Source of the DNA: Nevskia sp.
GTDB taxonomy: Bacteria > Pseudomonadota > Gammaproteobacteria > Nevskiales > Nevskiaceae
NCBI GenBank assembly: GCA_031291075.1
Contig: JARLJS010000025.1
Span: 1 to 38,348, forward strand
Direction of reading: 5' to 3'
DNA: 38,348 nucleotides
Of this stretch, positions 1-38,348 are shown piece by piece. Below the pieces are notes generated by a model. It worked only from the letters and a program-made list of their open reading frames with translations. It had not been told where the DNA came from and did no database searches. Position 1 is the stretch's first letter. Every line of letters starts with the position of its first letter. The position numbers were made by a program, and so were the translations under genes.

Positions 1-14
1 ATTAAGTTGGGACT

Positions 15-100
15 GTCGTCCCCGCGGAGGCGGGGACCCAGTTCTGCTTTGGAGCTTCGTGCAAAATCGAAAACTGGATTCCCGCCTGCGCGGGAATGAC
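15..100. repeat. Inverted pair of REP-like palindromes
   Basis: Two related imperfect palindromes face each other: 15-43 (core TCCCCGCGGAGGCGGGGA) and 72-100 (core TTCCCGCCTGCGCGGGAA). The reverse complement of the second matches the first over most of 29 bases, including the shared CCAGTT flank. The second unit resembles the ATTCCC-N8-GGGAAT type of dispersed repeat known from Neisseria (dRS3) and many other proteobacteria. The pair lies just past the 3' end of the GGDEF-EAL gene and could form a long stem or act as a bidirectional transcription or mRNA-end element. No T-tract follows either palindrome. Confidence 0.7.
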
Positions 101-136
101 GAAGAAATTTAGTTAACGAATTTCCAACTCACCACA

Positions 137-2821
137 CTAGGACATCAGCGCCACGAACCGGTCCGCCGGGATCGCGGCGCTGTAGAAGAAGCCCTGCGCC
201 TCGTCGCAGTCGTGCTCGCGCAGGTAGGCCTGCTGTGCCTCGTCCTCCACGCCCTCGGCGACTACCCGGATGTCCAGGCTGTGGGCCATGGCGATGATGG
301 CGTTGATCACCGCGGCGTCGGCGGTGTCGGTGGTGAGGTCGCGCACGAAGCTGTGGTCGATCTTGATCTTGTCGATCGGGAAGCGGGTCAGGTAGGACAG
401 GCTCGAATAGCCGGTGCCGAAATCGTCGATCACCACGGTCACGCCCAGCGTGCGCAGGCGGCGCAGCACCTCGGCGCTCTCCTCCGGGTTGCGCATCAGC
501 ATGCCTTCGGTGATCTCCAGCTCGAGGTGCTCGGCTGCCAGCCCGGTGGTGGCCAGCGTGTCCTCCACCACGCCCAGCCAGTCCTGCTGCTGGAACTGGC
601 GCGGCGAGACGTTGACCGCCAGCCGCAGCGGCAGGCCGGTGCGCCGCTGGATCTCGGCGCATTCGCGGCAGGCGTTGCGCAGCATCCATTCGCCCAGCTG
701 CAGGATCTGGCCGGTCTCCTCCGCCACCGGGATGAAGCGGCCGGGCGCGATGAAGCCGCGCTCCGGGTGGTGCCAGCGGGCCAGCGCCTCCATGCCGACG
801 ATGCGGCCCGAGCGCAGGCAGATCTCCGGCTGGAAGAACACCGACAGCTCCTCGTGCTCGATGGCGCGGCGCAGCGCGCTGCCGAGCGCCAGGCGGTCGG
901 CCGTCTCCTGCATCATCGCCTCGGTGAACCACTGGATGTTGCTGCGGCCGGCGGCCTTGGCCTGGTACATGGCCACGTCGGCGTGCTTGAGCAGGGTGGT
1001 GGTGTCGGTGCCGTCGTCGGGATACAGGCAGCCGCCGATGCTGGGGGTGACCAGCAGCTCGTGGCCGTCGATGGTCACCGGGGTGGAGATGGCGTCGGTG
1101 ATCTTGGCGATCACCGGGATCAGTTCGTCGCGGCTGCGCACGTCGACCAGGACGATGACGAACTCGTCGCCGCCCAGGCGGGCCACCGTGTCGACGTCGC
1201 GCACGCAGGTCTTGAGCTGCTCCGACAGCGACAGCAGCAGGCGGTCGCCGAACTGGTGGCCGAGCGTGTCGTTGACCCGCTTGAAGTGGTCCAGGTCGAT
1301 CATCAGCACCGCCACCTGGCGGCCGTTGCGCCGCGTCTGGCGCATCGCCATTTCCAGGCGGTCAAGCAGCAGGGCACGGTTGGGCAGGCCGGTGAGGGCG
1401 TCGTGCTGCGCGGTGTGCCGGATGTAGGCCTCAGTGCGCTTGCGCTCGGTGACGTCCTCGGCGGTGCCGACCAGGGCGAAGATCTCGCCGTCCTTGAACA
1501 GGGGGCCGCTGGAGAACGAGATGGTGAAGCGGGTGCCGTCGCGGCGTACCAGGTCGGCCTCCTGGTTGTGCACCGAGCGCGCGCGCAGCACCTGTTCGCG
1601 GAACATGATCGAGATGCCGCCCACGTACTCCGGCGCCAGCAGCATGGAGAACTTGGAGCCGATCATCTCGTGCTCGGCGTAGCCGGTGACCTCGCAGGTG
1701 CGCCGGTTGACCATGGTGAAGCGGCCCTGCAGGTCGATGACGAAGATCGCGTTGGTGGCGTTCTGCATCACGCGTTCGCGGAACTCGTTGGCGCGACGCA
1801 GCTCCTCCTCGGCGTCGCGGCGGCAGCGCACCATCTCGTTGAAGCTGTCGGCCAGCTCGCCCAGCTCGTCGCGCGTGCGCACCTCGATCTGGTGCTCCAG
1901 GTCGCCGGCGGAGACCCGCATGGCGCCGGCGCGCAGGCCCTGGATCGCCTCCTGGATGCCGCGCGACACCCACCACGACACCAGCAGGCCGCAGCACATC
2001 AGGAGCAGCGCCGAGGCCAGGATGGTGCTGAGCAGCACCTGCTGCGCCAGGCGTGAGCCGTTACCGAACACCGCGGTGAAACCCTGCTCCAGGCGGGTGA
2101 GGTCGCCGTTGATGGCATCGAGCTGGGCCAGCAGCTGATCCTGACGCTCCCGCGTGATGTTGCCGGACGTCACCGCGGCGTGGATCACGGTGGCGAGGTC
2201 GACCAGGCGCAGCACGTACTTGTCGCCCTCGGCCCAGGTCGCCAGGGCCGGCGTGAAGAAACGCGAGTGGGCGAAGTGGCGGTACACGCTGAGCATCGAC
2301 GGGAAGTCCTCGACGGCGTTGCCGCCGGCGATGAACGCGCGCATCACCAGGTCCTCGTCGATCTGCGGCTTGTCCAGTTCCAGGCGCGCCATGCGATCGC
2401 CCAGCGGCACGCGGATCGCGTCCTCGTAGCGGTGGTAGTCGGCTTCGTCGTGGGTGCGCAGGTAGCGCACCAGCCAGTAGACGCCGTCCTTCTGGCCGCC
2501 CGACCACAGCCCCTCCGACTGGATGTAGCCGCGCACGCCGGTGGACAGCACCAGCGAGAAGTTCATGATCGCCAGCAGGCCGAGGATCGCCACGCTGAAG
2601 GCCAGCACCATCATCGCCAGCTTGGCCCGGATCGACAGGTTGAACAGCCAGCGCGCCAGCAGCGTGCGCGCCACCGGGCGCGGTTGCTCCGCCGCCGCCG
2701 GGATCGGCAAGGCCAGCTCGGGAAGCGCGTCGCGCGGCGGCGTCATGCGCACGCGGCACCGGACGCAGGAAGGACGCGCCCGCAGTACGACCGCCGGTTG
2801 TGTTGTGCCTGTATCATCCAA
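137..2821 (-). CDS. Membrane sensor GGDEF-EAL (diguanylate cyclase/phosphodiesterase) with HAMP and PAS
   Basis: Predicted bifunctional cyclic-di-GMP enzyme of the inner membrane, 894 residues. Order of parts: cytoplasmic N-terminus, TM1 about 68-93, extracytoplasmic sensor region about 94-260, TM2 about 262-287, HAMP about 288-335, PAS about 345-460, GGDEF about 470-635 and EAL about 650-890. The GGDEF motif (550-554) is intact and is preceded by RDVD (541-544), an RxxD inhibitory-site pattern. The EAL domain keeps EAL (678-680), NVSP, the ELEITE segment, DDFGTGYSSL and AEGVE, so both activities could be functional. The start shown has an AGGA about 9 bases upstream. An in-frame ATG at 2746 would remove 25 residues before TM1 and has no visible Shine-Dalgarno. 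The gene stands alone, divergent from the lipoprotein at 3106. The ligand of the sensor region is unknown. Confidence 0.96.
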   Translation of the reverse strand: MDDTGTTQPAVVLRARPSCVRCRVRMTPPRDALPELALPIPAAAEQPRPVARTLLARWLFNLSIRAKLAMMVLAFSVAILGLLAIMNFSLVLSTGVRGYIQSEGLWSGGQKDGVYWLVRYLRTHDEADYHRYEDAIRVPLGDRMARLELDKPQIDEDLVMRAFIAGGNAVEDFPSMLSVYRHFAHSRFFTPALATWAEGDKYVLRLVDLATVIHAAVTSGNITRERQDQLLAQLDAINGDLTRLEQGFTAVFGNGSRLAQQVLLSTILASALLLMCCGLLVSWWVSRGIQEAIQGLRAGAMRVSAGDLEHQIEVRTRDELGELADSFNEMVRCRRDAEEELRRANEFRERVMQNATNAIFVIDLQGRFTMVNRRTCEVTGYAEHEMIGSKFSMLLAPEYVGGISIMFREQVLRARSVHNQEADLVRRDGTRFTISFSSGPLFKDGEIFALVGTAEDVTERKRTEAYIRHTAQHDALTGLPNRALLLDRLEMAMRQTRRNGRQVAVLMIDLDHFKRVNDTLGHQFGDRLLLSLSEQLKTCVRDVDTVARLGGDEFVIVLVDVRSRDELIPVIAKITDAISTPVTIDGHELLVTPSIGGCLYPDDGTDTTTLLKHADVAMYQAKAAGRSNIQWFTEAMMQETADRLALGSALRRAIEHEELSVFFQPEICLRSGRIVGMEALARWHHPERGFIAPGRFIPVAEETGQILQLGEWMLRNACRECAEIQRRTGLPLRLAVNVSPRQFQQQDWLGVVEDTLATTGLAAEHLELEITEGMLMRNPEESAEVLRRLRTLGVTVVIDDFGTGYSSLSYLTRFPIDKIKIDHSFVRDLTTDTADAAVINAIIAMAHSLDIRVVAEGVEDEAQQAYLREHDCDEAQGFFYSAAIPADRFVALMS

Positions 2822-3105
2822 CGCTTTCCTAAGCGGACCTTATATTGAGCGGCACGGTCCATTTTAGAGGGGAATATCCGGTATGTTTTTCCCACCCCCG
2901 AGGACCTTGTATTCTTGAACCGATACGTTGAACCAACGTTCGATTTTCGCTGTTGTCGGTACATCCAGATCTTAGGCTGCCGCCGTCCTGGCGCTCTACT
3001 CCGGCGGCGGATCCCTGACGCCGGATGCGGAATTCCCGCGGGAACTCTTGGCCAAGTCTCGCTTTTGCCAGAATGCTCCAATTTTTCCAAATTCGATCAT
3101 CATCC

Positions 3106-3717
3106 GTGAGCAAGCATCTATCCACAGGGTCCGGACGAGCGGCGGGCAGCGTCCGCCGCTTGGCGGCCGGAATGGCCCTCGCCGCCGTTCTGGCCGCCTG
3201 CACGGCCGCCCGGCCGCGGACCGGCGAGGTGGCGGCATGCGCCGACCAGGGTTCGCCGGCCTGTGCTGCGGCGCGGGATGGCTTCCAGCGCGTGCACTAC
3301 ACGAACATCCAGCCGGGGCGGCTGGTGGTGGCGAGCAGCCGGGCGCTGGGCGACCTCAACTTCGAGGTCGGCGAGCGCGACGACGCCGGCGGCCGGGTCG
3401 AGGCGGACTACGTCGCCGCGGCCCCGGTCCACGAGAAGCAGCTCGACGAGAAGTTCAAGGAGGCCATGCACCCGTATGCGGGCGCCCGGGTGGCTGCGGC
3501 CGTGACGGTCACGCCCGGCGAGGCCGGTGCCGAGGTCCGCCTGCGCCTGACCGCGGTGCCGGCGGACGGCGCGGCGCCGCGTCCGATCGACAGCGTCACC
3601 CCTTACCAGCTGTTCTTCAGCCAACTTGGCTTCGAACTGGGCCTGAACGCCGCCACGGTGCCGGAACCAAAGGAGGAGCGGCACCGGGTCAACGTGCCCG
3701 TCATGCAAATGCCATGA
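3106..3717 (+). CDS. Putative lipoprotein of unknown function
   Basis: I do not recognise this family. With the GTG start at 3106 it is 203 residues. It has a basic n-region with an RR pair, a hydrophobic stretch (LAAGMALAAVLAAC) and a lipobox LAAC, so export and lipidation at that cysteine are likely. The mature part has two further cysteines near its start (a possible disulfide), a central charged segment and no transmembrane helix. The start is uncertain: an in-frame ATG at 3073 and another at 3025 would add residues in front of the signal peptide, and none of the three has a convincing Shine-Dalgarno. The gene lies 48 bases upstream of the exported aminopeptidase on the same strand, so co-transcription is likely. 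Confidence 0.75.
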   Translation: MSKHLSTGSGRAAGSVRRLAAGMALAAVLAACTAARPRTGEVAACADQGSPACAAARDGFQRVHYTNIQPGRLVVASSRALGDLNFEVGERDDAGGRVEADYVAAAPVHEKQLDEKFKEAMHPYAGARVAAAVTVTPGEAGAEVRLRLTAVPADGAAPRPIDSVTPYQLFFSQLGFELGLNAATVPEPKEERHRVNVPVMQMP

Positions 3718-3765
3718 TCGGCACGGCTTTGTATGATGGCCGCTGATCCCCGACCGGCCCTCGCG

Positions 3766-5655
3766 ATGACCCACCGCCTTGTTGCAGCCGCCCTGACCAT
3801 GTTGATCTCGTCCGCAGCATCCGCCGATCCGCCGCCGCCGCTGGACGCCATCACTGCCGCCAACGTCGCGGTCAATTCCTACGCCAACGTGCAGCAGGTG
3901 CGCACCACCCACATCGCGCTCGACCTGGCGGTGGATTTCGCCAAAAAGACGTTGTCCGGCAGCGCCGAGCTGCAGCTCGAGCGGGTCGACCCGGGTGCGG
4001 CGGAGGTGGTGCTGGATACCAGCGCCCTGGACATCGCCAAGGTGGAGACCAGCGCCGACGGCGAGGTCTGGCTCAGCGCAAAGTACACGCTGGGCGCCGT
4101 CGACGAGGTGCTCGGCGCGCCGCTCACCGTGGCGCTGCCGCCCGGCGCGACCCGGGTGCGGTTGAGCTACGCCACGCGCCCGGAGGCTTCCGGCCTGCAA
4201 TGGCTGACGCCGTCGCAGACGCTGGGCAGAAAGCATCCGTTCCTGTTCACCCAGTCGGAATCGATCCACGCCCGCTCCTGGATCCCGCTGCAGGACACCC
4301 CGCTGGTGCGCGCCACCTACGACGCGCGCATCCGTGTGCCGAAGGGCCTGCGGGCGGTGATGAGCGCCGAGATGCACGACCGGCCGGATGCCACCGGCGC
4401 CTGGACCTTCCACATGCCGCAGGCCATCCCGGGCTACCTGATCGCCCTGGCGGTGGGCGACCTCGGCTTCCGCAGCACCGGTCCGCGCACCGGTGTCTAC
4501 GCCGAGCCGGCGCTGCTGGCCAAGGCCGCCTACGAGTTCGGCGAGACCGAGCGCACCCTGCAGCTGATGGAAAGCGCTTTCGGCCCCTACCGCTGGGGAC
4601 GTTACGATATCCTGGTGCTGCCGCCGAGCTTTCCCTTCGGCGGCATGGAGAACCCGCGCCTGACCTTCGCCACCCCCACCGTGATCACCGGCGACCGCAT
4701 GCTGGTATCGCTGGTCAGCCACGAGCTGGCGCATTCCTGGTCCGGCAACCTGGTCACCAACGCCAGCTGGAACGACTTCTGGCTCAACGAGGGCGTCACC
4801 GAATACCTCACCTACCGCCTGCTCGACATGCAGTTCGGCCAGGCGCGCGGCGACATGGAGCGGGTGCTGGGCCTGGCCGACCTGAAGGACTCGATGGCGC
4901 ACCTGGACCGCGTCGACTGGTCCCTGCTGCGGCAGCCGCCGGCCAAGGACCCGGACGCCGTGTACAGCTCGGTACCGTACGAGCGCGGCGCCTTGTTCCT
5001 CACCTGGCTGGAGACCCGCTTCGGCCGCGAGGCTTTCGACGCCTTCCTGCGCGGCTGGTTCGACGACCACGCCTTCCGCAGCGCCGGCACCGGCGAGTTC
5101 CTGGCCTACCTGCAGGACAAGCTGCTGTCGCGCCAGCCGGGCAAGGTCACCCAGGCGCAGATCGACGCCTGGATGCACCAGCCGGAACTGCCGGACTTCG
5201 CCGTGCTGCCGCACTCCGACGCGCTGGCCGAGGTCGACCGCCAGCGGGCCGCCTGGCTGGAAGGGCGTAGCACGCCGGACGCGCTGCCGGCCGCGCAGTG
5301 GAGCGTGCACGAGTGGCAGCGCTTCCTCGACGAGATGCCGGACGGCGTGACCCTGGACCAGCTGCGCGCGCTGGATGCCCGCTACCACCTGACGGCGTCG
5401 CACAATGCCATCCTGGCCTGCAGCTGGCTGCGGCTCGCCCTCGCGCACGGCGACACCGCGGTGTACCCCGCCGTGGAGCGCTACCTGAAGACGGTCGGCC
5501 GCATGCGCCTGATCAAGCCGCTGTACCGCGAACTGGTCAAGACCCCGCAGGGCAAGGCCTACGCCGAGCGGCTTTACGCGCAGGCCAAGTCCGGTTACCA
5601 CCCCATCGCCCAGCAGGCGGTCGAGCGGGTGCTGAAGGGAGAAAGCGGGGGCTAA
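3766..5655 (+). CDS. Exported M1-family zinc aminopeptidase (LTA4H-like)
   Basis: Zinc aminopeptidase of the M1 family, 629 residues, removing N-terminal residues from peptides. In order: a signal peptide ending ASA|D, a beta-rich N-terminal domain, the substrate-binding GGMEN (about 292-296), the zinc site HELAH (about 319-323) with the third ligand in NEGVTEY (E about 342), and a helical C-terminal domain of the leukotriene-A4-hydrolase type. The closest recognisable pattern is LTA4H/ColAA aminopeptidase (HE..HSW.GNLVTN.....FWLNEG). The start at 3766 is preferred over the in-frame ATG at 3733 because it puts the hydrophobic core at the right distance from the N-terminus. Neither start has a clear Shine-Dalgarno. 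The signal peptide implies a periplasmic enzyme, probably used for peptide scavenging. It follows the small lipoprotein gene. Confidence 0.93.
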   Translation: MTHRLVAAALTMLISSAASADPPPPLDAITAANVAVNSYANVQQVRTTHIALDLAVDFAKKTLSGSAELQLERVDPGAAEVVLDTSALDIAKVETSADGEVWLSAKYTLGAVDEVLGAPLTVALPPGATRVRLSYATRPEASGLQWLTPSQTLGRKHPFLFTQSESIHARSWIPLQDTPLVRATYDARIRVPKGLRAVMSAEMHDRPDATGAWTFHMPQAIPGYLIALAVGDLGFRSTGPRTGVYAEPALLAKAAYEFGETERTLQLMESAFGPYRWGRYDILVLPPSFPFGGMENPRLTFATPTVITGDRMLVSLVSHELAHSWSGNLVTNASWNDFWLNEGVTEYLTYRLLDMQFGQARGDMERVLGLADLKDSMAHLDRVDWSLLRQPPAKDPDAVYSSVPYERGALFLTWLETRFGREAFDAFLRGWFDDHAFRSAGTGEFLAYLQDKLLSRQPGKVTQAQIDAWMHQPELPDFAVLPHSDALAEVDRQRAAWLEGRSTPDALPAAQWSVHEWQRFLDEMPDGVTLDQLRALDARYHLTASHNAILACSWLRLALAHGDTAVYPAVERYLKTVGRMRLIKPLYRELVKTPQGKAYAERLYAQAKSGYHPIAQQAVERVLKGESGG

Positions 5656-5715
5656 AGGTTTGTCCCCCCGTTGCAGCAGACAGGGGCGGCGGCGCCCCGC
5701 TAAAATCGATAGCGT

Positions 5716-5819
5716 CGGTGCCGCGTTGCGGCGCCGAGAGGGCTGGCAAGGGATTGCCCTCCCAAAGCCGGTGTGAGAGGACAGCGGGGCGGACAGGATG
5801 CCCGCGGGGCGTCCGCCAC
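5716..5819 (+). promoter_or_regulatory. Possible structured RNA leader upstream of a lipoprotein gene
   Basis: Three hairpins can be drawn in the 180-base gap before the lipoprotein start. One is a nine-pair stem at 5716-5724/5728-5736 with a GTT loop. One is a GAGGGC/GCCCTC stem around 5738-5763. One is a GGCGGAC/GTCCGCC stem spanning about 5789-5817. A -10-like TAAAAT lies at 5701-5706, just before the first stem, which fits transcription starting there. AGAGGACA and ACAGGATG in the later part resemble CsrA/RsmA GGA sites. I could not match the layout to a known riboswitch class. High GC makes chance stems common, so this is only a candidate. Confidence 0.3.
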
Positions 5820-5837
5820 CCCCACAACGCTCGGGTT

Positions 5838-7136
5838 ATGGATATGAAACGGAGTTTCGGGTTCCTGGCGCCGCTAGTGACGGTTCTGGGTGCTGTTCTT
5901 GCGGCTGGCTGCGGTGACTCGTCCGCCCCGGCGACGGCACAAGGTGGCGGCGCGGGCAGCTCGGGGGGCTCCGGTCCCACCAGCACTGCCGCGCTGGTTT
6001 ACGGTTGCGACTGGCTGATCGAGTCGACCGCCGAGAACGACAACTTCGCCTTCCCGGAAACCAACGCCGTCTACTGGCTGGCGGCGCTGCCCGACCATGT
6101 CGGCCCCAAGGACACCATCGAGATCGCCGGCACCAGCGCCAGCGCGCGCTACTTCTCGTTCGCGGTCTACGACGAGAACGGCAAGATCGAGTCCCAGCTC
6201 GACGATTCCGATATCGTCGGCCAGAGCGCCACGCCCGCCGCGCTGGTGCCGTCCGGGCAGTCGTACACGGTCAGCGTGGTCTACAGCGCAACCGCCAAGG
6301 CCGCCGGCACGACCCTCGTCGCCAACCCGCTGCAGAACAACCTGCGCCAGCCGCGCCATAAGTTCCTGCTATACCGCCTGTACCTGCCGACCTCGGGCGC
6401 GGACGGCCGCGGCAACCTGCCGGCGCTGACGTACGTCAGCAGCACCGGGATCCGCACCCCGCTGGCGCAGACGCCCGACCAGGCTTCCTGCAACACCATC
6501 TACAACAACGTCGCAGCCTTCTACGCCTCCGGGGGCGGCACCAAGGGCACCGGCTCTCTGATCCTCATCGGATCGGCCGTGAAGCCGCCGCAGATGACCA
6601 TCTACCGTTCCAGCAGCGGCGTCTTCGAGAACATGGACGTCCGCTACATGAACGTGAAGACCAACACCTCGCTGGGTGAGCTGTTCCTGATCCGCGGCCA
6701 GGCGCCGGGCTTCGGCGGCGGTGCCTCGACGCCGCAGGTGCGTTACTGGTCGATCTGCAGCGATGAGCTGCGCAGCACCGAGGTGGTGCAGTGCCTCGCC
6801 GACCGGGACGCGACGTTGGATGCCGATGGCTACTACAACGTCATCATCGCCACCACGGCGCCGTCCGGCTACGGCACGGCGTTCGAGTACCTGCCGTGGG
6901 GGACGCAGCCCTTCGGTCGCCCGATCTACCGCCAGCTGCTGGCGGATCCCGGCTTCAAGCAGTCGATCGACAACAGCAGCAGCGCCGTCGATCCGAAGAC
7001 CGCCATGGGCACGTACTATCCCCAAACCACCTACTGCAGCCGGAGTGTGTTCAGCGCCAACCTGGCGGCCGGCACGGCGGCGGTGTTCAAGGCCTGCCAG
7101 AGCAGCGAAGGGGTGGGCTCGGTGCCGGACCTGTGA
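5838..7136 (+). CDS. Large putative lipoprotein of unknown function
   Basis: This is a 432-residue protein that I cannot assign to a named function. It starts with a lipoprotein signal (hydrophobic LVTVLGAVLAAG followed by C) and a Gly/Ser-rich linker of about 25 residues, then a globular part. That part has a region where a tryptophan and tyrosine-rich strand pattern (YWLAALP, ARYFSFAVYDENGK) recalls uncharacterised secreted proteins with DUF1254/DUF1214-like beta folds; this is an impression, not an assignment. Several cysteines lie in the C-terminal half, compatible with disulfides in the periplasm or at the cell surface. The ATG at 5838 is chosen because it directly precedes the lipoprotein signal. 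It is followed by a convergent gene only 12 bases away. Confidence 0.82.
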   Translation: MDMKRSFGFLAPLVTVLGAVLAAGCGDSSAPATAQGGGAGSSGGSGPTSTAALVYGCDWLIESTAENDNFAFPETNAVYWLAALPDHVGPKDTIEIAGTSASARYFSFAVYDENGKIESQLDDSDIVGQSATPAALVPSGQSYTVSVVYSATAKAAGTTLVANPLQNNLRQPRHKFLLYRLYLPTSGADGRGNLPALTYVSSTGIRTPLAQTPDQASCNTIYNNVAAFYASGGGTKGTGSLILIGSAVKPPQMTIYRSSSGVFENMDVRYMNVKTNTSLGELFLIRGQAPGFGGGASTPQVRYWSICSDELRSTEVVQCLADRDATLDADGYYNVIIATTAPSGYGTAFEYLPWGTQPFGRPIYRQLLADPGFKQSIDNSSSAVDPKTAMGTYYPQTTYCSRSVFSANLAAGTAAVFKACQSSEGVGSVPDL

Positions 7137-7148
7137 AGAGGCCGCCGA

Positions 7149-7763
7149 TCACTCGTGGATCGGCGCCTGCGCCAACGATTTCTCGGCCGATGCGTCGAGC
7201 GGCAGGCCGAGGCTGTTGAGGGTGCCGGCCAGCATCTCGTAATGGCCGATCAGCAGGCATAGCTCCAGCAGCCGGCGCTCGTCGTAGTGCGCCGCCAGCG
7301 CCTGCCAGGTGGCAGGTTGCAGGATGCGGTCGCGGTGCAGCTCGTCGACGGATTGCAGCAGTGCCGCCTGGCGCGGTTCCCAGCCCTGCGCGGCGGGGCC
7401 CTGCGCGACACGCGCGATCTGCTGCGGGCTCAGGCCCACGCGCAGGCCGATGGCGACGTGATGTCCCCATTCGTAGCGGCAGCGGCAGTTCCAGCCCACG
7501 CGCAGGATCGCCAGCTCGGTGTCGCGCCGATCCAGCCGGCCAAAGGGCATCAGCCGCGCCGCGAAGGGGAACCAGGCGCGGAACAGGCGCCAGTGCCGCA
7601 TCAGCACCAGGAAGATGGCCGGCGTGTCGCCGCGCACGAACCGTCCCAGGCCCCAGGCCACCAGCCGCGGGCCGCCGGCTTCCGGCAGAGGTGCGATGCG
7701 CGAGCCGGGAGCAGGGTGCCAGCCGCCCGGCGGGGCGAGCTGCCGCTCGACGGGAGTGGTCAT
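7149..7763 (-). CDS. Carboxymuconolactone decarboxylase (AhpD-like) family protein
   Basis: 204 residues of the all-helical CMD/AhpD-like superfamily. The diagnostic segment is ELAILRVGWNCRCRYEWGHH at about 84-103: the helix with a CxC in place of the usual redox CxxC, followed by the E...HH pattern. Such proteins include gamma-carboxymuconolactone decarboxylase and alkylhydroperoxidase-like enzymes. The substrate cannot be told from sequence, and annotation as a true decarboxylase would be over-reach. It is the last gene of a five-gene minus-strand operon, starting 12 bases after the methyltransferase stop. Confidence 0.88.
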   Translation of the reverse strand: MTTPVERQLAPPGGWHPAPGSRIAPLPEAGGPRLVAWGLGRFVRGDTPAIFLVLMRHWRLFRAWFPFAARLMPFGRLDRRDTELAILRVGWNCRCRYEWGHHVAIGLRVGLSPQQIARVAQGPAAQGWEPRQAALLQSVDELHRDRILQPATWQALAAHYDERRLLELCLLIGHYEMLAGTLNSLGLPLDASAEKSLAQAPIHE

Positions 7764-7775
7764 CGCGGTGCGCGT

Positions 7776-8444
7776 TCAGCCGGCGCGGTGGGCGGCGAAT
7801 ACCGCCACCACGCCGACTTGCTCCAGCTCGACGCGGGCGAAGTTGCGGGACAGGCCGGCGCGCAGGGTCTCCAGGTCGTCGTTGCGGTTGCCGAAGATAC
7901 CCTTGGAGTTGTAGAGCGACATCAGGGCGCGGCCGATCAGGTTGTGGCGCACACCCTGGCCGAGGATGGTGCTGCCGAACAGCACCCCGCCCGGACGCAA
8001 CTGCGAGGCGCAGTGTTCGAACACCGCCGCCTTGCTGTGCATGTCACCCGGCAGGCAGTGCAGCAAGTAATTCAGCGCGATGGAGTCGAACGGCGCTTCC
8101 GGCAGCGAGAAGGGTTCCAGCACGTTGAGCTGGTGCGTGGTCGGGTGATAGCGCTGCAGCCGCGCCAGGGTCGCCTCCAGGGTGTTCGGATTGAGGTCGC
8201 CCAGCACCACCTGCGGCTGTTCCACCGGGAAGCGGCAGCGGTCCAGGAAGTAGCCGGTGCCGACGCCGATCTCCAGGTGCCTGGCGCCGATATGCTCGTC
8301 GTAGTTGCGCAGCAGCCGCGTGCTGGGGCAGCGCCAGGCGTGGTCGTTGGAAAAGCCCAGCACGAAGCGGTCATAGACGCGCAGGGTTCGCGGCGTGTAG
8401 ATGGCGGCGCCGCGCTGGGCGTCGGCGGTGGCGGCGGTGGTCAT
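7776..8444 (-). CDS. Class I SAM-dependent methyltransferase
   Basis: 222 residues with a Rossmann methyltransferase core. Motif I is HLEIGVGTGYF (about 55-65), followed by an acidic strand end (VVLGDLNPN), a post-motif segment (FDSIALNYLLHCLPG) and LRPGGVLFG. A 30-50-residue N-terminal helix region carries YDRFVLGFSN, typical of small-molecule methyltransferases. The substrate is unknown. A GGAGG lies 7 bases before the ATG. It is 42 bases downstream of the YheT-type hydrolase and 12 bases upstream of the CMD protein, so it is co-transcribed with both; the group may act on one small hydrophobic compound (inference). Confidence 0.9.
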   Translation of the reverse strand: MTTAATADAQRGAAIYTPRTLRVYDRFVLGFSNDHAWRCPSTRLLRNYDEHIGARHLEIGVGTGYFLDRCRFPVEQPQVVLGDLNPNTLEATLARLQRYHPTTHQLNVLEPFSLPEAPFDSIALNYLLHCLPGDMHSKAAVFEHCASQLRPGGVLFGSTILGQGVRHNLIGRALMSLYNSKGIFGNRNDDLETLRAGLSRNFARVELEQVGVVAVFAAHRAG

Positions 8445-8486
8445 GCAAAGGCCTCCGGGGATATGGGGGAAAAGGTTTGCCGAATG

Positions 8487-9503
8487 CTAGCAGAGGCCGG
8501 GCGCGGGACACGTCGCGGACAGGTGCTCGGCGATGCGCTGCTCCAGCCAGTACAGCGGTCGGCCGCCGCGGTCGGCGGCGACGAAGCCGACGTGGCCGCC
8601 CTGCGGCGACAGCTCCAGCGTGACCGCGGCGGCCAGCTCGCGTTCCGCCGGGATGATCGAAGGCACCATGAACGGATCGTCGATGGCGTTGACGATCAGG
8701 GTGGGCCGGCGGATTCCCGCCAGGAACTGGCCGCAGGACGCGCGCCGGTAGTAGTCGCGCGCGTCCGCGTAACCATTCATCGGCGCGGTGTAGGCGTCGT
8801 CGAAGGCGAAGAAGTCGGCCGCCGCCAGCGCTGCCCGCAGGTCGGCGCCCGCCGGCAGCGCCACCGGGCCGTGCTTGCGGTGCGCGCTCTGCTTCAGCCC
8901 TTTCAGCAGATGGTCCTGGTAGATGCGCGAGAAACCGCGGCCCAGCCGCTCGACACAAGCCTGCAGCTGGAACGGCGCGCAGGCGGCCACCGCCGCCGTC
9001 AGCGGCATGTTGTCGCCGGTCTCGCCCAGGGCCTTCAGCAGGATGTTGGCGCCCATCGACCAGCCCACCGCGACCAGTGGCCCGTCCGCCTCGCGTTCGC
9101 GCAGCAGCCGGCACAGGTACAGCAGGTCGGCCGTGTCGCCATGGTTGTAACCGCGCGGCAGGCGGTTCGGCTCTTCACCGGCGCCGCGCATCTGCAGCGC
9201 CACCGTGCGCCAGCCACGCGCGTGGAGTTGCAGCGCGGTGCCGCGTGCGTACTTGGATTCCAGGCCGCCGCCCAATCCGTGCACCAGCAGCGCCAGCGGC
9301 CCGCGCGGCGGACCGCTCCAGCCGAGCTCGAGGAAGTCGCCGTCCGCCAGCTCCAGCCGCTCGCGCCGCAGCAGCAGCGGCGGCAGCGGACGCAGCAGGG
9401 CGGGGAACACGGTCTGGGCGTGGCTGCCGCGCAGCAGCGGGTGCGGGCGGAAGCCGCTGGCGACGATGCGTCCGTGGGCCAGGGCGGGAGCGGAGTCGCG
9501 CAC
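8487..9503 (-). CDS. YheT-family alpha/beta hydrolase
   Basis: A 338-residue alpha/beta-hydrolase. Visible parts are the family HAQT segment near the N-terminus (GSHAQTVFPALLRP), the oxyanion turn LVHGLGGG, the nucleophile elbow GWSMG, the acid in NAIDDPF and the catalytic histidine in GGHVGF. The family consists of predicted esterases/lipases without a settled substrate. The GTG at 9503 is the preferred start: the upstream MFS gene ends with TGA two bases before it, and it gives the usual family length. The open frame continues far upstream but there overlaps the MFS gene. Tight coupling to the transporter suggests translation by re-initiation. Confidence 0.92.
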   Translation of the reverse strand: MRDSAPALAHGRIVASGFRPHPLLRGSHAQTVFPALLRPLPPLLLRRERLELADGDFLELGWSGPPRGPLALLVHGLGGGLESKYARGTALQLHARGWRTVALQMRGAGEEPNRLPRGYNHGDTADLLYLCRLLREREADGPLVAVGWSMGANILLKALGETGDNMPLTAAVAACAPFQLQACVERLGRGFSRIYQDHLLKGLKQSAHRKHGPVALPAGADLRAALAAADFFAFDDAYTAPMNGYADARDYYRRASCGQFLAGIRRPTLIVNAIDDPFMVPSIIPAERELAAAVTLELSPQGGHVGFVAADRGGRPLYWLEQRIAEHLSATCPAPGLC

Positions 9504-9505
9504 GG

Positions 9506-10741
9506 TCAGCGGGCCGCCACTGCCGGCTGTGTCCGCCGCGTGAGCTGCAGCGCCAGCAGCAGCGCGGTCAGCAGCAGGGCCGCGGCGATGAAGAACGGTG
9601 CACCGGGCAGGGTCCAGCTGCGGTCGCGGTCGATGAAGTGGGCGAACGAGCGCGTGAACAACAGCGGCCCGATCAGCCCGGCGATGCCGATAATGCTGGA
9701 ATTGGCGCCCTGCAGCTTGCCCTGCTCGTGGGGCGCCACCCGCTGCGACATCAGGCTCTGCAGGCCCGGGTTGAACAGGCCCATCAGGGCGAACACCGGC
9801 AGCGCGGCCCAGATCCACACCGCGTTCGGCGCCAGCGCGAAACCGGCGAAGCCGGCGGCGCCGAACAGCAATCCGGTGCAGACCGCGCCGCGTTCGCCCA
9901 GCGTGCGCACCGCCGGCTTCACCAGCCCGCCCTGCACCAGGATGCTGAAGATGCCGACCGCCGTCATGGTATAGCCCACGGTCTGCGCGTCCCAGTGGTA
10001 GCGGTAGCCGGTATAGAGCACGAAGGTGCTGGGCAGCACGTAGTGCGCCACCTGGTAGATCAGCCCCAGCGAGGCCAGCCCGAGCAGTTCAGGGTGCGAG
10101 CGCAGCAGCTGCAGCGAGCCCACCGGATTGGCCTTGCTCCAGGAGAACGCGTCGCGCTTTTCCCTGGGCAGGGATTCCGGCAGCACGAACAGGCCATAAC
10201 AGGCGTTGAGCAGCGCCAGCGTCGCCGCCGCCCAGAACGGCAGGCGCGGGCCGATGGTGTTGAGCAGGCCGCCGAGGGCAGGGCCGGCCACGAAGCCGAC
10301 GCCGAAGGCGGCCCCGATCAGGCCGAAGGCCGAGGCCCGCTTTTCCGGCGGCGTGACGTCGGCGATGTAGGCGCCGGCGGTGCCGAAGCTGGACGAACAG
10401 ATGCCGGACACGACCCGTCCCAGCAGCAGCCAGCCGACGCTCGGCGCCAGCGCCATCACGATGTAGTCCAGCCCCAGGCCGAAGCAGGAGATCAGGATCA
10501 CCCTGCGGCGGCCGAAGCGGTCCGAGATCGCCCCCAGCAGCGGCGACCACAGGAACTGCATCAACGACCAGGCGGTGACGAACACACCGTAGATGCGTGC
10601 GGCGCCGGCGGTGTCGCCATGCTCGAAGGTCTCGATCAGCTTGGGCAGCACCGGGATCACCAGCCCGAAGCCGAGCACGTCGATCACCACCGTGATGAAG
10701 ATGAAGATCACGGTGGCCTGGCGCGGCGCGGCGGCGTCCAT
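9506..10741 (-). CDS. MFS transporter, TCR/Tet-type
   Basis: A 411-residue major-facilitator transporter with about 12 predicted transmembrane helices. The motif-A loop [14 protein letters not shown] follows TM2, and a [21 protein letters not shown] segment gives the tetracycline-resistance-like (DHA1/TCR) subfamily signature. Its likely role is proton-coupled export of small hydrophobic compounds from the inner membrane. Chromosomal members are often not antibiotic pumps, and no tetracycline specificity can be inferred. The ATG at 10741 has GAGGA 5 bases upstream; a GTG at 10753 would put that Shine-Dalgarno inside the gene. It is the second gene of the minus-strand operon, 28 bases after the small lipoprotein. 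Confidence 0.93.
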
Positions 10742-10769
10742 GGTGGTCCTCACGGGTGGGTGCCGGCGC

Positions 10770-11099
10770 TCAGTCCAGTTTCAGGTCGCACTCGTCCAGC
10801 AACTGCCCGCGCGAGGACCAGCGGCCGTCCTTGAGCACGAACTCGTAGGCGCTCGAGCCGCCGCAGCCCGGCGTCACCAGGCTGTGGGCGTAGTTGCACG
10901 CCAGCAGGTGATCGCTGCCTTTCGCCAGCCATACCAGATGGCTGTCGGAGGGCATGTTTTCCAGGCCCAGCAGCTGCGCGCCATTGGGCGGCGGCTGGGC
11001 CAGGGTGCTCCAGCCGGGACCGGCGATGCGGGTGCAGTCGCTGATGCGGCCGCCGGCGCAGCCGGCCAGCAGTGCGGCGAGGACGACGAGGATGCGCAT
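10770..11099 (-). CDS. Small putative lipoprotein
   Basis: A 109-residue protein, unrecognised. It opens with a short lipoprotein signal (MRILVVLAALLAGC) whose lipobox LAGC gives Cys14. The mature part has four more cysteines (CTR, ACN, GCGG, ECD), so two disulfides are possible, and no transmembrane helix. It is the first gene of the five-gene minus-strand operon with the MFS transporter and hydrolase, and is divergent from tgt across about 100 bases that should hold both promoters. Its function is unknown. Confidence 0.8.
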   Translation of the reverse strand: MRILVVLAALLAGCAGGRISDCTRIAGPGWSTLAQPPPNGAQLLGLENMPSDSHLVWLAKGSDHLLACNYAHSLVTPGCGGSSAYEFVLKDGRWSSRGQLLDECDLKLD

Positions 11100-11126
11100 G
11101 CGATGGGGTGCTTGCGGGGGCGCTAG

Positions 11127-12329
<1,203 letters not shown>

Positions 12330-12365
12330 GCTTCTTTCCGGCACTGCGCCGGAAGAAGGCAAAGC

Positions 12366-12453
12366 AACAGTCCGCAAATGGACGCAAATAAACGCAAACA
12401 CCAGCGATTCGTTGCTTCCATTTGCGTTTATTCGCGTCCATTTGCGGACTGTT
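12366..12453. repeat. Long hairpin of 10-bp CGCAAAT units (copy 1)
   Basis: Two 33-base arms, 12366-12398 and 12421-12453, are reverse complements with one mismatch, separated by 22 bases. Each arm begins with AACAGTC and then carries three consecutive 10-base units of the form CGCAAATNNA, so the element has a period close to one helical turn. It lies between the convergent ends of tgt and the membrane-protein gene, where it could terminate transcription on both sides or be a mobile palindromic repeat. A sister copy is at 23451-23539. Confidence 0.85.
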
Positions 12454-12471
12454 CTGCTTTTCAGGCGCGCA

Positions 12472-13125
12472 CTAATGCGGTAACCGCAGCGCGACGTGGG
12501 TGCTGAGGAAATAAGCCAGTACCAGGGCGCCGGTGTAAAAGGTGCTGACGCAGGCCGCCGCCCACAGCCGGACCACCGGGTTGCGGCCGCGCACCTCGCG
12601 GAACGCGTAAGCGGCGGCCCAGCCCAGCAGCATCTCCGCCGGCAGCACGTAATAGGCCACGCCGCAGGTCTGCGCCACGTGCAGCGGCTGCCACAGATGC
12701 AGTGGCCGCGCCGCCCATTCGGCGACGCCGAACAGCAGCAGGGACAGCAGCGCGGCGGCCAGCAGCGAGGGTTCCGACAGCCACAGCACCCAGAACAGCG
12801 GGATCACCCACATGCCTGCCATGTAAGCCGGCACCGGTCCCAGCCGCGGACCGCCCAGATCGGGAAAGCCCAGGATGCCAAGCTGCTGCGTCAGCACCCA
12901 GTCCGGCAGTACTTGCAGCAGCGACAGCGGCAGCAGGAAGATCCACAGGTCCAGCCACTCGTGGTGGCCGGCGCGGCTGCCGATCAGCGGCAGCAGCAGG
13001 TTGTACAGTCCCACCAGCCCCAGGATGCCCCAGCCGAGCTGTGGCGGCCGCAGCAGGTAGAACACTCCCGCCGCCGCGGCGCCGAACAGCAGGTGGAACA
13101 GCGCGGCATCGCGCCAGGCACGCAT
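12472..13125 (-). CDS. Polytopic membrane protein of unknown function
   Basis: 217 residues, almost wholly hydrophobic, with about seven predicted transmembrane helices separated by short loops that carry Trp, His and Pro (RAGHHEWLDLW, PLHLWQPLHVAQTCGVAYYV). I do not recognise the family and propose no function. Conserved-looking polar residues inside the membrane (H, E, D) might mark an enzyme or a transporter. It starts 9 bases after the glutathione-peroxidase stop, so the two are very probably translated from one message. It ends at the long repeat hairpin facing tgt. Confidence 0.85.
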   Translation of the reverse strand: MRAWRDAALFHLLFGAAAAGVFYLLRPPQLGWGILGLVGLYNLLLPLIGSRAGHHEWLDLWIFLLPLSLLQVLPDWVLTQQLGILGFPDLGGPRLGPVPAYMAGMWVIPLFWVLWLSEPSLLAAALLSLLLFGVAEWAARPLHLWQPLHVAQTCGVAYYVLPAEMLLGWAAAYAFREVRGRNPVVRLWAAACVSTFYTGALVLAYFLSTHVALRLPH

Positions 13126-13134
13126 CCGCCGCGC

Positions 13135-13617
13135 TTAGCCGAGCAGCGGCGCGAGATCCTTCTCGATGCTCTCCGGCGTGTCCATCGAGCCGTAGCGCTT
13201 CAGCACCTTGCCGGTCTTGTCGACCAGGAACTTGGTGAAGTTCCACTTGATCGCGGTGGTGCCGAGGATGCCCTTCTCCTCGTTCTTGAGGAACTTGTAG
13301 AGCGGGTGGGCATCGTCGCCGTTGACCTTGATCTTGGCGAACATGGGGAAGGTCACGTCGTAGGTCAGGGAGCAGAAGTCCTTGATCTCCTTCTCGTCGC
13401 CCGGCTCCTGGTGGCCGAACTGGTCGCAGGGGAAGCCCAGCACCACCAGGCCCTTGTCCTTGTACTTCTTGTACAGGGCCTCCAGGCCCTTGTACTGCGG
13501 CGTGAAGCCGCACTTGCTGGCGACGTTGACGATCAACAGGGCCTTGCCCTGGTAGGCATCGAGCTTGGTGCTCTTGCCCTCGATATTGTCGGCGGTGAAG
13601 TCGTAGACGGAGGACAT
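13135..13617 (-). CDS. Glutathione peroxidase family protein
   Basis: Thioredoxin-fold peroxidase of the GPx/BtuE family, 160 residues, reducing hydrogen peroxide or lipid hydroperoxides with a thiol donor. The peroxidatic site is NVASKCGFTPQY (C36), a cysteine rather than selenocysteine. GFPCDQFGHQEPG carries the resolving-type Cys and the Gln of the catalytic set, and WNFTKF carries the Trp and Asn. The family has the same length in most proteobacteria. The start at 13617 has AAGGA about 7 bases upstream; an in-frame upstream extension (to about 13680) adds residues not found in the family. It is probably co-transcribed with the downstream membrane protein. Confidence 0.95.
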   Translation of the reverse strand: MSSVYDFTADNIEGKSTKLDAYQGKALLIVNVASKCGFTPQYKGLEALYKKYKDKGLVVLGFPCDQFGHQEPGDEKEIKDFCSLTYDVTFPMFAKIKVNGDDAHPLYKFLKNEEKGILGTTAIKWNFTKFLVDKTGKVLKRYGSMDTPESIEKDLAPLLG

Positions 13618-13700
13618 CGGCGTATCCTTGATTGGGGGCTGGGTGCTTCGGGATGCTAGCACGCCGGATGCGCAGTTCAACCCGTCGCGGCCGTTCCTGG

Positions 13701-13729
13701 GGGAACCTCTGAAGTATTCAGAGGTTCCC
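13701..13729. terminator. Perfect 13-bp hairpin after the winged-helix gene
   Basis: Perfect 13-base arms (13701-13713 and 13717-13729) with a 3-base loop, starting at the stop codon of the minus-strand regulator gene. No run of T follows in the minus-strand direction (CCCAGGAACG instead), so it is not a textbook Rho-independent terminator. It may protect the 3' end of the message, or end transcription inefficiently before the glutathione-peroxidase gene. Confidence 0.55.
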
Positions 13730-14046
13730 TACACCACCGCCTGCGCCACCAGCCGCTGCAGGTGCTGCAGGTGGCGCGCCAGCGCCTGGCGGCCCGTGGC
13801 CGTCAGCCGGTACCAGGTCACCGGCTTGCGCTCCTGGAACATCTTGTGCGCGACGATGTAGCCCGCGTCCTCCAGCTTGCGCAACTGGGCGCCAAGATTG
13901 CCGTCGGTCTGGCGCAGCAGCTCCTTGAAGCGCGCAAAGCTGATCTCCTCCGTCCCGGACAGCAGCACGCAGGCCGCCAGCCGCACGCGGTGTTCCAGCA
14001 CCGGATCGGCCGCGTCGAGCAGCCCGGGCAATTCCGCGGGGCTCAT
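13729..14046 (-). CDS. Winged-helix transcriptional regulator
   Basis: 105 residues forming one winged helix-turn-helix domain. Helices in RVRLAACVLLSG and SFARFKELLRQTDGNLGAQLRKLEDAGYI include the recognition helix, followed by a wing (HKMFQERKPVTWYRLTATGRQAL). This is the ArsR/MarR-like arrangement often listed as a transcriptional regulator with a winged-helix DNA-binding domain. No cysteine or histidine cluster suggests a metal sensor. Its start overlaps the membrane-protein stop by 4 bases (ATGA, 14043-14046), so the two are translationally coupled. It probably controls its own promoter upstream of the membrane protein, where a palindrome overlaps the -10. Confidence 0.9.
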   Translation of the reverse strand: MSPAELPGLLDAADPVLEHRVRLAACVLLSGTEEISFARFKELLRQTDGNLGAQLRKLEDAGYIVAHKMFQERKPVTWYRLTATGRQALARHLQHLQRLVAQAVV

Positions 14047-14597
14047 GCGGTGCCGCGGTCGCAGATCGCAGCGGCCACCAGGGCGGCGGCGACGATCAGC
14101 CCGATGCTGGTCCACAGGTAGGGCAGCGGCGCCCAGATCAGCACCGCGTAGCCCAGGAACAGGACGAGGCCGGTCCACAGCAGGCCGCGCTGCAGGTGGA
14201 TGCCGGCCAGGGTGTGGCCGAGCGCGGCGATCGGCACCCAGTTCGGCGCCGAGCTGCGGACGTCGACACGGCCGCTGCCAACCGCCGCACCGAACAGCAG
14301 GAAGGCCAGCAACACGGCGAGCCAGTGCAGGCCGGCCCGCCGCAGCCGGGCGGCGTCGCGCACGCCCTGGCGGGCGGCGGCGGTGCGGCCCAGCCAGAGG
14401 CTGACCAGGGTGCCCAAGGGGGCGGCCAGCAACCAGTACCAACCGCTGTAGCGGGGTGCGAAGTCGGACAGGGCGAAGCCTGCCGGGAGCAGGGCTGCCC
14501 ACATCAGATAGATCTCCGGCTTGGGCGGCACGCGCTGGCCGCGCACGGCGCCGGCGACGAAATCCAGGTCTTCCCGCAGTTCTTCCAGGTTGGCCAC
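14043..14597 (-). CDS. Membrane protein coupled to the winged-helix regulator
   Basis: 184 residues with a soluble N-terminal segment of about 25 residues and about five transmembrane helices (PEIYLMWAALLPAGFAL, YWLLAAPLGTLVSLWLG, HWLAVLLAFLLFGAAVG, LLWTGLVLFLGYAVLIW, IGLIVAAALVAAAI). Unknown family. The start is decided by the ribosome site: an AGGAG (14605-14609) lies 7 bases before the GTG at 14597, whereas the in-frame ATG at 14615 lies upstream of that site and close to the predicted transcription start. Membrane-protein/winged-helix pairs of this sort are common, and the membrane protein may sense or sequester the regulator (inference). Confidence 0.85.
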   Translation of the reverse strand: MANLEELREDLDFVAGAVRGQRVPPKPEIYLMWAALLPAGFALSDFAPRYSGWYWLLAAPLGTLVSLWLGRTAAARQGVRDAARLRRAGLHWLAVLLAFLLFGAAVGSGRVDVRSSAPNWVPIAALGHTLAGIHLQRGLLWTGLVLFLGYAVLIWAPLPYLWTSIGLIVAAALVAAAICDRGTA

Positions 14598-14621
14598 GAC
14601 GACGCTCCTGTTCATAATGTA

Positions 14622-14656
14622 AGAGTACTCTAAAAAATAAAGTACTAGATTGTCAA
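14622..14656 (-). promoter_or_regulatory. Promoter with overlapping AGAGTACTCT operator
   Basis: Reading the minus strand: a consensus -35 TTGACA (14651-14656), an 18-base spacer and a -10-like TAGAGT (14627-14632). The perfect 10-base palindrome AGAGTACTCT (14622-14631) covers the -10, and a second AGTACT lies at 14641-14646 in the spacer, 17 bases away. Transcription would start near 14620, giving a leader of about 23 bases that contains the AGGAG site. A repressor bound here would block the promoter, and the co-transcribed winged-helix protein is the obvious candidate. Confidence 0.6.
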
Positions 14657-14687
14657 CATGGCCTGGCTTCGATCAATCCGGGAAGGA

Positions 14688-14715
14688 CGGGGCGCCGCGC
14701 CGCAGCGGCGCCCCG
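14688..14715 (-). terminator. GC-rich hairpin after the acyl-CoA dehydrogenase
   Basis: Eleven-base perfect arms (14688-14698 and 14705-14715) with a 6-base loop, just downstream of the minus-strand acyl-CoA dehydrogenase stop at 14721. It is followed in the minus direction by TCCTTCCC, only a weak pyrimidine tract. A plausible terminator insulating the regulator-membrane operon from read-through. Confidence 0.5.
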
Positions 14716-14720
14716 AAGCG

Positions 14721-16466
14721 TCAGAGCGCCGCGGCTTCCAGCTTCATCAGCTCGGCGGCCGGGCTGCGCACGTTGGCGCACAGGCTATGCACCTGCGGCA
14801 GCATGCGGCCCGCGAAGAACTGGGCGGTGGTCAGCTTGCTGCGGCGGAAGGTGTCGTCGCCGCTGGCGGCGGCGGCCTTGGCCATGCGCAGCCAGTTGAA
14901 GCCGAGGTAGGTGAGGGCGAAGGCGCGCAGGAAATCGACCGCGCCGAAGCCGGCGTCGTCCGGGCTGGTCTTATACGACTGCTGCAGCCAGTGCGTGGTC
15001 TCCTCCAGCTCGTCCACCGCCTCGCGCAGCGGCTTGGCGATGAAGCCGAGCGGGGCGTCGCCGGTGCCCTCGGATCGCACCTTGGCGAAGAAGCGCTGCG
15101 GCAGGCGGCCGCCGTTGAGCATCAGCTTGCGGCGCACCAGGTCCATCGCCTGGATGCCGTTGGTGCCCTCGTACAGGCACAGGATCTTGGAATCGCGCAC
15201 GATCTGCTCGATGCCATGCTCGCGGATGAAGCCGTGGCCGCCGTAGACCTGGATGGCCAGGCTGCCCAGCTCGAACGCGGAGTCGGTGCAGTAGGCCTTG
15301 ACCAGCGGCGTGCCCAGCTCCACCCAGTCCTGCGCCTCCTCGCGCGCGGCGGCATCGGGGTGGTGGTGGGCGATATCGACGTGCATCGCGGTCTCGTAGG
15401 CCAGCACGCGGGCGCCCTCGGTGGTGGCCTTCATGGTCAGCAGCATGCGGCGCACGTCGGGGTGGTCGACGATGGCCTCGCCGCCGTTGAAGGCCTTGCC
15501 CTGCTTGCGCTCCTTGGCGTAGGCGATGGCGTTCTGGGTGGCCAGCTCGCACTGGCCCAGGCCCTGCAGACCGACCAGGATGCGCGCCAGGTTCATCATC
15601 ACGAACATGTTCTGGATGCCGGTGTTGGGCGCGCCCACCATCCAGCCCTTGGCGCCCTCGAACTGCATGCTGCAGGTGCAGGAGCCGTGGATGCCCATCT
15701 TGTGCTCGATCGACACGCAGCGCACCTGGTTGCGCTCACCGATGGAGCCGTCCGGCTTGACCAGGAACTTGGGCACCACGAATGTCGACAGGCCCTTGAT
15801 CCCCGGCGGCGCGTCCGGCAGGCGCGCCAGGGTGAAGTGGATGATGTTCTCCGCCATGGTGTGCTCGCCGGAGGTGATGAAGATCTTGCCGCCTTCCAGC
15901 GAGTAGCTGCCGTCGCCGTTGGGGGTGGCCCTGGTCTTCACCGAGGCGAGGTCGGAGCCGGCCTGCGGCTCCGTCATGCACATGGTGCCGGTCCACTCGC
16001 CGGTGCCGAGCTTGGGCAGGTAGGTGTTTTTCAGCTCGTCCGAGGCATTGGCGGCGATCGCCTCGAAGCAGCCCATGGTCAGGCCGGGGTAGAGGGCGAA
16101 GGCGACGTTGGCCGAGCAGACCAGCTCGTCCACCACCTTGGACAGGGTGTAGGGCAGGCCCTGGCCGCCGTACTCGGTGGGATTGCACAGGCCGACCCAG
16201 CCGGATTCCCAGTACAGCTTGTAGACCTCGGGCATGCCGTCCGGCACCGTCACCTCGCCGTCGTGCCACTTGCAACCCTGCTGGTCGCCGCGGGCATTGA
16301 GCGGGGCGACGCGCTCCTGCACCAGCTTGGCGGCCTCTCCGATCAGGCCGACCAGGGTATCCGGGGTGGCCTCGGCCAGGGCCGGCAGCCGGCTCAGCTG
16401 GCCGACGTCGAGGACATCCTTGAGGACAAATTCGATTTCGCGCAGGGGCGCGGTGTAGCTGGCCAT
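14721..16466 (-). CDS. Acyl-CoA dehydrogenase, long C-terminal-domain (DmdC-like) type
   Basis: An FAD-dependent acyl-CoA dehydrogenase, 581 residues, of the long subgroup that includes 3-methylmercaptopropionyl-CoA dehydrogenase DmdC and many fatty-acyl-CoA dehydrogenases. It introduces the alpha,beta double bond in beta-oxidation-like degradation. Parts: a short family N-terminal motif (YTAPLREIEFVLKDVL), N-terminal helical and beta domains (MTEPQAGSDL for FAD/substrate contact), a C-terminal helical domain with the catalytic glutamate in CLYEGTNGIQ, and an extra C-terminal helical domain of about 120 residues. Exact substrate chain length is not readable; DmdC should not be assumed. It is a single gene, divergent from yajC. 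Confidence 0.95.
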   Translation of the reverse strand: MASYTAPLREIEFVLKDVLDVGQLSRLPALAEATPDTLVGLIGEAAKLVQERVAPLNARGDQQGCKWHDGEVTVPDGMPEVYKLYWESGWVGLCNPTEYGGQGLPYTLSKVVDELVCSANVAFALYPGLTMGCFEAIAANASDELKNTYLPKLGTGEWTGTMCMTEPQAGSDLASVKTRATPNGDGSYSLEGGKIFITSGEHTMAENIIHFTLARLPDAPPGIKGLSTFVVPKFLVKPDGSIGERNQVRCVSIEHKMGIHGSCTCSMQFEGAKGWMVGAPNTGIQNMFVMMNLARILVGLQGLGQCELATQNAIAYAKERKQGKAFNGGEAIVDHPDVRRMLLTMKATTEGARVLAYETAMHVDIAHHHPDAAAREEAQDWVELGTPLVKAYCTDSAFELGSLAIQVYGGHGFIREHGIEQIVRDSKILCLYEGTNGIQAMDLVRRKLMLNGGRLPQRFFAKVRSEGTGDAPLGFIAKPLREAVDELEETTHWLQQSYKTSPDDAGFGAVDFLRAFALTYLGFNWLRMAKAAAASGDDTFRRSKLTTAQFFAGRMLPQVHSLCANVRSPAAELMKLEAAAL

Positions 16467-16521
16467 GAAACGCTCCGCAGGGGTTCGAGACTAGCCCGCA
16501 AGGCTAACATAGCCGGGCCCC

Positions 16522-16548
16522 TGCCCAAATGGGCATTCGTGGCATAAT
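16522..16548 (+). promoter_or_regulatory. Candidate yajC-secDF promoter with palindrome
   Basis: A -10-like CATAAT at 16543-16548 lies 25 bases before the yajC ATG. The -35 position is covered by the palindrome TGCCCA-AA-TGGGCA (16522-16535), whose own match to TTGACA is weak. The palindrome may be an operator or simply symmetric sequence. The region also has to serve the divergent acyl-CoA dehydrogenase gene. Confidence 0.35.
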
Positions 16549-16573
16549 CCGGCGCCCGATCGATCTGGAAAAC

Positions 16574-16930
16574 ATGTCCGTGCAGCTTCTCGATTTGCTG
16601 ATTGCCCCCGCCTATGCCCAGCAGGGCGGCCCCCAGGACATGCCCGCCGTTCTTCGTTTCCTGAACAGCGGCGGCATTTTCCTGATCTTTATCCCGCTGC
16701 TCTATTTCATGATGATCCGGCCGCAGATGCGCCGCTCGCGCGAAACCCGCGACATGCTGAGCAAGCTGGCCAAGGGCGACGAGATCGTGATCAGCGGCGG
16801 GCTGGCCGGCCGCATCGCCGGTATCGGCGAGGTCTACCTGACGGTGGAGATCGCGCCGGGCGTGGAGGTCAAGGTGCAGAAGACCGCCGTGGGCAGCGTA
16901 TTACCCAAAGGTACTTTGAAGACCCTGTAG
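16574..16930 (+). CDS. yajC: Preprotein translocase subunit YajC
   Basis: Small inner-membrane partner of SecD-SecF, 118 residues. A single transmembrane helix (GIFLIFIPLLYFMMIRP, about 35-52) is followed by the family RPQMRRSRETRDML segment and a cytoplasmic domain with GDEIVISGGLAGRI. The N-terminus before the helix is Pro/Gln rich (AYAQQGGPQDMP), as usual. The ATG at 16574 has GGAAAA just upstream. It is followed by secD after 70 bases in the usual order. Confidence 0.97.
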   Translation: MSVQLLDLLIAPAYAQQGGPQDMPAVLRFLNSGGIFLIFIPLLYFMMIRPQMRRSRETRDMLSKLAKGDEIVISGGLAGRIAGIGEVYLTVEIAPGVEVKVQKTAVGSVLPKGTLKTL

Positions 16931-17000
16931 CGCGGTAGTAGCACCCAATACAACCGGGATTCCTCTGTTCCGGCCTGCTCAGACAAGCGGAAAACTGACG

Positions 17001-18863
17001 ATGCACCAGTACCCACTCTGGAAAACCATCACCCTGATCGTCGTGACCCTGATCGGGGCGCTGTACGCGCTGCCGAACCTCTACGGCCAGGCGCCGGCGG
17101 TGCAGATCGCCACGGTCAGCGGCGACCCGTTCCCGGCGGAGTTCGGCGACCAGGTGTCCAAGGCGCTGGCCGGCGACAAGATCGCCGCCGAGTCGTCGCG
17201 GCTGGAGAACAAGCAGTGGGTGGTGCGCTTCGCCTCCACTGATACCCAGCTGCAGGCGGTGGACACGCTCAAGCACGAGCTGGGGCAGGGTTACGTCATC
17301 GCCCTCAACCTGGCGTCCAAGACCCCCGCCTGGCTGGAGGCGATCGGCGCGCGGCCGATGCCGCTGGGCCTGGACCTGCGCGGCGGCGTGCACTTCCTGC
17401 TGCAGGTGGACATCGACGACGCGCGCAAGGCCGCGGTGCAGCGCTACCTCAACGACCTGCCTTCGTACCTGCGCAAGAAGGACATCCGCTACACCGCCCG
17501 CCGCGCCGAGGGCGATACGGTGGTGCTGGAGTTCGCCGACGGCGACAAGCTGGAGAAGGCGCGCGCCGCCATCGCCGCGGACTACCGCGAGCTGACGCTC
17601 ACCGTGCCGGCCAACGCGGCCAAGCCCACGCTGCAGGCGCGCATGTCCGACGCCGAGGCCAAGCGCATCGTCGACTACGCCGTGCAGCAGAACCTGGTGA
17701 CCCTGCGCAACCGCGTCAACCAGCTCGGCGTGGCCGAGCCGATCGTGCAGCGGCAGGGTCAGGACCGCATCCTGGTGCAGCTCCCCGGGGTGCAGGACAC
17801 TACCCGCGTCAAGGACCTGCTCGGCGCCACCGCTACGCTGGAATACCGCGCGGTGGACGAGACCATGGGCGCCGCCGAGAGCGCGGCGCAGACCGGCATC
17901 GTGCCGCCCGACGACGAGCTGTACTACACCCGCAACGGCCACCGCCCGGTGCTGCTCAAGCGCGACGTCATCGCCAGCGGCCCGCAGCTCACCGACGCCG
18001 CCCCCACCATGGACCAGCAGAGCGGCACGCCGGCGGTGAGCGTGACGCTGGACAGCAGCGGCGCCAGCCGCATGTTCGACTTCACCCGTCAGAACGTGGG
18101 CCACCTGATGGCGGTGCTGTACAAGGAAACGGTGGTCGACACCAACTACAACGCCAAGGGTGAGGCGATGCGCGAGCGCCGCGACATCGCCGACATCATC
18201 AGTGTGGCCACGGTGCGGGAGCCCTTCGGCAAGCGCTTCCAGACCACCGGCCTGTCGCAGAAGGAGGCGCACGACCTGTCCGAGCTGCTCAAGGCCGGAG
18301 CGCTGGCGGCGCCGATCGAGATCGTGGAGGAGCGGACCGTCGGCCCCAGCCTGGGCGCCGACAACATCAAGCGCGGCACCTATGCGGCCGTTGCCGGCTT
18401 TTGCCTGGTGGTCACCTTCATGGTGGTGTACTACTCCCTGTTCGGCCTGTTCGCCGACATCGCCCTGCTGCTCAACATGATCATCCTGGTGGCGGTGCTG
18501 TCGATCTTCCAGGCCACCCTCACCATGCCCGGCATCGCCGGCCTGGTGCTGACCCTGGGTATGGCGGTGGACGCCAACGTGCTGATCAACGAGCGCATCC
18601 GCGAGGAATTGCGCCTGGGCCTGTCGCCGCAGGCGGCGATGACCGCCGGCTACGAGCGCGCCTTCCTCACCATTGCCGATTCCAACGTCACCACCCTGAT
18701 CGCGGCTTTCGTGCTGTACCTGCTCGGCCAGGGCGCGATCAAGGGCTTTGCGGTGACGCTGGGGATCGGCATCGCCACCTCCATGTTCACCGCCATCGTC
18801 GGCACCCGCACCCTGGCCCACTACTGGTCGCGCGGGCGCAAGCTGCAGGATCTGCCGGTATGA
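17001..18863 (+). CDS. secD: Protein translocase subunit SecD
   Basis: 620-residue inner-membrane protein that, with SecF and YajC, uses the proton gradient to pull exported chains through SecYEG. TM1 (about 9-28) is followed by the large periplasmic P1 region, opened by the family motif LGLDLRGGVHFLLQVD, and then five transmembrane helices from about residue 457. The proton-pathway aspartate is present in GMAVDANVLINERI (D524). The periplasmic segment includes the RVNQLGVAEPIVQRQG and VQLPGVQD motifs. A Shine-Dalgarno-like GGAAAA precedes the ATG. It is separated from secF by an unusual 164-base gap carrying palindromic repeats. Confidence 0.98.
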   Translation: MHQYPLWKTITLIVVTLIGALYALPNLYGQAPAVQIATVSGDPFPAEFGDQVSKALAGDKIAAESSRLENKQWVVRFASTDTQLQAVDTLKHELGQGYVIALNLASKTPAWLEAIGARPMPLGLDLRGGVHFLLQVDIDDARKAAVQRYLNDLPSYLRKKDIRYTARRAEGDTVVLEFADGDKLEKARAAIAADYRELTLTVPANAAKPTLQARMSDAEAKRIVDYAVQQNLVTLRNRVNQLGVAEPIVQRQGQDRILVQLPGVQDTTRVKDLLGATATLEYRAVDETMGAAESAAQTGIVPPDDELYYTRNGHRPVLLKRDVIASGPQLTDAAPTMDQQSGTPAVSVTLDSSGASRMFDFTRQNVGHLMAVLYKETVVDTNYNAKGEAMRERRDIADIISVATVREPFGKRFQTTGLSQKEAHDLSELLKAGALAAPIEIVEERTVGPSLGADNIKRGTYAAVAGFCLVVTFMVVYYSLFGLFADIALLLNMIILVAVLSIFQATLTMPGIAGLVLTLGMAVDANVLINERIREELRLGLSPQAAMTAGYERAFLTIADSNVTTLIAAFVLYLLGQGAIKGFAVTLGIGIATSMFTAIVGTRTLAHYWSRGRKLQDLPV

Positions 18864-18868
18864 AGATC

Positions 18869-19008
18869 GTGAGGTCGCCCGCTGCGCGGGCTGTGAGGAG
18901 TGAAGGCGCTCGCTCCGCTTGCTGTGAGGAGAAAAGCCGATCCGCTTGTCTCCTCACCCCTCACTCCTCGCAGCGCACGGCGGCGCGAGCCGGTGTGCGC
19001 GACCTCAC
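18869..19008. repeat. Nested GTGAGGAG palindrome in the secD-secF gap (copy 1)
   Basis: Outer arms GTGAGGTCGC (18869-18878) and GCGACCTCAC (18999-19008) enclose an inner perfect hairpin GTGAGGAGA (18924-18932) / TCTCCTCAC (18949-18957). A further GTGAGGAG-type motif at 18894-18903 has its complement near 18960. It fills most of the gap between two co-functional genes and would sit in their shared mRNA. It is a degraded relative of the copy at 22086-22188. There is no coding potential. Confidence 0.8.
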
Positions 19009-19027
19009 GCTTTGCTAGAGACGCCCC

Positions 19028-19996
19028 ATGAGAATCTTCTCCAAAGTCCCCAAGATCAACTTCATGGCCCAGCGCAAGACCGCGCTGGTGCTGTCGCTGG
19101 CGCTGAGCCTGATCGCGCTGACCCTGCTGTTCACGCGCGGGCTCAACTTCGGCATCGACTTCAAGGGCGGCGTGCTGGTGGAGGTGGCCTATCCCCAGTC
19201 GGTGCAGCTCGACGATGTGCGCGGCGCGCTGGGCAAGGGCGGCTTCCAGGAGCCGGTGGTGCAGTACTTCGGCGGCACCACCGACGTGCTGATCCGCCTG
19301 CTGCCGCAGACCGGCAGCGACACCGATTCCAAGGCCGCCGCCGCCAAGATCAGCGACCGCGTGCTGCAGGCGTTGAACCAGCAGGCGAGCGGCGTGCAGC
19401 TGCGACGCATCGAGTTCGTCGGTCCGCAGGTCGGCAAGGAGCTGTCGGAGGACGGCGTGATCGCGCTGGTGGCGGCGTTCACGGGTATCTTCTTCTACGT
19501 CATGTTCCGCTTCGAGTGGAAGTTCTCGGCCGGCTCGATCGCCGCGTTGACCCATGACGCCATCATGACCCTTGGCTTCCTGTCGCTGATCCAGGAGGAG
19601 TTCGATCTCACCACCCTGGCCGGCGTGCTGGCCATGCTCGGTTACTCCAACAACGAGACCATCGTCATCTTCGACCGTGTGCGCGAGAACCTGATCAACC
19701 TGCGCAAGCAGCAGGTGCTCGACATCATCAACCTGTCGATCAACCAGACCCTGCTGCGCTCCATCATCACCCACTTCACCGTGCTGATGGTGCTGTCCTG
19801 CCTGTTCTTCTTCGGCGGCAAGAGCGTGCACAGCTTCTCGGTGGCGATGATGGTCGGCGTGATCGTGGCGACGTACTCGTCGATCTACATCTCCAGCGGC
19901 ACCACCGTGCTGCTCAATATCAAGCGCGAGGACCTGGTGCCGCCGGAAGACCACGCCAAGACGGCGGGCAAGAGCAAGGACGGCGCGGTTGTTTGA
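19028..19996 (+). CDS. secF: Protein translocase subunit SecF
   Basis: 322-residue partner of SecD. TM1 is at about 19-37, followed by GLNFGIDFKGGVLVEV, a periplasmic P4-type domain of about 100 residues and five C-terminal transmembrane helices. The TM4 signature reads GYSNNETIVIFDRVREN: at the place where well-studied SecF proteins have Asp (E. coli D213, GYS.NDT) this one has Glu210. The charge is kept, but the side chain is longer at a residue implicated in proton flow. The rest of the family motifs are intact and the length is normal. It is followed by a repeat-rich 250-base gap. Confidence 0.97.
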   Translation: MRIFSKVPKINFMAQRKTALVLSLALSLIALTLLFTRGLNFGIDFKGGVLVEVAYPQSVQLDDVRGALGKGGFQEPVVQYFGGTTDVLIRLLPQTGSDTDSKAAAAKISDRVLQALNQQASGVQLRRIEFVGPQVGKELSEDGVIALVAAFTGIFFYVMFRFEWKFSAGSIAALTHDAIMTLGFLSLIQEEFDLTTLAGVLAMLGYSNNETIVIFDRVRENLINLRKQQVLDIINLSINQTLLRSIITHFTVLMVLSCLFFFGGKSVHSFSVAMMVGVIVATYSSIYISSGTTVLLNIKREDLVPPEDHAKTAGKSKDGAVV

Positions 19997-20020
19997 GCCC
20001 CGTTCGGCAGCGCCGGTTCA

Positions 20021-20218
20021 GTAGTCCGGATGGAGTGAAACGGAATCCGGGGGCTCTCTCGTTCGAGAACCCGGCTTCCGCCATCCATGGCGAGACAGCT
20101 GCCTGGTATCTAACCCCAGCCCGGTCATCCTGACCGGGCGTTCGCCGGGGCGAATGTCCACTGGACATTCGCTTCATCCCGGCTCACTCCGGATTCCACT
20201 GCGTTCCATCCGGGCTAC
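20021..20218. repeat. Inverted pair of TAGCCCGGATGGA-type repeats with inner palindromes
   Basis: Arms at 20021-20050 and 20189-20218 (30 bases each, six mismatches) belong to the widespread GTAGCCCGGATGGA...GGAATCCGG repeat. Between them lie two smaller palindromes: CCCGGTCA-TCC-TGACCGGG (20120-20138) and a perfect 10-base-arm CGAATGTCCA/TGGACATTCG (20151-20171). The block separates the convergent ends of secF and a small membrane-protein gene and may serve as a bidirectional transcript end. I see no gene in it. Confidence 0.75.
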
Positions 20219-20244
20219 GAGTCGGCGTGTCGCGTGCGGGCAGT

Positions 20245-20466
20245 TCAGCGCTTGCGCCAGAGCGCTCCGCCCACTACCAGCAGCCCGCCCACCGCGATGG
20301 CGGTGATGCCGACCCATTGCGGCACGGTCTGTTCCTGCTGCACCTTGGCTGAGAACTCGCCGAGCCGCAGCACCTCCTTGTTCTCGGAATACTGGAACTT
20401 GCCCATGGCCGTGGCCACGCCCAGGCCGGCGATCAGCACGCCGGCGATCATCAGCACGATACGCAT
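20245..20466 (-). CDS. Small two-helix membrane protein
   Basis: 73 residues with two predicted transmembrane helices (RIVLMIAGVLIAGLGVATAMG and VGITAIAVGGLLVVGGALW) and a polar loop of about 27 residues between them. The layout resembles small DUF3185-type membrane proteins, but I cannot confirm membership. The ATG at 20466 is chosen because it opens the first helix; an upstream in-frame extension would run into suhB. It starts 25 bases after the suhB stop on the same strand, so it is probably co-transcribed with it. Its function is unknown. Confidence 0.75.
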   Translation of the reverse strand: MRIVLMIAGVLIAGLGVATAMGKFQYSENKEVLRLGEFSAKVQQEQTVPQWVGITAIAVGGLLVVGGALWRKR

Positions 20467-20491
20467 CACTTGCTCCCTGTTTGCCTGACTG

Positions 20492-21304
20492 TCAACTCGC
20501 CGTGCCTGGCATGGCCCGGGCGGCTTCGGCCAGGGCCTCCGACAGGTACGGATGCAGCTTCGGGGTGGCGGCCAGGACATTGCCGCTCTCAAGCGGGTCC
20601 TTGGCGCCGTAGATCTCGCTGATGATGCCGCCCGCCTCCTGCACCAGCACCAGCCCGGCGGCGATGTCCCAGGGCTTGAGGTTTAGCTCCCAGAACGCGT
20701 CCAGGCGGCCGGCGGCGACGTAGGCCAGGTCCAGCGCCGCCGAACCGGCGCGGCGGACGCCGGCGGTGCTCTCCACCACCTTGCGCAGCATCGGCAGGTA
20801 GGCGTCGAGGTTGGCGGCGCGGATCGGCACGCCGGTGCCGATCAGGGCAGTGCTGAGGTCGGTGGCGCCGCTGACGCGGATGCGGCGGTTGTTGAGCGTG
20901 GCGCCGCTGCCGCGGCTGGCGCAATAGAGGTCCTGGGTGCAGGGCGCGTAGATCACGCCGTGCTCGAGCCGGCCCTTGACCTGGATCCCGATCGACACCG
21001 CGAAGTGCGGCAGGCCGTGCAGGAAATTGGTGGTGCCGTCGAGCGGGTCGACGATCCACAGCACCTCGCCGTCGTTGCCGGGGACCTCGTTGCGGCCGCC
21101 TTCCTCGCCCAGCACCGCGTGGTGCGGATAGGCCTTGCGGATGATCTTGACGATCTCGCTCTCGGCGCCGCGGTCAACTTGGCTGACGAAATCGTTGCGG
21201 CCCTTGCGCTCGACCTGCAGCTGGTCGACGCGGTCGAGGTTGCGCACGATGAAATTGCCGGCGGAGCGCGCGGCGGATACTGCGATATTGACGAGCGGAT
21301 GCAT
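20492..21304 (-). CDS. suhB: Inositol-1-monophosphatase family protein SuhB
   Basis: Mg-dependent phosphatase of the inositol monophosphatase family, 270 residues. In enterobacteria SuhB also joins the rRNA antitermination complex with NusA/NusG. The metal site is complete: GEEGG (E67, E68), the signature WIVDPLDGTTNFLHG with D86 and D89, and KPWDIAAG near residue 214. The ATG at 21304 gives the standard HPLVNIAVSAAR start; the frame continues upstream but overlaps trmJ on the other strand. It is divergent from trmJ with only 43 bases between starts, the usual arrangement in gammaproteobacteria. Confidence 0.97.
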   Translation of the reverse strand: MHPLVNIAVSAARSAGNFIVRNLDRVDQLQVERKGRNDFVSQVDRGAESEIVKIIRKAYPHHAVLGEEGGRNEVPGNDGEVLWIVDPLDGTTNFLHGLPHFAVSIGIQVKGRLEHGVIYAPCTQDLYCASRGSGATLNNRRIRVSGATDLSTALIGTGVPIRAANLDAYLPMLRKVVESTAGVRRAGSAALDLAYVAAGRLDAFWELNLKPWDIAAGLVLVQEAGGIISEIYGAKDPLESGNVLAATPKLHPYLSEALAEAARAMPGTAS

Positions 21305-21347
21305 TTGGAACCTTGTCCCCGGGGTGACGGGGATGGAAACTGCGCGA

Positions 21348-22079
21348 ATGTCCCTATTATCCCGCATCCGCGTCGTCCTCGTCGGCACCCAGCATCCCGG
21401 CAACATCGGCTCCGCCGCCCGCGCCATGAAAACCATGGGCCTATCGGCGCTGGTGCTGGTGGCGCCCGAAGCCTTCCCCGACCCGCGCGCCGACGCCCTG
21501 GCGGTCGGTGCGGTGGACTTGCTGCAACGGGCCCGCGTCTGCGCCACCCTCGACGAGGCGGTGGCCGACTGCACCCGCGTCGCGGCCGCCACCGCGCGGC
21601 CGCGCCACATTTCCGCCCCGGTGTATACGCCGCGCGAGTGGGTCCAGCGGCTGGCCGCCAGCGAGCATGCCGGCCAGGTCGCCCTGGTGTTCGGCCGCGA
21701 GCGCACCGGCCTGACCAACCAGGAGGTCGATCGCGCCCAGGAGCTGGTGGCCATCCCCACCGGCGGCGAGTACACCTCGCTCAATCTCGCGGCGGCCGTG
21801 CAGATCCTGGCCTACGAACTGCTGTTGGCGTCCGGCGCTTCGCCGCTGGAACTGCCGGTGCACGAGCCGGTCGACCAGGTGGAGATGGAGCGCTTCTACA
21901 CGCACCTGGAGGCTATCCTGGTGCGCACCCAGTTCCTCGACCGCACCAACCCGCGCCTGCTGATGCGCCGTCTGCGCAAGCTCTACGGGCGCGCCGCGCC
22001 GGACGCCAATGAAATGAACATCCTGCGCGGCATCCTCACCTCGGTGACGGATGCGCTGGAGCGGGAGCGCAAGCGGTGA
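21348..22079 (+). CDS. trmJ: tRNA (cytidine/uridine-2'-O)-methyltransferase TrmJ
   Basis: SPOUT-class enzyme methylating the ribose 2'-O of nucleotide 32 in the anticodon loop, 243 residues. Visible are the N-terminal VGTQHPGNIGSAARAMKTMGL block, FGRERTGLTNQE, and the trefoil-knot SAM-binding segment TGGEYTSLNLAAAVQI, followed by the family's C-terminal helical tail. A second in-frame ATG at 21333 would add five residues; 21348 fits the family start better. The stop codon is immediately overlapped by a palindromic repeat (22086-22188). The gene is divergent from suhB. Confidence 0.95.
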   Translation: MSLLSRIRVVLVGTQHPGNIGSAARAMKTMGLSALVLVAPEAFPDPRADALAVGAVDLLQRARVCATLDEAVADCTRVAAATARPRHISAPVYTPREWVQRLAASEHAGQVALVFGRERTGLTNQEVDRAQELVAIPTGGEYTSLNLAAAVQILAYELLLASGASPLELPVHEPVDQVEMERFYTHLEAILVRTQFLDRTNPRLLMRRLRKLYGRAAPDANEMNILRGILTSVTDALERERKR

Positions 22080-22085
22080 GGAGTG

Positions 22086-22188
22086 AAGGGTGAGGTCGCT
22101 CGCTGCGCTCGCTGTGAGGAGAAAACCCAAGCGCTTGTCTCCTCACTCCTCCCCCCTCACAGCCCGCGCAGCGAGCGACCTCACCCTT
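22086..22188. repeat. Nested GTGAGGAG palindrome after trmJ (copy 2)
   Basis: Perfect 23-base outer arms (22086-22108 and 22166-22188) enclose the inner hairpin GTGAGGAGA (22114-22122) / TCTCCTCAC (22138-22146). The shared motifs and the nesting order are the same as in the secD-secF gap, and this copy is better preserved. The first GTGAGGAGTG motif overlaps the trmJ stop codon. With such long perfect arms it would fold strongly in DNA cruciform or RNA form. Confidence 0.88.
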
Positions 22189-22617
22189 GAGAAGGCCGCC
22201 GGACGGGCGCAGAATATCCATATTCCGCCACAGCTTGGCGGAAGCATATTCATGACACGGCAGAGCTGAACGATGGACAGCATGAGAGTGTCGCAGGCCA
22301 CGCGCACCGCCCCGGGCGTTTCCGGGCCGGGGTGTTGTCGTCCCTGCCATTCCCGCCATCCCGTTCCCGAGAGCTCCCGCCATGAATCCGCAGCGTCGTT
22401 TATCCCCCAAATTCGCCACTAGTCCAGCACTCTTCGAACCGCGCGTTCGGATTCCGGCCTCGGCACGCGGCGCGGGCTTTGCGCCGGCGGGCCGTGGCGT
22501 CCGCCCGCCGGGTGGTTCCGGTTCGCGGCTCCGGCCGCACCTATCATTCCCCAGGCGGCGACCCGGCAACGGGCTGCCGCCGCAGCGGCCCGGCAGCCGG
22601 GTCATGAGGTGACCGTC
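22189..22617 (+). other. Non-coding stretch before cysE with hairpins
   Basis: About 430 bases without a convincing gene. It holds a near-palindromic cluster GAATAT-CC-ATATTC (22212-22225) running into a TTCCGCCA/TGGCGGAA stem (22223-22243). Close to cysE there is a stem GGCGGC/GCCGCC (22554-22581) with an inner CCCG-GCAA-CGGG hairpin capped by a GNRA-type loop, then CCCGG-CAG-CCGGG (about 22589-22601) directly before the ribosome site GAGGTGA. The last two could form a structured leader. No promoter is clear. A 76-codon open frame at 22382-22612 has no family look and is not called. Confidence 0.5.
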
Positions 22618-23436
22618 ATGTTCTCCCGCATCCGAGAAGACATCCGTTCCGTGTTCGACCGCGACCCGGCGGCACGCTCCACCTGGGAGGTCCTCACCTG
22701 CTACCCGGGCCTGCATGCCGTGTGGGGCCACCGTGTCAGCCACGCGCTGTGGCAGCGGGGCTTCAAGTGGCTGGCACGGGTGAATTCCAACGTCACGCGC
22801 CTGGTCACCGGCATCGAGATCCACCCGGGCGCCACCATCGGCCACCGTTTCTTCATCGACCACGGCATGGGGGTGGTGATCGGCGAGACCGCCGAGATCG
22901 GCGACGACGTCACCCTGTACCAGGGCGTGACGCTGGGCGGGGTGAGCTGGAACAAGGGCAAGCGCCATCCCACCATCGGCAACAACGTGGTGGTGGGCGC
23001 CGGCGCCAAGGTGCTGGGCCCGTTCACGGTGGGCGAGGGTGCGCGCGTCGGCTCCAACGCGGTGGTGGTGAAGGAGGTGCCCGCCGGCGCCACAGTGGTG
23101 GGCATCCCCGCCCGGCTGGTGCAGGAGCCGGCGCAGCCTTCGGAGAAGGTGGTGGCCATCGCCCGCTCGCTGGGCTTCGACGCCTACGGCCTCACCCGCG
23201 ACATGCCCGACCCGGTGGCCAACGCCATCGGCTCGATGCTGGAGCACATCCAGGTGCTGGACGAGCGGCTGGTGCAGGTGTGCAAGCTGCTGCACCAGAT
23301 GGACTCGCGCATGCCCGAACTAGAGCTGTCCAAGCTCGAGCTGCCGGATTTCTGCGGCGAGGGGCTGGCCGGTGCGCCCAGGCGTGAGGCGGCGCCGGAG
23401 CCGGGTGCCGATGCCAAGGTGCGGCGAGTGGGCTGA
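22618..23436 (+). CDS. cysE: Serine O-acetyltransferase
   Basis: Makes O-acetylserine from serine and acetyl-CoA, the committed step of cysteine synthesis; 272 residues. An N-terminal helical domain (to about 65) leads into a left-handed beta-helix of hexapeptide repeats ([27 protein letters not shown]...). The active-site histidines are in the DHGMG region and the GVTLGG...GKRHPTIG segment of the family. A C-terminal extension of about 80 residues after the hexapeptides is longer than in E. coli CysE and follows the longer CysE type seen beside isc genes. The ATG at 22618 has GAGGTGA 5 bases upstream, which decides the start over the GTG at 22609. It is placed directly before the cysteine desulfurases that use its product. 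Confidence 0.96.
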
Positions 23437-23450
23437 GAAAGGCCCAAATA

Positions 23451-23539
23451 CAGTCCGCAAACGAACGCGAATGAACGCAAATGAAAGAGACCTGCTACCC
23501 CGATTTTATTTGCGTTCATTTGCGTTCATTTGCGGACTG
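23451..23539. repeat. Long hairpin of 10-bp CGCAAAT units (copy 2)
   Basis: Arms of 36 bases, 23451-23486 and 23504-23539, are reverse complements with three mismatches around a 17-base loop. As in the copy at 12366-12453, each arm starts with CAGTC and continues with 10-base CGCAAATGAA-type units. It lies between cysE and the first cysteine desulfurase, the slot normally held by iscR, and would be in their common transcript. Confidence 0.87.
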
Positions 23540-23575
23540 CTTGATCTTGCCTGCTTCTGATCCTGGTTGATCGCC

Positions 23576-24724
23576 ATGCCGATTTACTTCGACCATAACG
23601 CCACCACTCCGCTCGATCCGCGGGTGCTGGAGGCGATGCAGCCGTACCTGGCCGGGCCCTACGGCAACCCGTCCAGCCTGCACCGCTACGGCCGCGCCGC
23701 GCGCGACGCCGTGGAGGCGGCGCGCGCGCAGGTGGCGGCGCTGGCCGGCGCGCAGCCGGGCGAAGTGGTGTGGACCTCTGGCGGCACCGAGTCCGACAAC
23801 CTGGCGCTGCAGGGCGCCACCGAGGGTCAGCGGCCGACGCGGGTACTGTACGGCGCCACTGAGCATCCGGCCGTGCTGGAAACGGCGGAAGCGCTGCGCG
23901 GGCATGGCTGGGTGGTGGAGACCATCGCCATCGACGGCGACGGCCTGGTCGACTGGCCGGCGTTCGAAGCGCAGCTCGCGCGCGGCCCCCTCCGCATCGC
24001 CGCGCTGATGGCGGCCAACAACGAGACCGGCGTGATCCACGACGTGGGGCGCGCCGCCGGGTTGGTGCGCGCCGCCGGGTTGGTGCGCGCCGCCGGCGGT
24101 CTGCTGCTGTGCGACGCGGTGCAGGCGGCCGGCAAGATCCCGCTCGACTTCGCCGCCTGCGGCGCCGACCTGATGAGCCTGTCGGCGCACAAGCTGTACG
24201 GACCCAAGGGCGTCGGCGCCCTGCTGCGCAAGGCCGAGGTGGAGCTGGCGCCACTGCTGCATGGCGGCGGCCAGGAACGCGGCCTGCGCGGCGGCACCGA
24301 GAACGTGGCCGGCATCGTCGGCTTCGGCGCCGCCGCCGAGCTGGCGCGGACCGGGCTGGAAGCGCGCGCGGCGCACTGCCTGGCGCTGCGGGAGCGCCTC
24401 GCCGCCGGCCTGCACGGCCTGCCGGGCGTCACCATTTTCGGCGAGCGCGCGCCGCGCCTGCCCAACACCCTGCAGTTCGCCCTGAAGGGCTGGGAAGGGG
24501 AGGCGCTGCTGATGGCGTTGGACCGCAAGGGCATCGCGGTGTCCAGCGGCTCGGCCTGCTCCAGCGGCAAGGGCGAGCCCAGCCACGTGCTGCTCGGCAT
24601 GGGCCTGCCGCGCGACCTCGCCTACGGCGCCATCCGCGTCAGCCTGGGCCAGGACAACACCGCTGCGGAGATCGACCGCTTCCTGGTGGTGCTGGCGGAG
24701 CTGCGCATGGCTGCCGCCGCGTGA
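23576..24724 (+). CDS. Cysteine desulfurase, first of two
   Basis: PLP-dependent NifS/IscS-type desulfurase, 382 residues, moving sulfur from cysteine to an enzyme cysteine persulfide. The PLP lysine is K206 (SAHKLYGPKG), the ATEHPAV histidine is present, and the catalytic loop is SSGSACSSG (C328). It is clearly less similar to E. coli IscS than its neighbour (FDHNATTPLD start, shorter insertions) and is closer to NifS-like group-I enzymes. An in-frame 18-base tandem repeat at 24049-24096 adds a repeated AAGLVR hexapeptide around residues 160-173. The ATG at 23576 is chosen over a TTG at 23567. The next desulfurase starts 10 bases after its stop. Confidence 0.95.
   Translation: MPIYFDHNATTPLDPRVLEAMQPYLAGPYGNPSSLHRYGRAARDAVEAARAQVAALAGAQPGEVVWTSGGTESDNLALQGATEGQRPTRVLYGATEHPAVLETAEALRGHGWVVETIAIDGDGLVDWPAFEAQLARGPLRIAALMAANNETGVIHDVGRAAGLVRAAGLVRAAGGLLLCDAVQAAGKIPLDFAACGADLMSLSAHKLYGPKGVGALLRKAEVELAPLLHGGGQERGLRGGTENVAGIVGFGAAAELARTGLEARAAHCLALRERLAAGLHGLPGVTIFGERAPRLPNTLQFALKGWEGEALLMALDRKGIAVSSGSACSSGKGEPSHVLLGMGLPRDLAYGAIRVSLGQDNTAAEIDRFLVVLAELRMAAAA
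24049..24096 (+). repeat. 18-bp in-frame tandem repeat inside the first desulfurase
   Basis: Two full and one partial (12-base) copies of an 18-base unit encoding AAGLVR, at 24049-24066, 24067-24084 and 24085-24096. The copies are identical at the DNA level, so the duplication is recent or kept uniform by slippage. It lies in the helix region before the PLP-site strand, where the family normally has a single helix turn. Confidence 0.9.
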
Positions 24725-24734
24725 GCCGCAGCCG

Positions 24735-25904
24735 ATGATCTACCTCGACTACGCCGCCACCGCGCCGCTCGACCCGAACGCACTCAAGGCCATGCTGCCG
24801 TTCCTGCGCACCGACAGCGGTTTCGCCAACCCGGCCTCGGCGCACGGTCCGGGGGTGCAGGCGCGCAACGCGGTGGAGGCCGCGCGGGCGCAGGTGGCGG
24901 CGCTGATCGGCGCCGAGCCCAACGAGATCGTATGGACCTCCGGCGCCACCGAGTCCAACAACCTGGCGCTGAAGGGCGCCATCGAATTCCGCGGCCTGCG
25001 CAGCGCTCACATCGTCAGCGCGCGCACCGAGCACAAGTCGGTGCTGGACAGTTGCCGGCACCTGGAAACCGTGGGCGTGCGCGTCACCCTGCTCAAGCCG
25101 GATGCCGACGGTCTCGTTTCGCCGGAGCAGGTGCTGGAAGCGCTGCGCCCCGACACCACGCTGGTCTCGCTGATGTGGGTCAACAACGAGATCGGCGCGG
25201 TGCAGGAGGTGCAGCGGTTGGCGCCGCTGCTGCGCGAGCGCGGCGTGCTGTTCCACGTCGACGCGGTGCAGGGCGTGGGCAAGCTGCCGCTGGACCTGCG
25301 CAGCACCCCGATCGACCTGCTGTCGGTGTCGGCGCACAAGCTGTATGGTCCCAAGGGCATCGGCGCGCTCTATGTGCGGCGCAAGCCGCGCGCGCGCCTG
25401 GCGCCGCAGATGCACGGCGGCGGCCACGAGTGGGGCATGCGTTCCGGCACCCTGCCCACCCACCAGGCGGTGGGCATGGGGGTGGCCTGCGAGGTCGCCG
25501 CGGCGCGGCTGCGGGTCGACGCCGAGCGCCTTGGCGGCCTGCGCGAGCTGATGTGGCAGTGCCTGCAGGTGCTGCCGCGCATCCACCGTAACGGCCCGGC
25601 GGAAAGCGGCAACACGCGCCGCGCGCCGCACGTGCTCAACGTCAGCTTCGAGGGCGTGGAGGGCGAATCGCTGCGCGCGGCACTGCCGCAACTGGCGGTG
25701 TCCAGCGGCTCGGCCTGCTCATCGGCGACGCAGGAGCCGTCCTACGTGCTGCGCGCGCTCGGGCGCGACGACGAACTGGCCAACGCCAGCCTGCGGTTTT
25801 CGTTCGGCCGCGGCACCACGGCCGAGCACGTCGAGCTGGCGGCGCAGATGGTGATCAGGCAGGTGCAGCGACTGCGTGAGCTCTCCCCCCTATGGACAGC
25901 GTGA
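24735..25904 (+). CDS. iscS: Cysteine desulfurase IscS-type, second of two
   Basis: 389 residues, closely following E. coli IscS: YLDYAATAPLDP start, TSGATESNNLA, TEHKSVLD, PLP lysine K202 (SAHKLYGPKG), RRKPRARLAPQMHGGGHEWGMRSGT, catalytic C328 in SSGSACSSATQEPSYVLRALG. It ends at LRELSPLWTA: the roughly 17 residues that follow SPLW in E. coli IscS, part of the IscU contact region, are missing. The stop lies 13 bases inside the next gene, which encodes the divergent IscU-like protein, so the two are translationally coupled. Persulfide transfer to an IscU-like or IscA partner is the likely role; tRNA thiolation partners may also use it. Confidence 0.95.
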   Translation: MIYLDYAATAPLDPNALKAMLPFLRTDSGFANPASAHGPGVQARNAVEAARAQVAALIGAEPNEIVWTSGATESNNLALKGAIEFRGLRSAHIVSARTEHKSVLDSCRHLETVGVRVTLLKPDADGLVSPEQVLEALRPDTTLVSLMWVNNEIGAVQEVQRLAPLLRERGVLFHVDAVQGVGKLPLDLRSTPIDLLSVSAHKLYGPKGIGALYVRRKPRARLAPQMHGGGHEWGMRSGTLPTHQAVGMGVACEVAAARLRVDAERLGGLRELMWQCLQVLPRIHRNGPAESGNTRRAPHVLNVSFEGVEGESLRAALPQLAVSSGSACSSATQEPSYVLRALGRDDELANASLRFSFGRGTTAEHVELAAQMVIRQVQRLRELSPLWTA

Positions 25905-26308
25905 TCCCCTCCGAGACCAACCCGTTCGGCTACCCCGAAACGATCTGGCGCCTGTTCCAGGAGACGCCCCGCGCGGGCGGGTTCCCCCCGGATACGGAGG
26001 GCGTGGTGACCGGCGAGGCCGGCAGCCATGCATCGCGCGCGGTGCTGCGCCTGCAGCTCCGCTTCGACGAAAAGGGCCGCGTCGCCGACGCCCGCTTTCG
26101 CGCCTACGGCTGCCCCAGCACTATCGCCGTCGGCGCCTGGATCGCCGGCTGGTGCCTCGGCAAGACCGCGTTCACCCTGTCCGGCCTGCAGTCCGCCGAC
26201 CTGCGGCAAACCCTTGAAATTTCTTACGATCGGGCCCATTGTGCGATGGTGGGCGAGGACGCCTTGCGCGCCGCCCTCGATCGCTATTCCGGAGAGCAGA
26301 AGACATGA
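25892..26308 (+). CDS. Divergent IscU-like scaffold protein
   Basis: 138 residues that align well with IscU/NifU-N through ARFRAYGCPSTIAVG (C74, matching E. coli C63) and AHCAMVGEDALRAA (C117, matching C106). At the first ligand block, GAPACGDVMKLQI of E. coli IscU reads GSHASRAVLRLQL here, so Cys37 becomes Ser48 and Asp39 becomes Ala. The HscA-recognition LPPVK before the last cysteine reads ISYDR. An extra cysteine, C88, lies in AGWCLG. It may be a carrier, a regulator or a scaffold with altered ligands; classical IscU chemistry cannot be assumed. It overlaps the IscS stop by 13 bases and the iscA start by 4 (ATGA). Confidence 0.88.
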   Translation: MDSVIPSETNPFGYPETIWRLFQETPRAGGFPPDTEGVVTGEAGSHASRAVLRLQLRFDEKGRVADARFRAYGCPSTIAVGAWIAGWCLGKTAFTLSGLQSADLRQTLEISYDRAHCAMVGEDALRAALDRYSGEQKT

Positions 26309-26628
26309 GCATTGCCCTGACCGAATCCGCCGCCCGCCGCATCCAGGCCCAGCTGGCCAGCCGCGGCAAGGGTCTGGGCCTGCGCGTAGGGGTGAAGAAA
26401 TCCGGCTGCTCGGGCTATGCCTACACCCTCGACTACGCGGACGCCGCCGGCCCGGAGGATGCCGTGTTCGAATCCAATGGCGCCAGCGTGGTGGTGCGGC
26501 GCGACCACCTGGCTATGCTGGACGGCCTCACCGTGGATTTCCAGCGTGAGGGCCTCAACGAGGCCTTCAAGTTCCGCAATCCCAACATCAAGGGTGAGTG
26601 CGGCTGCGGCGAGAGCTTCGCCGTCTAG
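26305..26628 (+). CDS. iscA: Iron-sulfur cluster assembly protein IscA
   Basis: A-type Fe-S carrier, 107 residues, the same length as E. coli IscA and very close to it. The three ligand cysteines are C35 in KKSGCSGYAY and C99/C101 in ECGCGESF. GLNEAFKFRNPN is intact. It binds iron or a cluster and passes it to target proteins, working with the IscU and IscS partners encoded just upstream. The start overlaps the IscU-like stop by four bases. After its stop the usual hscB-hscA-fdx genes are absent, and ndk follows 133 bases later. Confidence 0.96.
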   Translation: MSIALTESAARRIQAQLASRGKGLGLRVGVKKSGCSGYAYTLDYADAAGPEDAVFESNGASVVVRRDHLAMLDGLTVDFQREGLNEAFKFRNPNIKGECGCGESFAV

Positions 26629-26676
26629 GAGTGGAAGGCGGCTGCAGATAGGCGTTTTTTGCTGCAGCGCAGCGCA

Positions 26677-26706
26677 TTGCCGGGGAGGGTCGTCGCCCGG
26701 TAAAAT
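26677..26706 (+). promoter_or_regulatory. Candidate ndk promoter
   Basis: TTGCCG (26677-26682), an 18-base spacer and TAAAAT (26701-26706), 55 bases before the ndk start. Upstream lies a possible stem GCTGCAG/CTGCAGC (about 26641-26667) with a T-rich loop, which may mark the end of the iscA message. This is consistent with ndk opening a new transcription unit. Confidence 0.5.
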
Positions 26707-26761
26707 TCCATGCTTTTAGGCCCGCTGGGCTCACTTCTCAATCCAAAGCACGGAAAACATC

Positions 26762-27193
26762 ATGGCGCTCGAACGCACACTCTCCATCATCAAGCCCGAC
26801 GCGGTCGCGAAGAACGTGATCGGCGCGATCTACGGCCGCTTCGAGAAGGCCGGCCTGCGGGTGGTCGCGGCGCGCATGACCCACCTGACCCGGGCCGAGG
26901 CCGAGGGCTTCTACGCCGTGCACCGCGAGCGCCCCTTCTTCAAGGCGCTGGTGGACTTCATGATCACCGGCCCGGTGATGATCCAGGCGCTGGAGGGCGA
27001 GAACGCGATCGCCGCCCACCGCGATCTGATGGGCGCCACCGACCCGAAGAAGGCCGCGCCCGGCACCATCCGCGCCGACTTCGCCGACTCCATCGACGAG
27101 AACGCCGTGCACGGCTCCGACAGCGCCGAGAACGCGGCCAAGGAGATCGCCTATTTCTTCCGCGCCACCGAAGTCTGCCCGCGCACCCGTTGA
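26762..27193 (+). CDS. ndk: Nucleoside diphosphate kinase
   Basis: Transfers the gamma phosphate of ATP to nucleoside diphosphates through a phosphohistidine; 143 residues, the standard bacterial length. The catalytic histidine is H117 in ENAVHGSDS. The N-terminal [12 protein letters not shown], the Kpn-loop region and the C-terminal [12 protein letters not shown] are intact. It is followed at once by rlmN, as in pseudomonads and relatives, where ndk separates the isc block from rlmN-pilF. Confidence 0.98.
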
Positions 27194-27209
27194 GGTGCTG
27201 CAGCCGCCC

Positions 27210-28394
27210 ATGACCGCCGTGGCCGCAGGTACTACAGCAGCCGATGCCCCCGCCGCGGTAGCGGCGAGGGCATCGGCTGCGCCGGTCAACCTGTTCGGGC
27301 TGGACCGCGAGCGGCTGCGCGAAGAGTTCGCGCGCATGGGTGAGGCGCCCTACCGCGCCGACCAGGTGATGCAGTGGATCTACCGCCGGGGCGTCGACGA
27401 CTTCGACGCCATGAGCAATCTCGGCAAGGACCTGCGCGCACGCCTGACGCAGCGCTTCGTGATCCGTCCGCCCGAGCTGGTGGCGGAGCAGGTGTCGGCC
27501 GACGGCACCCGCAAGTGGGTACTGCGGCTGGACCCTGGCGAGGCCGGCGGCAAGGCCGTCGCCGGCACCGCGATCGAGACGGTCTACATCCCGGAGGCCA
27601 ATCGCGGCACCCTGTGCATCTCGTCCCAGGCCGGCTGCGCCATGGACTGCAGCTTCTGCTCCACTGCGCAGCAGGGCTTCTCGCGCAACATGACCACCGC
27701 CGAGATCGTGGCGCAGGTGTGGTTCGCCGCCAAGACGCTGGGCGGCGATTTCCAGAACGATCGGGTGATCTCCAACGTCGTCTTCATGGGCATGGGCGAG
27801 CCGCTGGCCAACTATGGCAACGTGCTGCCGGCCCTGAAGATCCTGCTCGACGATTTCGGCTTCGGCCTGTCCAAGCGCAAAGTCACCGTCTCCACCTCGG
27901 GCCTGGTGCCGTTCATCGACCGCCTGCGGGAGGACGTCGACACGGCCCTGGCGGTGTCGCTGCATGCGCCCAACGACGCGCTGCGCGACGAGCTGGTGCC
28001 GATCAACCGCAAGTACCGCATCGCCGAGCTGATCGAGGCCTGCCGCCGTTACACCGGCGGCAAGGACCGCAAGACCCATATCGTCTACGAGTACGTCATG
28101 CTGGACGGCGTCAACGACCGCCCCGAGCACGCCCGCGAACTGGCCCGCCTGCTCGGCGGCATGCCGGCCAAGGTCAACCTGATCCCGTTCAACCCGTTTC
28201 CACGCACGCAGTACCGGCGTTCCTCGCCGGAAGCGATCCAGCGTTTCGCCGAGATCCTCCGCGCCAAGCACATCATGACCACCACCCGCCGTACCCGCGG
28301 TGACGATATCGATGCTGCGTGTGGGCAACTGGTCGGCCAGGTGCAGTCCCGGCAAAAGCAGCGTCTGCGCGATATTCCCGTTAAAGTGGTGTAA
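27210..28394 (+). CDS. rlmN: Dual-specificity 23S rRNA/tRNA C2-adenine methyltransferase RlmN
   Basis: Radical-SAM enzyme methylating A2503 of 23S rRNA and A37 of some tRNAs; 394 residues. The 4Fe-4S ligands are C143, C147 and C150 (GCAMDCSFC). C136 in TLCISSQ and C371 near the C-terminus match the resolving and methyl-carrying cysteines of E. coli RlmN. The N-terminus before VNLFGLDRERLREEF is an Ala-rich extension of about 25 residues. Its codons form a 20-base-arm hairpin (27237-27280). The ATG at 27210 is the likely start, with a GTG at 27195 also in frame. The stop TAA shares its last base with the pilF ATG. Confidence 0.96.
   Translation: MTAVAAGTTAADAPAAVAARASAAPVNLFGLDRERLREEFARMGEAPYRADQVMQWIYRRGVDDFDAMSNLGKDLRARLTQRFVIRPPELVAEQVSADGTRKWVLRLDPGEAGGKAVAGTAIETVYIPEANRGTLCISSQAGCAMDCSFCSTAQQGFSRNMTTAEIVAQVWFAAKTLGGDFQNDRVISNVVFMGMGEPLANYGNVLPALKILLDDFGFGLSKRKVTVSTSGLVPFIDRLREDVDTALAVSLHAPNDALRDELVPINRKYRIAELIEACRRYTGGKDRKTHIVYEYVMLDGVNDRPEHARELARLLGGMPAKVNLIPFNPFPRTQYRRSSPEAIQRFAEILRAKHIMTTTRRTRGDDIDAACGQLVGQVQSRQKQRLRDIPVKVV
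27237..27280. repeat. 20-bp-arm hairpin inside the 5' coding region of rlmN
   Basis: Arms 27237-27256 and 27261-27280 are reverse complements with a single mismatch around the tetraloop GGTA. The hairpin begins about 27 bases downstream of the rlmN ATG, within codons for the Ala-rich stretch that precedes the conserved domain. It may be an inserted palindromic repeat that kept the frame, or a stem controlling early elongation. Confidence 0.85.
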
Positions 28395-29179
28395 TGCCTC
28401 CCGCCAATCCCCTCCGTTCCGGTCTGCTGATTTCGTTCGCAGCGCTTGTTCTATGCGGCTGTGTGCGCGAGACGCCGTCCGGCTTGCAGCCGGCCAAGCC
28501 GGACCTGGAGCAGGCGGCGCACACCTACACCCAGCTCGGCCTGACCTATGCCAGCGAGGGCATGCTCGACCTGGCGGAGGTCAAGCTGAAGAAGGCGATC
28601 GAGGAGGACAGCAGCATCGCCCAGGCCCATTCCGGCCTCGGGTTCGTCTACTCGCAGCGCGGCAACGTCGAAGCGGCCCAGGCCGAGTACAGCAAGGCGG
28701 TCGAGCTGGACGGCAATGACCCCGAGATCCGTAACAACTACGGCGTGTTCCTGTGCAGCCAGAAGCGCTACCAGGAGGGCGACCAGAACTTCGCCCTCGC
28801 ACTGAAGAACCGCAACTACGCAACACCGGCCAAGGGCTGGACCAACGCCGGTATCTGCGCGCGGCAGGCAAAGGATGCCCCGCGCGCCGAATCGGATTTC
28901 CGCCAGGCGCTGCAGCTGGATCCGAATTTCCCGGGCGCCCTGGCGGAGATGGCTTCGCTCAGCTACGAACAGCAGAACTATCTGCGCGCCCGCGCCTTCC
29001 TCGACCGCTACATGAAAGTGGCGCCGCCCACCGCCTCGGTCCTGTTACTCGGGGTCAATACCGAGCGCGCGCTGGGCAACGACGACGCGGCGCATCAATA
29101 CGAGCTTAAACTGGTGCGCAACTTCCCCGATTCCGACGAAGCAGCAAAGCTGCTCAAACAACGCTCATCGGTTCCATGA
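28394..29179 (+). CDS. pilF: Type IV pilus biogenesis lipoprotein PilF (PilW)
   Basis: 261-residue outer-membrane pilotin that helps the PilQ secretin localise and assemble. A lipoprotein signal (LLISFAALVLCGC, Cys23) is followed by about six tetratricopeptide repeats (YTQLGLTYASEGMLDLAEVKLKKA, AHSGLGFVYSQRG...). The length and repeat layout are those of gammaproteobacterial PilF. It sits between rlmN and rodZ as usual; the start overlaps the rlmN stop by one base and its stop overlaps the rodZ start by four. No other pilus gene is in this window. Confidence 0.95.
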   Translation: MPPANPLRSGLLISFAALVLCGCVRETPSGLQPAKPDLEQAAHTYTQLGLTYASEGMLDLAEVKLKKAIEEDSSIAQAHSGLGFVYSQRGNVEAAQAEYSKAVELDGNDPEIRNNYGVFLCSQKRYQEGDQNFALALKNRNYATPAKGWTNAGICARQAKDAPRAESDFRQALQLDPNFPGALAEMASLSYEQQNYLRARAFLDRYMKVAPPTASVLLLGVNTERALGNDDAAHQYELKLVRNFPDSDEAAKLLKQRSSVP

Positions 29180-30231
29180 ACAACGATACGACCGCCTCCG
29201 AAGCGGCAGCAACGCCCGAAACGTCCCTGGATTCCCAACGCCAGGGGCCCGGCCGCCTGATCCGCCTCGCGCGCGAACGCGCCCGGCTCGGAATTTCCGA
29301 ACTCGCCGGGCTGACCAAGCTCGCGCCGTCCACGCTGGAGGCCCTGGAGCGTGACGACTTCGCCGTGCTCAACGAGCCGGTGTACGTGCGCGGCTACTAC
29401 CGCAAGTGCGCGAAAGCACTGGCGATTTCAGAGCAGGAACTGCTCGCCGCCTACGAAAGGATGGTGGCGCCCAAGGCGCCCCAGGCCCCCACCAAGCTGC
29501 TGCTCGGCGGCAGCGGCACCGGCAGCAGCCTGAGGAAAACCCGTCGTGGCTCCGGCTCGCGCTGGCTGGCGTGGGTGATCGGCCTGCTCGCTTTCATTGC
29601 CGCGGCCGCCTGGCTGCTGCGGGTCGACCCGAATGCGCATCGTGTCGCCACGGGCGAAACCTCCGCCGCGCCGGCCGCATCCGCCGCGCCGGCTCTGGCC
29701 AAGCCTGTCGCCCCGGCGCCGGCGGAACCGCAGGCATCTCCTCCTCCCGCGTCAGCCCCTGCGGCGACGGTCGAGCCGGCCGCCCGGCCACAGTCCACCA
29801 ACGAGCTGGCGACCAGCCCGTCGGAGCGCGGCCTGAGCCAGACTCCCGCGTCCGAGCCGCCACCCGCATCCGCGCCGGTATCGACACCGCCCCAGCCGAC
29901 GCTGGCCTCGGAACTGGCCACGCCGGCGCCACCTCCGCCCCGGCCCGCGGCAGCGTCCGCCGCCGCGCCCGCCACCGGGGGCAACGCGCTGGTGCTGAAT
30001 TTCAAATCCACCTCCTGGGTGCGTGTCGAGGACGCCAGCGGCAAGGTGCTCCTGTCCGGGGTGATCCAGTCCGGCGACCGTCAGACCGTTGCCGGCAAGC
30101 CGCCGTATTCGCTGTTCCTCGGCAACGCGCCGGGGGTGTCGGTCGAATACCAGGGCAGGCCGGTCGACCTGCGGGCCTACATCAAGAGCAACGACACGGC
30201 GCGCCTGAGCGTGCCGGGCGACGGCGGCTAG
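29176..30231 (+). CDS. rodZ: Cytoskeletal/cell-shape protein RodZ
   Basis: 351 residues with the RodZ layout. A cytoplasmic helix-turn-helix domain at about 27-95 (LARERARLGISELAGLTKL...) binds MreB. There follow a basic stretch, a single transmembrane helix at about 130-150, a long Pro/Ala/Ser-rich periplasmic linker at about 155-265, and a C-terminal DUF4115 domain (VLNFKSTSWVRVEDASGKVL...). It links the MreB cytoskeleton to the cell wall machinery and rod shape. The start overlaps pilF by four bases. The usual downstream ispG is missing; hisS follows directly. Confidence 0.95.
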   Translation: MNNDTTASEAAATPETSLDSQRQGPGRLIRLARERARLGISELAGLTKLAPSTLEALERDDFAVLNEPVYVRGYYRKCAKALAISEQELLAAYERMVAPKAPQAPTKLLLGGSGTGSSLRKTRRGSGSRWLAWVIGLLAFIAAAAWLLRVDPNAHRVATGETSAAPAASAAPALAKPVAPAPAEPQASPPPASAPAATVEPAARPQSTNELATSPSERGLSQTPASEPPPASAPVSTPPQPTLASELATPAPPPPRPAAASAAAPATGGNALVLNFKSTSWVRVEDASGKVLLSGVIQSGDRQTVAGKPPYSLFLGNAPGVSVEYQGRPVDLRAYIKSNDTARLSVPGDGG

Positions 30232-30247
30232 CCGCCACCGTATTCCC

Positions 30248-31522
30248 ATGGCCCAGAAGCTCCAAGCCGTTCGCGGCATGAACGACGTGCTGCCGGCTGG
30301 CGCGGCGCCCTGGCAGCACCTGCACGCGGTCGCCGCCGAAGTGTTCGCCGCTTACGGCTACGGCGAGCTGCGCCTGCCGGTGGTGGAGCGCACCGAGCTG
30401 TTCAAGCGCGCCGTCGGCGAAGTCACCGACGTGGTGGAAAAGGAGATGTACAGCTTCGTCGACCGCGGCGGCGAAAGCCTGAGCCTGCGGCCGGAGCTGA
30501 CCGCCGGCGTGGTGCGCGCCGGCATCGAGCACGGCCTGCTCTACAACCAGCAGCAGCGCGTCTGGTGCACCGGGCCGGTGTTCCGCTACGAGCGTCCCCA
30601 GGCCGGCCGCTACCGCCAGTTCCACCAGCTCGACGTCGAGGCCTTCGGCATCGCCACACCCGATGTCGACGTCGAGGTGATCGCCATCGCCGCCGCGTTG
30701 TGGCGCCGGCTCGGCGTGTCCGGTTTCACCCTGCAGCTCAACTCGCTCGGCACGCCGGAGTCGCGCCTGGGTTACCGCGCGGCGCTGGTCGAATACCTGG
30801 GCCGCCACGAGGCGTCGCTGGACGAGGACTCCCGGCGCCGCCTGGGCACCAATCCGCTGCGCGTGCTGGACAGCAAGGTGCCGGCCACGCGCGAGATCGT
30901 TGCCGGTGCGCCGCAGCTGCTGGATCACCTGGATGCCGCTTCCAGGACCCACTTCGAAGCGGTCCAGCGCGGGCTGGCCGATCTCGGCATCGCCTACACC
31001 ATCAACCAGCGCCTGGTGCGGGGCCTGGACTACTACACCCACACCGTGTTCGAGTGGACCACTACCCAGCTCGGCGCCCAGGATGCCGTCTGCGCCGGCG
31101 GCCGATACGACGGCTTGGTGGAACAGCTCGGCGGCCCGGCCACTCCCGGGGTCGGTTTCGGCGTCGGCATCGAACGCCTGATCGCACTGATGGCGCTGCA
31201 GGAGGTGCCGGTGCCGGGCAAGGCGCCGCACGTCTATTTCTGCCGTTTCGGCAGCCACAGCGAAGCGGCCGCCGCCAGGCTGGCGGAGGAGTTGCGCCGG
31301 CAGCTGCCGGGCCTGCGCTTGGTGCTCAACGCCGGCGGCGGCGGCATCAAGCCCCAGCTCAAGCGGGCCGACGGCTGTGGCGCCCGCTACGCCCTCATCA
31401 TGGGCGACGACGAAGCCGCGCAGTCCGCAGTTCAAGTAAAATCCCTGCGGGGCGAGGGCGAACCCTTCACCTGTCCCTGGCACGAACTGCCGGCGCGGCT
31501 GGCCGGATTGCTCGGTTTGTAG
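30248..31522 (+). CDS. hisS: Histidyl-tRNA synthetase
   Basis: Class II aminoacyl-tRNA synthetase, 424 residues. Visible are the N-terminal QAVRGMNDVLP, motif 2 (GPVFRYERPQAGRYRQFHQLDVEAFG), the histidine-specific RGLDYYTHTVFEW and AGGRYDGLVEQLGG motifs, and motif 3 (GVGFGVGIERL). A C-terminal anticodon-binding domain of about 90 residues follows. It lies 16 bases after the rodZ stop in one transcription unit with yfgM, bamB and der. Confidence 0.98.
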   Translation: MAQKLQAVRGMNDVLPAGAAPWQHLHAVAAEVFAAYGYGELRLPVVERTELFKRAVGEVTDVVEKEMYSFVDRGGESLSLRPELTAGVVRAGIEHGLLYNQQQRVWCTGPVFRYERPQAGRYRQFHQLDVEAFGIATPDVDVEVIAIAAALWRRLGVSGFTLQLNSLGTPESRLGYRAALVEYLGRHEASLDEDSRRRLGTNPLRVLDSKVPATREIVAGAPQLLDHLDAASRTHFEAVQRGLADLGIAYTINQRLVRGLDYYTHTVFEWTTTQLGAQDAVCAGGRYDGLVEQLGGPATPGVGFGVGIERLIALMALQEVPVPGKAPHVYFCRFGSHSEAAAARLAEELRRQLPGLRLVLNAGGGGIKPQLKRADGCGARYALIMGDDEAAQSAVQVKSLRGEGEPFTCPWHELPARLAGLLGL

Positions 31523-31575
31523 CCCAACGCGGGCGGACTCTGCCGCGCCGCGCACCATCATTGCGAGAACGCGTT

Positions 31576-32277
31576 TTGACCGATCATTACGAGCAAGAGG
31601 CCGAAGTCGAACAGCTGCGCAAGTGGCTGCGCGAGAACTGGTTCCCGATCGTTTCCGGGCTGGCCCTCGGGCTGGCGGCAATCTTCGGCTGGCAGGGCTG
31701 GATGCAGCATCGCGACATGCACGCGGGCGATGCTTCGCACGTGTTCATGGACCTCGACCAGGCCGCCTCCCTCGGCAAGTACGACGAGGTCAAGGCCATG
31801 GCCGACCGCTTGGTCAAGGATTTCTCCGATACCCCCTATGCCGCGGCCGGCGCGCTGCGGCTGGCGCAGATGGCGGTGGAGAACGGCAAGCTGGACGAGG
31901 CTGCCGCCCGCCTGCACTGGGTGGTGGATTTCGAGCAGCATCCCGGCGTTTCCGCCCGCGTCGCCGCCCTGGTGCACCTGCGCGGCCAGGCCAACGACCC
32001 GGCGCTGCTGCCGCTGGCCAGGCTGCGGCTGGCCCAGGTGCTGTGGCAGCAGAACCAGCCGGCCGAGGCACTGCAGCAGCTCGAAGGCGACGCCGGCAGC
32101 TACGCCTCCCTGTATGCCGAGCTGCGCGGTGACATCAAGCTGTCGCAAGGTGACCGCGCCGCCGCGCGCGGCGCCTATCAGGAGGCGCTGCAGTCGCTGG
32201 CTCCGAACGCGGTCGGCCGTGACGGCCTCGAGCGCAAGCTCGCCGACCTTGCCGACGTCGCCACGGTGAGATCTTAA
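31576..32277 (+). CDS. yfgM: YfgM-family ancillary translocon protein
   Basis: 233-residue inner-membrane protein with a short cytoplasmic N-terminus, one transmembrane helix (about 24-44) and a periplasmic TPR-like domain. In E. coli, YfgM works with PpiD at the Sec translocon and hands clients to periplasmic chaperones. The family YEQEAEVEQLRKWLRENW opening is clear. The start is a TTG (31576) with GAGAA about 7 bases upstream; no ATG precedes the conserved opening in frame. It ends directly next to the bamB start. Its position between hisS and bamB is the conserved one. Confidence 0.93.
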   Translation: MTDHYEQEAEVEQLRKWLRENWFPIVSGLALGLAAIFGWQGWMQHRDMHAGDASHVFMDLDQAASLGKYDEVKAMADRLVKDFSDTPYAAAGALRLAQMAVENGKLDEAAARLHWVVDFEQHPGVSARVAALVHLRGQANDPALLPLARLRLAQVLWQQNQPAEALQQLEGDAGSYASLYAELRGDIKLSQGDRAAARGAYQEALQSLAPNAVGRDGLERKLADLADVATVRS

Positions 32278-33456
32278 GTGGCGGGCGCGGCGCTGCCTCC
32301 CCGCCCCGGCGTGCGCCTGGCGCTCGCCCTGGGTCTGTCGGCCCTGGCCCTGCTCGGCTGCTCCAGCAAGGGCAAGACCAAGGAGCCGGCCAAGCTGGTC
32401 AAGGTCGAAAATCCGCAGGTGCGGCCCGACGACGTCTGGTCGCGCCACATCGGCGACGGCAGCGGTGGCTACTATTCCGGCTACCGCCTGGCCCTTGCCG
32501 GCGACGCCCTCTTCGCGGCTTCGATCGATGGCCGCGTGTACGCCCTCAATCCCGCCAACGGCGAGGTGATCTGGCGGGTCAAGACCAAGGCGCGGGTGAT
32601 TTCCGGTCCCGGCATCGTCGGCGACAAGGTGGTGGTCGGCACCCTCGACGGCCAGGTGATCGCCCTGCGCCGGGCCGACGGCAAGGAAGTGTGGCGCTCC
32701 GCCGCCTCCAGCGAGGCGCTGGCGCCGCCGGTGGGCTCCGGCGACATGGTGGTGGCCAAGTCGGTGGATGGCCGCGAATACGGCCTCGACTCCGGCACCG
32801 GCGAGCGCAAGTGGAGCTTCGACCGCGTTGAGCCGAACCTGACGCTGCGCGGGTTGTCGGCGCCCCTGATCATCGGCGGGCGCGTGTACCTCGGCCTCGA
32901 CAACGGCAAGATGGTGGTGCTCAGGCTCGACGACGGCCAGATGGTGTGGGAGCAGACCATTTCCGTGCCGACCGGCCGCGGCGACCTCGACCGCCTGACC
33001 GATGTCGACGCCGACCTGCTGCCCGGCGAAGGCGGCATCTACGTCGTCACCTACGGCGGCGACATGGCGCTGATCGACCTGCAGAGCGGCGACAGCCGCT
33101 GGCGGCGCTCGATCAAGAGCTACGCCGGCATGACGGTGGGCGGCGACAAGCTTTACATCACCGACGACGACGGCACGGTCTGGGCGCTGGACGCCGAGTC
33201 CGGCGCCGCCGCCTGGAAGCAGCAGGAGCTGAAATACCGGCGCTTGTCGCCGCCGGGGTTCTTCAAAGGCTACGTGGTGGTGGGGGACTACAAGGGCTAC
33301 CTGCACTGGCTCTCCCCGCAGGACGGCAAGGTGGTCGGCCGCACCCGCCTGGGCAGCGACCCGATCGTCACCCCGCCGGTGGCCAGCGGCGACCTGCTGT
33401 ACGTGATGGACGCGGCAGGCAAGCTGGCCGGCTACGACATCAAGCCGCCAAAGTAG
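32278..33456 (+). CDS. bamB: Outer membrane assembly lipoprotein BamB
   Basis: 392-residue lipoprotein of the BAM complex that helps BamA fold outer-membrane proteins. A lipoprotein signal (LALALGLSALALLGC, Cys28) is followed by an eight-bladed PQQ-type beta-propeller with repeated motifs such as GRVYALNPANGEVIW, GQVIALRRADGKEVW and GTVWALDAESGAAAW. The start is the GTG immediately after the yfgM TAA stop. It is followed by three palindromic repeats before der. Confidence 0.96.
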   Translation: MAGAALPPRPGVRLALALGLSALALLGCSSKGKTKEPAKLVKVENPQVRPDDVWSRHIGDGSGGYYSGYRLALAGDALFAASIDGRVYALNPANGEVIWRVKTKARVISGPGIVGDKVVVGTLDGQVIALRRADGKEVWRSAASSEALAPPVGSGDMVVAKSVDGREYGLDSGTGERKWSFDRVEPNLTLRGLSAPLIIGGRVYLGLDNGKMVVLRLDDGQMVWEQTISVPTGRGDLDRLTDVDADLLPGEGGIYVVTYGGDMALIDLQSGDSRWRRSIKSYAGMTVGGDKLYITDDDGTVWALDAESGAAAWKQQELKYRRLSPPGFFKGYVVVGDYKGYLHWLSPQDGKVVGRTRLGSDPIVTPPVASGDLLYVMDAAGKLAGYDIKPPK

Positions 33457-33487
33457 CGCCGACCGTTTGGACGCATGGATGTTGTTC

Positions 33488-33594
33488 CCCTCTCCCGCTC
33501 GCGGGAGAGGGTGGCCCGCAGGGCCGGGAGAGGGGCTTTCGGTTCGGTAAAAAGCCCCTCTCCCCCAGCCCCTCTCCCGCCAGCGGGAGAGGGG
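33488..33594. repeat. Three CCCCTCTCCCGC palindromes between bamB and der
   Basis: Three hairpins of one motif family: 33488-33511 (11-base arms, loop TC), 33526-33564 (14-base perfect arms GGGAGAGGGGCTTT/AAAGCCCCTCTCCC, 11-base loop) and 33569-33594 (12-base arms, loop CA). The motif is a well-known extragenic palindrome of high-GC proteobacteria. The cluster lies in the 3' part of the bamB message and upstream of der, probably giving differential mRNA stability or termination. Confidence 0.85.
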
Positions 33595-33680
33595 AAAATC
33601 CTCCTGATACCATGCGCCTGCCATTGCGCCTGCCCGCAAGCAGCGGAAACTCCGATCCGTCCACGGACTAGAATCTCCCC

Positions 33681-35063
33681 ATGTCCACTCCCGTTTTCGT
33701 CCTGGTCGGCCGTCCCAACGTCGGCAAATCGACCCTGTTCAATCGCTTCACCGGCACCCGCGACGCGCTGGTGGCCGACTTCCCCGGGCTGACGCGCGAC
33801 CGCCAGTACGGTACCGGGCAGTTCGAGGGCAAGCGCTTCATCGTGGTCGATACCGGCGGCCTCAGCCCGGAGTCGGCTGACCCGCTGGCGGCCCTGGCGG
33901 AACAGCAGGCCAAGCTCGCCATCGACGAGGCCGACCGGGTGCTGTTCATCGTCGATGCGCAGAGCGGGCCGCTGCCGTCCGACCGCGACATCGCCGACTA
34001 CCTGCGCAAGCTGGGCAAGCCGGTGCGGCTGCTCGCCAACAAGGCCGAGGGCATGGGCAAGGCCACGGTCGCCGATTTCTTCGCGCTGGGCCTGGGCGAG
34101 CCGCTGCCGGTATCCGCCGAGCACGGCGACGGCGTGCCGCCACTGCTGCGCGAACTCCTGGCCGGGGTCGAGCCGACGCCGGCGGAGGACATGGACGGGG
34201 TGATCCGGGTGGCGGTGGTCGGCCGTCCCAATGCCGGCAAGTCCACCCTGGTCAACCGTCTGCTGGGCGAGGAGCGCGTGCTGTCTTCCGACCAGCCCGG
34301 CACCACCCGCGATGCCATCAGCGTACGTTTCGACTGGGAAGGCCACCAGTTCGAATTGATCGACACCGCCGGCATCCGCCGCCGCGCGCGGGTCAGCGAG
34401 GTGATCGAGAAGTTCTCCATCGTCAAGGCGCTGCAGGCGATCGAGCGCGCCCACGTCGTCATCGCCATGGTCGACGCGCGCGAGGAGATCGGCATGCAGG
34501 ATGCGCGGCTGATGGGCCTGATCGCCCACCACGGCCGCGCCATGGTGCTGGCGGTGAACAAGTGGGACAGCCTGCCCGGCGATCAGCGCCGCAGCGTGCG
34601 CGACGTGGTGGACTTCAGGCTGCCGTTCCTCGACTTCGTGCCGCTGCACTTCATCTCCGCGCTGCACGGCTCCGGCCTGCGCGAACTGATGGAGGACGTG
34701 GTCGCCGCCTACGAGGCCACCACCCGCGAGCTGCCCACGCCGGAGCTGAACCGGGTGCTGGAGCAGGCGGTGGAGCGCCACGCCCCGCACGCCGTGCTGG
34801 GCCGTCGTATCAAGCTGCGTTACGCCCACCAGTCCGGCCGCAACCCGCCGTCGATCATGATTCACGGCAACCAGACCGACAAGCTCAAGGACGCCTACAA
34901 GAGCTACCTCGCCAACGTGTTCCGCGAGGCGTTCAAGCTCAAGGGCGTGCCGCTGCGGCTGGAGTTCAAGACCGGCGACAACCCGTTCAAGGGCCGCAAG
35001 AACGAGCTGACCGGGCGCCAGGTGAAGAAGAGGAAGCGGCTGATGGCGCGGGTGAAGCGTTAG
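33681..35063 (+). CDS. der: Ribosome-assembly GTPase Der (EngA)
   Basis: 460-residue tandem GTPase needed for 50S ribosomal subunit maturation. The first G domain has GRPNVGKST (10-18), a DTGG switch and NKAE in place of NKxD. The second has GRPNAGKST (about 183-191), DTAG and NKWD. A C-terminal KH-like domain follows (NRVLEQAVERHAP...RRIKLRYAHQSGRNPPSIMIHGN). The length and order are standard. The first-domain NKAE is a known variant position in some gammaproteobacteria. The gene lies after bamB as usual. Confidence 0.98.
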   Translation: MSTPVFVLVGRPNVGKSTLFNRFTGTRDALVADFPGLTRDRQYGTGQFEGKRFIVVDTGGLSPESADPLAALAEQQAKLAIDEADRVLFIVDAQSGPLPSDRDIADYLRKLGKPVRLLANKAEGMGKATVADFFALGLGEPLPVSAEHGDGVPPLLRELLAGVEPTPAEDMDGVIRVAVVGRPNAGKSTLVNRLLGEERVLSSDQPGTTRDAISVRFDWEGHQFELIDTAGIRRRARVSEVIEKFSIVKALQAIERAHVVIAMVDAREEIGMQDARLMGLIAHHGRAMVLAVNKWDSLPGDQRRSVRDVVDFRLPFLDFVPLHFISALHGSGLRELMEDVVAAYEATTRELPTPELNRVLEQAVERHAPHAVLGRRIKLRYAHQSGRNPPSIMIHGNQTDKLKDAYKSYLANVFREAFKLKGVPLRLEFKTGDNPFKGRKNELTGRQVKKRKRLMARVKR

Positions 35064-35097
35064 GCAAGCGCTTGGAACTTCGCACCCCACTGTGCTG

Positions 35098-35625
35098 CTA
35101 TAGCTGAGCGGCCGCTTTCAGTTCAGCGGCGAAGGTTGCAAGCGACATCACGAGCGTCAACGGCCGGTTGTTCAGCGGCACCGCGCCATACGACGCATAC
35201 CATTTGACCGCGCGCTCATTCTTCGCATCGATGATAAGCAGCACGCCGCCTGCTTCGGCCGCGGCGCGCAGGCAGCGCCGCGCGGCGGCGGCGAGAAGCT
35301 GACCGCCAAGGCCCTGCCCTTGCACGCGGACATGCGTCGCAATGCGCGCGAGACGGAACCCCGGCACATCGTGCCGCGCAAGGCCGCGCCGCAAAATCTC
35401 CGGCGTGTCGGCATACGCGACCGCGCCCGGCGCCAGGCTGTAGAAGCCCAAGATTGTTTTGTGATCGGCGTCGTCAATAGCGAGGATGGTTTTCGCGCCG
35501 CCAAGGTCATGGCTTTGACGTGCGTAGCGTTGCAGAAAGTCGTTCAGTTCGGCAGCGCCGCAATCGAACGCCTTGCGGTCGTGCTTCTTGGAAATCGGCT
35601 CTTCGTGCCAGGCCGGAAGCATCAT
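35098..35625 (-). CDS. GNAT acetyltransferase toxin, TacT/AtaT type
   Basis: 175-residue GNAT protein of the toxin branch that acetylates aminoacyl-tRNA. The family opening HDRKAFDCGAAELNDFLQRYARQ is present, as are the acetyl-CoA loop RVQGQGLGGQLL and the C-terminal NERAVKWYASYGAVPL with the expected tyrosine. It is the second gene of a two-gene unit with a DUF1778 antitoxin, whose stop it overlaps by four bases (ATGA). The target tRNA is not readable from sequence. The gene pair sits next to core gene der, an insertion point for a small mobile module. Confidence 0.9.
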   Translation of the reverse strand: MMLPAWHEEPISKKHDRKAFDCGAAELNDFLQRYARQSHDLGGAKTILAIDDADHKTILGFYSLAPGAVAYADTPEILRRGLARHDVPGFRLARIATHVRVQGQGLGGQLLAAAARRCLRAAAEAGGVLLIIDAKNERAVKWYASYGAVPLNNRPLTLVMSLATFAAELKAAAQL

Positions 35626-35900
35626 CCGGGCTTTGGCATCGCGGCAATGGCCGCGCGCAGCTTGGCATTCGGCGCAGGCGGGTTTTCCAGCAGGTCCAGC
35701 ACCAGCAGGCTGTCTCTTTCCGACAACTGAATCCGCTCTGCTTCCTCGATCACGGTTTTAGCCTCGCGCATGGCGAGCTGAACGATGAAATTCGTCAGGT
35801 CCGTGTTCCGCAGTGCGGCCGCCCGCATGAGCATCGCCTTTTGCTCCGGCCGGATGCGAAGCTGCATCCGCTTGTTGTCGTCAACGGCTACTCTGGGCAT
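35622..35900 (-). CDS. DUF1778 (TacA-type) antitoxin
   Basis: 92 residues with an N-terminal ribbon-helix-helix domain (KRMQLRIRPEQKAMLMRAAALRNTDLTNFIVQLA) and a C-terminal tail (QLSERDSLLVLDLLENPP) that in this family wraps the GNAT toxin. It should neutralise the toxin and repress the operon. It is the first gene of the pair and overlaps the toxin by four bases. An inverted repeat ATGTAC/GTACAT lies just upstream. Confidence 0.92.
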   Translation of the reverse strand: MPRVAVDDNKRMQLRIRPEQKAMLMRAAALRNTDLTNFIVQLAMREAKTVIEEAERIQLSERDSLLVLDLLENPPAPNAKLRAAIAAMPKPG

Positions 35901-35917
35901 GGCCGTCTTCCTTCGTC

Positions 35918-35981
35918 ATGTACACATTTAAAGAGTACATTATTTTAAGAGCTTCTGTCGAACGGTACTCCTTGAAGGAGT
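35918..35981 (-). promoter_or_regulatory. Operator/promoter region of the toxin-antitoxin pair
   Basis: The perfect inverted repeat ATGTAC (35918-35923) / GTACAT (35935-35940) lies 18 bases before the antitoxin start, as expected for a ribbon-helix-helix operator. On the minus strand a TAAAAT-like -10 sits directly upstream (about 35942-35947) in an AT-rich patch that stands out from the high-GC surroundings. A further palindrome ACTCCTT-G-AAGGAGT (35967-35981) follows. No clean -35 is seen. Confidence 0.55.
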
Positions 35982-36039
35982 CTAAGTAAGACAAGGCCAG
36001 CCCCCCGAGACCGCCGGCTGATGCCCGCCGGTACCGGCT

Positions 36040-37266
36040 TCAAGATACGCCGGGCTGGACCGAGCGGACCGTGGGCGGCGCAGCGGGTGGGGTGGAGGGT
36101 GCGGCAGCGGCGGTGCCCGCGCCCAGGTAGAGCAACTGGCTGACGCAGTTGCGCCCGTGTGCCTTGGCCTCGTAAAGCGCGGCGTCGGCGTGGCTGATCA
36201 GCTCGCTGAGGGTGGTCGAGGCGCAGGCTTTTTCCACCAGCACGCCCACGCTCACCGTCAACTGCGCCCGCTGCTGGCCGTTGGCCAGCCCGGACAGGCC
36301 CGATACGCGGGCGCGCAGTTCCTCCGCCCGCCGCCGCGCCATCTCCGGCGGGGCGTCGTACAGCATCGCCACGAATTCGTCGCCGCCCAGCCGTGCCACC
36401 AGGTCGAGCGGCCGCGTGGCCAGCGCCGAGATCGCCGCGCTGCATTGCTTGAGGCATTCGTCGCCGGCGGCGTGGCCGTGCAGGTCGTTGAAGGTCTTGA
36501 AGTGGTCAAGATCGACAAACAGGAGCGTCACAGTTCTCAGTTCACGCTGTGCCAGCCGCAGTAGCTGCTCGCCGCGCTCGAAGAACGCCCGGCGGTTGAG
36601 GAGACCTGTCAGCGGGTCGTGCGCCGACATGTACTTCAGCTCCTGCGTCTTGGTCCAGGCGCGCCGCTGGGTGAGCTCCTGCAGGAAGGCGACGATCGTG
36701 CCGATAACGATGATGCTGCCGAGAAAGAAGGCGTGGTCGAAGCGCAGGATGACGCCGGTGCCGGCGAGCGTGTCGCCCACCACGCAGATGGTGTAGCTCA
36801 GGCAGGCGATGGCGAGCGCCTGCCAGAACAACAGGCCGAACAGTGCGAAGACGTAAAGGTAATGGATGATCAGCGCGTGGTAGGCGATGTCGGAGCTCGC
36901 CGGCGTGCCGGAGGCCACGAAGATTGCCAGGGTGGTGCCGGTGACGACCGCCGCCACGGCATTGAATCCCAGCGTGAAGCGCTGCAAGCGTCTCACGTGG
37001 GTGGCGAGCGCACCGAGCGCGCATACCGGCATCAACACCAGGTACACGACCTGGTGGAAGTGCTCGTCGGCTAACCGGCGGAAGCTGGCGGCATCGAACC
37101 AGAGGAAGAGCAGATACAGGACGCAGGCCAGCCACAGGTTGACCCGCGACAACAGCAGGTAGTGGGAAACGCGATCGCGCAGGAACTCCGCTTCCTCAAC
37201 TGGCTCGAAGCGCAGCAGGGCCCGGCGCAGCAGGGTTCGCAGTGAGGGACCGGAATCGGTCGGCAT
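36040..37266 (-). CDS. Membrane diguanylate cyclase (GGDEF)
   Basis: 408 residues making cyclic di-GMP. About six predicted transmembrane helices form the N-terminal half (NLWLACVLYLLFLWF, VYLVLMPVCALGALA, AVAAVVTGTTLAIFVAS, ...), followed by a GGDEF domain from about 205. GGDEF (294-298) is intact, and RPLD (285-288) five residues upstream is an RxxD inhibitory site. The C-terminus is an Ala/Pro-rich tail. The ATG at 37266 is preferred; a GTG at 37281 is also in frame and neither has a clear Shine-Dalgarno. A possible 41-residue frame lies just upstream (37291-37416). The input signal is unknown. Confidence 0.95.
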   Translation of the reverse strand: MPTDSGPSLRTLLRRALLRFEPVEEAEFLRDRVSHYLLLSRVNLWLACVLYLLFLWFDAASFRRLADEHFHQVVYLVLMPVCALGALATHVRRLQRFTLGFNAVAAVVTGTTLAIFVASGTPASSDIAYHALIIHYLYVFALFGLLFWQALAIACLSYTICVVGDTLAGTGVILRFDHAFFLGSIIVIGTIVAFLQELTQRRAWTKTQELKYMSAHDPLTGLLNRRAFFERGEQLLRLAQRELRTVTLLFVDLDHFKTFNDLHGHAAGDECLKQCSAAISALATRPLDLVARLGGDEFVAMLYDAPPEMARRRAEELRARVSGLSGLANGQQRAQLTVSVGVLVEKACASTTLSELISHADAALYEAKAHGRNCVSQLLYLGAGTAAAAPSTPPAAPPTVRSVQPGVS

Positions 37267-37290
37267 GGCCGGGGACGGCACCGCGGCGGC

Positions 37291-37416
37291 CTAGAAAGGC
37301 TCCGCGATCCGCAGGCGGTTGGTGCGGGGGGCGCGGGTCTTCGAGCCGGCCTGGCGGGTTGCAAGCTGAAGGTCCAAGACGACCGGATCCTGTCGGCGGG
37401 GAAGTCGGAGTGTCAT
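37291..37416 (-). CDS. Possible small ORF upstream of the GGDEF gene
   Basis: A 41-codon frame (MTLRLPRRQDPVVLDLQL...) rich in Arg and ending 24 bases before the GGDEF start. A TATTCT -10-like box lies 5 bases before its ATG, so a transcript from there would be leaderless. No family is recognised, and there is no other support for translation. It may be a leader peptide or chance. Confidence 0.22.
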   Translation of the reverse strand: MTLRLPRRQDPVVLDLQLATRQAGSKTRAPRTNRLRIAEPF

Positions 37417-37533
37417 CGGACAGAATAGCCCCGGCCGGCGGGACAAGTCCGTGTCATGGGCCCGGTTTCAGACGGACGGCGCGAATCGGATATCCGAGGG
37501 GGCAAGGGCTCCCGCCTCAATCACCAACCATAG

Positions 37534-38199
37534 CTAGAACTCCGGCACCTGCCAGGACAGCACCTGGCCCTTGTCGAAACGGACCGCGCCGCTGACGGCC
37601 TTGCCGCATTTGCCGTACTGCCATTCGACCAGGCCGTGGCCGCTGACGTCGTGGTGTTCCTTGCCTAGCTGGTCTTCCACCTCGGCCATCGACTGGCCGC
37701 GGTGCAGTCCCTGCCAGTTGTCGGCGTTGTTCCATTTCAGCGGCGGCGGGCCCTGCAAAGCGCCGCGGCTGCAGCCGGTGCGCTCGTAGGGCGGCGCCAG
37801 CGGGTCGATGTAGTCGGGGGCGTTGACGGGTACCAGTTTGTAGCCTGCGGGCACCGGCACCGGTAGCGCAGCCGCAGTGGAGGTGGCGACGGCCGGTGCA
37901 GCGGGAGTCGCGGGTACCGGCGCCGCGACGGGCAACGCCGGCGTTGGCGCAGGGGACGCCGCCGGCGAAGCGCCGACCGATGCAGCGCCGGCAGCGCTGG
38001 GCGGGGGCGTCGCCGGCTGTGTCATGGCCGCCGGCTTGGCTGCGACGCAGCTGCGTTCCAGTGCGTCGATGCGCGCCTTCAGCACGGCGTTCTCCGCGCG
38101 CAGCGCGTCGCCTTCCGGGTCCGGCCCACCCTGCGCCGGTGCCAGCGCCGGGACGAGCGCCAGCAGCAGTATCGCCAGGTAGTCGCGCCGGATGCCCAT
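37534..38199 (-). CDS. Exported protein with coiled coil and BamE/SmpA-like C-terminus
   Basis: 221 residues, in order: signal peptide (LAILLLALVPALAPAQ), a short heptad segment at about 30-50 (DALRAENAVLKARIDALE), a long Ala/Pro linker at about 55-120, and a compact C-terminal domain at about 161-221 (NWQGLHRGQSMAEVEDQLGK...VEWQYG). The last part has the W..L..GQS..EVE..LG pattern of SmpA/BamE-like small domains. There is no lipobox, so the protein is periplasmic. Its role is unknown; the fold suggests envelope binding. It is in tandem with the GGDEF gene across a 250-base gap. Confidence 0.75.
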   Translation of the reverse strand: MGIRRDYLAILLLALVPALAPAQGGPDPEGDALRAENAVLKARIDALERSCVAAKPAAMTQPATPPPSAAGAASVGASPAASPAPTPALPVAAPVPATPAAPAVATSTAAALPVPVPAGYKLVPVNAPDYIDPLAPPYERTGCSRGALQGPPPLKWNNADNWQGLHRGQSMAEVEDQLGKEHHDVSGHGLVEWQYGKCGKAVSGAVRFDKGQVLSWQVPEF

Positions 38200-38348
38200 G
38201 GCGCTAGGGCCTGTTGACCATTACTTTGGCGCTGCGTTGGCCCCGGATTTGCGGCCAGGTCAGCCCCGCCCGCACCCACCTCGCTGCGCTCGGGCACCGT
38301 GGCGGGGCTTCCAGGCGCGAGGAGCGTAGCGTACTGGGAGTACGTAAG
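38200..38348. other. Non-coding end of the window with repeat-like sequence
   Basis: No gene is seen. The sequence has the look of an extragenic repeat: a CCCCGCC/GGCGGGG pairing (around 38266 and 38311) and a palindrome CGTACT-GGG-AGTACG (38330-38344) at the very end. The block may continue beyond the window. Confidence 0.4.

Follow-up and report, generated by a model that had tools for sequence, protein, structure and literature searches.

IscU is the textbook scaffold of iron-sulfur cluster assembly, and its ligand cysteines and aspartate are treated as indispensable. The window (the whole 38,348-nucleotide stretch of Nevskia sp. DNA that was analysed, contig C121 of its draft assembly) raises the question of what an IscU homologue may be doing once several of these residues have gone. 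The gene concerned, designated here iscU*, occupies the position expected in an isc locus, between iscS2 and iscA and upstream of ndk-rlmN (Table 1), and its 138-residue product is homologous to E. coli IscU across nearly its full length. It scores 66.2 bits against Pfam NifU_N (cut-off 22) and 68.7 bits against the NCBIfam iscU model TIGR01999, far under the curated cut-off of 192.4. Both an alignment made with HMMER against E. coli IscU (chain 2l4x) and one made with MAFFT place S48 at C37 and A50 at D39, and I110-S-Y-D-R114 stands in place of L99-P-P-V-K103, as a preliminary description of this DNA had proposed. They also bear out its claim that the other two ligand cysteines persist (C63 as C74 and C106 as C117), and add that H105 is retained as H116. 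IscU* hence has two of the three ligand cysteines, no counterpart of Asp39 and no LPPVK motif for HscA, with the basic residue K103 surviving as R114; in the IscU* of the family, Glu or Asp predominates at position 101 and Asp at 102.

Table 1. Genes of the isc-like locus and its neighbours in the window.
Feature	Coordinates	Strand	Evidence
CysE-like serine acetyltransferase (presumed name)	22609..23436	+	ORF; recurrent neighbour
IscS1, NifS-like cysteine desulfurase	23567..24724	+	TIGR03402 400.3 bits (under the cut-off of 530.75); Aminotran_5; SSGSACSSG active-site loop
IscS2, IscS-type cysteine desulfurase (catalytic His, Lys and Cys present)	24735..25904	+	PDB search: E. coli IscS 460.6 bits
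IscU*, degenerate IscU	25892..26308	+	NifU_N, TIGR01999, alignments
IscA, A-type carrier	26305..26628	+	TIGR02011 144.3 bits (cut-off 150.6); TIGR00049 112 bits (cut-off 58.8)
Ndk (presumed name)	26762..27193	+	First gene of recurrent downstream block
RlmN (presumed name)	27195..28394	+	Recurrent downstream block

The genes iscS1, iscS2, iscU*, iscA, ndk and rlmN follow one another on the same strand, with too little space 5' of iscS1 to accommodate iscR and too little in the iscA-ndk gap to accommodate hscB, hscA or fdx. The ATG of iscU* falls within the 3' end of iscS2, the two genes overlapping by 13 nt, and the 20 bases upstream of it contain no Shine-Dalgarno-like stretch; the start of iscA overlaps the iscU* stop. 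This arrangement suggests coupled translation. IscA carries the three cysteines of what we take to be its motif. Within iscS1, an in-frame 18-bp tandem duplication (24059-24094) repeats the peptide AAGLVR. The block trmJ, cysE, iscS1, iscS2, iscU*, iscA, ndk, rlmN and pilF recurs, whole or in part, across the order, with ndk-rlmN or iscS1 displaced in some genera.

A search of 117 genomes for the IscU-like protein returned a match in 89, including 56 of the 58 genomes of the window's family (misses G029 and G037) and 18 of the 27 from the rest of the order, where six of the nine misses have a weak NifU_N match. Genera with IscU* include Nevskia, Hydrocarboniphaga, Solimonas, Stagnimonas, Stenotrophobium and Sinimarinibacterium. 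None of the 56 family orthologues has C37 or D39 (one row is gapped at 39), and C63, H105 and C106 are held in 54, 53 and 55 of them. The pattern of ligand retention (C37 and D39 in 0/56, C63 in 54/56, C106 in 55/56) is beyond chance, and the degenerate IscU is a trait of the whole family and no private oddity of this genome. The preliminary description had asked whether such homologues always sit between an IscS and an IscA, which is true of most loci: IscU* has IscA after it in 55 of the 56 loci of the family (exception L050) and IscS2 next to it in 53, the exceptions to the latter being three loci of one genus, g5, in two of which, when examined, the preceding gene is one we take to be pyridine-nucleotide transhydrogenase-like.

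Outside the family the residues are less well kept. Among the 18 matches from the rest of the order, C37 is present in none, D39 in three, C63 in five, H105 in two and C106 in five; C37, C63, H105 and C106 are jointly lost in 13 and the gene stays in place, so that cysteine chemistry cannot be its function everywhere. One MAG of a family that may be Salinisphaeraceae (locus L072) keeps C63 and C106. A new cysteine appears at position 74 of E. coli IscU numbering in 16 of the 18 (L053, L054, L057, L078 and L080-L091), three of which still hold C63 and C106; it could possibly be a replacement sulfur site. The five degenerate loci found at class level all lack C37, and one keeps D39; a sixth, similar-looking locus (L109) was left out of the counts. 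Degenerate forms are found outside the order too, in genomes in which SUF is present and HscB absent: in two Castellaniella (L157, L158) position 37 is Leu or Val and position 39 Gln, with C63, H105 and C106 held, and a Comamonas MAG contig (L155, 1-1497) carries Ser and Ala at these two positions, its IscS and IscU sharing an open frame with iscA next in line. Three MAG records labelled Verrucomicrobia, Lysobacteraceae and Rhodospirillales (L120, L126 and L135) carry Nevskia-type loci and are probably mislabelled.

The genomic setting of these loci follows the state of their IscU. HscB was detected in 8 of the 117 genomes, none of them among the 85 of the window's order, a set that includes the window's own genome (the E. 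coli control was positive); SufB/D was detected in 105 of 117. Genomes with degenerate-IscU loci have HscB in 0/79 and SufB/D in 78/79 cases (exception G050), and those with canonical-IscU loci in 7/9 and 1/9, respectively; Fisher tests on this difference, which take related genomes as independent and leave out one genome with a NifU-like match and HscB (G115), give p = 5.7e-9 for HscB and 1.2e-9 for SufB/D. Fourteen genomes with a C37-less IscU, eight of them new to the count (the two Castellaniella and the Comamonas MAG among these), agree, with HscB in 0/14 and SufB/D in 14/14. A class-wide sample, of which the HscB tally alone is used, its NifU_N list mixing SufU with IscU*, has HscB in 166 of 370 genomes. 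In the window's genome, a suf regulator and sufB, sufC, sufD and sufS form an operon on contig C169, SufE and MnmA are present, and TusA gave no match in this one draft assembly (96.9% complete; control positive in 11/14). Its one other NifU_N match is SufU-like, and a second, canonical iscU was accordingly rejected. That match lies on contig C295 (L100, 1-4057), a 4-kb piece off the main suf operon that carries what we presume to be sufS-, sufU-, sufT- and sufA-like genes and CoA-transferase-like genes, and that is probably foreign to the draft assembly.

Substitution patterns indicate that iscU* is under purifying selection. Across 25 close pairs from 11 groups (Nei-Gojobori), dN/dS lies between 0.09 and 0.33 in 24, and the remaining pair, with almost no synonymous change (pS 0.01), gives 0.67; constraint is weaker than in IscS2 and IscA in most groups. 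Decay was rejected on these values, on residue conservation and on the intact frames. The preliminary description had named, as the outcome fatal to its reading, a canonical iscU/hscBA locus elsewhere combined with decay of this gene; the other match proved SufU-like and the gene bears no sign of decay.

The crystal structure of the E. coli IscS-IscU complex is reported to place Y3, Y11, G38, V40, K42, residues 59-64 and K103 of IscU in contact with IscS; the K103E change is reported to abolish IscS binding, and IscS without residues 376-404 to be unable to bind IscU (PMC2854127). All 56 family proteins have Tyr at position 3, Phe at 11, Arg or Lys at 103 and Gly at 62, whereas Gly38 is kept in three and Gly64 in none, being replaced by Pro in all 56. 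This conservation is consistent with IscU* docking on IscS2 at the old IscU site. The case for docking weakens outside the family, where Tyr stands at position 3 in four and a basic residue at 103 in six of the 18 proteins from the rest of the order.

All three catalytic residues of IscS2 (His, Lys and Cys) are intact in 81 of the 84 rows aligned; of the others, two are partial (L053, L086) and one is broken (L006). No IscS2 was found in loci L027 and L041. At the place of the broken row, the Nevskia MAG concerned has an in-frame stop at the catalytic Lys codon (L122, 5324-5326), which is either real or an assembly error. The window's IscS2 ends in LSPLWTA, without the C-terminal tail found beside canonical IscU. 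That tail follows SPLW in all seven canonical-IscU loci where IscS2 was found, and in none of the degenerate loci with a readable IscS2 end, L079 being a partial exception.

Open frames with a match (n = 91) comprise 79 with degenerate IscU, eight with canonical IscU, three NifU-like and one SufU-like, and in 24 of the 79 degenerate loci a single open frame spans IscS2 and IscU*. Of these shared frames, 22 come from the 56 family loci, one from the 18 elsewhere in the order and one from the five at class level (L092), where the IscU match is weak (16-17 bits) and the linker long. Pfam recovers both domains in all four shared frames examined, three from the family and one from the Comamonas contig. 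The frames join IscU* at the C-terminus of IscS, near which IscU is reported to bind in E. coli (PMC2854127), and lend indirect support to a physical complex. Mapped on a quick IscS2 tree (82 rows, SH-aLRT support only), the shared-frame state needs at least 11 changes, a count blind to the direction of gain or loss. It falls to eight without four loci that have an in-frame ATG in the linker, and to three, with three loci left, without linkers holding any ATG, GTG or TTG; one change is needed in each of three strongly supported clades, and shared frames with an intact enzyme are maintained in whole clades. Linkers free of all three codons number three in 24, and in-frame GTG or TTG is common in these GC-rich linkers, so the sequence leaves room for separate translation; a single IscS2-IscU* polypeptide is the putative product of the shared frames. 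One linker (L032) is rich in proline and glycine over a stretch that resembles an inserted repeat element.

The preliminary description had offered either a changed role (two-cysteine carrier, sulfur acceptor or regulator) or cluster assembly with other ligands, perhaps C88. The changed role is well supported, given the lack of an HscB match, the suf operon, the family-wide triple loss and purifying selection. C88 as a replacement ligand did not survive the comparison, being cysteine in just five of the 56 family orthologues. Of the remaining options the sulfur acceptor is the best, if unproven. In mitochondrial ISCU, iron is reported to be held by C35, D37, C61 and H103, and C104 to receive the persulfide (PMC8924461). 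These five correspond to C37, D39, C63, H105 and C106 of E. coli IscU, so that IscU* has lost two of the four iron ligands and kept the persulfide receptor with two neighbours. A retained receptor site, retained contacts and shared frames in a cell where SUF assembles clusters fit a sulfur acceptor or shield on IscS2. The reading we favour is that an ancestral isc operon was reduced to a remnant after SUF took over cluster assembly, and that IscU* would thereby have lost its scaffold role and become a dedicated subunit of IscS2, in some relatives seemingly as part of the same polypeptide. Within the family it would most likely accept or shield the IscS2 persulfide through C117, with C74 and H116 beside it, and then pass the sulfur to another user such as tRNA thiolation. 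The absence of a TusA match and the presence of MnmA in the one genome considered make tRNA thiolation a candidate client. Taken whole, this reading stands, in our judgement, about evenly between right and wrong; its footing in the data comprises ligand loss, residue conservation, gene neighbourhood and co-occurrence, shared frames and purifying selection, from which docking, persulfide acceptance, the client and a single polypeptide are inferred. Several observations count against it: mitochondrial persulfide transfer to ISCU is reported to be linked to a metal ion bound in part through C35 and D37 (PMC8924461), the contacts at G38 and G64 are mostly or wholly changed in the family, IscU* lies apart from IscS2 in genus g5, the four residues are lost together in 13 of 18 other order members, and there is no match in 2 of 58 family and 9 of 27 other order genomes.

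The 13 orthologues that stay in place without C37, C63, H105 and C106 are also the main support for a different account, in which IscU* is a cysteine-independent regulatory cap that blocks or biases the other partners of IscS2 and tunes the desulfurase, carrying no sulfur. E. coli IscU is reported to compete with TusA for IscS and to alter IscS activity (PMC11302665), and a shared frame would suit a permanent subunit of this kind. A pure cap, however, has no need of the C63, H105 and C106 kept by nearly all family members (54, 53 and 55 of 56), nor of the new cysteine at position 74 in most of the other order members, and this explanation appears possible but rather doubtful. The same three retained residues could instead make IscU* a reduced carrier, holding zinc or an Fe-S cluster on C74, H116 and C117 together with an outside ligand such as the catalytic cysteine of IscS2. 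In the human complex the catalytic cysteine of NFS1 reportedly replaces ISCU C35 on zinc (PMC8924461), so that loss of C35 leaves that place open, and IscA comes next in the operon. The loss of both C37 and D39, the absence of HscB, the presence of SUF and the poor conservation of the proposed extra ligand C88 nevertheless make a carrier unlikely.

That IscU* might be a decaying relic, held by operon position alone, could draw on ligand loss being heavier elsewhere in the order than within the family, on the genomes with no match and on a constraint weaker than that of IscS2 in most groups. It has to contend with low dN/dS in 24 of 25 pairs and intact frames, with the contacts at positions 3, 11 and 103, which all 56 family proteins keep, and with shared frames that retain an intact enzyme throughout whole clades, all of which render it highly improbable. 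With the preferred reading of IscU* as an IscS2 subunit and likely persulfide acceptor or shield thus placed among its alternatives, a broader and more speculative extension can be put forward, which we regard as improbable though worth stating: SUF takeover may repeatedly turn proteobacterial IscU into a permanent IscS subunit that has lost C37 and D39 and is often fused to IscS, so that the desulfurase would carry its own sulfur receiver, able to replace TusA in supplying tRNA thiolation.

Among the matches listed, no open-access title or abstract opening mentions, for these bacteria, either a fusion of IscS with IscU or an IscU without its ligands, exact IscS-IscU fusion phrases returned no open-access paper, and the accessible portions of papers on acidophiles and A-type carriers contain nothing on a degenerate IscU. 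That a family retains, under purifying selection, an IscU devoid of the first ligand cysteine and the aspartate, and that several of its branches have this IscU in one frame with IscS, points to a role of IscU at the desulfurase that does not require scaffolding and that canonical systems may also conceal. The IscU* proteins are natural separation-of-function proteins with which such a function can be tested, and they carry the warning that genes of this kind should not be annotated as cluster scaffolds.

Compared with known systems, IscU* resembles IscU of the E. coli type (TIGR01999, PF01592) in its near-full-length homology, in its place between iscS and iscA within the trmJ...ndk-rlmN block, and in C63, H105, C106 and several IscS contacts, and differs from it in the loss of C37, D39 and LPPVK, the absence of HscB, the missed TIGR01999 cut-off and an IscS partner without the C-terminal tail. 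SufU, described as a zinc-dependent persulfide carrier of SufS, offers the precedent of a NifU_N relative that acts as a desulfurase sulfur acceptor and not as a scaffold (PMC8593673), the role proposed here for IscU*. Unlike SufU, IscU* adjoins IscS2 and not SufS (the sufS gene lies on contig C169), and it has Ser48 and Ala50 in place of the first Cys and the Asp of the SufU site. The SufU-like gene on contig C295 keeps both residues, which we take to be C41 and D43 of the SufU zinc site. TusA has a fold unrelated to that of IscU. It provides a possible functional parallel as a small IscS sulfur acceptor that is reported to compete with IscU (PMC11302665), and differs in using another site on IscS (PMC2854127). 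A parallel at the level of the operon is Mycobacterium tuberculosis, for which a truncated ISC operon alongside a complete SUF system is described (PMC10848736); there iscS alone remains, whereas here a degenerate iscU and iscA have been kept with it.
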